Part shown: positions 1 to 39,240 of the stretch, in pieces
Layout of the letters: the number at the start of each line of letters is the position of its first letter
How positions within the stretch are numbered: position 1 is the stretch's first letter
Assembly (NCBI GenBank): GCA_016650215.1
Contig: JAENWF010000197.1
Span: 1-39,240, forward strand
Direction: 5' to 3'
Source of the DNA: Thermoanaerobaculia bacterium
GTDB lineage: Bacteria; Acidobacteriota; Thermoanaerobaculia; Gp7-AA8
Length of the DNA stretch: 39,240 nucleotides
Notes under the pieces: generated by a model
What the model was told of the DNA's origin: nothing
Seen by the model: only the letters and a program-made list of their open reading frames with translations
Databases searched by the model: none
Position numbers and translations under genes: made by a program

Positions 1-10
1 AATCCGGCCT

Positions 11-113
11 CTGTGTGGCGCCGTCGCCCCGCGGCGGCGCTCCTGTGGCCGTCGGAAACGGTGGATCGCCAATGACTCAGAGGGCGCCGCCGCGGGTCGA
101 CGGCGCCACACAG
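11..113. repeat. Long near-perfect inverted repeat
   Basis: Arms at 11-40 and 84-113 are reverse complements over 30 bp with one mismatch (C at 27 against A at 97 in the complementary arm), separated by a 43-nt spacer. The element lies about 40 nt downstream of the stop codon of the minus-strand CsbD-like gene. It has no T tract, so it is not a classical intrinsic terminator, though its transcript would form a very stable GC-rich stem. It resembles the extragenic palindromes elsewhere in the window in position but not in sequence. Confidence 0.8.
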
Positions 114-154
114 AATCGCCACATTTCGATGCGCTCAGGGTTGCAATTCCTCTT

Positions 155-349
155 TCAGCGGTTCTTCGGCTTGTCGTTGAGCTTGTCTTTCAACTTGCCG
201 TAGCCTTCCCGGATCGCTCCGCCGGCGCGCTCAGCCTTTCCTTCCGCTTCGATCGACCGGTCGCCGGTCAGTGCTCCGACGCCTTCCTTGACAGCACCTT
301 TCACCTGGTCGAGCTTCCCTTTGATCTGATGCTCTTTTCCGCTGGCCAT
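155..349 (-). CDS. CsbD family stress-response protein
   Basis: A 64-residue, highly charged protein without a signal peptide or membrane segment. It has the CsbD-family pattern: an N-terminal KGKLDQVKGAVKEGVG stretch followed by a second, similar helix (AEGKAERAGGAIREGYGKLKDKLND). CsbD-like proteins in other bacteria are induced by general stress or sigma-B-type regulators; the molecular role is unknown. A strong Shine-Dalgarno (AAAGGAGG) lies about 9 nt before the ATG at 349, consistent with high expression of a small soluble protein. It is monocistronic, and a long palindrome follows its 3' end. Confidence 0.9.
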   Translation of the reverse strand: MASGKEHQIKGKLDQVKGAVKEGVGALTGDRSIEAEGKAERAGGAIREGYGKLKDKLNDKPKNR

Positions 350-419
350 GGTCGTGAGCCTCCTTTGCTCGATCGAGGAAAGAGCAAGCGGTGTTCCAAA
401 TCGATCGACTCAGCGGACG

Positions 420-1397
420 CTACCGGAAGCTCACCGGGATGTCGTCCATCGTAAGAACGCCCGGTCTGGCCTGCATCACGCGCGGGATTGAGTTCACGAC
501 CATTGCCGCCGTCGCCCGATCGCCGTGGACGCCGTCCTTGATCTCCATCGTGACGTCCGGGACGCCTTTGACGATCACGCGGTCGGCGGCGACGGCCTCG
601 GCGCCGACGTACATGCGGAGCTCGAGGCTCACATTGATCTTTCCTTTTCCGTAGATGGTCTGGTGAACGCCGGCGACCTGGCCTTTCGCCACCTTCAGGT
701 ACTTCGTCGTCACTTCGCGGTCGGCGACGATCGGCTCGATCTTTTCATCCGAGATGCTTTCGAACTCGACGCCGAGGCCGTGGCCGACGAGCATGAGCGA
801 CTCGCGCAGCCCCATGTGCTTGATCTTTCCGGAGTCTACGGCAGCGCGGAACTCGGCGGTGGTCATGCCGGCGCCGACCTTGCGCTGCAGCGGCTCGCGG
901 CGCGTCGACGCGTTCTGAATTCTGATGATCTCGACCGACTTCACTTCCTGGCAGACTGACGTGATCGTCAGCGGCAGCTTGTCCATGACGAAGCCGGGAT
1001 TGACGCCGGTTCCGAGGAGCGTGACTTGCGCCGCGCGAGCAACCTGCTGCAGGTCTTCACGGATTTTCTGGTCGAGCGGGAAGGAGAGCTCCTCACATGT
1101 GGAGACCACGTGCGAGCCGCGCTCGAGCAGCGCTTTGAGCTGCCCCGCGACATCGCGCAGCCGCGAGCCGGTGGAGTGGCAGATGACATCGGCTTTCACG
1201 CCGAGCTCGCCCGTGACCTTGACGCCAACCTCGCGGCCGAGACCGATCACCTCACCGACATCCTTGCCGATCTTGTCCGGATCGATGTCGACCGCCGCAA
1301 CCAGCTTCACCCACGACTTGGTCAGCAGCAGCCGCGTGATTTCCGCCCCGATCGGGCCGATGCCGTACTGCGCGACGGTGATTGTTTTTGTATTCAT
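420..1397 (-). CDS. DapB-like NAD(P)-dependent dehydrogenase (2,4-diaminopentanoate dehydrogenase-like)
   Basis: A 325-residue protein with an N-terminal Rossmann nucleotide-binding motif (QYGIGPIGAEI, about residues 8-18) and the overall layout of the dihydrodipicolinate-reductase-like amine dehydrogenase family, including GTGVNPGFVMDKLP near residue 140. That family includes 2,4-diaminopentanoate dehydrogenase of ornithine fermentation and many uncharacterised homologues. It is much longer than true DapB (about 270 aa), so a lysine-biosynthesis role is unlikely. I chose the ATG at 1397, with GAGGA about 12 nt upstream, over an upstream in-frame start that would add 13 residues. No catabolic partner genes are adjacent, so the substrate is unknown. 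Confidence 0.75.
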   Translation of the reverse strand: MNTKTITVAQYGIGPIGAEITRLLLTKSWVKLVAAVDIDPDKIGKDVGEVIGLGREVGVKVTGELGVKADVICHSTGSRLRDVAGQLKALLERGSHVVSTCEELSFPLDQKIREDLQQVARAAQVTLLGTGVNPGFVMDKLPLTITSVCQEVKSVEIIRIQNASTRREPLQRKVGAGMTTAEFRAAVDSGKIKHMGLRESLMLVGHGLGVEFESISDEKIEPIVADREVTTKYLKVAKGQVAGVHQTIYGKGKINVSLELRMYVGAEAVAADRVIVKGVPDVTMEIKDGVHGDRATAAMVVNSIPRVMQARPGVLTMDDIPVSFR

Positions 1398-1455
1398 GTG
1401 CGTTTCGGATCCTCGCCAAGATTTTCCGGCGCGCATTGTATGGGATCGAGTGCAG

Positions 1456-1561
1456 AATCCTGAGCCGCGAAGACGGCGAAGGATCTTCTGAGAGCACGAG
1501 CGCGAATCGAGCCGCGACCACCGCTAGTGCTATCAGAAGATCCTTCGCTTCGCTCAGGATA
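1456..1561. repeat. Inverted pair of CCTGAGC/GAAGGATCTTCTGA repeats
   Basis: Positions 1456-1493 contain CCTGAGCCGCGAAGACGG followed by CGAAGGATCTTCTGA. Positions 1533-1561 contain the shorter reverse complement, so the two copies face each other across about 40 nt. The same element recurs at 3798, 15626, 15897 and, in diverged form, 19723 and 21206. The right-hand copy includes the TGA stop codon of dinB (1554-1556). This repeat pair fills the gap between the dehydrogenase start and the dinB stop; no gene is visible there. Confidence 0.8.
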
Positions 1562-2600
1562 GAGATGTTGGCTCATCCTCGAGAAAGTTCGATACCCCGA
1601 TTCCCGCGAGGCGAAACCGCGAGCCTTCAGCAAACTCGAACTTCGACAACAAGGCGACCGCAACCGAAACCAGATCTTCCGCTGATGCAGGAAGCGATTC
1701 GGGCGTCAGCCTCCGCGTCAGCGTCACGAAGTCGGGCGTCCGCAGCTTCACGGTGATCGTCCGTCCCCGCAGGCCCCTCTCGGACAGAGTCGTCCACAAT
1801 TTCTCCGCCTCCTCGCGAAGAAACGCGGCAACTTCATCGTGCGTGATGTCGGTCTCGAACGTGTTCTCGCGCGACCACGATTTTCGTTTGCGCGATGACA
1901 CGACTGGATGCTCGTCGATGCCGCGCGCAAGCTCCCACAATCGTGTTCCCCATTTCCCGAAGCGCGCGACGAGATCCACCTCATCGAACCGGTGGATGTC
2001 GCCGACGGTCGCGATCCCCATCGCCGCAAGAGCCTCCTCGGTCGCCTTCCCGACACCGGGAATCTTGCGCACCGGGAGGGGGAGGAGGAACTGCTCGACC
2101 TGGTGCGGACGGATGACGAAGATGCCGTCCGGCTTGCGCCAGTCCGATGCGATCTTCGCCAGAAACTTGTTCGGCGCGACGCCCGCCGATGCCGTGAGCT
2201 GCGTCTCGGCGCGGATCTCCCGCCGGATCGTCTCCGCGGTTTCTGTTGCCGTCGGAATCCCGGTCAGCTCCTCGGTGACATCGAGATACGCCTCATCGAG
2301 CGAAAGCGGCTCGACCAGCGGCGTGTGCCTCTCGAAGATCTCGCGGATCTGCCGCGACACGGCGCGGTAGCGCTCGAAGTCGGGATGAACGAAGACCCCC
2401 TCGGGGCAGAGTCGCATCGCGCGCGTCGCCGGCATCGCGGAGTGGACCCCGAACTTCCGCGCCTCGTAGGACGCCGCGCAGACGACGCTCCGCAGCCCTG
2501 GCCAGCCGACAATCACCGGCCTGCCACGCAGCTCCGGGCGGTCTCGCTGCTCGACCGACGCATAGAATGCGTCCATATCGATATGGATGATCTTCCGCAC
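1554..2600 (-). CDS. dinB: DNA polymerase IV (Y-family translesion polymerase)
   Basis: A 348-residue Y-family polymerase. The N-terminus reads RKIIHIDMDAFYASVEQ, carrying the first catalytic Asp, and SLDEAYLD near residue 105 supplies the catalytic Asp-Glu pair. Palm, fingers and thumb are followed by a little-finger domain (FETDITHDEV onward). It performs error-prone bypass of template lesions. The start is a GTG at 2600: the conserved IIHIDMDAFYA segment must be included and no ATG precedes it. The protein ends in EDEPTSLS with no recognisable beta-clamp-binding motif, and its stop codon lies inside a dispersed repeat. The 5' end overlaps the divergent aldolase-like gene by 18 bp. Confidence 0.93.
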   Translation of the reverse strand: MRKIIHIDMDAFYASVEQRDRPELRGRPVIVGWPGLRSVVCAASYEARKFGVHSAMPATRAMRLCPEGVFVHPDFERYRAVSRQIREIFERHTPLVEPLSLDEAYLDVTEELTGIPTATETAETIRREIRAETQLTASAGVAPNKFLAKIASDWRKPDGIFVIRPHQVEQFLLPLPVRKIPGVGKATEEALAAMGIATVGDIHRFDEVDLVARFGKWGTRLWELARGIDEHPVVSSRKRKSWSRENTFETDITHDEVAAFLREEAEKLWTTLSERGLRGRTITVKLRTPDFVTLTRRLTPESLPASAEDLVSVAVALLSKFEFAEGSRFRLAGIGVSNFLEDEPTSLS

Positions 2601-3682
2601 TCGCTCGACCGTCTCTCGACGCCTGCGTTTCTCGCCGACCGCAGAATCGTGCAGCGCAACTGCGACCGGATGCGCGAGAAAGCGGCGCGCTCCGGAGTCA
2701 TCTTCCGGCCTCACGTGAAAACACACAAGACCATCGAGGTCGCGCTGATGCAGCACGGCGGCGCGAAGGGTCCAATCACGGTGTCTACGATGGCCGAAGC
2801 GGAGTTCTTTGCCGATGCGGGATTCGACGACATCACGTACGCGGTGCCGCTCGCCCCCGACAGGATCGCCCGCGCCAGCGCTCTTGCTGCGCGCATCGCG
2901 ACGTTCAACGTCCTGATCGACAGCGCCGACGCGCTGAAGGCGATTGAGCGTGCGTACCGGTCGAGCAGGCGCGTGCTCGATGTGTTTCTGAAGATCGATT
3001 GCGGCGACCACCGCGCGGGCGTCGATCCCGACAATCCACAGAGCGTAGACCTCGCAAAGAGCATGGCGAAGTCCTCCGCGATCCGCTTCCGTGGCCTGCT
3101 CACGCACGCCGGTCAGTCGTACAAGGCGCGATGGGAACGCGAGGTGCGCGCGATCGCAAGGCAGGAGACGGAAGCGCTGACCAGGTTTCGTGACCGCGTC
3201 AAATTGCGATCCGTAGCGTCGGCTCAACGCCGACCACGTCGCTGGCGGAGCGGTTCTTCGCGGATGAGATCCGCCCCGGCAACTACGTCTTCTACGATGC
3301 GTTCCAGACAGCGATCGGCGCGTGCGCCCCCGAAGACTGCGCGGTCACGGTGCTGACGACGGTGATCGGTTCATACCCGGAGCGCGAGACGATGATCGTC
3401 GATGCAGGCGCGCTCGCGCTGTCGAAGGACATCGGACCCGTACACATTCGTCCCGACTGCGGGTTTGGAGTCGTTTGCGATCTGTCGCTCAAACCGCTCG
3501 CGATGAAGCTCGTGTCGTTATCGCAGGAGCACGGAATCGTTCACGGCCCCTGCGTTCCTGTCGGCACCAGGTTGCTCATCGTCCCGAATCACTCCTGCCT
3601 CACCGCGGCAATGTTCGATCGCTACGTCGTGATCGAAGGCAAACGCGTCGTCGGCTCATGGCGGGCTGTGCGAGGGTGGTAG
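2583..3682 (+). pseudogene. D-threonine aldolase/D-serine dehydratase-like PLP enzyme, frameshifted
   Basis: The reading frame from ATG 2583 encodes an alanine-racemase-type PLP barrel: LDRLSTPAFLADRRI, then FRPHVKTHKT, whose lysine is the expected PLP Schiff-base residue. Homology continues in another frame from about 3203 with RSVGSTPTTSLAER, then HIRPDCGFG and HGPCVPVGTRLLIVPNHSC, matching the C-terminal metal-binding domain of the DSD1 family. Restoring one base next to the AAA at 3201-3203 joins the halves into a roughly 366-residue protein. Both halves look intact, so a homopolymer error or a very recent mutation is likely. Family members cleave beta-hydroxy-D-amino acids or dehydrate D-serine; the substrate cannot be told here. 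Confidence 0.82.
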
Positions 3683-3930
3683 GGGGGTGGGGAGGGGAGG
3701 CAATGCAAAATGCAAAATGCAAAATGCAAAAAGGGGGGACGGGAATGTTAAATGTTGAATGTTGAATGTTGAATTGGATGGCCGCGCGGCCAGCGCTGTC
3801 ATCCTGAGCTAAGCGAAGGATCCCCCGCGCTCAGATTTGCGCCAATCTCTTTGACGGTCGCCACAATGTGATTCCTTTCAACATTCAACACTTACAATTC
3901 CCGTCCCCCTTTTTGCATTTTGCATTCTCT
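3674..3930. repeat. Composite G-run/heptamer repeat element with inverted partner
   Basis: This occupies most of the 344-nt gap before the GGDEF-EAL gene. In order: four G tracts (3674-3697, G-quadruplex-like); four TGCAAAA units (3704-3731); a GGGGGGACGGGAA joint; one TGTTAAA and three TGTTGAA units (3746-3773); about 100 nt of other sequence; then a reversed, degenerate copy. That copy has two TTCAACA units (3877-3890), the complementary joint near 3898-3909, two TGCAAAA-type units in complement and a C-rich run. A CCTGAGC repeat lies in the middle. The first half matches the element after lnt at 17404-17503. No gene is visible. Confidence 0.85.
3798..3823 (+). repeat. Dispersed CCTGAGC...GAAGGATC repeat (short copy)
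   Basis: GTCATCCTGAGC followed by TAAGCGAAGGATCC. This is the core of the element seen at 1456, 15626 and 19723, here inside the central part of the heptamer-repeat composite. Confidence 0.7.
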
Positions 3931-4026
3931 TCCCCCTCCCACCCACGGCGAACGCTGTCGGTCAGGCGCCCTCTCCGACCGCGTTAAAGACGCGATACAC
4001 TGCGATCACACCCGAGTGTATATGCA

Positions 4027-6759
4027 GTGACAGACTTTTTCGTCTCACCCGGCGCGAGCTATATCTTCGGGGGCATTTCGGTGGCCACGGCGGCGACGGC
4101 TGTGGCGATTCTTCTGATCGGGACGGCGGTCCTGGTACGGGGGCGAAGCACGTTCCCCTCCTTTCTCTACTTCGTTCTCACGTGCGCGGCGAGCGGCTGG
4201 CTTCTCGCCTTCGCGATGATGTACGCGTCGCAGCAGGAGTCAGTCGCGCTCCTTTGGGCGCGTGTCGGACTCCTCGCGGCGGCCGCCCTCCCTCCCGCGT
4301 TCTTCCACCTCGTGACGCAGTACGACCCGCATCGCGCGCTGCGCCGTCGCGTCGCGCATCTCTGCTGGGCCGTCGGGCTGACGGTCGGAGCCACGGCTGC
4401 GTCGACGCCGATCTTCGTTCCGGCGATGCGGCGCTTCGAATGGGGCTTCTACCCGCGCGCGAGCGCCGCGATCACCCTGATCCTGCTCGTCCACGCGACC
4501 ATCACAGGCGGTGCGCTCTCGATTCTCTGGCACACGTACCGACGCACCGAGGGGAGAGCGCACGAGTGTGCCGGAAGTCTCATCCTCGCGTCCATCCTCG
4601 GCTCGTTTGGTTTTGTCGATATCCTTCCCGCGATCGGAACAGCGGTCTATCCGGTCGGGTATACCGCTGTCCTTGGCTTCGTGATCGTTTCAGTTGGTGC
4701 GGTCTGGCGGCACGATCTGGTCGACCTCACTCCCGAGTATGCGTCGAGTCAGATTCTGGCCACGATGAAGAGCGCGGTCATCGTCATCGACATGGACGGC
4801 ACCATCCGCGTCGCCAACCAGGCCGCGTGTTCGATGCTCGGACGTTCCATGCAGGAGCTGATCGGCACGCACATGCGGCACATCCTCGGCGACGACGAGA
4901 ACAGCAGCACGCGGCGGATCCTCAACGCCACCGGCGTCCTCGAGCAGACGATGAAGTGGGCGGGAGCGAACGGCGCGCATGTCGACGTTCTCACCTCTTC
5001 CTCGTTCGTGCGCGATGCGGCCGGCAATCCGGTCGGCGTCGTTTACGCGGCAAGCGACTACACGGGTCGGAAGAAGGCGGAGGAGGCTCTTCGCGAGAGC
5101 GAGGCGCGCTATCGCAACCTCTTCGAGCGGAACCTCGCGGGCGTCTATCGCAGCACGCTCGATGGGGAAATTCTCGACTGCAACGTCGCATGCGCGCGGA
5201 TTTTCGGATACGCGACGCGGGACGAAATGCTCAACCAGCCGGCGCGTTCGCTCTACTTCAGCGCGGACGACCGCGACGGCATGCTCGGGAAGCTGCAGAA
5301 AGACGGTTTCGTTACCGACCTCGAGATCAAGATGCGCCGCAAGGACAACTCCGCTGTCTGGCTCATTGAGAACGTCACGCTGCTCGAAGCGGGGGTGATG
5401 GAGGGGACCATCATCGACATCACCGATCGCAAGTACGTCCAGGAGCAGATGGAGTTTCGCGCGTACCACGATGTCCTTACGGGGCTTCCGAACCGGATTC
5501 TGTTCCGCGACCGCGTCGACGTCGCGCTCGCACGCGCGCGCCGCAGCGGCCAGCCCGCCGCGATCATGTTTCTCGACCTCGACGAGTTCAAGAGCGTCAA
5601 TGACCGCCTCGGCCACGAGATCGGCGACCGGCTCCTGCAGGCCGTCGCCGCACGCCTCGTCAGCTCGGTGCGACAGGAGGACACGGTCGGCCGCCTCGGC
5701 GGCGATGAGTTCACCGTTCTCCTCTCCGGAGTCTCGGGCGACGGCAGCGGAGCGTCGACGGTCGCGCGCAAGATCCTCGATACCGTCAGCGAGCCAATCA
5801 TCATCGATGCGCACGAGCTGGCGGTGCAGACGAGTATCGGCATCGCTCTCTATCCCGGTGACGGATTCGATACCGACACACTTCTCAAGAGCGCAGACGT
5901 TGCGATGTATCGTGCGAAGGAGCTTGGGCGGAACAATTATCAGTACGCTACGCCGCCGCCGTTCGACGACCGCCGGTCGCTGCAGACGCAACTCGAAGGC
6001 GCGCTCGAGCGCGAGGAGTTCGTCCTGCATTACCAGCCCGTCGCCGATGCCGCGAGCGGCGAGATCGTCGCCGCCGAGGCGCTCATCCGCTGGAAGGATC
6101 CGAGCGGAAGACTCGTCCCGCCTGAGGAGTTCATGCCGGCCGCCGAGGAGTGCGACGTCATCCTGCCGCTATGCGACTGGGTCGTTCGAACCGCGTGCAG
6201 TCAGATGAAGTCGTGGCACGACCTCGGGCACTCGTCGATGAGGATCTGCTTGAATCTCTCTACAAAGCAGTTCCAGCAGCGCGATCTGCCGCTCGTGCTC
6301 GCCGGGGCCCTCGAGGACAGCGGCCTGCCTGCCCGCGCGCTCGAGGTCGAGATCACGGAGTCAACGGCGATGCAGAACGCAGAACTGTCGCTGATGTCGA
6401 TGCGGCTGCTGCGCGAGATCGGGATCCGCGTGTCGATCGATGATTTCGGCACGGGGTACTCCTCGCTGAGCTATCTGCGCCGGTTTCCGATCGACACGGT
6501 GAAGATCGACAAGCAATTTGTGCATCAGGAAGACGACCACACGATCCTGGTGGCCGTGATCGCGATGGCGAAGGCGCTCGGCCTCCGCGTGGTCGCCGAA
6601 GGTGTCGAAACCGCGGAGCAACTGGAGTTTCTTCGCGGCCACGAGTGTGCCGAGGTGCAGGGTTTTTTCATCGCGCCGCCGTTACCTGCATCGGGGATCG
6701 AATCACTGCTGCGCGCGCCGAAGCCAGCGCTGGCGGCAATTCAGCCCCGCATCGGCTGA
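4027..6759 (+). CDS. Membrane diguanylate cyclase/phosphodiesterase (7TM-PAS-PAS-GGDEF-EAL)
   Basis: A 910-residue cyclic-di-GMP protein. About seven hydrophobic segments occupy residues 1-235, resembling the N-terminal 7TM module of some histidine kinases. Two PAS domains follow (about 243-350 and 355-475). The GGDEF domain keeps an intact GGDEF at 558-562 preceded by RL. The EAL domain keeps EAL at 684-686 and DDFGTGYSSL further on. Both active sites appear intact, so either synthesis or hydrolysis of c-di-GMP is possible, probably controlled by the membrane and PAS sensors. The start is GTG 4027; a nearby ATG is closed by the in-frame TGA. A response regulator follows 39 nt downstream. Confidence 0.93.
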   Translation: MTDFFVSPGASYIFGGISVATAATAVAILLIGTAVLVRGRSTFPSFLYFVLTCAASGWLLAFAMMYASQQESVALLWARVGLLAAAALPPAFFHLVTQYDPHRALRRRVAHLCWAVGLTVGATAASTPIFVPAMRRFEWGFYPRASAAITLILLVHATITGGALSILWHTYRRTEGRAHECAGSLILASILGSFGFVDILPAIGTAVYPVGYTAVLGFVIVSVGAVWRHDLVDLTPEYASSQILATMKSAVIVIDMDGTIRVANQAACSMLGRSMQELIGTHMRHILGDDENSSTRRILNATGVLEQTMKWAGANGAHVDVLTSSSFVRDAAGNPVGVVYAASDYTGRKKAEEALRESEARYRNLFERNLAGVYRSTLDGEILDCNVACARIFGYATRDEMLNQPARSLYFSADDRDGMLGKLQKDGFVTDLEIKMRRKDNSAVWLIENVTLLEAGVMEGTIIDITDRKYVQEQMEFRAYHDVLTGLPNRILFRDRVDVALARARRSGQPAAIMFLDLDEFKSVNDRLGHEIGDRLLQAVAARLVSSVRQEDTVGRLGGDEFTVLLSGVSGDGSGASTVARKILDTVSEPIIIDAHELAVQTSIGIALYPGDGFDTDTLLKSADVAMYRAKELGRNNYQYATPPPFDDRRSLQTQLEGALEREEFVLHYQPVADAASGEIVAAEALIRWKDPSGRLVPPEEFMPAAEECDVILPLCDWVVRTACSQMKSWHDLGHSSMRICLNLSTKQFQQRDLPLVLAGALEDSGLPARALEVEITESTAMQNAELSLMSMRLLREIGIRVSIDDFGTGYSSLSYLRRFPIDTVKIDKQFVHQEDDHTILVAVIAMAKALGLRVVAEGVETAEQLEFLRGHECAEVQGFFIAPPLPASGIESLLRAPKPALAAIQPRIG

Positions 6760-6798
6760 GGTTGACAAGTACGCCGTAGCTCGGCAGTATCCCGCGAC

Positions 6799-7257
6799 TT
6801 GGCAGCCGATTCGAACAAACGCATTCTCGTCGCCGACGATGATGTCCACCTGCGCGAGTTGGTGGCTGCCCGGCTTCGTCAACGATCTCTGACCGTCGAC
6901 GAGGCCGCGAGCGGGACTGAGGCGATCGCGCTCCTGCGCGAGAACAAGTACACGGTCGTTCTCCTCGACCTCATCATGCCGGACGGCGATGGCTTTTCCG
7001 TTCTCGAAGAGTTGGCGCGCGAAGAGGTCCGAGTCGCCCCCGTCGTGCTGGTGTTGACAGGCGCCGACCGCCAGACCATCGCACGCCTCGATGCGAACCG
7101 GATTCACGGTGTGGTGCGAAAGCCATTCGACATCGACGAGCTGGTGTCGCTGGTCGTGGCCTGCTCGGAAGTGAAATCGCGCGGAGCGCTCGAGACGATG
7201 GCGATCGCAATGATCTCCAGTGCGCCGATCCTCGATCTGCTGCGAAGATTCTCCTAA
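6799..7257 (+). CDS. Single-domain response regulator
   Basis: A 152-residue stand-alone receiver domain. The acidic pair is in VADDDVHLREL, the phospho-acceptor Asp in VLLDLIMPDGDGF, the Thr in VLTGAD and the Lys in VRKPFDIDEL. The C-terminal tail of about 30 residues has no DNA-binding or enzymatic domain. It probably works by phosphotransfer or protein contact. It starts at a TTG (6799) since no ATG or GTG precedes the receiver domain in frame. It lies just after the GGDEF-EAL gene on the same strand, so cotranscription is plausible. A related receiver gene converges on it 20 nt beyond its stop. Confidence 0.88.
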   Translation: MAADSNKRILVADDDVHLRELVAARLRQRSLTVDEAASGTEAIALLRENKYTVVLLDLIMPDGDGFSVLEELAREEVRVAPVVLVLTGADRQTIARLDANRIHGVVRKPFDIDELVSLVVACSEVKSRGALETMAIAMISSAPILDLLRRFS

Positions 7258-7277
7258 GAGTCCCGAGAAGAAGCGCT

Positions 7278-7733
7278 CTACAGGCCGCGGCGCAGAATCT
7301 GGGCGAGCAGAATAAGCACTCCGCTCGTAACGAATCCGCCAAGCGCACTCTCACCAGACGGGCCGGTGCAATCGCGCACCGCGTGCAGGAGCGTCTCGAC
7401 TTCGAATGGTTTCGCGATGATCCCGCAGACCGGATACGTGCGCACGCGGTCAGTCTCGTTTTTTGTCAGTGAGGCGGTGACGACCAACACGCGCGGAATG
7501 ATCTCGGGATTGTTCGCGACCAGGAAATCGAGCACACCAAACCCATCGACCTGAGGCATGCGGAGATCGAGAAGGATTGCGGCGTAGCTGTTCGTCTTGA
7601 GACGCTCGATCGCATCGGCTCCGTCCAGGACGCAGTCGACCTCGAACTCACGCCCCAGCAGCGCCATGATGAGCGTACATACAGCCTCGTTGTCGTCAAC
7701 GAGAAGAACGTGTGGTTTCTCGGTTCGCGGCAT
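7278..7733 (-). CDS. Single-domain response regulator
   Basis: A 151-residue receiver-only protein with LLVDDNEAV (acidic pocket), ILLDLRMPQVDGFGVLDFL (phospho-acceptor Asp), VVTASLT and IIAKPFEVETL (conserved Lys). After the receiver fold the last 30 residues, GGFVTSGVLILLAQILRRGL at the end, form a hydrophobic amphipathic helix that could touch the membrane or a partner (inference). It is paralogous to the convergent receiver gene upstream in the window, with the same length and layout. No histidine kinase is encoded nearby. The start is ATG 7733. Confidence 0.88.
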   Translation of the reverse strand: MPRTEKPHVLLVDDNEAVCTLIMALLGREFEVDCVLDGADAIERLKTNSYAAILLDLRMPQVDGFGVLDFLVANNPEIIPRVLVVTASLTKNETDRVRTYPVCGIIAKPFEVETLLHAVRDCTGPSGESALGGFVTSGVLILLAQILRRGL

Positions 7734-7772
7734 TTCAGATTGTGGACCGCCGCAATTCTACAACACGGTTGC

Positions 7773-7778
7773 TATACT
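7773..7778 (+). promoter_or_regulatory. Possible -10 element for rsgA
   Basis: TATACT preceded by GC lies 12 nt before the rsgA ATG and is the only AT-rich hexamer in the divergent gap. No good -35 match is visible. If used, the leader would be only about 6 nt long. Confidence 0.3.
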
Positions 7779-7790
7779 CAAACCGTCTCT

Positions 7791-8837
7791 ATGAATCGCC
7801 AAACGAAGCGCAATGAGCGCGATATCGCGAAGCACGAAACGCAGAAAGAGCGGAGAGCGCGGAAGAAACAGCGCCGCGGCGGCAGTGGAGGCGATGACAA
7901 TCCGGGCGTCACCGGCGAGGTGAGCTCAGCGGCCGATGACGCCGCAGCCGGCATCGTCATCTCAGTCGCCAGCGGCAGGTGCCGGGTGTTTCTCGACGGC
8001 GCCGATATCGACTGCCTCGTCCCGTCGGCGATCGCGACCGTGCAGAAAAGCGCCCTCGCAGTGGGCGACCGTGTGCTCATCGAACAGGAAGCCGGAGTGG
8101 CGCGACTCAACGCGATCCTGCCGCGGCGGACGGTACTCGCGCGTCCCGATCCGCTTCACAAGCACCGGCAGCGGCTCATCGCCGCCAACATCGACGTCGT
8201 GATTCACGTCGTGTCCGTCAAGGCGCCGCCGCTGCGGCCGCGGCTCATCGACCGCTATCTCATCGCGATCATGCGCGGCGGCGCGCAGCCGGTCGTCTGC
8301 GTCAACAAGGTCGATCTCCTCGACGACGATCAGCGTGCGATCGAGATCGAGAAGCTGTCCGTCTATCGCGACCTCGGCGTTCCGGTCATCGCCTGTTCGA
8401 CGCACAGCGGCGAAGGTCTCGACGCGCTGCGCGAAATCGTGCTTGGGAAAACGGCGGCGCTCGTTGGACACAGCGGCGTCGGCAAGTCGTCGATCCTCAA
8501 CGCGATCAATGCGCGACTCCAGCTCGCGACCAACACGCTCCACCGCCGAGGCACAGGCCGCCACACGACGTCCGCATCGACGCTCTACGACTTTGGCGAC
8601 GGCACGTATCTCATCGACACGCCCGGTATCCGCGAGTTCGGCCTCTGGGATCTCGACCGTGGCTCGCTTCGCGACTATTTCCCTGAGTTTGAGGAGCCGA
8701 ACGAGTCGTGCCGCTTCACCGACTGCACCCACGTGCACGAGCCGGATTGCGAGGTGAAAGATCGCGTCGAGGCGGGAACTTTCAACCGTGCACGATACGA
8801 GACCTATGTTCGGCTGTATGAGGATCTCGAGACCTGA
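7791..8837 (+). CDS. rsgA: Ribosome small subunit-dependent GTPase A
   Basis: A 348-residue circularly permuted GTPase that acts in late 30S subunit maturation. The N-terminal 45 residues are rich in Lys, Arg and Glu, followed by an OB-fold (about 55-120). The permuted order is visible: NKVD (G4) at 172-175, then GHSGVGKSS (G1) at 226-234, then DTPGIREFG (G3). The C-terminal zinc finger is C-x4-C-x-H-x5-C (CRFTDCTHVHEPDC). ATG 7791 is chosen because the ORF upstream of it runs into the promoter region and antisense to the response regulator. No strong Shine-Dalgarno is visible. Confidence 0.95.
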   Translation: MNRQTKRNERDIAKHETQKERRARKKQRRGGSGGDDNPGVTGEVSSAADDAAAGIVISVASGRCRVFLDGADIDCLVPSAIATVQKSALAVGDRVLIEQEAGVARLNAILPRRTVLARPDPLHKHRQRLIAANIDVVIHVVSVKAPPLRPRLIDRYLIAIMRGGAQPVVCVNKVDLLDDDQRAIEIEKLSVYRDLGVPVIACSTHSGEGLDALREIVLGKTAALVGHSGVGKSSILNAINARLQLATNTLHRRGTGRHTTSASTLYDFGDGTYLIDTPGIREFGLWDLDRGSLRDYFPEFEEPNESCRFTDCTHVHEPDCEVKDRVEAGTFNRARYETYVRLYEDLET

Positions 8838-8860
8838 CGAGGAGTGAGACGGAGTGGCAA

Positions 8861-8938
8861 GTGACAAGTGACAAGTGACAAGTAAGAATCCACGATCACT
8901 CAGCACTCAGCACTCAGCACTCAGCACTTGTCACTCAC
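8861..8938. repeat. Heptamer tandem repeats GTGACAA and CACTCAG
   Basis: Three exact GTGACAA units (8861-8881) and a degenerate fourth are followed, after about 8 nt, by four exact CACTCAG units (8897-8924) and then CACTTGTCAC (8925-8934). The last is the reverse complement of GTGACAAGTG in the first block, so the ends can pair. The element starts 23 nt after the rsgA stop and ends just before trmB. CACTCAG units recur at 25304. Confidence 0.9.
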
Positions 8939-8944
8939 CCCCCC

Positions 8945-9526
8945 ATGCTGACCATCAATCCCCGCGACACCGGCTTCATTCTCCTCGACCTGCAGCAGCT
9001 TTTCGGAAACTCGAATCCTGTCGTTCTGGAGATCGGGTCGGGGAAGGGTCGCTTTCTCATTGGCTCCGCGACCGAGCGGCCGGACGTCAACTTCATCGGG
9101 ATCGAGAAGTCGCTGCACTGCCACCGGGTGATCGGCGAGCGGATTGCGAAGCGGGGGCTGACGAACATCCGGCAGATCAATCACGACGCGTTTCTCGTGG
9201 TGCGCGACATGCTTCCGGACGCTTCGATCTCCGAGGTGCATATCTACTTCCCCGATCCATGGCCGCGAAAGAAAAAGCAGAAGCGCCGGATCATCCGTCC
9301 CGAGGTGCTCGAGCAGTTGCGGCGCGTCATGGTGCCGGGTGCCCGAGGGGTGTACGTGACCGATCACGAGCAGTACCTGGAAATCGCCGCGCCGGTGATC
9401 GCCGCATTTTTCCCGAGCGAAGCGCGCACGCCCGCCCCCTCCGATCCGCCGCGGACGAACTATGAAGAGAAATATCGCGCGGAAGGGCGGCCGATTTATG
9501 AGGTTCGGTTCAGGAAACCGGGATAG
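8945..9526 (+). CDS. trmB: tRNA (guanine-N7-)-methyltransferase
   Basis: A 193-residue SAM-dependent methyltransferase that modifies G46 of tRNAs. The SAM-binding motif VLEIGSGKGRFL is near residue 28. The family signature IYFPDPWPRKKKQKRRI, with the PDPWPKxRH-type segment, follows near residue 100, and the C-terminus ends with the expected TNYEEKYRAEGRPIYEVRF. It is at the short end for the family. ATG 8945 follows the repeat block directly, with no clear Shine-Dalgarno because the upstream bases are C-rich repeat. Confidence 0.94.
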   Translation: MLTINPRDTGFILLDLQQLFGNSNPVVLEIGSGKGRFLIGSATERPDVNFIGIEKSLHCHRVIGERIAKRGLTNIRQINHDAFLVVRDMLPDASISEVHIYFPDPWPRKKKQKRRIIRPEVLEQLRRVMVPGARGVYVTDHEQYLEIAAPVIAAFFPSEARTPAPSDPPRTNYEEKYRAEGRPIYEVRFRKPG

Positions 9527-9530
9527 GACT

Positions 9531-9620
9531 CATTCACCATTCAACATTCAACATTTAACATTCCCGTCATCCCGAGGCAGAGAACGGGAATGTTAAATGT
9601 TGAATGTTGAATGGTGAATG
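9531..9620. repeat. Perfect 37-bp inverted repeat built of TGTTGAA heptamers
   Basis: Arms 9531-9567 and 9584-9620 are exact reverse complements over 37 bp with a 16-nt loop. Each arm is a run of heptamers (ATTCACC, ATTCAAC, ATTCAAC, ATTTAAC on the left) ending in the ATTCCCGT joint also seen at the other composite elements. It starts 4 nt after the trmB stop codon. The transcript would form a very stable stem, but no T run follows it. Confidence 0.93.
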
Positions 9621-9674
9621 GTGAACCGATCGACTTCGCTGCCGTGCCTTTAGCGTCCCCCATCCCTCAGTCCT

Positions 9675-9680
9675 TATAAT
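9675..9680 (+). promoter_or_regulatory. Likely -10 element for ruvC
   Basis: A consensus TATAAT ends 6 nt before the ruvC ATG. With usual spacing, transcription would start at or next to the ATG, giving a leaderless or near-leaderless mRNA. No clear -35 was found. Confidence 0.45.
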
Positions 9681-9686
9681 CATTTC

Positions 9687-10187
9687 ATGCGCATCCTCGG
9701 CGTCGACCCCGGCTCGATCACGACTGGCTTCGGTGTGGTCGACTACGAGAAGGGGCGCCTGGCGCTCGTCGAGCAGGGATCGATCAGCACTCAGCGCGGC
9801 GCGGAGCTGGCGGATCGGCTCGAGCGCATTTACGACGCCATGCGGACAGTAATCGCTCGATGCATTCCCGCGGCGATCGCGGTGGAGAGTCCGTTCGCCG
9901 GACAGAATGTGAAGAGTCTGATCCAGCTTGCGCACGCTCGAGGCGTCATTCTCCTGGCGGCGCGCGAGGCGCGAGTCGAGATCTTCGAGTACTCGCCGCG
10001 ATCGGTGAAGAGCGCTGTCGTCGGCTACGGCGCGGCAGAGAAGGAGCAGGTAGCGAAGATGGTGCGGGTGCTGCTGCCCGGATGCGCGACGCTGAAGATG
10101 AGCGCCGACGCCGCCGATGCGCTGGCAATCGCCATCTGCCACGCGCACACTGCCGCGACGGCCGCGAGGCTCAAAATCCGCGCATGA
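9687..10187 (+). CDS. ruvC: Crossover junction endodeoxyribonuclease RuvC
   Basis: A 166-residue Holliday-junction resolvase of normal length. The four catalytic acidic residues are visible: D7 in ILGVDPG, E67 in IAVESPF, and D141 and D144 in SADAADALA. The enzyme cleaves four-way junctions together with RuvAB. ruvA and ruvB are not in this window. The stop codon overlaps the start of the MFS gene (ATGA), indicating translational coupling. A TATAAT directly before the ATG suggests its own promoter and little or no leader. Confidence 0.96.
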   Translation: MRILGVDPGSITTGFGVVDYEKGRLALVEQGSISTQRGAELADRLERIYDAMRTVIARCIPAAIAVESPFAGQNVKSLIQLAHARGVILLAAREARVEIFEYSPRSVKSAVVGYGAAEKEQVAKMVRVLLPGCATLKMSADAADALAIAICHAHTAATAARLKIRA

Positions 10188-11491
10188 GCTCTTCGCTCCC
10201 GCAGGAACAGGCTCTCGAATCTGAAGTCACCGGAAGCCGACACGGCGGCCCTCTCGGGCGGACGTTCAGCGCGCTGCGGTACCGCGACTTCCGTCTTCTG
10301 TGGTTCGGCGCGTTCACGTCGACGACGGGAACGTGGATGCAGACGGTGGCGCAGGGGTGGTTGGTGCTGCAGATGACCAACTCGCCGTTTCTACTGGGTG
10401 TAGACGGATTCCTCGCGACCGGCCCGATGCTCCTCTTCTCGCTTTTCGGAGGCGTCGTTGCCGACCGGATGGAGCGGCGCAAGATCATGCTGTTCTCGCA
10501 GTACATGCAGATGAGCTTCGCGTTCGTCCTCGCGCTGCTGATCTGGCTCGGCCAGGTTCAGGTCTGGCACATCTTCCTCCTCTCGTTTCTGACCGGAAGC
10601 GCGCAGTCGTTCAGCGGTCCGGCGTACGTTTCGCTCCTTCCGCTGCTGGTCAAACGGAAGGACGTTTCGAACGCGATCGCCATGAACTCGATGCAGTTCA
10701 ATCTCGCGCGCGTGGTCGGGCCGGTTCTCGCCGGCATCGCGTTCGCGACGTGGGGTCCTGCCATCTGCTTCGCGCTCAACGGCGTGTCGTTCGTCGCAGT
10801 GATCGTCGCGCTGATGATGATCCGCACACCGGTCGTGAAGACCGCGGAGCTGAAGAGCGGAATCATGGACGAGATGCGCGCAGGATTTGCGTTCGTTACG
10901 CGGCGGCGGAAGATGGTTCTGCTGACCTTCCTCGCGTTTGCAGGGACGTTTCTCGGGATGCCGATCGTCACGTTCATGCCGGTGGTCGCCAAGTCGATCT
11001 TCGCGCTCGACGCCTCCGGCTACGCGTCGATGCTCACCGTCTACGGCCTCGGATCCGTCGTGGGTGCGCTGGCCGTCGCGGCGACGACGCACGCGGCGAA
11101 GAAGGGGAAGATCGCGCTCATCCTGCAAGCGTCGTTCGCCTGCCTCCTGGTCGGGTTCGGCGTTTCCCGCTCGCTGCCGCTCAGCATGGTCCTCGCGTTT
11201 TTCGCGGGGGCCTGCATCGTGGGAGTCGTTTCGCTCTACAGCTCGCTGGTGCAGCTCGCGACCACCGACGCGATGCGAGGTCGCGTGATGTCGATCTTCA
11301 TGCTCGCTTTCCGCGGCGGCATGCCCCTGGGCAACCTACTGGCCGGATACGTTGCGCAGCGCTGGTCGATCACCGCCGCCCTCGCAATCAACGGCACCGT
11401 CCTCGCCATCGTCGCCATCGCCTTCATCGCGCGAGGGACGGATCTGGAGGAGGAACCCAGGGCACGGCGAGCGGCGTCCGAGACAGTTTAG
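10184..11491 (+). CDS. MFS transporter, EntS/MFS_3-like exporter
   Basis: A 435-residue major facilitator with about 12 hydrophobic segments. The N-terminal YRDFRLLWFGAFTSTTGTWM is typical of the MFS_3/enterobactin-exporter-like group, and the loop between TM2 and TM3 carries GGVVADRMERRKIM, the MFS motif A. The middle loop (about 200-230) and TM pattern are regular. The substrate cannot be inferred; this group exports siderophores, drugs or other small molecules. The ATG at 10184 overlaps the ruvC stop by 4 nt. The last codon is followed at once by a hairpin. Confidence 0.9.
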   Translation: MSSSLPQEQALESEVTGSRHGGPLGRTFSALRYRDFRLLWFGAFTSTTGTWMQTVAQGWLVLQMTNSPFLLGVDGFLATGPMLLFSLFGGVVADRMERRKIMLFSQYMQMSFAFVLALLIWLGQVQVWHIFLLSFLTGSAQSFSGPAYVSLLPLLVKRKDVSNAIAMNSMQFNLARVVGPVLAGIAFATWGPAICFALNGVSFVAVIVALMMIRTPVVKTAELKSGIMDEMRAGFAFVTRRRKMVLLTFLAFAGTFLGMPIVTFMPVVAKSIFALDASGYASMLTVYGLGSVVGALAVAATTHAAKKGKIALILQASFACLLVGFGVSRSLPLSMVLAFFAGACIVGVVSLYSSLVQLATTDAMRGRVMSIFMLAFRGGMPLGNLLAGYVAQRWSITAALAINGTVLAIVAIAFIARGTDLEEEPRARRAASETV

Positions 11492-11512
11492 GAGTTCGCT
11501 GCACTCCTAAAC
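11486..11512 (+). terminator. Hairpin at the 3' end of the MFS gene
   Basis: GTTTAGGAG (11486-11494) and CTCCTAAAC (11504-11512) form a perfect 9-bp stem with a 9-nt loop, overlapping the TAG stop codon. No T tract follows, so intrinsic termination is uncertain. Confidence 0.45.
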
Positions 11513-11527
11513 CGCTGCGAATCGGGC

Positions 11528-11533
11528 TAGAAT
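11528..11533 (+). promoter_or_regulatory. Possible -10 element for the dehydrogenase operon
   Basis: TAGAAT preceded by GC, about 37 nt before the E1alpha ATG. No convincing -35 is present. Confidence 0.28.
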
Positions 11534-11570
11534 CCCGGCCCGCGGTGTGCACCTCCGCACGAAGCCCAGA

Positions 11571-12620
11571 ATGGCAAAAACGAAAAGCACGACCGTTTCT
11601 CCAGATGAAGAGATTGCCTGCGCGCCCGAATGGACTGAAATCCTCCGGCAGATGATCCTGATCCGCCGGTTCGAAGAAGCCAGTGAGCGGGAGTTCCGCC
11701 GCGGCAAGATCGGCGGCTATCTCCACGTCTACTCCGGCCAGGAAGCGGTCGCCATCGGAGTGATTTCCGCGCTGAAGAAGGGCGACGTTGTCTACTGCGG
11801 CTATCGCGACCACGCGCAGGCTCTCGCACTTGGCTCGGGGCCGAGTCGCGTCATGGCTGAGCTCTTCGGCAAGTCGACCGGCATCTCGAAGGGCAAAGGC
11901 GGCTCGATGCATCTCTTCGACGCCGCGAACGGACTCTATGGCGGATACGGAATCGTCGGAGGCCACATTCCGCTCGCCGCCGGCTCCGCCTACGCGCTCC
12001 GCTATCGCAACAGCGACAACATCGCTGTCTGCTACTTCGGCGACGGAGCGATGAACATCGGCTCGTTCCACGAAGGGATGAACATGGCGGGTCTCTGGGG
12101 GAAGGACGGATTGTGTCCGGTCCTCTGGATCATCGAGAACAACGGCTACGCGATGGGCACCTCGGTCGAGCGTCATTCGGCGCTGACGGATCTCTCCGCG
12201 CGCGTCCGCGCGTACAACATCCAGACCGAGAAGGTGGACGGGCAGGACGTATTCGCAATGCGCGGAGCCGCCGATCGGATCGTCCGCCAGATCCGCGAGA
12301 CCGGCAAGCCGTACTGCATCGAGGCGATGACGTATCGCTTCTCGGGACACGGCGCCGCCGACATCCTTCAGCCATATCGCTCGAAAGACGAAGTCGAGAA
12401 GCACCGCGACCGCGACCCGATCACGATCATGCGGAAGCGTCTCGCCGAAGTCTCCGGATTGACGGATGACGACGTGAAGAAGATGGACGAGTGGGCAACC
12501 GAGGAAGTGGCGAAGGCGGTCAGGTTCGCCGAAGAGAGCCCGGTGCCCGATGGGAGCGAGTTGTTCACCGATGTCGTGGCCGAGCATGGCCCGCATCCCG
12601 TGAGTGAGGACAATGGCTGA
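11571..12620 (+). CDS. pdhA: Pyruvate/2-oxoacid dehydrogenase E1 component, alpha subunit
   Basis: A 349-residue thiamine-diphosphate enzyme subunit. The ThDP/Mg motif begins with GDG at 157-159 and ends with ENN at 189-191. IRRFEEASE (about 31-39) and GGHIPLAAGSAYAL (130-143) are typical of PDH E1alpha. With E1beta it decarboxylates a 2-oxoacid and reductively acetylates the lipoyl group of E2. Pyruvate is the likelier substrate, but a branched-chain or acetoin enzyme cannot be excluded by eye. ATG 11571 is preferred over GTG 11547, eight codons upstream; neither has a clear Shine-Dalgarno. The stop overlaps the E1beta start by 8 nt. Confidence 0.92.
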   Translation: MAKTKSTTVSPDEEIACAPEWTEILRQMILIRRFEEASEREFRRGKIGGYLHVYSGQEAVAIGVISALKKGDVVYCGYRDHAQALALGSGPSRVMAELFGKSTGISKGKGGSMHLFDAANGLYGGYGIVGGHIPLAAGSAYALRYRNSDNIAVCYFGDGAMNIGSFHEGMNMAGLWGKDGLCPVLWIIENNGYAMGTSVERHSALTDLSARVRAYNIQTEKVDGQDVFAMRGAADRIVRQIRETGKPYCIEAMTYRFSGHGAADILQPYRSKDEVEKHRDRDPITIMRKRLAEVSGLTDDDVKKMDEWATEEVAKAVRFAEESPVPDGSELFTDVVAEHGPHPVSEDNG

Positions 12621-13599
12621 GAAGAGTTACCGCGACGCGATTCGCGAAGCGATGATGGAAGAGATGGACCGCGACCCGAACGTTCTCATCATGGGGGAGG
12701 ACATCGGCGTCTACGAAGGTACGTTCCGCATCACCGCCGGCATGCTGAAAAAGTACGGCCCGCGGCGCGTGATCGATACGCCGATCGCTGAGGCTGGGAT
12801 GGTCGGTACGGCGGTCGGAATGGCGATGCTCGGACTGCGGCCGATCGTCGAGATGATGACGGTGAACTTCGCGATCGTCGCCGCCGATCAGATTCTGAAT
12901 CATGCGGCGAAGGTGCGTTACTTCTCCGGCGGACAGGTCGACGTGCCGCTCGTCATCCGTGGACCGCAGGGAGCGGGCGTGCAGCTTTCCGCCCAGCACT
13001 CTCAGACCTTCGAGTCGTTCTACGCTCATTTTCCCGGCATTCATGTCGTCACTCCGGGAACTCCCGCTGACGCGAAGGGGTTGCTGAAGACCGCGATCCG
13101 CGGCAAGGATCCGGTGATGTTTCTCGAGAGCGCCGCGCTCTACGGCATGAAGGGTGAAGTCCCCGACGATCCCGATTTCACGGTGCCGTTCGGCAAGTCG
13201 CGCGTCGCGCGCGAGGGGAGCGACGTCACGATCGTCTCCTTCAGCCGGATGATGCAGCTCTCGCTGACGGTCGCCGACAAGCTGTCGAAAGAGGAAGGGA
13301 TCGAGTGCGAAGTGATCGACCTCCGCACGCTCCGCCCCCTCGACATGGAGCCGGCATACGCGTCGGTGGCGAAGACGCATCGCGCGATCGTCGTTCAGGA
13401 GCAGTGGAAGCCGTTCGGCGCCGGCGCGGAGATCGCGGCGAGCATCACCGAGACGATGTTCGACGAGCTTGACGCCCCCGTGTTTCGCGTGACCGGCGAA
13501 GACGTCCCGATGCCGTACGCGCGCAACCTCGAACTGCTCGCCACGCCGCACGAAGAGCACATCGTGCGCGCGGTGAAGAGAGTGATGTACAGGAGCTGA
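12613..13599 (+). CDS. pdhB: Pyruvate/2-oxoacid dehydrogenase E1 component, beta subunit
   Basis: A 328-residue transketolase-fold subunit. SYRDAIREAMMEEMDRD and IMGEDIGVYEGTFRIT occupy the N-terminal part; RVIDTPIAEAGMVGTAVGMA carries the conserved glutamate that activates ThDP. The C-terminal domain has DLRTLRPLD and RVTGEDVPMPYARNLE. ATG 12613 is used because homology begins at AEKSYRDA. It lies inside the last codons of the alpha gene, so the two are translationally coupled, as expected for subunits of one heterotetramer. Confidence 0.94.
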   Translation: MAEKSYRDAIREAMMEEMDRDPNVLIMGEDIGVYEGTFRITAGMLKKYGPRRVIDTPIAEAGMVGTAVGMAMLGLRPIVEMMTVNFAIVAADQILNHAAKVRYFSGGQVDVPLVIRGPQGAGVQLSAQHSQTFESFYAHFPGIHVVTPGTPADAKGLLKTAIRGKDPVMFLESAALYGMKGEVPDDPDFTVPFGKSRVAREGSDVTIVSFSRMMQLSLTVADKLSKEEGIECEVIDLRTLRPLDMEPAYASVAKTHRAIVVQEQWKPFGAGAEIAASITETMFDELDAPVFRVTGEDVPMPYARNLELLATPHEEHIVRAVKRVMYRS

Positions 13600-13611
13600 C
13601 CTCAGAACAAA

Positions 13612-14958
13612 ATGTCTGAAATCATCATGCCCAAGATGGGCGACGCGATGAGCGAAGGGAAAGTCATCCGCTGGTACAAGAAGGCGGGCGATCCGGTCAG
13701 GAAGGGCGAGGCTGTGCTCGAGATCGAGACCGACAAGGTGAATCTCGATCTCGAAGCAGAAGCTGACGGAACTCTCGGCACGATCGCAGTCGGCGAAGGG
13801 CAGATGGCGCCGGTCGGCGGCATACTCGCGAAGATTCTGGGCGAAGGGGAGAAAGCCGACGCCCCTCCCGCTACTCCGGCCCCTCCTGCGGCTCCGGTGG
13901 AAGAGAAGCCGGCGACGGCCGCCGAGGCGAAACCTGCGGCTGACGGCCAGTCGCGCCGCGCAATCGACAAGAAGGACAGCATCCGCCACTCCACGGGCGA
14001 GTACGGAGAGGCGGTCGACATGAAAGGGCCGCGCACGGATCGCTCGATCAGGCACGATCAAGGCAACGTCGTCGCGATGCCGCAGGGGGGCGAGCGTCAC
14101 CGCTCATCGCCGCTCGCGCGCAAAATGGCGAGCGAGATGGGCGTCAGTCTCGATACCGTTCAGGGAAGCGGGCCGCGCGGACGCATCGTCGCTGCGGACG
14201 TGAAGAAGATAAGCGGGGGTCAGGCCGCGGCGGCGCGGTCCAAATCAGCAATGCCTGCGCTCCAACAACCCGCCGCACTCGAGACCAGGCAGATCCCGCT
14301 CTCAGCGATGCGCCGTACGATTGCGAAGCGTCTTGCGGAGTCGACGGGACCGATCCCGCACTTTTATCTGACCGCAGATTTCGACGTCACCAACCTCACC
14401 TCGGTCCGCCAGCAGCTCATCGACATCGAAGGGGCGAAGCTCAGCGTCAACGACTTCATGATCCGCGCGGTTGCCCTCGCGCTTCGCCATCATCCGAACA
14501 TCAACGCGAGCTGGGGCAGCGAGGCGATCACGCAGCATGGCGAGATCCACATCGGGGTTGCGGTCGCGACGCCGGAGGGACTCATCACGCCGGTGATCCG
14601 GAACGCTGATCAGAAATTCGTCCTCGAGATCGCGCAGGAAGTGCGAGCGCTCGCGGAAAAGGCGAAGAACCGCAAACTCAAGCCGGACGAGTATCAGGGA
14701 AGCACGTTCACGATCTCGAATCTGGGCGCCTGGGGCATCGAGGAGTTCACGGGGATCATCAATCCGCCCAATTCCGCGATCCTGGCGATTGGTGCCGCGG
14801 AGGCGCGCGTTGTCGTCATCGACGGGCAGATCGTCATCCGCGAACGAATGAAAGTGACCATGTCGTGCGACCACCGGGTGATCGATGGCGCGACGGGGGC
14901 GGAATATCTGAGGACCCTCAGGCAATACGTCGAGCAGCCGTTACGTCTCGTGGTGTAA
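13612..14958 (+). CDS. pdhC: Dihydrolipoamide acyltransferase (E2) of a 2-oxoacid dehydrogenase complex
   Basis: A 448-residue E2 with one lipoyl domain (1-80; lipoyl-lysine K42 in EIETDKVNLD), a long linker (81-163), a peripheral-subunit-binding domain (164-200, SSPLARKMASEMGV and GSGPRGRI) and a catalytic domain (215-448) ending with SCDHRVIDGATGAE (H421, D425). It transfers the acyl group to CoA and forms the complex core. The linker begins Ala/Pro-rich as usual but continues with a charged stretch (114-163) in which SIRH occurs twice. It starts 12 nt after E1beta. The E3 gene is absent from the window and must be elsewhere. Confidence 0.94.
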   Translation: MSEIIMPKMGDAMSEGKVIRWYKKAGDPVRKGEAVLEIETDKVNLDLEAEADGTLGTIAVGEGQMAPVGGILAKILGEGEKADAPPATPAPPAAPVEEKPATAAEAKPAADGQSRRAIDKKDSIRHSTGEYGEAVDMKGPRTDRSIRHDQGNVVAMPQGGERHRSSPLARKMASEMGVSLDTVQGSGPRGRIVAADVKKISGGQAAAARSKSAMPALQQPAALETRQIPLSAMRRTIAKRLAESTGPIPHFYLTADFDVTNLTSVRQQLIDIEGAKLSVNDFMIRAVALALRHHPNINASWGSEAITQHGEIHIGVAVATPEGLITPVIRNADQKFVLEIAQEVRALAEKAKNRKLKPDEYQGSTFTISNLGAWGIEEFTGIINPPNSAILAIGAAEARVVVIDGQIVIRERMKVTMSCDHRVIDGATGAEYLRTLRQYVEQPLRLVV

Positions 14959-14989
14959 GGAACCTGCTAGACTGCCGGCACCCCCAAAC

Positions 14990-15142
14990 ATGCCGGGCAC
15001 CAACGAGCTCCTCGGCCTGCTCATCATTATCTTCGTTGTGTGGCTTTTCCTGAAGATGGTGCGTGTGGCGATCAGGGTGATCTTTTTCGTGATCACGATC
15101 ATCGTCATCCTCGGAGCGGTGTACTGGCTTTTCTTGAGGTGA
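14990..15142 (+). CDS. Small two-helix membrane protein
   Basis: A 50-residue protein from ATG 14990: a short polar start (PGTNE), a hydrophobic segment (LLGLLIIIFVVWLFL), a short basic turn (KMVRVAIR) and a second hydrophobic segment (VIFFVITIIVILGAVYWLFL) ending in Arg. It should form a helical hairpin in the inner membrane. I do not recognise a family. It lies 31 nt after E2 with TAGACT in between as a possible -10. The sequence around its stop, GAGGTGA, is also the Shine-Dalgarno for the next gene, so the two are probably translated together. Confidence 0.72.
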   Translation: MPGTNELLGLLIIIFVVWLFLKMVRVAIRVIFFVITIIVILGAVYWLFLR

Positions 15143-15148
15143 ATCTGT

Positions 15149-15613
15149 TTGAGCGATCGAAAATACAAGCACAAGGGATATCAGGACGGTGGCGGTTACG
15201 GCTCGGGATCGAGCGGCAGTCGCCCTCCCCGGGAGCCACGTGCCCCGGAGCCGGGGAACCAACGCGTCGAAGGTGCGCCACGCGGACGCACCGCCGGCGG
15301 TTTCGGTCCCGAGGCATTCAAGTGCAACGCCTGCGGCCAGCAGCGTCAGAATCTTGGAGAGCTGACGCACGACGAAGCGTGCTCCAAATGCGGCGCCGAT
15401 CTTCACACCTGCGGCAATTGCCGCGCCTTCGACGCGACGACCATGTGGGAGTGCCGCGAGAACATCCCGGTCCGCGTCCCTGCGAAACAGGTGAGGAATC
15501 AGTGCGCCCTGTTCTCGCCGAAGATCGTCCGCGACCTCGCCGCCGACAAAGGCCGGCAGCCGCAGACCCCGGACAACGCGCGCAAAGCGTTCGACGCGCT
15601 GTTCAAGAAGTAG
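15149..15613 (+). CDS. Cys-rich zinc-ribbon protein of unknown function
   Basis: A 154-residue protein. Residues 1-52 are Gly/Arg/Pro-rich and look disordered. From about residue 59 four Cys pairs or single Cys follow: CNAC, CSKC, CGNC, then C in MWECREN and C in NQCALF. This looks like one or two zinc-binding ribbons, perhaps rubredoxin/rubrerythrin-like knuckles. No enzyme motif is seen. The start is a TTG at 15149; GAGGTGA ends 6 nt before it and no other start is available between it and the preceding stop. The close coupling to the 50-residue membrane protein suggests a shared role, which I cannot name. Confidence 0.72.
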   Translation: MSDRKYKHKGYQDGGGYGSGSSGSRPPREPRAPEPGNQRVEGAPRGRTAGGFGPEAFKCNACGQQRQNLGELTHDEACSKCGADLHTCGNCRAFDATTMWECRENIPVRVPAKQVRNQCALFSPKIVRDLAADKGRQPQTPDNARKAFDALFKK

Positions 15614-15625
15614 GGGTTTCTCCAG

Positions 15626-15661
15626 CATCCTGAGCCGCGAAGACGGCGAAGGATCTTCTGA
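15626..15661 (+). repeat. Dispersed CCTGAGC...GAAGGATCTTCTGA repeat
   Basis: CATCCTGAGCCGCGAAGACG followed by GCGAAGGATCTTCTGA, nearly identical to 1456-1493. It begins 12 nt after the stop of the zinc-ribbon gene. Confidence 0.8.
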
Positions 15662-15704
15662 TCGCACTGGGGAGAACGAAGCCACTTTCATCCTGATGCA
15701 AAAG

Positions 15705-15807
15705 GGGACGAAAGCCCGCCGGCTGAAGCCGGCGCCACGTCACTCGCGAATGTTGCCACGAGCCATGCACGACGTGGCGCCGGCTTCAGCCGGCGGCTTT
15801 TCGTCCC
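15705..15807. repeat. Long GC-rich inverted repeat
   Basis: Arms 15705-15741 and 15771-15807 match over 35 of 37 positions around a 29-nt loop. The core GCCGGCTGAAGCCGGC is itself palindromic. The 255-nt gap between the zinc-ribbon gene and lnt holds this element and two CCTGAGC-type repeats; no gene is visible. It may be a non-autonomous palindromic repeat; no transposase lies nearby. Confidence 0.88.
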
Positions 15808-15896
15808 ATTGCTTGTCTTCAAGACTCAGAACCACGATGAAGGATGAGCTATCCTTTCGCCGCCCGGCATGTCGTCGAAACAATCCCCAGTTCGCA

Positions 15897-15925
15897 CAGA
15901 AGATCCTTCGCTTCGCGCACGATGG
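15897..15925 (-). repeat. Degenerate CCTGAGC-type repeat before lnt
   Basis: CAGAAGATCCTTCGCTTCG followed by CGCACGATGG is the reverse complement of the GAAGGATCTTCTG half of the dispersed repeat, with a worn CCTGAGC end. It runs up to the lnt start codon and argues against a longer Lnt N-terminus. Confidence 0.55.
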
Positions 15926-17434
15926 ATGAACCCTTCCCTCAAAATTCTCTTTGCGGTCATCTCCGGTGTCGCGTTTGCGCTCGCTTTTCCGGATGTCGCG
16001 GCAGGCTGGCTCGCCTTCATCGCCCTCGCGCCGCTCCTCATCGCGATCACCACCACGGAGCGGACCAGGCACGCGTTTCTCCTCGGCTGGCTCGCGCACA
16101 CGATCGCGTGGCTGATCATGGTTCCGTGGGTCATCCGTGTGATGTCGCATTACGGCGGACTCCCGTACGCGGCGGGGGTCGCGATCTTTGGTGCGATGGC
16201 CGCGTACCTCGGACTCTACGGCGGGCTCTTCGCGATCATCGTCCATCGAATCAGGCCGCGCAAAGACTTTGGCCGCTGGCTGCTCATCCCACTCGCCTGG
16301 GCCGCGGTCGAATATGTGCGAACGTATCTGCTCAGCGGCTTTCCGTGGAGCCTGATCGCGACCACAATCGTCGACTACACGTCTCTGATTCAGATCGATC
16401 GTTTCGCCGGACCGTATCTCGTCGGTGCGATGATCCTCCTGCCGTCGACGGTCATCGCGTGGATCGCAACGCAGAAGCCGCGCGGGTTTCCGCTGGTGCT
16501 CGTCATCGGCGTCCACACAGCGCTGGCACTCGTATGGTGGGGAACAGGCCTCGTGACCGCCAAACTCGTCGCACGCCCCACCGGCGCACGCCCGGCGGTC
16601 GCCGCACTTCTGCAGCCGAACATCTCGCAGGAGATGCGATGGGACGAGTCGAGCATGCTGACAATCTTCCGGCGGATGATGGCGATGACCGAAGAGGCGA
16701 TCGCAAACGGCGCGAGCGTCGTCATCTGGCCGGAATCGACGGTGCCGCTCTCCTACAACCGCACTGAGTTCTACCGCGACGCGATCGAGAGCATCTCGCT
16801 GCGGCACAACGTCGACATCATCCTCGGCTCGGTCGCAGAAGACTCTGAGAACGGGATGCGGCTCTGGAATGCCGCGTTTCTCGTCAGCAACGGCAGGACG
16901 ATCGGCCACTACGACAAGATCAAGCTCGTGCCGTTCGGCGAGTTCGTCCCGATGCGCAAGATGCTCTTCTTCGCGCAGAAACTCGTCCACGAAGTAGGCG
17001 AATTCTCGTTCGGCACGAACGACCGCCCGCTCGCAGGCAGGTTTCGCTACGGCCCCGCGATCTGCTACGAGATCGTCTTTCCGCAGATCACGAGAACGCA
17101 GATCCGCAACGGCGCGAACGTCCTCGTAACGATCACCAACGACGCCTGGTACGACGGAACGTCCGCGCCACGTCAGCATCTCAATCAGGCCCGCCTGCGA
17201 GCCGTCGAAGGGGACCGATACCTGCTCCGCGCCGGAACTACAGGAATCTCAGCATTCATCGACCCCAGCGGACGGATCCGAGAGTCGATCCCGATGGGAC
17301 GCGCCGGGATCATCTACGCGCGGTTTCAGGAGAAATCGACGGTTACCCCGTACGTGCGGTTTGGCGATTGGTTTGCCTGGGTGGCGATGGTTGCAGTGGG
17401 TGTGGGGTGGTGGAGGGGGCGGGGGCGGGGGTAA
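15926..17434 (+). CDS. lnt: Apolipoprotein N-acyltransferase
   Basis: A 502-residue inner-membrane enzyme that adds the third acyl chain to lipoproteins. Residues 1-210 contain several membrane segments. The nitrilase-like catalytic domain (about 225-470) has the triad E270 in VVIWPEST, K331 in HYDKIKLVPFGEF and C380 in PAICYEIVFP. A last membrane segment near 480-495 is followed by a Gly/Arg tail encoded by a G-run. ATG 15926 begins MNPSLKILF; codons upstream of it lie in a dispersed repeat. The gene marks the organism as a diderm with triacylated lipoproteins. Confidence 0.94.
   Translation: MNPSLKILFAVISGVAFALAFPDVAAGWLAFIALAPLLIAITTTERTRHAFLLGWLAHTIAWLIMVPWVIRVMSHYGGLPYAAGVAIFGAMAAYLGLYGGLFAIIVHRIRPRKDFGRWLLIPLAWAAVEYVRTYLLSGFPWSLIATTIVDYTSLIQIDRFAGPYLVGAMILLPSTVIAWIATQKPRGFPLVLVIGVHTALALVWWGTGLVTAKLVARPTGARPAVAALLQPNISQEMRWDESSMLTIFRRMMAMTEEAIANGASVVIWPESTVPLSYNRTEFYRDAIESISLRHNVDIILGSVAEDSENGMRLWNAAFLVSNGRTIGHYDKIKLVPFGEFVPMRKMLFFAQKLVHEVGEFSFGTNDRPLAGRFRYGPAICYEIVFPQITRTQIRNGANVLVTITNDAWYDGTSAPRQHLNQARLRAVEGDRYLLRAGTTGISAFIDPSGRIRESIPMGRAGIIYARFQEKSTVTPYVRFGDWFAWVAMVAVGVGWWRGRGRG
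17404..17431 (+). other. G-quadruplex-like G tracts at the end of lnt
   Basis: Four G tracts (GGGG, then three GGGGG) are separated by a 7-nt loop and two single C loops, in the coding strand, ending next to the TAA stop. The same type of G-run precedes heptamer repeats at 3674-3697. Confidence 0.6.
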
Positions 17435-17531
17435 TGCAGAATGCAAAATGCAAAATGCCAAAAGGGGGACGGGAATGTTGAATGTTGAATGTTGAATGGT
17501 GAAGATCGGTTTCAACATTCAACATTCAACA
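17435..17531. repeat. Composite heptamer repeat element after lnt
   Basis: Directly after the lnt stop: four TGCAAAA-type units (17436-17463, two exact), the AGGGGGACGGGAA joint, three exact TGTTGAA units (17476-17496), one TGGTGAA, a 7-nt GATCGGT, then three exact TTCAACA units (17511-17531). The TGTTGAA and TTCAACA blocks form a perfect 21-bp stem with a 14-nt loop. The order of parts matches the left half of the element at 3674-3773. Confidence 0.92.
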
Positions 17532-17563
17532 TTTCGGTCTCTAAAATCACAGCAAGGACGCTA

Positions 17564-18671
17564 ATGCCCACTTACGACATGAACCCCCGCATCGAATCCC
17601 TGAGATCGCGAATCGCCGACGTGCGGAGCTATCTTTGACGTAGCCGGCGCCCGAAAGGCGCTCGACGAGATCGAGCGCGAGATGTCGGTTCCCGGTTTCT
17701 GGGACAAGCCCGAGACGGCACAGGAAGTCGGACGGAAGCGGAGCCGCGTCGAGAAACGGATTCAGTCGGGCGAGTCGATCGACACCAAATACGAAGAGCT
17801 CGACGTGCTGCTCGAGCTCGACAAAGAGGGGGAGAACGTCGGAGGCGATATCGAGACGCTCGTCGAACAGCTCGAAGCCGAGGTCACACAGGTCGAGATG
17901 ACGATGAAGCTCGCCGGACCGCACGACGACCGCGACGCGATCCTCGCCATCCATCCCGGCGCCGGCGGCACCGAGTCGCAGGACTGGGCCGACATGCTCC
18001 TTCGCATGTATCTGCGATTCTGCGAGCGCCGCGGCTGGTCTACCGAGATGATCGACTACCAGGGCGGCGACGAAGCGGGGATCAAGAGCGCGACGGTGAT
18101 GGTGCGCGGCGAATACGCGTATGGCTACCTCAAGTCCGAGCACGGCGTGCACCGGCTCGTGCGCATTTCACCGTACGACGCGGCGAAGCGGAGGCACACC
18201 TCCTTCGCCTCGGTCTATATCTATCCCGACATCGATGAGGACATCGAGATCGAGATCAACGACAAGGATCTTCGTGTCGACACGTATCGCTCGTCCGGCG
18301 CAGGCGGCCAGCACGTCAACGTCACCGACTCGGCGATCCGCATCACTCACCTGCCGAGCGGCATCGTCGTGACGTGCCAGAACGAGCGCAGCCAGCATAA
18401 GAATCGCGCCACCGCGATGCGGCTGTTGAAGGCGCGTCTCTATCAGCTCGAGCTCGACAAGCGGAAGGAAGAGCAGTCGCAGATCGAAGGGGAGAAGAAG
18501 GAGATCGGCTTCGGCAGCCAGATCCGATCGTACGTGCTGCAGCCGTATCAGATGATCAAGGACATGCGTACCGGGCACGAGGTCGGCGATGTCCAGCGCA
18601 TCCTCGACGGGGACCTCGGCGAGTTCGTCGAGGCATATCTGGCCGACCGGGCCAGGAAGAGCGCGGATTGA
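17564..18671 (+). CDS. prfB: Peptide chain release factor 2 (programmed +1 frameshift)
   Basis: Zero frame runs from ATG 17564 for 24 codons (MPTYDMNPRIES...VRSYL) to an in-frame TGA at 17636-17638. A +1 shift at CTT TGA C continues as DVAGARKALDEIERE to the stop at 18671, giving 368 residues, normal for RF2. The catalytic GGQ is at 247-249 (SGAGGQHVNVTDS). The stop-codon-reading tripeptide is S-P-Y at 202-204 where E. coli RF2 has S-P-F. RF2 ends translation at TGA and TAA, and low RF2 favours the shift, giving autoregulation. The gene overlaps neither neighbour but lies 4 nt before the glycosyltransferase start. Confidence 0.95.
17624..17639 (+). promoter_or_regulatory. RF2 programmed frameshift site
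   Basis: CTT TGA C at 17633-17639 is the classical slippery Leu codon plus poorly terminated UGA. Upstream, CGGAGC lies at 17624-17629, three nt before the CTT, in place of the usual AGGGGG; only GGAG is left as a stimulatory Shine-Dalgarno. Confidence 0.9.
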
Positions 18672-18675
18672 CGTG

Positions 18676-20109
18676 ATGCGCGTCGCCATGCTCTCGCCGC
18701 TGCCGCCTGCGCGCACAGGCGTCGCGCATTACGCGTCGATGCTGCTTCCCGCGCTCCGGGAGAGACTCGAGATCGTCGAGAGCGGCGCCGATCGTTACAT
18801 CTATCAGCTCGGCAACAACCCGCATCACGAATTTGTCTACGAGGCAGCGATGATGACGCCGGGTGTCATCGTGCTGCACGACGTCGTGCTCCATCACCTC
18901 ATCGTCGAGATGACACTCGCGCGGGGAGATGTCGACGGTTATATCGACTCGCTTCGCGCGAGCCATGGGGAGGCGGGGGCGGCCTGGGCGCGCGGACGCG
19001 CCGCGGGACTGCACAGCGAGATGGGCAACTTTCTCCTGCCCGCTTCGGTCGAGATTGCGCGCCGGTCAACCGCCGTCATCGTGCACAACGAATGGGCGGC
19101 AAACGTCCTTCGCTCGTTCGGAGTCGCGACGCCGATTCATGTCGTGCCGCACCCGTATCTGCCCGAGGCGGTTGTGCATGATCGTGACGCTGTCCGCCGT
19201 CGCCTCGGCATCGCGCCACAAGCGCGCGTCGTCGGACTCTTCGGGTTTCTCACCTCGGCGAAGAGGGGAGAGATCGTCATCGAGGCGTTCCGGATCGCCC
19301 GCAAGCGCGACCCGAACCTCGTGCTGCTCATCGTTGGTGAGGCGGCGCCGGACATCGACATATCGAAGATCGCGGGGCCTGGCGTCATCACGACCGGATA
19401 CGTGGATGACCGGGAGTTCGGCGCCTATTACGCCGCTGCCGATCGTCTCGTGAACCTCCGCTACCCCTCGGCCGGCGAAACCTCGGGAACGCTCATCCGC
19501 GCCTTCGGCGCGGGGAAGCCGGTCGCGGTCAGCGACTATGCGCAGTTCGCCGAGTATCCCGATACCTGCGTCGTGAAGATTCCGTTCGGCGAAGGGGAGG
19601 TTGAGACGCTGGCGTCGTTCTTTACCCGCGAGCTTGACGAACGCTCGATCGCCGCCGCGCAGCGCGATTGGCTCGCGAAGAACGCGACAATCGAACAGAC
19701 GGTCGCAGGATACGTCTCCGCTGTCATCCTGAGCCGCGAAGACGCCCCCGCGGCTCAGGATGACCGAAGCGCAGGACTCCCGCTCTTTCCCAGCATCGAG
19801 CTCGTCGGAATTGCCCGCGAAGACGGACGCCTGCGCGTCACCGTCCGCAATACCGGCGAGACCACTCTCCGCGCCCGCGAATACGGCCAGCCGGCGTATC
19901 GCATCATCGCGAAGCAGTTCGTGAGCGGAGTCGAGATCGAGAATCGCTGGATCGGGCTCGACGGCGATCTTCGCGCCGGCGAAGCGGGGACCATCGCGAT
20001 CCCGGCTGCGGAGAATGCGGACCGCCTCGAGCTGCATCACGCGCTCCAGAGCATTCCGGTCGCCGGCTCCACTCCGTCCATTGTTGTGGAGCTGACCGGT
20101 GTTCGATGA
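18676..20109 (+). CDS. Glycosyltransferase family 4-like protein with C-terminal extension
   Basis: A 477-residue protein. Residues 1-350 look like a GT-B glycosyltransferase: MRVAMLSPLPPARTGVAHYA at the start, a donor-domain core VVGLFGFLTSAKRGEIVIEAF, and YPSAGETSGTLIRAFGAGKPV near residue 275, where the E-x7-E-type donor site is expected. Residues from about 367 form a separate beta-rich domain (VGIAREDGRLRVTVRNTGETTL). The joint is encoded by a 42-bp palindromic repeat (19723-19764). ATG 18676 follows the prfB stop by 4 nt. Its 3' end overlaps the NUDIX gene by 11 nt. Sugar and acceptor are unknown. Confidence 0.83.
   Translation: MRVAMLSPLPPARTGVAHYASMLLPALRERLEIVESGADRYIYQLGNNPHHEFVYEAAMMTPGVIVLHDVVLHHLIVEMTLARGDVDGYIDSLRASHGEAGAAWARGRAAGLHSEMGNFLLPASVEIARRSTAVIVHNEWAANVLRSFGVATPIHVVPHPYLPEAVVHDRDAVRRRLGIAPQARVVGLFGFLTSAKRGEIVIEAFRIARKRDPNLVLLIVGEAAPDIDISKIAGPGVITTGYVDDREFGAYYAAADRLVNLRYPSAGETSGTLIRAFGAGKPVAVSDYAQFAEYPDTCVVKIPFGEGEVETLASFFTRELDERSIAAAQRDWLAKNATIEQTVAGYVSAVILSREDAPAAQDDRSAGLPLFPSIELVGIAREDGRLRVTVRNTGETTLRAREYGQPAYRIIAKQFVSGVEIENRWIGLDGDLRAGEAGTIAIPAAENADRLELHHALQSIPVAGSTPSIVVELTGVR
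19723..19764. repeat. Palindromic CCTGAGC repeat inside the glycosyltransferase gene
   Basis: GTCATCCTGAGCCGCG (19723-19738) and CGCGGCTCAGGATGAC (19749-19764) are perfect 16-bp arms around AAGACGCCCC. The left arm and loop match the intergenic CCTGAGCCGCGAAGACGG repeats. It reads in frame, giving VILSREDAPAAQDD, and keeps the downstream frame open. Confidence 0.88.
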
Positions 20110-20671
20110 TGCGGCGCTCGACCGTCTGCGGGCGCTCCTCGCCAAACGCCCTGCGATCGAGATCGATGCCCCGGAATTTCGTCGCGCCGCCGTCCTTGTC
20201 CCGCTGATCCGCGGCGCAGACATCTGGTCGATTCTTTTCACCCGGCGCGCGGAGAACATGGCAGCTCACAGCGGCCAGATCGCTTTCCCGGGCGGCGCGG
20301 TCGAACCGGGTGAAGCGCTGACCGATGCGGCACTGCGCGAGGCGGAAGAGGAGGTCGGGATTCCGCGGCGCGGCGTCGAACTGATCGGGCGCCTTGACGA
20401 TCTCGTCACCAATAGCGGTTATCTGGTGGCTCCGTTTGCCGGCATCGTTCACGAACGGACGAGCTACGTGATGCAGGCGGGAGAGGTCGTCGAGGTCTTC
20501 GAGGTGCCGGTCGACGCGCTGCTGGACGCCGCGCAGCCGGAGGTCCGCTATGTTTCTTTCCGCGAGCGGAACTATCCTGCTTACTACTACATCCACCAGC
20601 ACTACGAGATCTGGGGACTCACCGGACGCATGCTCAAGTCGTTCCTCGACCTCGCATGGCAGAGCTTGTGA
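20099..20671 (+). CDS. NUDIX hydrolase, CoA pyrophosphatase-like
   Basis: A 190-residue NUDIX protein. The Nudix box is complete: G-x5-E-x7-REAEEEVGI within residues about 63-86. Just before it, MAAHSGQIAFPGGAVE matches the extended motif of the CoA-diphosphatase (NudL/YeaB) group, which hydrolyses CoA to 4'-phosphopantetheine and 3',5'-ADP. The start is GTG 20099, which overlaps the end of the glycosyltransferase gene by 11 nt and implies coupling. The exact substrate is inferred from motif similarity only. Confidence 0.88.
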   Translation: MFDDAALDRLRALLAKRPAIEIDAPEFRRAAVLVPLIRGADIWSILFTRRAENMAAHSGQIAFPGGAVEPGEALTDAALREAEEEVGIPRRGVELIGRLDDLVTNSGYLVAPFAGIVHERTSYVMQAGEVVEVFEVPVDALLDAAQPEVRYVSFRERNYPAYYYIHQHYEIWGLTGRMLKSFLDLAWQSL

Positions 20672-20710
20672 AAGAGAATCCCGGCAAACGTTTGAAAAGG
20701 AGTCAATAAA

Positions 20711-21205
20711 ATGGCTGCATCGAAGAAAACAGGTTCCACGACATCGGGGCGCGTAACGCTGGCGGAAGAAGATCGCCGCTATCTGACCGAGACCCTCGAA
20801 GGAGCAAAAGCGAAGATCGGCAGTGTCGCGGACAGCGTGAGTGAGTCGGCGCTCTTCGAGGCGCTCGAGCGCTTCGGACTCACGAGCGAGCGCGTCGAGC
20901 GTCTGCGCGGCGCCTTCGACGACCTCGACGTCAAGGAGTCGGTCGAGAAGGCGTCGGAGTATCTCTCCGAGCAGATCAGCAATGCTCGCGACTACGCGAA
21001 GGACAACCCGAGGAAGGTGATCGGCGGCGCAGCGGGCGTGCTCGTCGGCGCTTCGCTGCTCGCAATCGCGTTGCGGAAGGCCAGCAACGAGAAGAAGAAA
21101 AAGCGTTCGGCGGCCGCGTCCAGCGCGGCTGCTTCGACGAAGTCAGCGGCCTCGAAAAAGTCCGCGTCGAAGTCCCCTGCTAAGAAGAGCTCCAAGAAGC
21201 GCTAG
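20711..21205 (+). CDS. DUF883/ElaB-like membrane protein with histone-H1-like Lys/Ala tail
   Basis: A 164-residue protein. Residues about 15-95 are charged and helical, probably coiled coil. Residues 98-120 (DNPRKVIGGAAGVLVGASLL) look like the C-terminal membrane anchor of DUF883/ElaB-type proteins, which bind stationary-phase ribosomes or stress membranes in E. coli. Unlike those, the protein continues for about 40 residues of Lys, Ala and Ser (KSASKSPAKKSSKKR), like bacterial histone-H1-like tails. A strong Shine-Dalgarno (AAAAGGAG) precedes ATG 20711, suggesting abundance. Function is unknown; the tail could bind nucleic acid or acidic lipid (inference). Confidence 0.75.
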   Translation: MAASKKTGSTTSGRVTLAEEDRRYLTETLEGAKAKIGSVADSVSESALFEALERFGLTSERVERLRGAFDDLDVKESVEKASEYLSEQISNARDYAKDNPRKVIGGAAGVLVGASLLAIALRKASNEKKKKRSAAASSAAASTKSAASKKSASKSPAKKSSKKR

Positions 21206-21288
21206 GTCATTCCGAGCCGCGAAGACGGGGAGGAATCTGGGTGGAGGGAGTTCCCCCGTCCGGATTCCTCGCTTTGGCTCGGAATGAC
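21206..21288. repeat. Inverted repeat between convergent genes
   Basis: GTCATTCCGAGCC...GAGGAATC (21206-21237) and GATTCCTC...GGCTCGGAATGAC (21263-21288) pair with GTCATTCCGAGCC and GAGGAATC matching exactly. The left arm contains GCCGCGAAGACGG, as in the CCTGAGC repeats, so this is a diverged member. It fills the whole gap: it abuts the stop at 21205 and ends 1 nt before the opposing stop at 21290, and may serve as a bidirectional terminator. Confidence 0.85.
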
Positions 21289-21289
21289 T

Positions 21290-22360
21290 TCACTTCAGCA
21301 GTCCGTCAATGTACTTCTCGAGCGCTTTCCCGCCTTCGCCTGCGTCGACGAAAACGCCGTTAACCATGAACGTCGGCGTTGAACGGACCTCGTTCGAGAA
21401 CGCACCGCCGACGCCTTTGAGAATCAGCTCGCGGATCTCGGCCGAGCTCACATCGGCGTCGTAGCGGTTCATGTCGAGGTCGTGATCCTGCGCGAACGCA
21501 CGGGCGAAATCATCGATCGTGAACGCGGAAAGCTTGTCCTGGTTCGCGTAGACCTGCTTCTTGTAATCCCAGAAGAGATCCGGCTTCTGCCGGTAGACCG
21601 CACGTCCTGCGACCGCCGCGGCGAACGCCCACGGATGCGCCTGCATCAGCGGAAGGTCGAGGCGAACATAGCGGACCGTGTCGCCATGCTTCGCGAGAAC
21701 CGAATCGAGATAGCCCGAGGCGAACTTGCATGAGGGGCACTGAAAGTCGGAAAACTCGACCACGGTAATCTGCGGCTTTTCGGCGCCACGCGCAGGGGCT
21801 GCCTCGATCATCTTCGCCAGCGAGTCGAGGCGCTGCTTCGCAGCATCGCTCCCCGCCGACCGGAAATTGCCCATGAAGAAGATGCGGCCATCGGGATCGA
21901 TGAGCCCTTCGAGAGGGATCTTGCCGCGCTCGGTCGTCTCGGTCAGCGTCACGCGGAAAAGACCCTCGCGCGTCCGCGTTCGATCGACGACCGCGGCGTA
22001 ATTCTGCTGCATCCGCGTCCACGCGAAGTTCTTGAGCTTCTCTTCCAGTGACGCCCCTTCGACGCCGTCGAGCGGCCACGGAGAACCGAGGTAGAAGCTG
22101 CCGCCGGAATGCGAGACCGCGAGGTACTGGCCGTCGCAGGCGTGGCGAGGGCTCTCCACGCGGAGGACGAATGCCTTCATTCCCGCGGGCATCCTGGCGC
22201 TCCACTCGGTCTGCGTCAGCTTCATGCCTTCGCAGAGGGGGAGCGCCTGGCGCACTAGCGCGTCGGTCTTGGGATCGAGCGGTGCGCCGGCGGTCGTTTC
22301 GTCCGCGAAGCTCACCATCGCGGCCAGCAGAGCCGCGCACACCATCACGAGAATTTTCAC
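21290..22360 (-). CDS. Exported DsbA-like thioredoxin-fold protein
   Basis: A 356-residue protein. The N-terminal signal peptide is KILVMVCAALLAAMVSFA, followed by a domain of about 170 residues without a recognised family. From about 197 comes a DsbA/DsbG-type thioredoxin domain with C-P-S-C at 208-211 (FSDFQCPSCKFASG) and the cis-Pro loop VRSTPTFMVNG near the end. It should act as a periplasmic oxidant, isomerase or reductase of protein thiols. The start is GTG 22360 with AGAGG 8 nt upstream; an ATG 15 codons further up would bury the signal peptide. No DsbB-like partner is nearby. Confidence 0.85.
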   Translation of the reverse strand: MKILVMVCAALLAAMVSFADETTAGAPLDPKTDALVRQALPLCEGMKLTQTEWSARMPAGMKAFVLRVESPRHACDGQYLAVSHSGGSFYLGSPWPLDGVEGASLEEKLKNFAWTRMQQNYAAVVDRTRTREGLFRVTLTETTERGKIPLEGLIDPDGRIFFMGNFRSAGSDAAKQRLDSLAKMIEAAPARGAEKPQITVVEFSDFQCPSCKFASGYLDSVLAKHGDTVRYVRLDLPLMQAHPWAFAAAVAGRAVYRQKPDLFWDYKKQVYANQDKLSAFTIDDFARAFAQDHDLDMNRYDADVSSAEIRELILKGVGGAFSNEVRSTPTFMVNGVFVDAGEGGKALEKYIDGLLK

Positions 22361-22411
22361 AGGTCGGACCTCTCGACGCGAAACGATCCGCCCGCGCCCG
22401 CTCATTCCCTT

Positions 22412-22852
22412 TTAGCGATTCGGCGGTGCCTCGCTGATATTCTCGACCGTCTGGCCGACCTTACCGTCCTGGTTCGTGTGGGTCGCCAGATCGCCAATTG
22501 AGACGATTCCGACCAGCTCGTCGCTTGCATTCACCACCGGCACCCGGCGGATCTGCTCGCGACTCATCAGATTCATCACTTCGCTCACGGGAGTGTCTTC
22601 CTTGACGGTCTGGACCTTCCGGGTCATCACGTCGTTGACGCTCACGTCCGACAGGTTCTTCCCGTCGGCCACAGCGCGCACGACGATGTCGCGGTCGGTC
22701 ACCATCCCGATGATCTTCTTGCCGTTGACGACAGGCACGACGCCCGTGTCCTGATCGCGCATGATCCGCGCCGCATCGATGACTTTGTCCTTGTCAGTTA
22801 CCGTCCTGGGATTCGCGGTCATGACCTCGCGAATCGTCTTGTTCTTAGGCAT
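22412..22852 (-). CDS. CBS-domain pair protein
   Basis: A 146-residue cytosolic protein made of two CBS motifs: residues about 8-60 (TIREVMTANPRTVTDKDKVI, GVVPVVNGKKIIGMVTDRD) and 72-125 (SVNDVMTRKVQTVKEDTPV, RRVPVVNASDELVGIVSIGD). Such stand-alone pairs bind adenine nucleotides and sense energy or redox state. ATG 22852 has an excellent Shine-Dalgarno (AGGAGG, 7 nt upstream). It lies 51 nt upstream of the DsbA-like gene on the same strand and could be cotranscribed with it. Confidence 0.92.
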   Translation of the reverse strand: MPKNKTIREVMTANPRTVTDKDKVIDAARIMRDQDTGVVPVVNGKKIIGMVTDRDIVVRAVADGKNLSDVSVNDVMTRKVQTVKEDTPVSEVMNLMSREQIRRVPVVNASDELVGIVSIGDLATHTNQDGKVGQTVENISEAPPNR

Positions 22853-22936
22853 GCGATTTCCTCCTGTTTCTGATGAGGGGGAGAGCAAGGGGCGTACCTC
22901 TTCGGCTTGCCGCTGCTTGCGATACGCCGAACGAAA

Positions 22937-22954
22937 GCGGCGGCGAGCCGCCGC
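22937..22954 (-). terminator. GC hairpin downstream of the DUF1028 gene
   Basis: GCGGCGGC and GCCGCCGC form an 8-bp stem with a 2-nt loop, 16 nt past the stop of the minus-strand DUF1028 gene. On that strand TTTCG follows, so termination is possible but weakly supported. Confidence 0.35.
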
Positions 22955-22969
22955 ACTCCGAAACCGGTG

Positions 22970-23929
22970 CTAACGCATCAGGCGCTCGAACGTCGCATCC
23001 CCGCGCACGGCGGCAAGATCGGAGTCATTTGCCGCCTGCTTCTTCAGTTTGGGGTTCAACGCGAACGCCCGTGCGAGGGCCTCCAACGCTTCGGCTCGCT
23101 TTCCTGCAGCGAGGCGGATCACCGCGAGGTCGTACATCACTTCCGCCACATCTGCGCCGAGCTTCGCCGCCCGCTCCTGGGCCTCGAGCGCTTCGGCGAA
23201 GCGCTTCTGTGTGAACGCGGTCCAGCCTTCGTTCCACGCGTAATTCATCTCGGCGTACTTCAGCAGGCGCCCGAGCTCGATGAACGGCTCGGCGTCGTCG
23301 TCGACGCGGATGTCGATCGCGCGGTCGTTACCGCCGTTGAATCCCGCCTTGTCGCGGACGATGACGAGCGCCGCGGACTGCTTGCCTCGCGAGTCGCCGC
23401 CCGCCGCATCACCCGCGAGAAGCGCCGCATAGATCCGCTGCGCGAGCGAGCCCTTCGCGTCGAGAAACGCGCGCTCCATTTTCACGACGACGTCTTCGCC
23501 GGTGAGGATATTGCCCTGAATCGCGTAGTTCGGGCCGCTGCGGCCGCCAGCCCACGGGTTGCATCCCTCGCCGGTGTGCGTGACCGACGATCCATCGCGG
23601 GAGACGAGCCCGACCTGCCTCGACTTCGCATTCTCATCGCCACGCAGCAGCACGCGAAGCGTCTCTTCCGCCGTCGCTCCCTGCGCCATCAGCTCGAGCC
23701 CGCGCGGGCCGTACGTCACGTTTGCATTCGCCTGCGTCGCGACCGCGCCGGCGCGCGAGTCGAGATACGGCACGACGCTTCCGACGCTGAAGAATCGCGA
23801 GGCAACGGCGACGCCGAGCTCGCCCGTCTTCGCGTCGCGCGCGACGATCGAGAACGTCGAGACGCTGCGCGCCTCCGCCGCGATCGCGATCAGCAGCAGC
23901 GAGGCGGCGACCAGTGTCCCGCGCATCAT
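22970..23929 (-). CDS. Exported DUF1028 (Ntn-hydrolase-like) protein with TPR-like tail
   Basis: A 319-residue protein. A signal peptide (MRGTLVAASLLLIAIAAEA) precedes the DUF1028 domain starting at VSTFSIVARDAKTGELGVAV, with VGSVVPYLDSRAGAVATQA and GGDSRGKQSAALVIV. DUF1028 has an Ntn-hydrolase-like fold; its activity is not established. The last 100 residues (WTAFTQKRFAEALEAQERAA, AGKRAEALEALARAFALNP) form about two TPR-like helical pairs. The ATG shares one base with the stop of the beta-barrel gene upstream (TGATG), so the two form a coupled pair. A start three nt later is also possible. Confidence 0.87.
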   Translation of the reverse strand: MMRGTLVAASLLLIAIAAEARSVSTFSIVARDAKTGELGVAVASRFFSVGSVVPYLDSRAGAVATQANANVTYGPRGLELMAQGATAEETLRVLLRGDENAKSRQVGLVSRDGSSVTHTGEGCNPWAGGRSGPNYAIQGNILTGEDVVVKMERAFLDAKGSLAQRIYAALLAGDAAGGDSRGKQSAALVIVRDKAGFNGGNDRAIDIRVDDDAEPFIELGRLLKYAEMNYAWNEGWTAFTQKRFAEALEAQERAAKLGADVAEVMYDLAVIRLAAGKRAEALEALARAFALNPKLKKQAANDSDLAAVRGDATFERLMR

Positions 23930-24513
23930 CAGAATGCGAAGCGGAGCCCGCCGCTGATCGTGAGGTAGCTCGGGCTGAAGTCATGCTTCGTGAAGTGGTA
24001 CGTGCCGTCAAGGATCAGGCCGTAGCGGCGCGTCATCGGAAAGTCGGCCGTGACGCCGACAGCGAAGCCGTAATCGGTCGAGGTCTCGAATCCGGGGGCC
24101 TCATGACGATACGCGCCGATGCCGGCGAAGAGTCCCGCGGAGCCGAACGGCTCGGAGAAGCGATACTCGATCAGCCCTTCGATGTGCTGCACCTCGCCCT
24201 CGACATCCGTGCGCACGTCGACTTCCTCGCCGTCGATTACTTCGGTCGAGCGAAGCCCTACGGGACCGTTGATCCGCCCCGCTTTGATCTTGAACATCGT
24301 GCCGGGATCGACCTGCAGCGCGTAATACAGCTCGAACGAGTTGTTCGAGAAGCTGAAGCCGTCGTCGTTGAAGGTGGTGCCGGCAGCCGCCGTGTCACCG
24401 CTGTCTGTGACCCTTTTGCTTCCGCCGAAGAGGACGCCGAACTCGGTCGTCTGCGCCGCGGCGGGGAGGGAGCAGGCGAGGAGAAGGGCGAGCAGGAATG
24501 CGGTCTTTCTCAT
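23929..24513 (-). CDS. Outer-membrane beta-barrel protein
   Basis: A 194-residue protein with a signal peptide (MRKTAFLLALLLACSLPAAA, cleavage after AQ likely). Alternating beta-strands run through it (FELYYALQVDPGTMFKIKAG, YGLILDGTYHFTKH) and it ends in an aromatic residue (GGLRFAF), the usual C-terminal signature of outer-membrane barrels. The size suggests an eight-strand barrel of the OmpW/OmpA-like type. ATG 24513 is used because the signal peptide begins there. It is the first gene of a two-gene operon with DUF1028. Confidence 0.83.
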   Translation of the reverse strand: MRKTAFLLALLLACSLPAAAQTTEFGVLFGGSKRVTDSGDTAAAGTTFNDDGFSFSNNSFELYYALQVDPGTMFKIKAGRINGPVGLRSTEVIDGEEVDVRTDVEGEVQHIEGLIEYRFSEPFGSAGLFAGIGAYRHEAPGFETSTDYGFAVGVTADFPMTRRYGLILDGTYHFTKHDFSPSYLTISGGLRFAF

Positions 24514-24564
24514 GGACGGCAATATAAGCGAAGTCGAGGACACGTAGAAACCTCCGTCGGTACA

Positions 24565-25302
24565 ATGTTGCGCGTGCCGAGCCTGAGCCGCGCGCTGTCG
24601 AACATTGGACGTGAGGCGCTCAGAATCGTTCTGCCCGCGTGGTGTGTCGCGTGTGACCGCGATTTGCCGTGGCGGGATCGCGTGGCTTCGTGCTGCGGTG
24701 AGTGCTGGCGCGCGCTGCCGCGCATCGATGGCGCGAAATGCTCTTCATGTGCGCTGCCGCTGTACGGAGTCGCGGGCGGAACAGGAGTCTGCATCACGTG
24801 CATGCGCGACCCGCTCCCGCTCGCATGGTGTGAAGCGTGGGGCGAATACCGCGATGGTCTCGAGCGCGTGCTACACGCATTCAAGTTCCAGCGGCACGAC
24901 TTTCTCGACGCACCGCTCGCAGCGATGCTGGCCGAAGTGGTGCGCGACCGCCAGTTTGACGCGATCGTCCCCGTCCCGATGCATCCCTCTAGAAAGCGCC
25001 GCCGCGGCTACAACCAGGCCGAGCTCCTCGCGCGTGCGCTCGCCAAAACGATCGGGGTCCCTTGCGACGTCACACTCCTCACGAAAACCGCGGAGAAGCG
25101 CACGCAGTCGACGCTTGCCCGCGCCGAGCGCGTCGCCAACGTGCGCGGCGTGTTCGAAGCATCTCCGCAGGCGCGCGATCTGTCGATTCTCATCGTCGAT
25201 GACATCTGCACGACCGGCGAGACCCTGCGCGCCTGCGCGACCGAGCTCTCAAAAGTGGGCGCGACGCGGATTGCAGCAGTGTCCGTCGCGAAGGCCGTCT
25301 AG
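24565..25302 (+). CDS. comF: ComF family phosphoribosyltransferase-like protein
   Basis: A 245-residue protein of usual ComF length. The N-terminal zinc-binding part carries CVAC, CCGEC, CSSC and CITC (residues about 22-75). The PRT domain has VPVPMHPSRKRRRGYNQAELLA and the PRPP-binding loop ILIVDDICTTGETLRA. ComF proteins help take up or recombine single-stranded DNA in competent bacteria, and many non-competent bacteria keep them. ATG 24565 overlaps TACAAT (24561-24566), which looks like a -10 element; if so, translation could begin at GTG 24574 on a leaderless mRNA. Confidence 0.9.
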   Translation: MLRVPSLSRALSNIGREALRIVLPAWCVACDRDLPWRDRVASCCGECWRALPRIDGAKCSSCALPLYGVAGGTGVCITCMRDPLPLAWCEAWGEYRDGLERVLHAFKFQRHDFLDAPLAAMLAEVVRDRQFDAIVPVPMHPSRKRRRGYNQAELLARALAKTIGVPCDVTLLTKTAEKRTQSTLARAERVANVRGVFEASPQARDLSILIVDDICTTGETLRACATELSKVGATRIAAVSVAKAV

Positions 25303-25303
25303 G

Positions 25304-25324
25304 CACTCAGCACTCAGCACTCAG
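25304..25324. repeat. Three CACTCAG heptamers between convergent genes
   Basis: Three exact CACTCAG units directly after the comF stop. The last unit contains the stop codon (TGA on the minus strand, 25321-25323) of the acyltransferase gene. The same unit occurs four times at 8897-8924. Confidence 0.85.
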
Positions 25325-26229
25325 GATCGACCGACATCCCACTCCGGCCGGTCGCGCCAGCGGTCGTGCATCCAGACCCACTGTTCTGGATGGGCGCGAA
25401 TCTGCTCTTCGATTTGATGAGTGATCGTTGTGGTGAGCGCAATCGGGTCATCGTTGCGATGTGTGTCGATCGGCTCGAGGAAGCGGACGTGCTGGATCCC
25501 ATCGTCCCCGCGATGGATGAATGCCGCTGCCACCGCTGCCTCGGTGCGGATCGCGAGCTTGGCGGGGCCGATCGGTGTCAACGCCGGAATTCCGAAGAAC
25601 TCGATCTTCGCGCTTTCCGCTCGGAGGCTCTGGTCGATGAGGAATGCGAGGACCCCGGGACGACGCAGCGCCTGAATGATCTCTCGCGCGGACGCGGCGG
25701 AGCCGCGGTCGACTGTCCGGATTCCGACGCGCGCGCGGAGTGCGGTGATGTAGTCGTTCATCCCCGCTTCGTCGCGCTCTCGTTGAATCACGGACACCGG
25801 CGCATGCAGTCCGCACGTGAAGGCGAGCCACTCCCAGTTTCCGCAGTGGCCCGTAAAGATCACGATCGAGCGGCCGCCGCGCACCAGCTCGACGATCCGG
25901 TCGAGCCCCTCGATCTTCGTGGTCTCCGCCACGTTCGCCATCGTGATGTTCGGCAGCCACGCAATCTCGAAGAGCGAGATCCCGAAGTGCCGGAACATCG
26001 CGCGGATCGTCTTGCGATGATCCGCCGCCGGCCAGTCGGGAAACGCCTTCGCGATGTTCGCAAGCGCCTTGCGCCGCTCGCGCCGGGCGACTTGCCACGC
26101 AAGCGCGCCGAGCCCACGTCCGAAGACGCGGCCGAGGCGCAACGGGATGCGCCGCCCGATCGCGCTGATGATCACGAGTGCGCGATAAAGAATCCGCGCG
26201 CGAACCGCCCGAAGCCCTGCACTTGCCAC
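25321..26229 (-). CDS. LpxL/HtrB-type lysophospholipid/lipid A acyltransferase
   Basis: A 302-residue protein. Residues about 1-40 hold an N-terminal hydrophobic helix and basic RRIPLRLGRVFGRGLG. The catalytic H-x4-E is in FTGHCGNWEWLA, and FLIDQSLRAESAKIEFFGIP and a C-terminal WVWMHDRWRDRPEW match the late acyltransferases of lipid A synthesis (LpxL/LpxM) and relatives. It should act at the inner membrane using acyl-ACP. The GTG at 26229 is the best start by length, but no clear Shine-Dalgarno is seen and codons upstream remain open. Its stop codon lies in a heptamer repeat. Confidence 0.85.
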   Translation of the reverse strand: MASAGLRAVRARILYRALVIISAIGRRIPLRLGRVFGRGLGALAWQVARRERRKALANIAKAFPDWPAADHRKTIRAMFRHFGISLFEIAWLPNITMANVAETTKIEGLDRIVELVRGGRSIVIFTGHCGNWEWLAFTCGLHAPVSVIQRERDEAGMNDYITALRARVGIRTVDRGSAASAREIIQALRRPGVLAFLIDQSLRAESAKIEFFGIPALTPIGPAKLAIRTEAAVAAAFIHRGDDGIQHVRFLEPIDTHRNDDPIALTTTITHQIEEQIRAHPEQWVWMHDRWRDRPEWDVGRS

Positions 26230-26310
26230 AGCCGGATCATAGAGGGTCAGGTCTAGTATTGCCGCCACCCCCCAACAACACGCTGTCTCCCTGTTGCAAG
26301 AGGCCTCTCG

Positions 26311-28512
26311 ATGCTCGGTCGAACTGTTCTGCATTACCGCATCACATCCCAGATTGGTATGGGTGGGATGGGCGTTGTCTATGAGGCCGAGGACATCAAC
26401 CTCGGGCGTCACGTCGCGCTGAAGTTCCTCCCTCCGGCAATGGCTGGCGATGCGTTGCTCCTCCAGAGGTTTCAGCGCGAGGCGCGGGCCGCATCGGGCC
26501 TGAACCATCCGAACATCTGCACGATCCACGGCATCGAGCAGTTCGAGTCCGATCACTTCATCGTGATGGAGCTGCTGGTTGGCGAGTCGCTTGCTGACCG
26601 CCTGCGAAACGGACCGCTGGACGTCGGGTCGCTTCTGACCTACGGCCTGCAGATCGTCGACGCGCTCGAATCGGCGCACTCCAAAGGCATCGTTCACCGC
26701 GACCTCAAGCCGGCGAACATCTTCATCACCTCACGCGATCAGGCGAAGATTCTCGACTTCGGGCTCGCGAAAATTGAAGGATTGAAGGGCGTCGAGCCGT
26801 TGTCAGCTACAGCGGTCCGCGTCGACGAGCTAACCACGGCCGGCTCGACGGTCGGCACGGTCGCTTACATGTCGCCGGAACAGGCGCGTGGTCTTGTCAC
26901 TGACACGCGAACCGACCTCTTCTCCTTCGGCACCGTTCTCTATCAGATGGCCACGGGAGTGCTCCCTTTTCAGGGTGACACCTCCGCGGTCGTGTTTGAC
27001 GCGATCCTCAATCGCGAGCCGCCCGCCGTCACGCAGCTCAGCCCCTCGCTGCCGCTCGAGCTGAACCGGATCATCGGACAGGCTCTCGAGAAGGACCGGG
27101 ATCTCCGCTTTCAATCAGCCAACGAACTGAAGACGTCGCTCAAGCGCCTGAAACGAGACCTCGATTCCGGCGGGCAGCGCGCTGCCGACTCGAGTGGGAA
27201 GCGGTCGGGTACGACGTCCGCGAGGCGCGAGCACTCGATCGCCGTTCTCTACTTCGAGAACCTCAGCGGAGTGAAAGAGGACGAGTACCTTCGCGACGGC
27301 ATTACCGAGGACATCACGACCGAGCTCTCGAAGATCAAGGGGCTGAAGACTTTTTCGCGCGCGATGGTGCTTGCCTATCGGGACAAGCCGGTCACTGCGG
27401 GGCAGGTGGGGAAGGAGATGGGGGCATCGTACGTACTGTCCGGAAGTCTCCGCCGCGCCGGCGCGCGGTTGCGCATCAATGCGCAGCTGATCGACGCCGC
27501 GACCGATTTCCCGCTTTGGTCCGAGCGCTACGACCGCGAGATGAAGGACGTCTTCGAGGTTCAGGACGAGATCGCGCAGAAGATCGCTGCGGCGCTTCGG
27601 ATCACATTGTCGCCACAGGAACAACAGGCACTCTCGGCGAAGCCAACCGAGGATCTGCAGGCGTACGACCTCTTTCTCCGCGCGAGGACATACGCCCGCC
27701 GCGTCGGTCGCCAGGACCTGCAGTTCGCGATGCAGATGTACGAGAACGCGGTGGCGATCGATCCTGACTTTGCTCTCGCGCACGCGGGACTGGCGAATGT
27801 GTGCGCTCAGTACTACTACCACTTCGAGCGGCAGCAGAAATGGATCGACCGGGCGATCGAGGCGACGCAGAAAGCGAGCGCCAGGGGAAACGACGAGCCC
27901 GAGGTTCAGGCCGCCCGCGCCTGGGTGATTTTCGCCGAGGGGCATTACGACGAGGCGGCGGCGCAGATCAGGAAGGCGCTCAGCCGGAATCCCGATGTCG
28001 ACGGCGGGTATTACCTGCTTGGACGCTCTCTCTTCTCGGCCGGCAAGTATCAGGAAGTGGTCGACATTATGGAAGAGGCTCTCGCGCACGCGGGCGAGAA
28101 CTACAACACGACGGTTCCGATCCACAACAGCCTCGGCGCGCTAGGCAAGAAGGATGCGTTGTCGAATTACCTGCACCGCGAGATCGAGGTGTACGAGACA
28201 CACCTCAAGAAGGTGCCCGAGGATGCGCGGGCGCGCGTGCTGCTTGCGGGTGACTACGCCACGTTGGGCCGGTTCGACGACGCAAAGCGCGAGGCGAACA
28301 TGGCGATGGTGCTCCGCCCCGATGACTCGATGATTCTCTACAACACCGCCTGCGTCTTCTGCGCGATGAACAACGGGAGCGACGCTCTGATCGCAATCAA
28401 GAAAGCGTGGGAGTCCGGCTACCGCGACGCGGTCTGGACCCGTCAGGACCCCGACCTCGCACTTCTGCGCGGCAACGCGGAGTTCGAGCGCCTCTATCCA
28501 CCGGCGACATAG
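26311..28512 (+). CDS. Ser/Thr protein kinase with TolB-N/FlgO-like and TPR domains
   Basis: A 733-residue protein. The kinase domain (about 8-275) has GMGGMGVVYEAED, the ATP lysine K38, HRDLKPAN at 129-136, DFGLAKI and MSPEQARG, so it should be active. A short Ser-rich linker leads to IAVLYFENLSGVKEDEYLRDG (about 312-332), the start of a domain of about 120 residues seen in many adenylate-cyclase/TPR proteins (FlgO/TolB-N-like). TPR-like repeats then run from about 450 to the end. No membrane segment separates kinase and TPRs, unlike many Acidobacteriota relatives, so it is probably cytosolic. It is divergent from the acyltransferase gene across 81 nt. Confidence 0.93.
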   Translation: MLGRTVLHYRITSQIGMGGMGVVYEAEDINLGRHVALKFLPPAMAGDALLLQRFQREARAASGLNHPNICTIHGIEQFESDHFIVMELLVGESLADRLRNGPLDVGSLLTYGLQIVDALESAHSKGIVHRDLKPANIFITSRDQAKILDFGLAKIEGLKGVEPLSATAVRVDELTTAGSTVGTVAYMSPEQARGLVTDTRTDLFSFGTVLYQMATGVLPFQGDTSAVVFDAILNREPPAVTQLSPSLPLELNRIIGQALEKDRDLRFQSANELKTSLKRLKRDLDSGGQRAADSSGKRSGTTSARREHSIAVLYFENLSGVKEDEYLRDGITEDITTELSKIKGLKTFSRAMVLAYRDKPVTAGQVGKEMGASYVLSGSLRRAGARLRINAQLIDAATDFPLWSERYDREMKDVFEVQDEIAQKIAAALRITLSPQEQQALSAKPTEDLQAYDLFLRARTYARRVGRQDLQFAMQMYENAVAIDPDFALAHAGLANVCAQYYYHFERQQKWIDRAIEATQKASARGNDEPEVQAARAWVIFAEGHYDEAAAQIRKALSRNPDVDGGYYLLGRSLFSAGKYQEVVDIMEEALAHAGENYNTTVPIHNSLGALGKKDALSNYLHREIEVYETHLKKVPEDARARVLLAGDYATLGRFDDAKREANMAMVLRPDDSMILYNTACVFCAMNNGSDALIAIKKAWESGYRDAVWTRQDPDLALLRGNAEFERLYPPAT

Positions 28513-28591
28513 AGTCTGGCGACCGAGTTCCGCGCCGCTGTACACCGCAGGCTCTCGGCCGCGTACTAGAGGGAAAGGAGATCGCCGCACA

Positions 28592-29500
28592 ATGACCTTT
28601 CCCACTCGACTGATCCTCATCGCGACGCTGTTCTTCGCGGTTCCTTCCGGTATCTCCGCTCAAGAGGCGGCAACGGCCTCCGTCCCACAGACGATGACGG
28701 CAACCGCGACTCAGACCGAGACTTCGACCTCAACCGCGGATGAGAATCAGGCCGGGCAATCGAGTTACGAGATCCGCACCCAGTTCGCCCAGCTTCTCCG
28801 CCAGAGTCCGTCGGAGCTGTCGACGATTCTGGTTCTTGATCCTACGCTGCTTTCGAATGAGGGGTTCCTGGTCGGATACCCGGAGCTTGCACGATTCGTC
28901 GCGCGACACCCCGAGGTCCGGCGGAATCCCCGCTTCTACCTCGAAGATTTCCACGCCGAGCGCCAGGGCCGTACACCGCTCGAAGAAATCGTCGAGGTGT
29001 TATCGATCCTCGGAGTCATAGCTACCATTGCGTTCACGCTTGCGTGGCTCTTGCGAACCATCATCGAGCAGAAGCGGTGGAGCCGCCTCTCTCGGACTCA
29101 GAGCGAGGTTCACAACAAGATTCTCGATCGCTTCGGTTCGAGCGAAGAACTTCTCGCGTACATCAAGACACCCGCGGGAACGAAGTTCCTGGAGTCAGCG
29201 CCCATCCCGCTTCGCACCGAACAGCCGATGCAGAACGCGCCGCTGACGCGGATCATGTGGTCGGTGCAGCTCGGAGTCATCATCCTCGCGGGCGGGCTCG
29301 GGATGCTGCTCGTCAGTCTCCGTTTCGAGAAGGATACGGCGGAAGGCTTCTTCGCAATCGGCGCGATCGCCGCCTCTGTGGGAGCCGGCTTCATCGCCTC
29401 GGCGTTCACCTCGATCATCCTCTCGCGCCGTCTTGGCTTGTGGCGGAGTCCGGGGTCGCTCCCGGCGGAGTCTCTCGATGAACCTGGCGGGATGAGATGA
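28592..29500 (+). CDS. Exported/membrane protein in an ECF sigma operon
   Basis: A 302-residue protein. A signal peptide (TRLILIATLFFAVPSGISA) is followed by a Thr/Ser/Ala-rich stretch (25-55), a helical region (60-135), one membrane segment (about 146-168, ILGVIATIAFTLAWLL), a charged cytoplasmic part, and two more segments near 226-245 and 252-275. I do not recognise the family. It has a good Shine-Dalgarno (GGAAAGGAG) and its stop overlaps the sigma gene start (ATGA), so it is the first gene of a three-gene operon and may be the signal input or a main target of that sigma factor (inference). Confidence 0.8.
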   Translation: MTFPTRLILIATLFFAVPSGISAQEAATASVPQTMTATATQTETSTSTADENQAGQSSYEIRTQFAQLLRQSPSELSTILVLDPTLLSNEGFLVGYPELARFVARHPEVRRNPRFYLEDFHAERQGRTPLEEIVEVLSILGVIATIAFTLAWLLRTIIEQKRWSRLSRTQSEVHNKILDRFGSSEELLAYIKTPAGTKFLESAPIPLRTEQPMQNAPLTRIMWSVQLGVIILAGGLGMLLVSLRFEKDTAEGFFAIGAIAASVGAGFIASAFTSIILSRRLGLWRSPGSLPAESLDEPGGMR

Positions 29501-30093
29501 TGGACGCGATGGGATTTCCGCTCGTGATCCGCGACATGACGATGCCGGAGCGCAGTGATGCGGACGGCGCCCTCACGCTGATGGGGGAGGAGGAGTTCCG
29601 GGCGTTCTACGAGCGGACAGCACGGCCGTTGTGGTCATACCTGTCGCGCATTTCGGGGGACCGGCATCTGGCCGACGATCTGCTTCAGGAGGCGTACTAC
29701 CGCTTCTATCGCGCGGGCCGTCAGTACGAAAGCGAGTCTCACCGGAGAAATTCGCTCTTTCAGATTGCGACGAATGTCTCGCGCGACGAAGCCCGCCGGG
29801 CGAGCCGGCACCACGACGTTCCGCTGGTTGAGGAGCATGACGAGACACCCGGCGCTGTCGCGGCCAGCAATGAGCCGCCACCTGAGCGTCATGCAGCCAT
29901 CCGAACCGACCTCCAGCGGGCGCTCACGCATCTCGAGCCGCTGCAGCGCGAGCTTCTATGGCTCGCGTATGCGCAGGGAGCCTCACACCAGGAGATCGCG
30001 GGGATCGTCGGCGTTCGTGCGATCAGCGTCAGGACACTTCTGCTACGAGCGAAGAGAAAGCTGGCGAAAATACTCGATGGGAGGGTGCGATGA
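29497..30093 (+). CDS. ECF-type RNA polymerase sigma factor
   Basis: A 198-residue sigma-70 family protein of group IV. Region 2 is at about 33-105 (FYERTARPLWSYLSRISGDR, LADDLLQEAYYRFYRAG, QIATNVSRDEARRA). Region 4 is at about 138-190 (LEPLQRELLWLAYAQGASHQ, then EIAGIVGVRAISVRTLLLRAKRKL). The linker between them is Glu/Pro-rich. It has ATGA overlaps with both neighbours, so the membrane protein, sigma and anti-sigma should be made in a fixed ratio. ATG 29497 begins MMDAMGFPL; an internal Met could also serve. Confidence 0.9.
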   Translation: MMDAMGFPLVIRDMTMPERSDADGALTLMGEEEFRAFYERTARPLWSYLSRISGDRHLADDLLQEAYYRFYRAGRQYESESHRRNSLFQIATNVSRDEARRASRHHDVPLVEEHDETPGAVAASNEPPPERHAAIRTDLQRALTHLEPLQRELLWLAYAQGASHQEIAGIVGVRAISVRTLLLRAKRKLAKILDGRVR

Positions 30094-30530
30094 GCGCTGC
30101 TTCATGCATGCGGGAAAGTGAGCTCCTCGATGCGCTCGGCCGTGGATTCGTCGGCGCCGAGCTCGAATCACACGTTGCCACATGCCTCCCGTGCAGCGAA
30201 CTGCAGGCGGTCGCTTCCGCACTCCTCGACGACCGCGTCAAAGCGATCCGCGAAGCGCCCGTTCCGACAGCCGCAGCGATGTGGTGGCGGATGCAGATGC
30301 GCCGACGGCAGGAAGTCCAGGCCGCGTCGCGCCGCTCGCTGTTGATCGGCCAGGCCGTAACGCTCGCCGCAGCGATGGCCGTGATGGTCGCGCTCTTCGG
30401 AGGCACTGTCGCAGTGGAGTTGCGCGAGGTGATCGCCTCGATCCGCGTCAGCTCCCCGCTCCTCCTCGCGCTCGCAACGTGGATCATCGCCGCGCCGATC
30501 GCCGGATGGGTCGCCATTCGCGGGAAGTGA
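30090..30530 (+). CDS. Zinc-finger anti-sigma factor
   Basis: A 146-residue protein. The N-terminal part has the H-x3-C-x2-C motif of zinc-binding anti-sigma domains (ESHVATCLPCSELQ, near residue 30). Two hydrophobic segments follow (about 84-106 and 118-138), placing the C-terminus in the membrane. It should hold the ECF sigma factor encoded just upstream until a membrane signal frees it. The ATG overlaps the sigma stop (ATGA). A palindromic repeat starts at the very next base after its stop codon. Confidence 0.87.
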   Translation: MSAASCMRESELLDALGRGFVGAELESHVATCLPCSELQAVASALLDDRVKAIREAPVPTAAAMWWRMQMRRRQEVQAASRRSLLIGQAVTLAAAMAVMVALFGGTVAVELREVIASIRVSSPLLLALATWIIAAPIAGWVAIRGK

Positions 30531-30592
30531 GGGTCAGGTCTTGATTTTTGCTTTTTGGAGACGGCGAAAGAGCAAAAATCAAGACCTGACCC
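30531..30592. repeat. GGGTCAGGTC hairpin repeat, copy 1
   Basis: Arms 30531-30552 and 30571-30592 are exact reverse complements (22 bp); the loop holds TTTGGAGAC. It separates the convergent anti-sigma and kdsC-like genes and abuts the anti-sigma stop. Other copies are at 34006 and 34149. Confidence 0.92.
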
Positions 30593-30596
30593 CGAA

Positions 30597-31133
30597 CTAA
30601 ATACTTTGCGCGTCGGGCTTGCCGGTCGTGAACTCTTTGATGATGGCTTCCCAGTCGCCGCGCTCGCGGAGCAGGCGCTCGACGAGCTCGCGGAAGGCGC
30701 CCATGCCGCCGCGGCTTTCCAGTTTCCAGGTCGCTGCGTCGAGGACTTCGGGGGCAGCGTCTGACGGGGCGGCGGAGATGGCAGCCCGGAGCATCGGCGC
30801 GAGGTCGGGGAGGTCGTCGCCGGCGTAGAGCATCTGATCGAAGGTGAAGCCGAGTTTCAGGGCGACTCGTTCGGTCTGCTCGAGTTTGTTGGCGGCGCCC
30901 TGATGAAGCTCGGTGATCCCCAATTCGCGCGCGCGGCGCTCCAACGCCGGTGAACGGCGGCTGGTGACGAGCGCCACGACGATGCCGGCTTTCTGCGCGA
31001 GCTTCGCGCCGAGGCCGTCGCGGACGTTGAACTCTTTCGCTTCGCGGTCATCGCCGAGGTAGATGATCTTGCCGTCGGTCCAGACGCCGTCGACGTCGGA
31101 GACGATAAGGCGGATGTGCGAGGCGCGCGACAT
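30597..31133 (-). CDS. kdsC: KdsC-like HAD phosphatase (Kdo-8-phosphate phosphatase)
   Basis: A 178-residue C0-type HAD phosphatase. The nucleophile motif is DVDGVWTDG (about 13-21), a conserved Thr-Ser pair follows (ALVTSRRS), the Lys is in NKLEQTER, and the metal-binding motif is YAGDDLPDL. KdsC removes phosphate from Kdo-8-P in making the inner core of LPS. ATG 31133 starts one base after the purH stop (TGA C ATG), so translation is coupled to purH. A nucleotide-sugar-type relative cannot be excluded, but length and motifs fit KdsC. Confidence 0.85.
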   Translation of the reverse strand: MSRASHIRLIVSDVDGVWTDGKIIYLGDDREAKEFNVRDGLGAKLAQKAGIVVALVTSRRSPALERRARELGITELHQGAANKLEQTERVALKLGFTFDQMLYAGDDLPDLAPMLRAAISAAPSDAAPEVLDAATWKLESRGGMGAFRELVERLLRERGDWEAIIKEFTTGKPDAQSI

Positions 31134-31134
31134 G

Positions 31135-32637
31135 TCAGTGGCGGAAGTGCCGTTCTCCTGTGAAGACCATTGTGAGGCCGCGCTTGTCCGCCGCCGCAAT
31201 CACTTCCTCATCGCGTACGGATCCCCCCGGCTGGATGATCGAGCGCACGCCCGCGTCCGCGAGGATGTCGAGGCCGTCACGGAAGGGGAAGAACGCGTCG
31301 GAGGCCGCGTACGCCGCCTGGACCGCATTCGATTTCATGATCGCGACCTTCGCCGCATCGACACGGCTCATCTGTCCGGCGCCGATGCCGATCGACTGGC
31401 TTTCGCTCGCAAGGACGATCGCATTCGATTTCACGTGCGCGCAGACGATCCACGCGAACTCCAGTCCATTCATCTCCTCGGCTGACGCCTGCCGTGTCGT
31501 CACGACCTTCCATCCGTTGCGAGGTGAGATCCGGTCGGGCGACTGCGCGAGGATGCCACCGGCGGCACTGCGCAACTCGAGCTCCGGCAGCGCGGCGGTG
31601 GTTGTGACGAGCCGCAGGTTCTTCTTTTTCTGCAGCACCTCGATCGCCTCCGGCGCGAAGGACGGCGCGACGACGACCTCGAGGAACATCGATTCGATCA
31701 TCCGCGCGCATTCGCCGTCGAACGTGCGGTTCGAGCCGATGATGCCGCCGAACGCCGACACCGGATCGGCGTCGATCGCAGCACGCAACGCGGCGGCGAG
31801 CGTCTCGCGGCGCGCGACGCCGCAAGGGTTCGTGTGCTTGATGATCGCGACCGCCGGCTCGGCGAACGCGTTCGCCAGCCGGATCGCAGACTCGAGATCG
31901 ATCAGATTGTTGTACGAGAGCTCTTTCCCCTGAATCTGTTCGAACGGCCGCTCGCCGCGCGGCACGTAGAACGCGGCTGTCTGCTGCGGGTTCTCCCCAT
32001 AGCGCAGATCCTGATGCTTGACGAGGTCGAGCGTCAGCGTGTCGTCGCTTGTTCCCTGATGCTTCCTCAGATATGCGGCGATTGCCGCGTCGTAGCGCGA
32101 AGTCTTCTCGAACACGGCGAGCGCGCAACGCAAACGAAATTCATCGGAGATATCGGCACCGTTGAACTCGCGCAGGAACTCGGCGTACTGCGACGGATCG
32201 CAGAGCGGGAGGACGTGCCGGTGATTCTTGGCCGCTGCACGCAACATCGAGGGGCCTCCGACATCGATCTGCTCTACGGCCTCCGCGAGCGATGCCCCCT
32301 CCTTCGCGATCGTCGACTCGAACGGGTAGAGGTTGACGACGACGAGGTCGACGCGCGGGATCGAGAAGCGCGCGGTGTCGGCGACGTGGTCCGCATTCGT
32401 CCGGTCGTGAAGGATCGCGCCGAAGACTTTCGGTGTGAGCGTCTTGACGCGTCCGCCGAGGATCTCGGGGGCGCCCGACCACTCGGAGATCGCGGTGACC
32501 GGAATCGAGGCCGACTGCAGATGCTTCGCGGTCCCGCCAGTCGAAAGTATTTCTACTCCTCGCGCAGCGAGGGCGCGGGCGAGGTCGAGGATGCCGGTCT
32601 TGTCGGAAACGGAGAGGATTGCGCGTTCAATTCGCAT
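31135..32637 (-). CDS. purH: Bifunctional AICAR formyltransferase/IMP cyclohydrolase
   Basis: A 500-residue protein that carries out the last two steps of purine synthesis. The N-terminal IMP cyclohydrolase domain (1-195) has LSVSDKTGI, STGGTAKHL, GGRVKTLTPKV and DLVVVNLYPFE. The C-terminal formyltransferase domain has KHTNPCG, with the catalytic Lys-His, and DPVSAFGGIIGSNR. It ends in VFTGERHFRH, typical of PurH. ATG 32637 begins MRIERAILSVSDK. It overlaps the S1/P1-like gene by 11 nt and is followed closely by kdsC, an unusual but compact operon. Confidence 0.96.
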   Translation of the reverse strand: MRIERAILSVSDKTGILDLARALAARGVEILSTGGTAKHLQSASIPVTAISEWSGAPEILGGRVKTLTPKVFGAILHDRTNADHVADTARFSIPRVDLVVVNLYPFESTIAKEGASLAEAVEQIDVGGPSMLRAAAKNHRHVLPLCDPSQYAEFLREFNGADISDEFRLRCALAVFEKTSRYDAAIAAYLRKHQGTSDDTLTLDLVKHQDLRYGENPQQTAAFYVPRGERPFEQIQGKELSYNNLIDLESAIRLANAFAEPAVAIIKHTNPCGVARRETLAAALRAAIDADPVSAFGGIIGSNRTFDGECARMIESMFLEVVVAPSFAPEAIEVLQKKKNLRLVTTTAALPELELRSAAGGILAQSPDRISPRNGWKVVTTRQASAEEMNGLEFAWIVCAHVKSNAIVLASESQSIGIGAGQMSRVDAAKVAIMKSNAVQAAYAASDAFFPFRDGLDILADAGVRSIIQPGGSVRDEEVIAAADKRGLTMVFTGERHFRH

Positions 32638-33361
32638 TGAGAAAGAGATTGCCGCCGCGAAGGATCGGGGCCGCGCGCACGTCGCCTCCCGCCTGTCTCC
32701 AGATGTGGAAGTAGAGGTTGACCAGATCCGTGACCGCGCGCGAGTAGCAGATCGACGCGACGCCGAAGGCGGTCGAGCGGTCGTCGAACTCGGCCGAGCT
32801 GCGCTGCGTGCCATCGCGAAAGTACTCTTCGTCGAGCAGCGGATAGAAGGCCGCAGTGCGCGCGAATGTGCGATCGAGATATGAGCCAAGCTTGAAGTCG
32901 GGCTCGAGGCCGTAGAAGACGGTGGGGAACTTCGCGAGACGCCGTTCGAAGTACTGCTCGTAGTCGTTGCGCGACAGCTCGAGCTTCGGACTGTCGTTCG
33001 AGAGATGGAAGGGATTGTTGGCGTCGGCAACGTAGTGCGCGAGCATGCCGAGGCGCTGGACTACGTCAGACATTGGTTTCCCGGTCCGGATCGCGGCGAT
33101 CGCGCCTGCGGTCTCGCTCTCGATTTTCTGGCGGAGTCGTCCTTTGCGTGAGAGGACGAGGTAACGATGCGAGTCACCTTCGTCCATCTGCGCGCGGCTG
33201 AGGCCGAGCTTGTAGTCGGCTTCGAAGGTGTCGATGAGGAGCTTGAGGTCGCCCGGAGCGAGCTGGGCCGCCTTCAGCGCGATCCGTTCGTCGGACGTTG
33301 ACGTCCAGGCTGCGGCGGAGAGTGGATAGAGCACGAGCAGCAGCGCAAAGAGTTTTCTCAT
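32627..33361 (-). CDS. Exported S1/P1 nuclease/phospholipase C-like protein
   Basis: A 244-residue protein. A signal peptide (RKLFALLLVLYPLSAAA) would leave a Trp near the mature N-terminus (WTSTSDERIA), as in the zinc-dependent phospholipase C/S1-P1 nuclease fold. MLAHYVADANNPFHLSND gives the H-x3-D zinc-ligand motif, and GDSHRY near residue 64 may provide another His. The remaining ligands are less clear, so activity (phospholipid or nucleic-acid phosphodiester cleavage) is uncertain. ATG 33361 was chosen over TTG 33370. The 3' end overlaps purH by 11 nt. Confidence 0.78.
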   Translation of the reverse strand: MRKLFALLLVLYPLSAAAWTSTSDERIALKAAQLAPGDLKLLIDTFEADYKLGLSRAQMDEGDSHRYLVLSRKGRLRQKIESETAGAIAAIRTGKPMSDVVQRLGMLAHYVADANNPFHLSNDSPKLELSRNDYEQYFERRLAKFPTVFYGLEPDFKLGSYLDRTFARTAAFYPLLDEEYFRDGTQRSSAEFDDRSTAFGVASICYSRAVTDLVNLYFHIWRQAGGDVRAAPILRGGNLFLNAN

Positions 33362-33417
33362 GACCCGCAACGATGGTAATGCAATCAGTCGCCGGAGTTA
33401 ACCGTTAACTCTCCCGA

Positions 33418-34020
33418 ATGACCGCATTTGACGCGCACCTCACGGCGCTCTTCGCCTGCCGCGCCTGCCCCAACGTCCTCGGCGAGCCGGTCACCGGACC
33501 TGTGCGCGACGCGCGGATCATGTTGATCGGTCAGGCGCCCGGACCGCGCGAGGTCGTCGACAAGCGGCCCTTCGCCTTCACGGCGGGGACGCGGATGTTC
33601 GCGTGGTTTCGTGATGCTCTCGGGATCTCCGAAGACGAGTTTCGAAGGCGTGTCTATATCGCCGCTGTGATTCGATGCTTCCCGGGGCGTGACGAGAAGA
33701 GTGGCGGGGACCGCGTCCCTTCTGTTGCGGAGATCGCAAATTGTTCCGGGCACCTCGATCGCGAGATCGTGATCCTGCGTCCGTCACTCGTGATCGCGGT
33801 CGGGACTCTGGCCGCCGCGCAGATCCTGGGCGTTTCGCAATTGAAGGACATCGTCGGCGTGGTGCATCGGGCGACCCGCGCCGGTATCACGTTCGATGCG
33901 GTCGTCCTTCCACATCCGTCGGGCCGTTCAACATGGACGAACAAGAAAGAGAACGCGGCGTTGCTGGCGAAGTCGCTCGAGTTGATCAAAGAGAGATGGC
34001 ACTTGGGGGTCAGGTCTTGA
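33418..34020 (+). CDS. Uracil-DNA glycosylase superfamily protein
   Basis: A 200-residue protein. MLIGQAPGPREV (about 35-46) is the catalytic-loop motif and VLPHPSGRSTW (about 161-171) is the DNA-binding motif 2 of family 4-like enzymes. Cysteines at CRAC (14-17), in IRCFPG and in NCSGH are placed as in the iron-sulphur-containing family 4/5 enzymes, suggesting a 4Fe-4S cluster. It should excise uracil, and perhaps other deaminated bases, from DNA. The last four codons (GVRS) and the TGA stop come from a palindromic repeat that starts at 34006, so the ancestral C-terminus was probably different. Confidence 0.86.
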   Translation: MTAFDAHLTALFACRACPNVLGEPVTGPVRDARIMLIGQAPGPREVVDKRPFAFTAGTRMFAWFRDALGISEDEFRRRVYIAAVIRCFPGRDEKSGGDRVPSVAEIANCSGHLDREIVILRPSLVIAVGTLAAAQILGVSQLKDIVGVVHRATRAGITFDAVVLPHPSGRSTWTNKKENAALLAKSLELIKERWHLGVRS

Positions 34021-34068
34021 TTTTTGCGTTTGGAGACTGTGAAAGAGCAAAAAACAAGACCTGACCCC
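34006..34068. repeat. GGGGTCAGGTC hairpin repeat, copy 2
   Basis: Arms 34006-34027 and 34047-34068 match 21 of 22 bp around a loop with TTTGGAGAC. The left arm encodes the end and stop codon of the uracil-DNA glycosylase gene. Confidence 0.9.
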
Positions 34069-34148
34069 GACTCTGAGTAGATATTTCTGCCTTCGACATT
34101 CCGTTCATAGCCGCTTTTTTCCACAGGGTGTGGAGCGCTAGAGACAGC

Positions 34149-34211
34149 GGGGTCAGGTCTTGATTTTTGCTTTTGGAGACGGTCAAAAAGCAAAAATCAA
34201 GACCTGACCCC
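34149..34211. repeat. GGGGTCAGGTC hairpin repeat, copy 3
   Basis: Arms 34149-34174 and 34186-34211 are exact over 26 bp with an 11-nt loop starting GGAGAC. It lies 80 nt from copy 2 in the same orientation and 4 nt past the stop of the minus-strand TauE/SafE gene. Between copies 2 and 3 there is no gene, only a short palindrome TTCCACAGGGTGTGGA. Confidence 0.92.
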
Positions 34212-34215
34212 GAGG

Positions 34216-34962
34216 CTACAACGCGATCCAGATCGTTCGTACGCTGAGCAGAATCACGAAGATCCCCACGCTGATGCGGAGTGGCTGGGCGGGGACGCGG
34301 GAGATGATTCTTGCGGCGATGGGCGCGGCGATCGCACCGCCGAGGGCGAGGCCGAGGATTGGCCGCCACGGATTGACGCCGAGGGTGAGGAGAAACGTGA
34401 CAGCGGCGGCGAGCGTCACAAAGAACTCGGCAAAGTTGACTGATCCGATGAGCGTGCGCGGTTTGTCGGTCCCCGCCAGCAGCGAGCCGACCACGATCGG
34501 GCCCCATCCGCCGCCTCCGATCGCGTCGAAAAAGCCGCCCACGAGGCCGAGAGTGCGGATCGGCGGCTCCTTCTTCGACACGGTCCGCCGGAATGCTTTC
34601 ACCAGAATGATCACGCCCATCACCAGCAGATATGCCGCGATGAAGGGCTTGATGCGGTCGCCGGGAATCGAGGTCAGGATGTAGGCTCCGATCACCGCTC
34701 CGATGATGCCGGGCACCATCAGCTTTTTGACGAGCGGCCAGAGCACATTCTTCAAGCGAAGATGTGCGAATGCAGAAAAGCCGGTGCTGAAGACCTCGGC
34801 CGTGTGGACGCTCGCGCTCGAGACGGCGGCGGGGACGCCGAGGCTGAGCAGCAGCGAGGTCGCGGTCACCCCGTAGCCCATGCCGAGGACACCGTCGATC
34901 ATTTGTGCGATGAAACCGGCGAGAGCGAAAAAAAGGATGTCGCTCAACCGATCCAGCTCCAC
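34216..34962 (-). CDS. TauE/SafE family sulfite/organic-anion permease
   Basis: A 248-residue integral membrane protein with about eight hydrophobic segments. GFIAQMIDGVLGMGYGVTAT near the start and the repeat-like GLVGGFFDAIGGGGWGPIVV in the second half are the paired glycine-rich motifs of the TauE/SafE (DUF81) family. Members export sulfite, sulfoacetate or other sulfonates; many are of unknown substrate. No sulfur-metabolism gene is next to it. ATG 34962 overlaps the end of the DUF2721 gene by 19 nt, so it is the last gene of a pepQ-led operon. Confidence 0.9.
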   Translation of the reverse strand: MELDRLSDILFFALAGFIAQMIDGVLGMGYGVTATSLLLSLGVPAAVSSASVHTAEVFSTGFSAFAHLRLKNVLWPLVKKLMVPGIIGAVIGAYILTSIPGDRIKPFIAAYLLVMGVIILVKAFRRTVSKKEPPIRTLGLVGGFFDAIGGGGWGPIVVGSLLAGTDKPRTLIGSVNFAEFFVTLAAAVTFLLTLGVNPWRPILGLALGGAIAAPIAARIISRVPAQPLRISVGIFVILLSVRTIWIAL

Positions 34963-35489
34963 CTCTTTCGCCGCTCTCGCAGTTCCGGCGGCGCGTGCTG
35001 GTGGCTGATGTTGCGGATGTAGTCCATTTCAGCGTAGGTGGCGCTGAGCGAAATCCGCGACTCGAAGATCAGCAGCAGGCTCGCTGAGAAGAGCAGACCG
35101 GTCGCGGCGAGGCCGAGGGTCAGCGGAATCCATGCGGCGTCGAGGCGCGCGAGCGTCATGATGCCGAGCGATACGCTGGTGGCCAGAAAAAGCCCGAGGC
35201 CGAGGTAGAGGCGGGTGAGGGCACGCTGGATCAACCGCGCGCGGACCGTGGAGCGCTCGAGCTGCTCGAACATCATCGTCCGCTTCTGTTCGCCGATCTC
35301 GTCGTGCGTCCCTTCCTTCGCGAACGCCTCGAACTCAGGGAGCATCTCGCGCACGCGATCGATCACGCGCACGAGCCGATTGGTGGTCGTGAGAATGAGC
35401 GAGCCGGTCGCGAGAATGAGCACGGCCGGCGTGATCATCGCGGCGAAAACGTCCTGCGTCGAGGAGAGTGTCGGCGCCGTGAACTGCAT
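34944..35489 (-). CDS. DUF2721 membrane protein
   Basis: A 181-residue protein. One membrane segment (about 17-40, AMITPAVLILATGSLILTTT) is followed by TNRLVRVIDRVREM, a charged helical loop (45-85), two more segments (about 95-118 and 124-148) and a polar tail. The N-R-x5-R-R-like pattern after TM1 and the three-helix layout fit DUF2721, whose function is not known. ATG 35489 shares one base with the pepQ stop (TGATG), and its end overlaps the TauE/SafE gene, so all three are coupled. Confidence 0.83.
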   Translation of the reverse strand: MQFTAPTLSSTQDVFAAMITPAVLILATGSLILTTTNRLVRVIDRVREMLPEFEAFAKEGTHDEIGEQKRTMMFEQLERSTVRARLIQRALTRLYLGLGLFLATSVSLGIMTLARLDAAWIPLTLGLAATGLLFSASLLLIFESRISLSATYAEMDYIRNISHQHAPPELRERRKRWSWIG

Positions 35490-36826
35490 CAGCTCACCTG
35501 CTCGAACGCCTGACGCGTCAGATTCTCGTAGCCGTTCTCGGTCACGACGAGGTTGTCCTCGATCCGGATGCCGCCGAACTTGCGGAACTCGTCGACCTTC
35601 GTCCAGTTGACGTGCTTCGCGTTGCTGCTCTTCTTCAATTCCGCGAGCAGCGAGTCGATGAAGTAGAGGCCGGGCTCGATCGTGAAGACATTCGTCGCCT
35701 CGATCTTGCGCGTCAGCCGAAGCCAGGGATGTCCTTCCGGTTTCGGGATCGTCGCTCCTTCGGCGTCCGCCTGGAATCCGCCGACGTCGTGAACCTGCAG
35801 GCCGAGGTAGTGGCCAAGGCCGTGCGGGAGGAACGTGCTGCTGATTCGCGTCTCGACGATCGCATCTGCGTCGAGATCGACGAACTTGAAGTCGTGAAGG
35901 AGTGCCGCGACTTTTCGGTGTGACGACAGGTGAATGTCGGGGTAGTTCACGCCCGGCGCCACCTCGTCGCACAGCTCCTGCTGCTTTTCATCCATCGCGT
36001 CGATGAGTTGCTGGAACTCATCTTTGCGAGCCGAGTAGGTCCGGGTGATGTCGCTCGCGTAGCCGTTGAACGTTGCGCCAGCGTCGATCAGAAACGAGTG
36101 GCGATTCGCGCCGGGCGCATTGCGGTCGTGATGGTAGTAGTGCAGGACCGACGCGTTCTCATTGAGCGCGATGATGTTGCCGTACGGAACCTGATCGTCC
36201 GTGTGGCTTGCGGCGCGGAGATACGTGAAGTGAATGTCGAACTCCGACTGCCCCTCGCGGAATGCCCGCTCGGCGGCGACGTGGGCTCGCGCCCCGATGT
36301 CGTTCGCCATCCGCACGTTCTCAATCTCGTACTCGGTCTTTCCCGAACGCTGAAAATGCAGCCGGTTCATGAGCGCGGCCGGATTTGACTCGAACGTCCC
36401 CCACGCCTTGAACGCGTCGTCCCACTCGCCGATGAACGCAGTGCGCCCTTTCTTCGGCATGAACTGCTTCGCTGCGTCCGGCGTGGTGATGATCTCGATG
36501 TCGAACGGCGGGGTCCACCATCCGGTGGGAGGTCCGGCGACCTTATGCCAGTAGTCGACCGGCTGGTAGTAGAGGAGGCGCGGCTTGACGCCCGGCGTGT
36601 AGATCAGCGCGCAGTGCGGGTTGTCGACGACCGGCACCCAGTACTTGAAGTGCGGGTTGACCTTGAACGGGTAGCCCATGTCGTCGAGGAACTGAATGTG
36701 CTGCGCGCCGCCGAAGACGACGACGTTGTCGAAGCCGGAGGCCTGCATCGCAGCGTCGTGGCGGATCTTCAGAACGGTGATGTGCGCGCGGTAGAGCGTC
36801 GCAATTTTGTCGAGGCGGTCATCCAT
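35489..36826 (-). CDS. pepQ: Xaa-Pro dipeptidase (PepQ-like, M24 family)
   Basis: A 445-residue creatinase-fold metallopeptidase. Metal ligands are visible in order: D in FLIDAGAT, D in YASDITRTY, H in LPHGLGHYLGLQVHD, E in FTIEPGLY and E in GIRIEDNLV. The length and the VHDVGGF segment match the PepQ (prolidase) group of about 440 residues, which cleaves dipeptides with C-terminal proline and in some cases organophosphates. It lacks a signal peptide and so is cytosolic. It is the first gene of a three-gene operon with DUF2721 and TauE/SafE genes. Confidence 0.92.
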   Translation of the reverse strand: MDDRLDKIATLYRAHITVLKIRHDAAMQASGFDNVVVFGGAQHIQFLDDMGYPFKVNPHFKYWVPVVDNPHCALIYTPGVKPRLLYYQPVDYWHKVAGPPTGWWTPPFDIEIITTPDAAKQFMPKKGRTAFIGEWDDAFKAWGTFESNPAALMNRLHFQRSGKTEYEIENVRMANDIGARAHVAAERAFREGQSEFDIHFTYLRAASHTDDQVPYGNIIALNENASVLHYYHHDRNAPGANRHSFLIDAGATFNGYASDITRTYSARKDEFQQLIDAMDEKQQELCDEVAPGVNYPDIHLSSHRKVAALLHDFKFVDLDADAIVETRISSTFLPHGLGHYLGLQVHDVGGFQADAEGATIPKPEGHPWLRLTRKIEATNVFTIEPGLYFIDSLLAELKKSSNAKHVNWTKVDEFRKFGGIRIEDNLVVTENGYENLTRQAFEQVS

Positions 36827-36845
36827 CGGGAGAGAGGATATCGCA

Positions 36846-36969
36846 GGGGGAGGGGGGGTGTACCTCTCAATTCTTCATTCTGCGTTCTGCGTTCTGAATT
36901 CGGGTTCGGTCCGGCCCGAGCCGTGATTTTCCGAACGCAGAACGCAGAACGCAGAACGAAGAATTGAGA
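36846..36969. repeat. TTCTGCG heptamer inverted repeat
   Basis: Arms 36865-36896 and 36938-36969 pair over 32 bp with one mismatch around a 41-nt loop. Each arm carries TTCTGCG/CGCAGAA heptamers. G runs (36846-36858) lie just outside the left arm. The right end is 17 nt downstream of the rubrerythrin stop codon (minus strand). The element fills the gap between the rubrerythrin and pepQ genes. Confidence 0.9.
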
Positions 36970-36985
36970 AACGACTCTGGCCTTG

Positions 36986-37585
36986 CTACTTCACGCGTTC
37001 CGGTTCTTCCTTTGCGCGGCATACCGCGCAGAGCCTCATGCTGAAGTCGGTGGTGTATCCACACCGGGTGCAGACGTAGTAGGTCTTTGCCTCTTTCATC
37101 GACCCGAGGTCGCGGGCAGCGGCCATGCAGAGATTCGCGTGCTCGACTTCACTGTCGCGGGTCTGGTCGAAGGCGGTTGCGATGGCGTTCGCTTTGTGGC
37201 GGTGGGACACTTCGATGGCCTCGTGATAAATGCCGTCGCGCTCAGCGGTTTCCGCGCTCGCTGCGGCGCGGAGGTTGTCGCCCGTGTCGCCCGGGTTCAC
37301 GGTGACAGCGACCTCCGGCGGGACCGGTAGCCCCTCGTCACGCAGAAGTTTCTCGAAGCGTTGGGCGTGCACGCGCTCCGCGCGCGCCTCGGCCCGGAAA
37401 AGGGACGCCGCACCGGGATAGCCCTCCAGGTCCGCTTTGGCCGCGAAAGCATCGTAGCGTGCGATTGCCTCACGCTCGTTCGCGAGCGCTTTCTCGATCG
37501 TGAACCGAATCTCGGACGGCAGCGACGCCGCGATGGCAGGAGCGGCGGCGAAAATCAGGATGATGACGAAGAGGATGCGTTTCAT
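36986..37585 (-). CDS. Rubrerythrin-like protein with signal peptide
   Basis: A 199-residue protein. The first 20 residues (MKRILFVIILIFAAAPAIAA) are a clear signal peptide. The diiron four-helix bundle follows, with EREAIARY, AERVHA (E-x2-H) near residue 72, AERDGIYHEAIEVSHRHK and EVEHANL (E-x2-H) near residue 150. A C-terminal rubredoxin-like ribbon has CTRCGY and CAVC. Rubrerythrins reduce peroxides and are normally cytosolic in anaerobes, so an exported form is unusual. ATG 37585 has GGAGG at a good distance and a possible promoter upstream. Confidence 0.88.
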   Translation of the reverse strand: MKRILFVIILIFAAAPAIAASLPSEIRFTIEKALANEREAIARYDAFAAKADLEGYPGAASLFRAEARAERVHAQRFEKLLRDEGLPVPPEVAVTVNPGDTGDNLRAAASAETAERDGIYHEAIEVSHRHKANAIATAFDQTRDSEVEHANLCMAAARDLGSMKEAKTYYVCTRCGYTTDFSMRLCAVCRAKEEPERVK

Positions 37586-37598
37586 AGAACCTCCACCT

Positions 37599-37627
37599 GG
37601 TATAGCGATAGGTCCGACTCGTGGAAA
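37599..37627 (-). promoter_or_regulatory. Possible promoter of the rubrerythrin-like gene
   Basis: On the minus strand TTTCCA (37627-37622) and TATACC (37604-37599) are 17 nt apart, placing the start point close to the Shine-Dalgarno GGAGG. The matches are partial. Confidence 0.3.
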
Positions 37628-37691
37628 GGGCAGGCGTGCGTGTCACAGGAGGAGGTGATGGTGGATGGGGGGTGTGTGGGAGGGTCGGCCC

Positions 37692-38943
37692 TCACGTCTC
37701 GCGTAGCCGGCGCAGCAGAAATCGCTTCTCGGGTGCCGAGCCTGGAAGTTCCAGTGCCCGCTTGAAATACGCTGCGGCCTGCGAGCGGTCGCCGTTGCGG
37801 AAATGCAGTTCGCCGAGGGTTGCTGCGAGCGGGAGAAAGTCACGCAATGAGTTGTGGGCGGCGATCAGTTCGACGGCGGCGATTCCCGCGGCCGGCCCTT
37901 GTGTCATTGCCAGCGCGACCGCGCGATTCAGCGCGACGACCGGCGTCGGCTTGATCGTGAGCAGCTCGTCGTAGAGCTCGACGACGCGCTCCCAGTCAGT
38001 GGAATCGAAATCGTCCGCGGCGGAATGGCAGGCTGCGATCGCGGCTTCGACGTGGTACGCGGTGATCGTGTCGCCCGAGGCGCTGCGGTCGAGCGCGCGC
38101 ATTCCGTCCGCGATCATCGCCCGGTTCCAGAGACGGCGATCCTGCTCGGCGAGCGTTGCGAGCTCTCCGGTCGAGTCGACTCGCGCTGGCAAGCGCGCTG
38201 CCTGGAGCAGCATCAGCGCGAGCAGCGCATGAGCAGGCGGTGACGATGCGACCGGGTGTTCCGTCACCAGTCGCGCGAGCCGGATCGCCTCATGACAGAG
38301 GTCGAGCCGCACGAGGTCGTCACCTTCACTCGCGCCGTAGCCTTCGGTGAACATCAGATAGAGGACCTGCAGCAGCGACTCGATCCGCGGCGGCATTTCA
38401 GCACGCGGCGGCAACTCCATCCGGATGTTCTGTTCGCGAATCGATCGCCTCGCGCGGACGATCCGCTGTGCGATCGTCTCGTCGCGAGTCAGGAAGGCCC
38501 GCGCGATCTCCGCGACGCTGAAGCCGCCGACGGTCTTGAGCGTCAGCGCGATCTGCGACTCGTCGGGAATCGCAGGGTGACAGCACATCAGCATCATCCT
38601 GCAACTGGTCGTCGACGAACTCGTGCGCGAATACAGCTCCCTCATCGGAGGACGGCGAGCGCGAAAACGCCGCGACGACATCCGGCTCTTTCCGCGCGAG
38701 CATTGCATTCCGGCGCAGATGATCGAGCGCGCGATTGCGCGCAACCTGAAACAACCACGCGGCCGGATCGCCGGGCACTCCTTTCAATGCCCAGCTCTGC
38801 ATCGCGCCGACGAGCGCATCCTGCACGACCTCTTCGGCTAACGACAGATGCTCGGCGCCGAGGATCCGCGTGAGCGTCGCGACCATCTGTCCCGACTGGT
38901 GGCGGAACAGATGGTCGACGAGGCCATTCACGTTTCCCGGCAT
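37692..38943 (-). pseudogene. ECF42-like RNA polymerase sigma factor with long C-terminal domain, frameshifted
   Basis: From ATG 38943 the first frame gives sigma region 2 (VDHLFRHQSGQMVATLTRIL, AEEVVQDALVGAMQSWALKG, WLFQVARNRALDHLRR) and runs to FVDDQLQ. Homology continues one base on as MMLMCCHPAIPDESQIALTL, region 4 (VAEIARAFLTRDETIAQRIV) and a long helical C-terminal domain (DUF6596-like). Skipping one G at 38598-38599 joins the frames into a 416-residue protein, the usual length, and restores the DDQLx4-5CCHP pattern. The downstream half is intact over 300 codons, so this is a sequencing error or a very recent mutation. It pairs with the DGPF gene upstream. Confidence 0.85.
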
Positions 38944-38946
38944 GAA

Positions 38947-39240
38947 TCAGGTCGGCTCGATCTCGCGCAGCTCGATCGAGCCGAAATCCAGATGCGGATG
39001 ACCGTCGCACAATTTGAGCGCGGCGTCGTAGTTCGGTGCCTCGATGATCTGGAACCCGCCGACGATTTCCTTCGACTCAGCGAACGGCCCGTTGGTGATC
39101 GTGACCTTCGAGCCGTTCTTCTTCAGCACACGGCCGTCGCTGTCACGCAGCTTCTGCCCGCTGAGAGCCTTCACGCGTATGTTCCACTCGATGTAGCGGT
39201 TGATGACGTTCTGGATCTCCTCGGCGGAGATGTCTGGCGG
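38947..39240 (-). CDS. YCII-related DGPF-domain protein (partial, start outside the window)
   Basis: The visible 97 residues read from the window edge (PPDISAEEIQNVINRYIEWN) to LDFGSIELREIEPT. Features of the YCII/DGPF family include GRVLKKNG, the TNGPFAESKEIVGGF motif (N in place of the usual D of DGPF) and an H-P-H near the end. DGPF proteins are encoded next to ECF42 sigma factors and are thought to work with them. The stop lies 3 nt before the sigma start. A GTG at 39174 would give a truncated protein and is not the real start, because homology continues upstream. Confidence 0.85.
   Translation of the reverse strand, partial: PPDISAEEIQNVINRYIEWNIRVKALSGQKLRDSDGRVLKKNGSKVTITNGPFAESKEIVGGFQIIEAPNYDAALKLCDGHPHLDFGSIELREIEPT

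Follow-up and report, generated by a model that had tools for sequence, protein, structure and literature searches.

Introduction

How does a perfect palindrome come to be read in frame within a conserved gene, at the joint between two protein domains? This question is raised by a 39,240-nt stretch of DNA from a Thermoanaerobaculia bacterium (GenBank GCA_016650215.1, contig JAENWF010000197.1, positions 1 to 39,240; hereafter the window), in which a glycosyltransferase gene contains such a palindrome. A sequence-only reading of the window had offered two answers, namely that a dispersed repeat was inserted in an inter-domain linker, or that the repeat joined two once-separate genes.

REP, BIME and REPIN elements are hairpin units that occur as inverted pairs and at high copy number, and that are mobilised by RAYT transposases. 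Palindromic elements of Rickettsia were reportedly the subject of work by Ogata and colleagues in 2000 and 2002.

In the accessible parts of three papers the Rickettsia elements appear as palindromic repeats lying in frame in genes for conserved proteins (PMC2229807, PMC10969869, PMC3733652), and two of the three give lengths of 105–146 or about 150 bp. The portions available of the study by Di Nocera and colleagues (2013, PMC3733652) count RPE-4 and RPE-6 among the CGTC REPs, which are defined by a terminal CGTC, often TGTC, a stem of 8–9 bp starting with AT and a loop of 4–5 nt, and which occur mostly as HH pairs. The same portions describe intragenic GTAG and CGTC REPs as short palindromic units, often in inverted pairs, that are mostly intergenic and in some cases in frame; their targets include DnaE2 and a DNA ligase, flexible linkers or loops are considered as their sites, and recB of two Xanthomonas species is said to carry different REPs at about the same position. 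Acidobacteria are mentioned there once, for tyrosine transposases, and Koribacter for terminal inverted repeats. The RepRanger paper gives REP counts for three Acidobacteriota, and the words intragenic, in-frame and linker are absent from its accessible text (PMC12306157).

Results

A palindrome read in frame between two domains of a glycosyltransferase

The 42 bp at 19723–19764 read GTCATCCTGAGCCGCG-AAGACGCCCC-CGCGGCTCAGGATGAC, that is, two perfect 16-bp arms flanking a 10-nt loop. They form codons 350–363 of a 477-residue glycosyltransferase, whose reading frame extends from an ATG at 18676 to a stop codon ending at 20109 (Table 1), and encode the peptide VILSREDAPAAQDD; sequence and reading frame bear out what had been claimed for the palindrome beforehand. 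On each strand, one of the three frames through the segment is open. Its RNA is predicted to fold at −32.1 kcal/mol (z −8.2), and none of 200 shuffled sequences folded as well.

The sequence-only reading expected structure prediction to place the repeat in a loop. In the predicted model, which is poor (mean pLDDT 60.8, pTM 0.49, 4 sequences), residues 350–363 span the end of a helix (343–351) and the coil before the first strand of the beta part (374), all within a low-confidence stretch (340–371). MshA, glycogen phosphorylase, WaaG and BshA were among the top Foldseek matches, in a fold search that is correspondingly loose.

Table 1. Features of the window around and related to the in-frame palindrome
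Feature	Position	Strand	Basis
Glycosyltransferase gene, GT-B type, 477 aa	18676..20109	+	ORF; Pfam Glyco_trans_1_4 1.1e-9
Glycosyl transferases group 1 domain match, residues 184-295	19225..19560	+	Pfam
Inter-domain linker, 22 residues from GY to PLF	19714..19779	+	Orthologue alignment and linker table
Shortened family A repeat, very probably captured, encoding VILSREDAPAAQDD, residues 350-363	19723..19764	+	Palindrome, family matches, RNA fold
Palindrome left arm, 16 bp	19723..19738	+	
Palindrome right arm, 16 bp, perfect complement of left	19749..19764	+	
C-terminal beta-rich domain, residues about 374-472	19795..20091	+	Predicted model; no Pfam match alone at E 0.1
prfB, upstream neighbour of glycosyltransferase	17682-18671		Pfam PCRF/RF-1
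NUDIX gene, downstream neighbour of glycosyltransferase	20099-20671		Pfam NUDIX
Family A copy, left arm	1456..1475	+	
Family A copy, left arm	15626..15645	+	
Family A copy, CATTCCGAG subfamily, directly 3' of stop of ORF 20711-21205	21208..21227	+	

The palindrome belongs to a dispersed repeat family

The palindrome matches, at 20 of 20 bases, the arm of a dispersed repeat that we call family A. With up to three mismatches, the arm CATCCTGAGCCGCGAAGACG is found at 82 places in the whole genome (G000, 3.2 Mb), against one for the reversed-pattern control, and the partner arm CATCCTGAGCGAAGCGAAGG at 285 places, against none; these counts agree with the earlier assignment of the palindrome to an intergenic family. 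In the window, CCTGAGCCGCGAAGACG occurs eight times at the same tolerance, where 0.51 occurrences are expected and 100 shuffles gave at most two. One of the eight is the second arm of the palindrome itself, and those at 13488, 23491 and 27549 were judged by eye to be chance matches; the last of these lies in coding sequence, has three mismatches and no second arm, and was counted among the tested clusters described below.

Our census of family A comprised 99 clusters, of which 14 were dropped for short flanks and 85 tested, and its loci cover 79 of the 82 first-arm places and 85 of the 285 second-arm places. Seeds were present on both strands in 59 of the 99 clusters. By eye, many copies are inverted pairs of about 80–110 bp whose cores are of several types, including CCCCCGC; their units read ATCCT...AGGAT, with internal GA/GA mismatches and a loop length near 3 or 6 nt. 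A start in CGTC or TGTC was seen in 21 of 59 left-type and 30 of 75 right-type units, and the copy in the gene starts with TGTC. This copy keeps the outer arms and the CCCCCGC core while the rest is absent, so that it reads as an internally shortened pair; a form of comparable shortness (L092) lies, as judged by eye, just after an apparent gene stop codon.

An origin of the palindrome in place, by chance or by template switching, would draw on the perfection of its 16-bp arms, as many dispersed copies have two different arms, and this perfection could reflect local palindrome correction. We consider such an origin very unlikely in view of the full match to a family arm, of the GTC that precedes the palindrome and the CCCCCGC core, both of which are present in other family A copies, and of the rarity of long arms in resampled sequence: five Markov resamples of the window held 0, 2, 0, 0 and 0 inverted repeats with arms of at least 12 bp. 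Template switching may have perfected the arms after a family A copy had arrived.

In-frame copies are rare in G000: family A was found in frame within a recognised gene in two of the 85 tested clusters, the glycosyltransferase and mtnA. In mtnA (L103, 335–1369) the in-frame segment is a partial arm which, by eye, differs from the CATTCCGAG subfamily at one of 23 bases. In an alignment with 15 relatives, from which G006 dropped out, the loop that holds it has 27 residues by one count, compared with 16–21 in 13 relatives and 29 in two (G002 and G004), and because of these two the length alone does not prove a capture in mtnA. The mtnA match of G005 (L254) has one in-frame TAG.

The linker in related genomes

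We searched 100 genomes, the own genome included, for the glycosyltransferase, and 97 gave some match. Close orthologues came from the same family (f1), with one from the same order only. The linker, taken from GY to PLF, could be read in 18 genomes, all of them, like every genome compared, draft assemblies: the own genome, 16 others of f1, and one of another family (G018). The remaining f1 genome searched, G012, had a weak best match (7.5e-8).

In each of the 18 genomes the linker leads into the C-terminal domain. Glycosyltransferase domain, linker and C-terminal domain lie together on a single contig in 16 of them, including G006, where the orthologue (L046) has a frameshift in its N-terminal half and may be decaying, a pseudogene, or misassembled. 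In the other two, G005 and G009, the gene is cut by the end of the contig, and the C-terminal domain follows a repeat-free linker. Among class-level homologues, the blastp alignment of the window protein extends into the C-terminal domain, to residue 441 or beyond, in 5 of 13. These results bear on the proposal that the repeat marks the fusion of two genes, one for the glycosyltransferase and another for the beta domain alone. The repeat does lie at the domain border, and most tested copies of the family lie outside genes, but the two domains share one gene on one contig in 16 genomes, 11 of which have no detected repeat in the linker, and they are also associated across the repeat-free linkers of G005 and G009 and in those homologues whose alignment reaches the far domain. 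The gene-joining proposal thus fails, and we give it practically no probability.

The family A repeat is absent from the linkers of all 17 readable relatives. Over the 18 genomes the linker ranges from 11 to 36 residues, and its middle is not conserved; conservation of the linker residues in repeat-free orthologues, which would have spoken against insertion, is therefore not seen. Together with the coil in the (poor) predicted model, the 17 relatives without the repeat and the variable middle support the proposal that a repeat entered an existing linker.

A simple insertion of 14 residues does not describe the event. The linker has 22 residues in the own genome against a median of 19 for the 13 linkers without a detected repeat, and removal of the repeat would leave 8, fewer than the shortest linker observed. 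The five linkers in which a repeat was detected (see below) measure 22, 21, 25, 22 and 36 residues (median 22; Mann–Whitney p 0.025 against the repeat-free ones). As the net gain is only about three residues and, except in G008, does not reach the repeat's own length, the arrival of the repeat was probably accompanied or followed by a loss of native linker codons. The search gave no repeat-free genome that is very closely related: G011, which comes nearest at 63% protein identity, has a different repeat in its linker. Neither a clean empty site nor a target-site duplication was therefore observed, and the repeat-free relatives are too distant for a duplication to be read. Of the sequence-only reading, insertion into a linker is supported and gene joining falls. 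Three points had escaped it: the copy is a pair in shortened form, the linker gained fewer than 14 residues, and different repeats occupy this site in other genomes.

Four unrelated repeats in the same linker

Dispersed repeats of four further families, mutually unrelated in sequence, lie in the same linker in other genomes: B in G014, C in G006, D in G011 and E in G008, so that 5 of 18 linkers hold a detected repeat. Family B is represented by TGTAGCGGCGGCCTTCAGGCCGCCGTCGGCGGGCTAAAGCCCGCCGCTACA, a GTAG-ended inverted pair that starts at the same codon as the window repeat and over 51 bp shows no difference from copies in L213, L216 and L217; its seed has 87 places in G014 (control 1). The family C copy is a double hairpin with 40 seed places in G006 (control 0), and a copy of the same layout lies outside any open frame in L182. 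Family D consists of four units of the heptamer GAAGGTC, which has 154 places in G011 (control 0), none in G000, G005, G014 or G006, one in G008 and two in G009. Family E is a 46-bp segment that came from a screen of 14 linkers with matches listed to E of about 3e-6, in which only the G008 linker had further places; among the matches listed there are at least 36 further places in G008, in a search run without a reversed control, and others in G016, G013 and G003. Weaker repeats, below the limit of this list, may be present in the other 13 linkers.

Filled and repeat-free linkers occur within genera. B is absent from the linker of G005, though G005 and G014 share a genus, and E is absent from the linker of G016, which belongs to the same genus as G008, although it is present in the G016 genome. 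In a tree of the protein without its linker (17 rows, G005 left out), the five repeat-bearers stand on separate branches, and G000 is the sister of G011. The differences among the five repeats lead us to regard them as separate events. When the seeds of all five families were run over 17 orthologous loci (68.9 kb), they were found only in the glycosyltransferase linkers and in the window copy at 21208, a result that checks only whether the families are common nearby, as the B–E seeds were derived from or matched to those linkers. In the linkers of G011 and G008, a scan for inverted repeats detected no arms of at least 7 bp.

The recurrence also bears on the quality of the assembly. The own genome is a draft of 247 contigs, and dispersed repeats can cause misjoins; on either side of the palindrome, however, lies half of one conserved protein, read in a common frame, and events of this type are seen in the same linker of four other genomes. 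An assembly artefact is therefore extremely improbable.

The window holds other repeats as well. GTTGAAT-type heptamer arrays, similar in style to family D of G011, form inverted repeats at 3730–3940, 9531–9620 and 17405–17540, one of them with perfect arms of 37 bp. A hairpin repeat with GGGTCAGGTCTTGATTTTTGC has three copies (30531–30595, 34006–34070 and 34149–34213), and an inverted repeat with 40-bp arms at 15702–15810 contains GCCGGCTGAAGCCGGCGCCACGTC; parts of this inverted repeat are found in L070, L080 and L101 of the same genome.

In-frame copies of families B and C in other genes

For family B in G014, stretches covering 64 of the 87 places, those closest to the seed first, gave 41 clusters, of which 2 were dropped and 39 tested. 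A copy was called coding on an open frame, a codon score trained on loci of G000 and recognition of the gene by eye, followed by Pfam and comparison with relatives. Twelve of the 39 tested copies are in frame, in 11 genes: those for the glycosyltransferase, LigD, a DUF5916 protein, an MFS transporter, an Fe-S/CCG protein, an Alg9-like transferase, a DnaE-type polymerase, ArgH, a BrkB-family protein, an ornithine cyclodeaminase-like protein and ClpC. The DnaE-type polymerase gene (L226, 153–1379) holds two separate pieces. All 10 of the B-bearing reading frames besides the glycosyltransferase have a Pfam match, and codon scores of the flanks were low in some accepted cases (LigD 0.09/0.03, the Alg9-like transferase 0.26/−0.04, the second DnaE piece 0.21/−0.16). 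Open frames in L207, L216, L231, L233, L234 and L235 were not accepted as coding. Net gains in G014 are often below the 17–18 residues that the copies encode, by eye about 15 in DnaE and about 9 in ArgH. At the other B sites, the proteins of G005 are 41–86% identical to those of G014, in a comparison of proteins only.

In the ClpC, BrkB and MFS genes a B copy occurs at the same site in G006 (L271, L279 and L276); measured against whichever of two 23-base seeds fits better, the three copies have 1, 1 and 3 mismatches. In the null for these matches, low values were taken as windows overlapping the copy itself. The copies of the two genomes have the same orientation in ClpC and opposite orientations in BrkB and MFS, for which two arrivals at each of the latter sites is the simplest explanation. 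Coding B copies are 52 or 49 bp long in 8 of 11 measured cases, whereas other copies are 51 bp long in 15 of 20. A length of 1 modulo 3 is accordingly seen in 8 of 11 coding but 5 of 20 other copies (Fisher p 0.02, with groups set after the genes had been seen), and this difference fits a filter on the reading frame.

For family C in G006, 30 of the 40 places were fetched, giving 26 clusters, of which one was dropped and 25 tested. Seven of the 25 tested copies are coding with Pfam or orthology support, in genes for the glycosyltransferase, a DPP IV-like peptidase, LpxB, a beta-lactamase-family protein, an aromatic amino acid lyase, a protein with two GNAT stretches and an F5/8-type protein. 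The number could be up to 10 with three possible coding copies in two reading frames (L300 and L303) that have no Pfam match. Open frames in L290, L292, L298, L305, L308, L315 and L317 were not accepted as coding.

The recurrence of repeats could be explained if the hairpin were kept for a function, either in the mRNA, by pausing ribosomes at the domain border or protecting against decay, or in the DNA as a site for a protein. The predicted fold of the palindrome is strong, five unrelated repeats share one linker, and in several other genes copies lie near domain ends or between domains. On the other hand, 13 of 18 linkers have no detected repeat, D is a heptamer array, the G011 and G008 linkers lack arms of any length that the scan would detect, and tolerance of the linker explains the same pattern. 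We therefore regard a function of the hairpin as distinctly unlikely.

Discussion

We consider it very likely that a shortened, REP-like copy of family A landed in the flexible linker of the glycosyltransferase, where it was tolerated and replaced part of the linker, and that this linker is a recurrent landing place; across the genomes compared, it seems to have received repeated DNA again and again. In this process, dispersed repeats would land widely, and most landings within genes would break the frame or the fold and be lost. A copy in a disordered joint could be tolerated, and stay, if it can be read through without a stop codon and leaves the downstream frame unshifted; this would hold for the family A copy in the glycosyltransferase, which has one open frame and a net change that causes no frameshift. 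Its arrival may have been an insertion accompanied by the loss of flanking codons, or an event that replaced them; native linker codons would have been trimmed away, such that the repeat now makes up most of the linker. We infer that the captured repeat is neutral or nearly so. Insertion may in addition prefer such sites, which would give a pattern like that expected from tolerance.

A further reading is that some inter-domain linkers of this lineage are maintained by the turnover of repeats, in which unrelated, mostly hairpin-forming repeats time and again overwrite native codons at one joint and provide a standing supply of linker peptides. This would call for insertion that is drawn to such sites, or for a hairpin at a domain border that is useful in translation, and we think it rather unlikely.

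Intragenic palindromic repeats as such are already known from REPs and Rickettsia palindromic elements; the surprising part is the recurrence of five families at one linker. The palindrome is an intragenic REP-like repeat, that is, a dispersed, high-copy and mostly extragenic unit with an in-frame copy that is absent in relatives. Family A resembles REP, BIME and REPIN elements in its inverted pairs, high copy number and hairpin units. Some of its units begin with TGTC or CGTC followed by AT, which may point to the CGTC REPs, and with both-strand seeds in more than half of its clusters it shows the HH-pair arrangement of that class. Family B of G014, with TGTAGCGGCGG...CCGCCGCTACA, a GTAG end, inverted pairs and its 87 places, is a GTAG REP by its features. 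No gene of the RAYT type flanked by the same repeat was found for family A: the genome has two Y1_Tnp genes, and no A, B or C seed (up to 4 mismatches) lies within their 1.5-kb flanks. As the genome is 88% complete, another such gene may be absent from the assembly.

As with the intragenic REPs described in the available portions of PMC3733652, G014 has in-frame copies in a DnaE-type polymerase and a LigD-type protein. Unlike in those, five unrelated repeats, one of them a heptamer array, are found in one linker, and 12 of 39 tested B copies in G014 are coding. The likeness to Rickettsia palindromic elements, as these appear in the text accessible to us, lies in palindromes in frame in conserved genes and in several families per lineage; the host lineage differs, the sequence probably does so too, and the copies here are only about 42–55 bp long. 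In the accessible portions of the open-access literature we found no linker with several unrelated repeats beyond the remark on recB, and no description of such an in-frame capture in Acidobacteriota.

The glycosyltransferase offers a case in which it can be traced across genera what becomes of repeats after they enter coding DNA: its linker has five different repeats, is filled in one member and repeat-free in another of each of two genera, and for the most part keeps a length close to 20 residues. As a sizeable share of the tested B and C copies is coding in two acidobacterial relatives, in genes that include those for ArgH, ClpC, a DnaE-type polymerase and LpxB, our results suggest that palindromes in coding sequence are no special trait of reduced intracellular genomes. 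They also make it testable whether insertion prefers linkers or selection spares it there, and whether the peptides or mRNA hairpins that result have any role.
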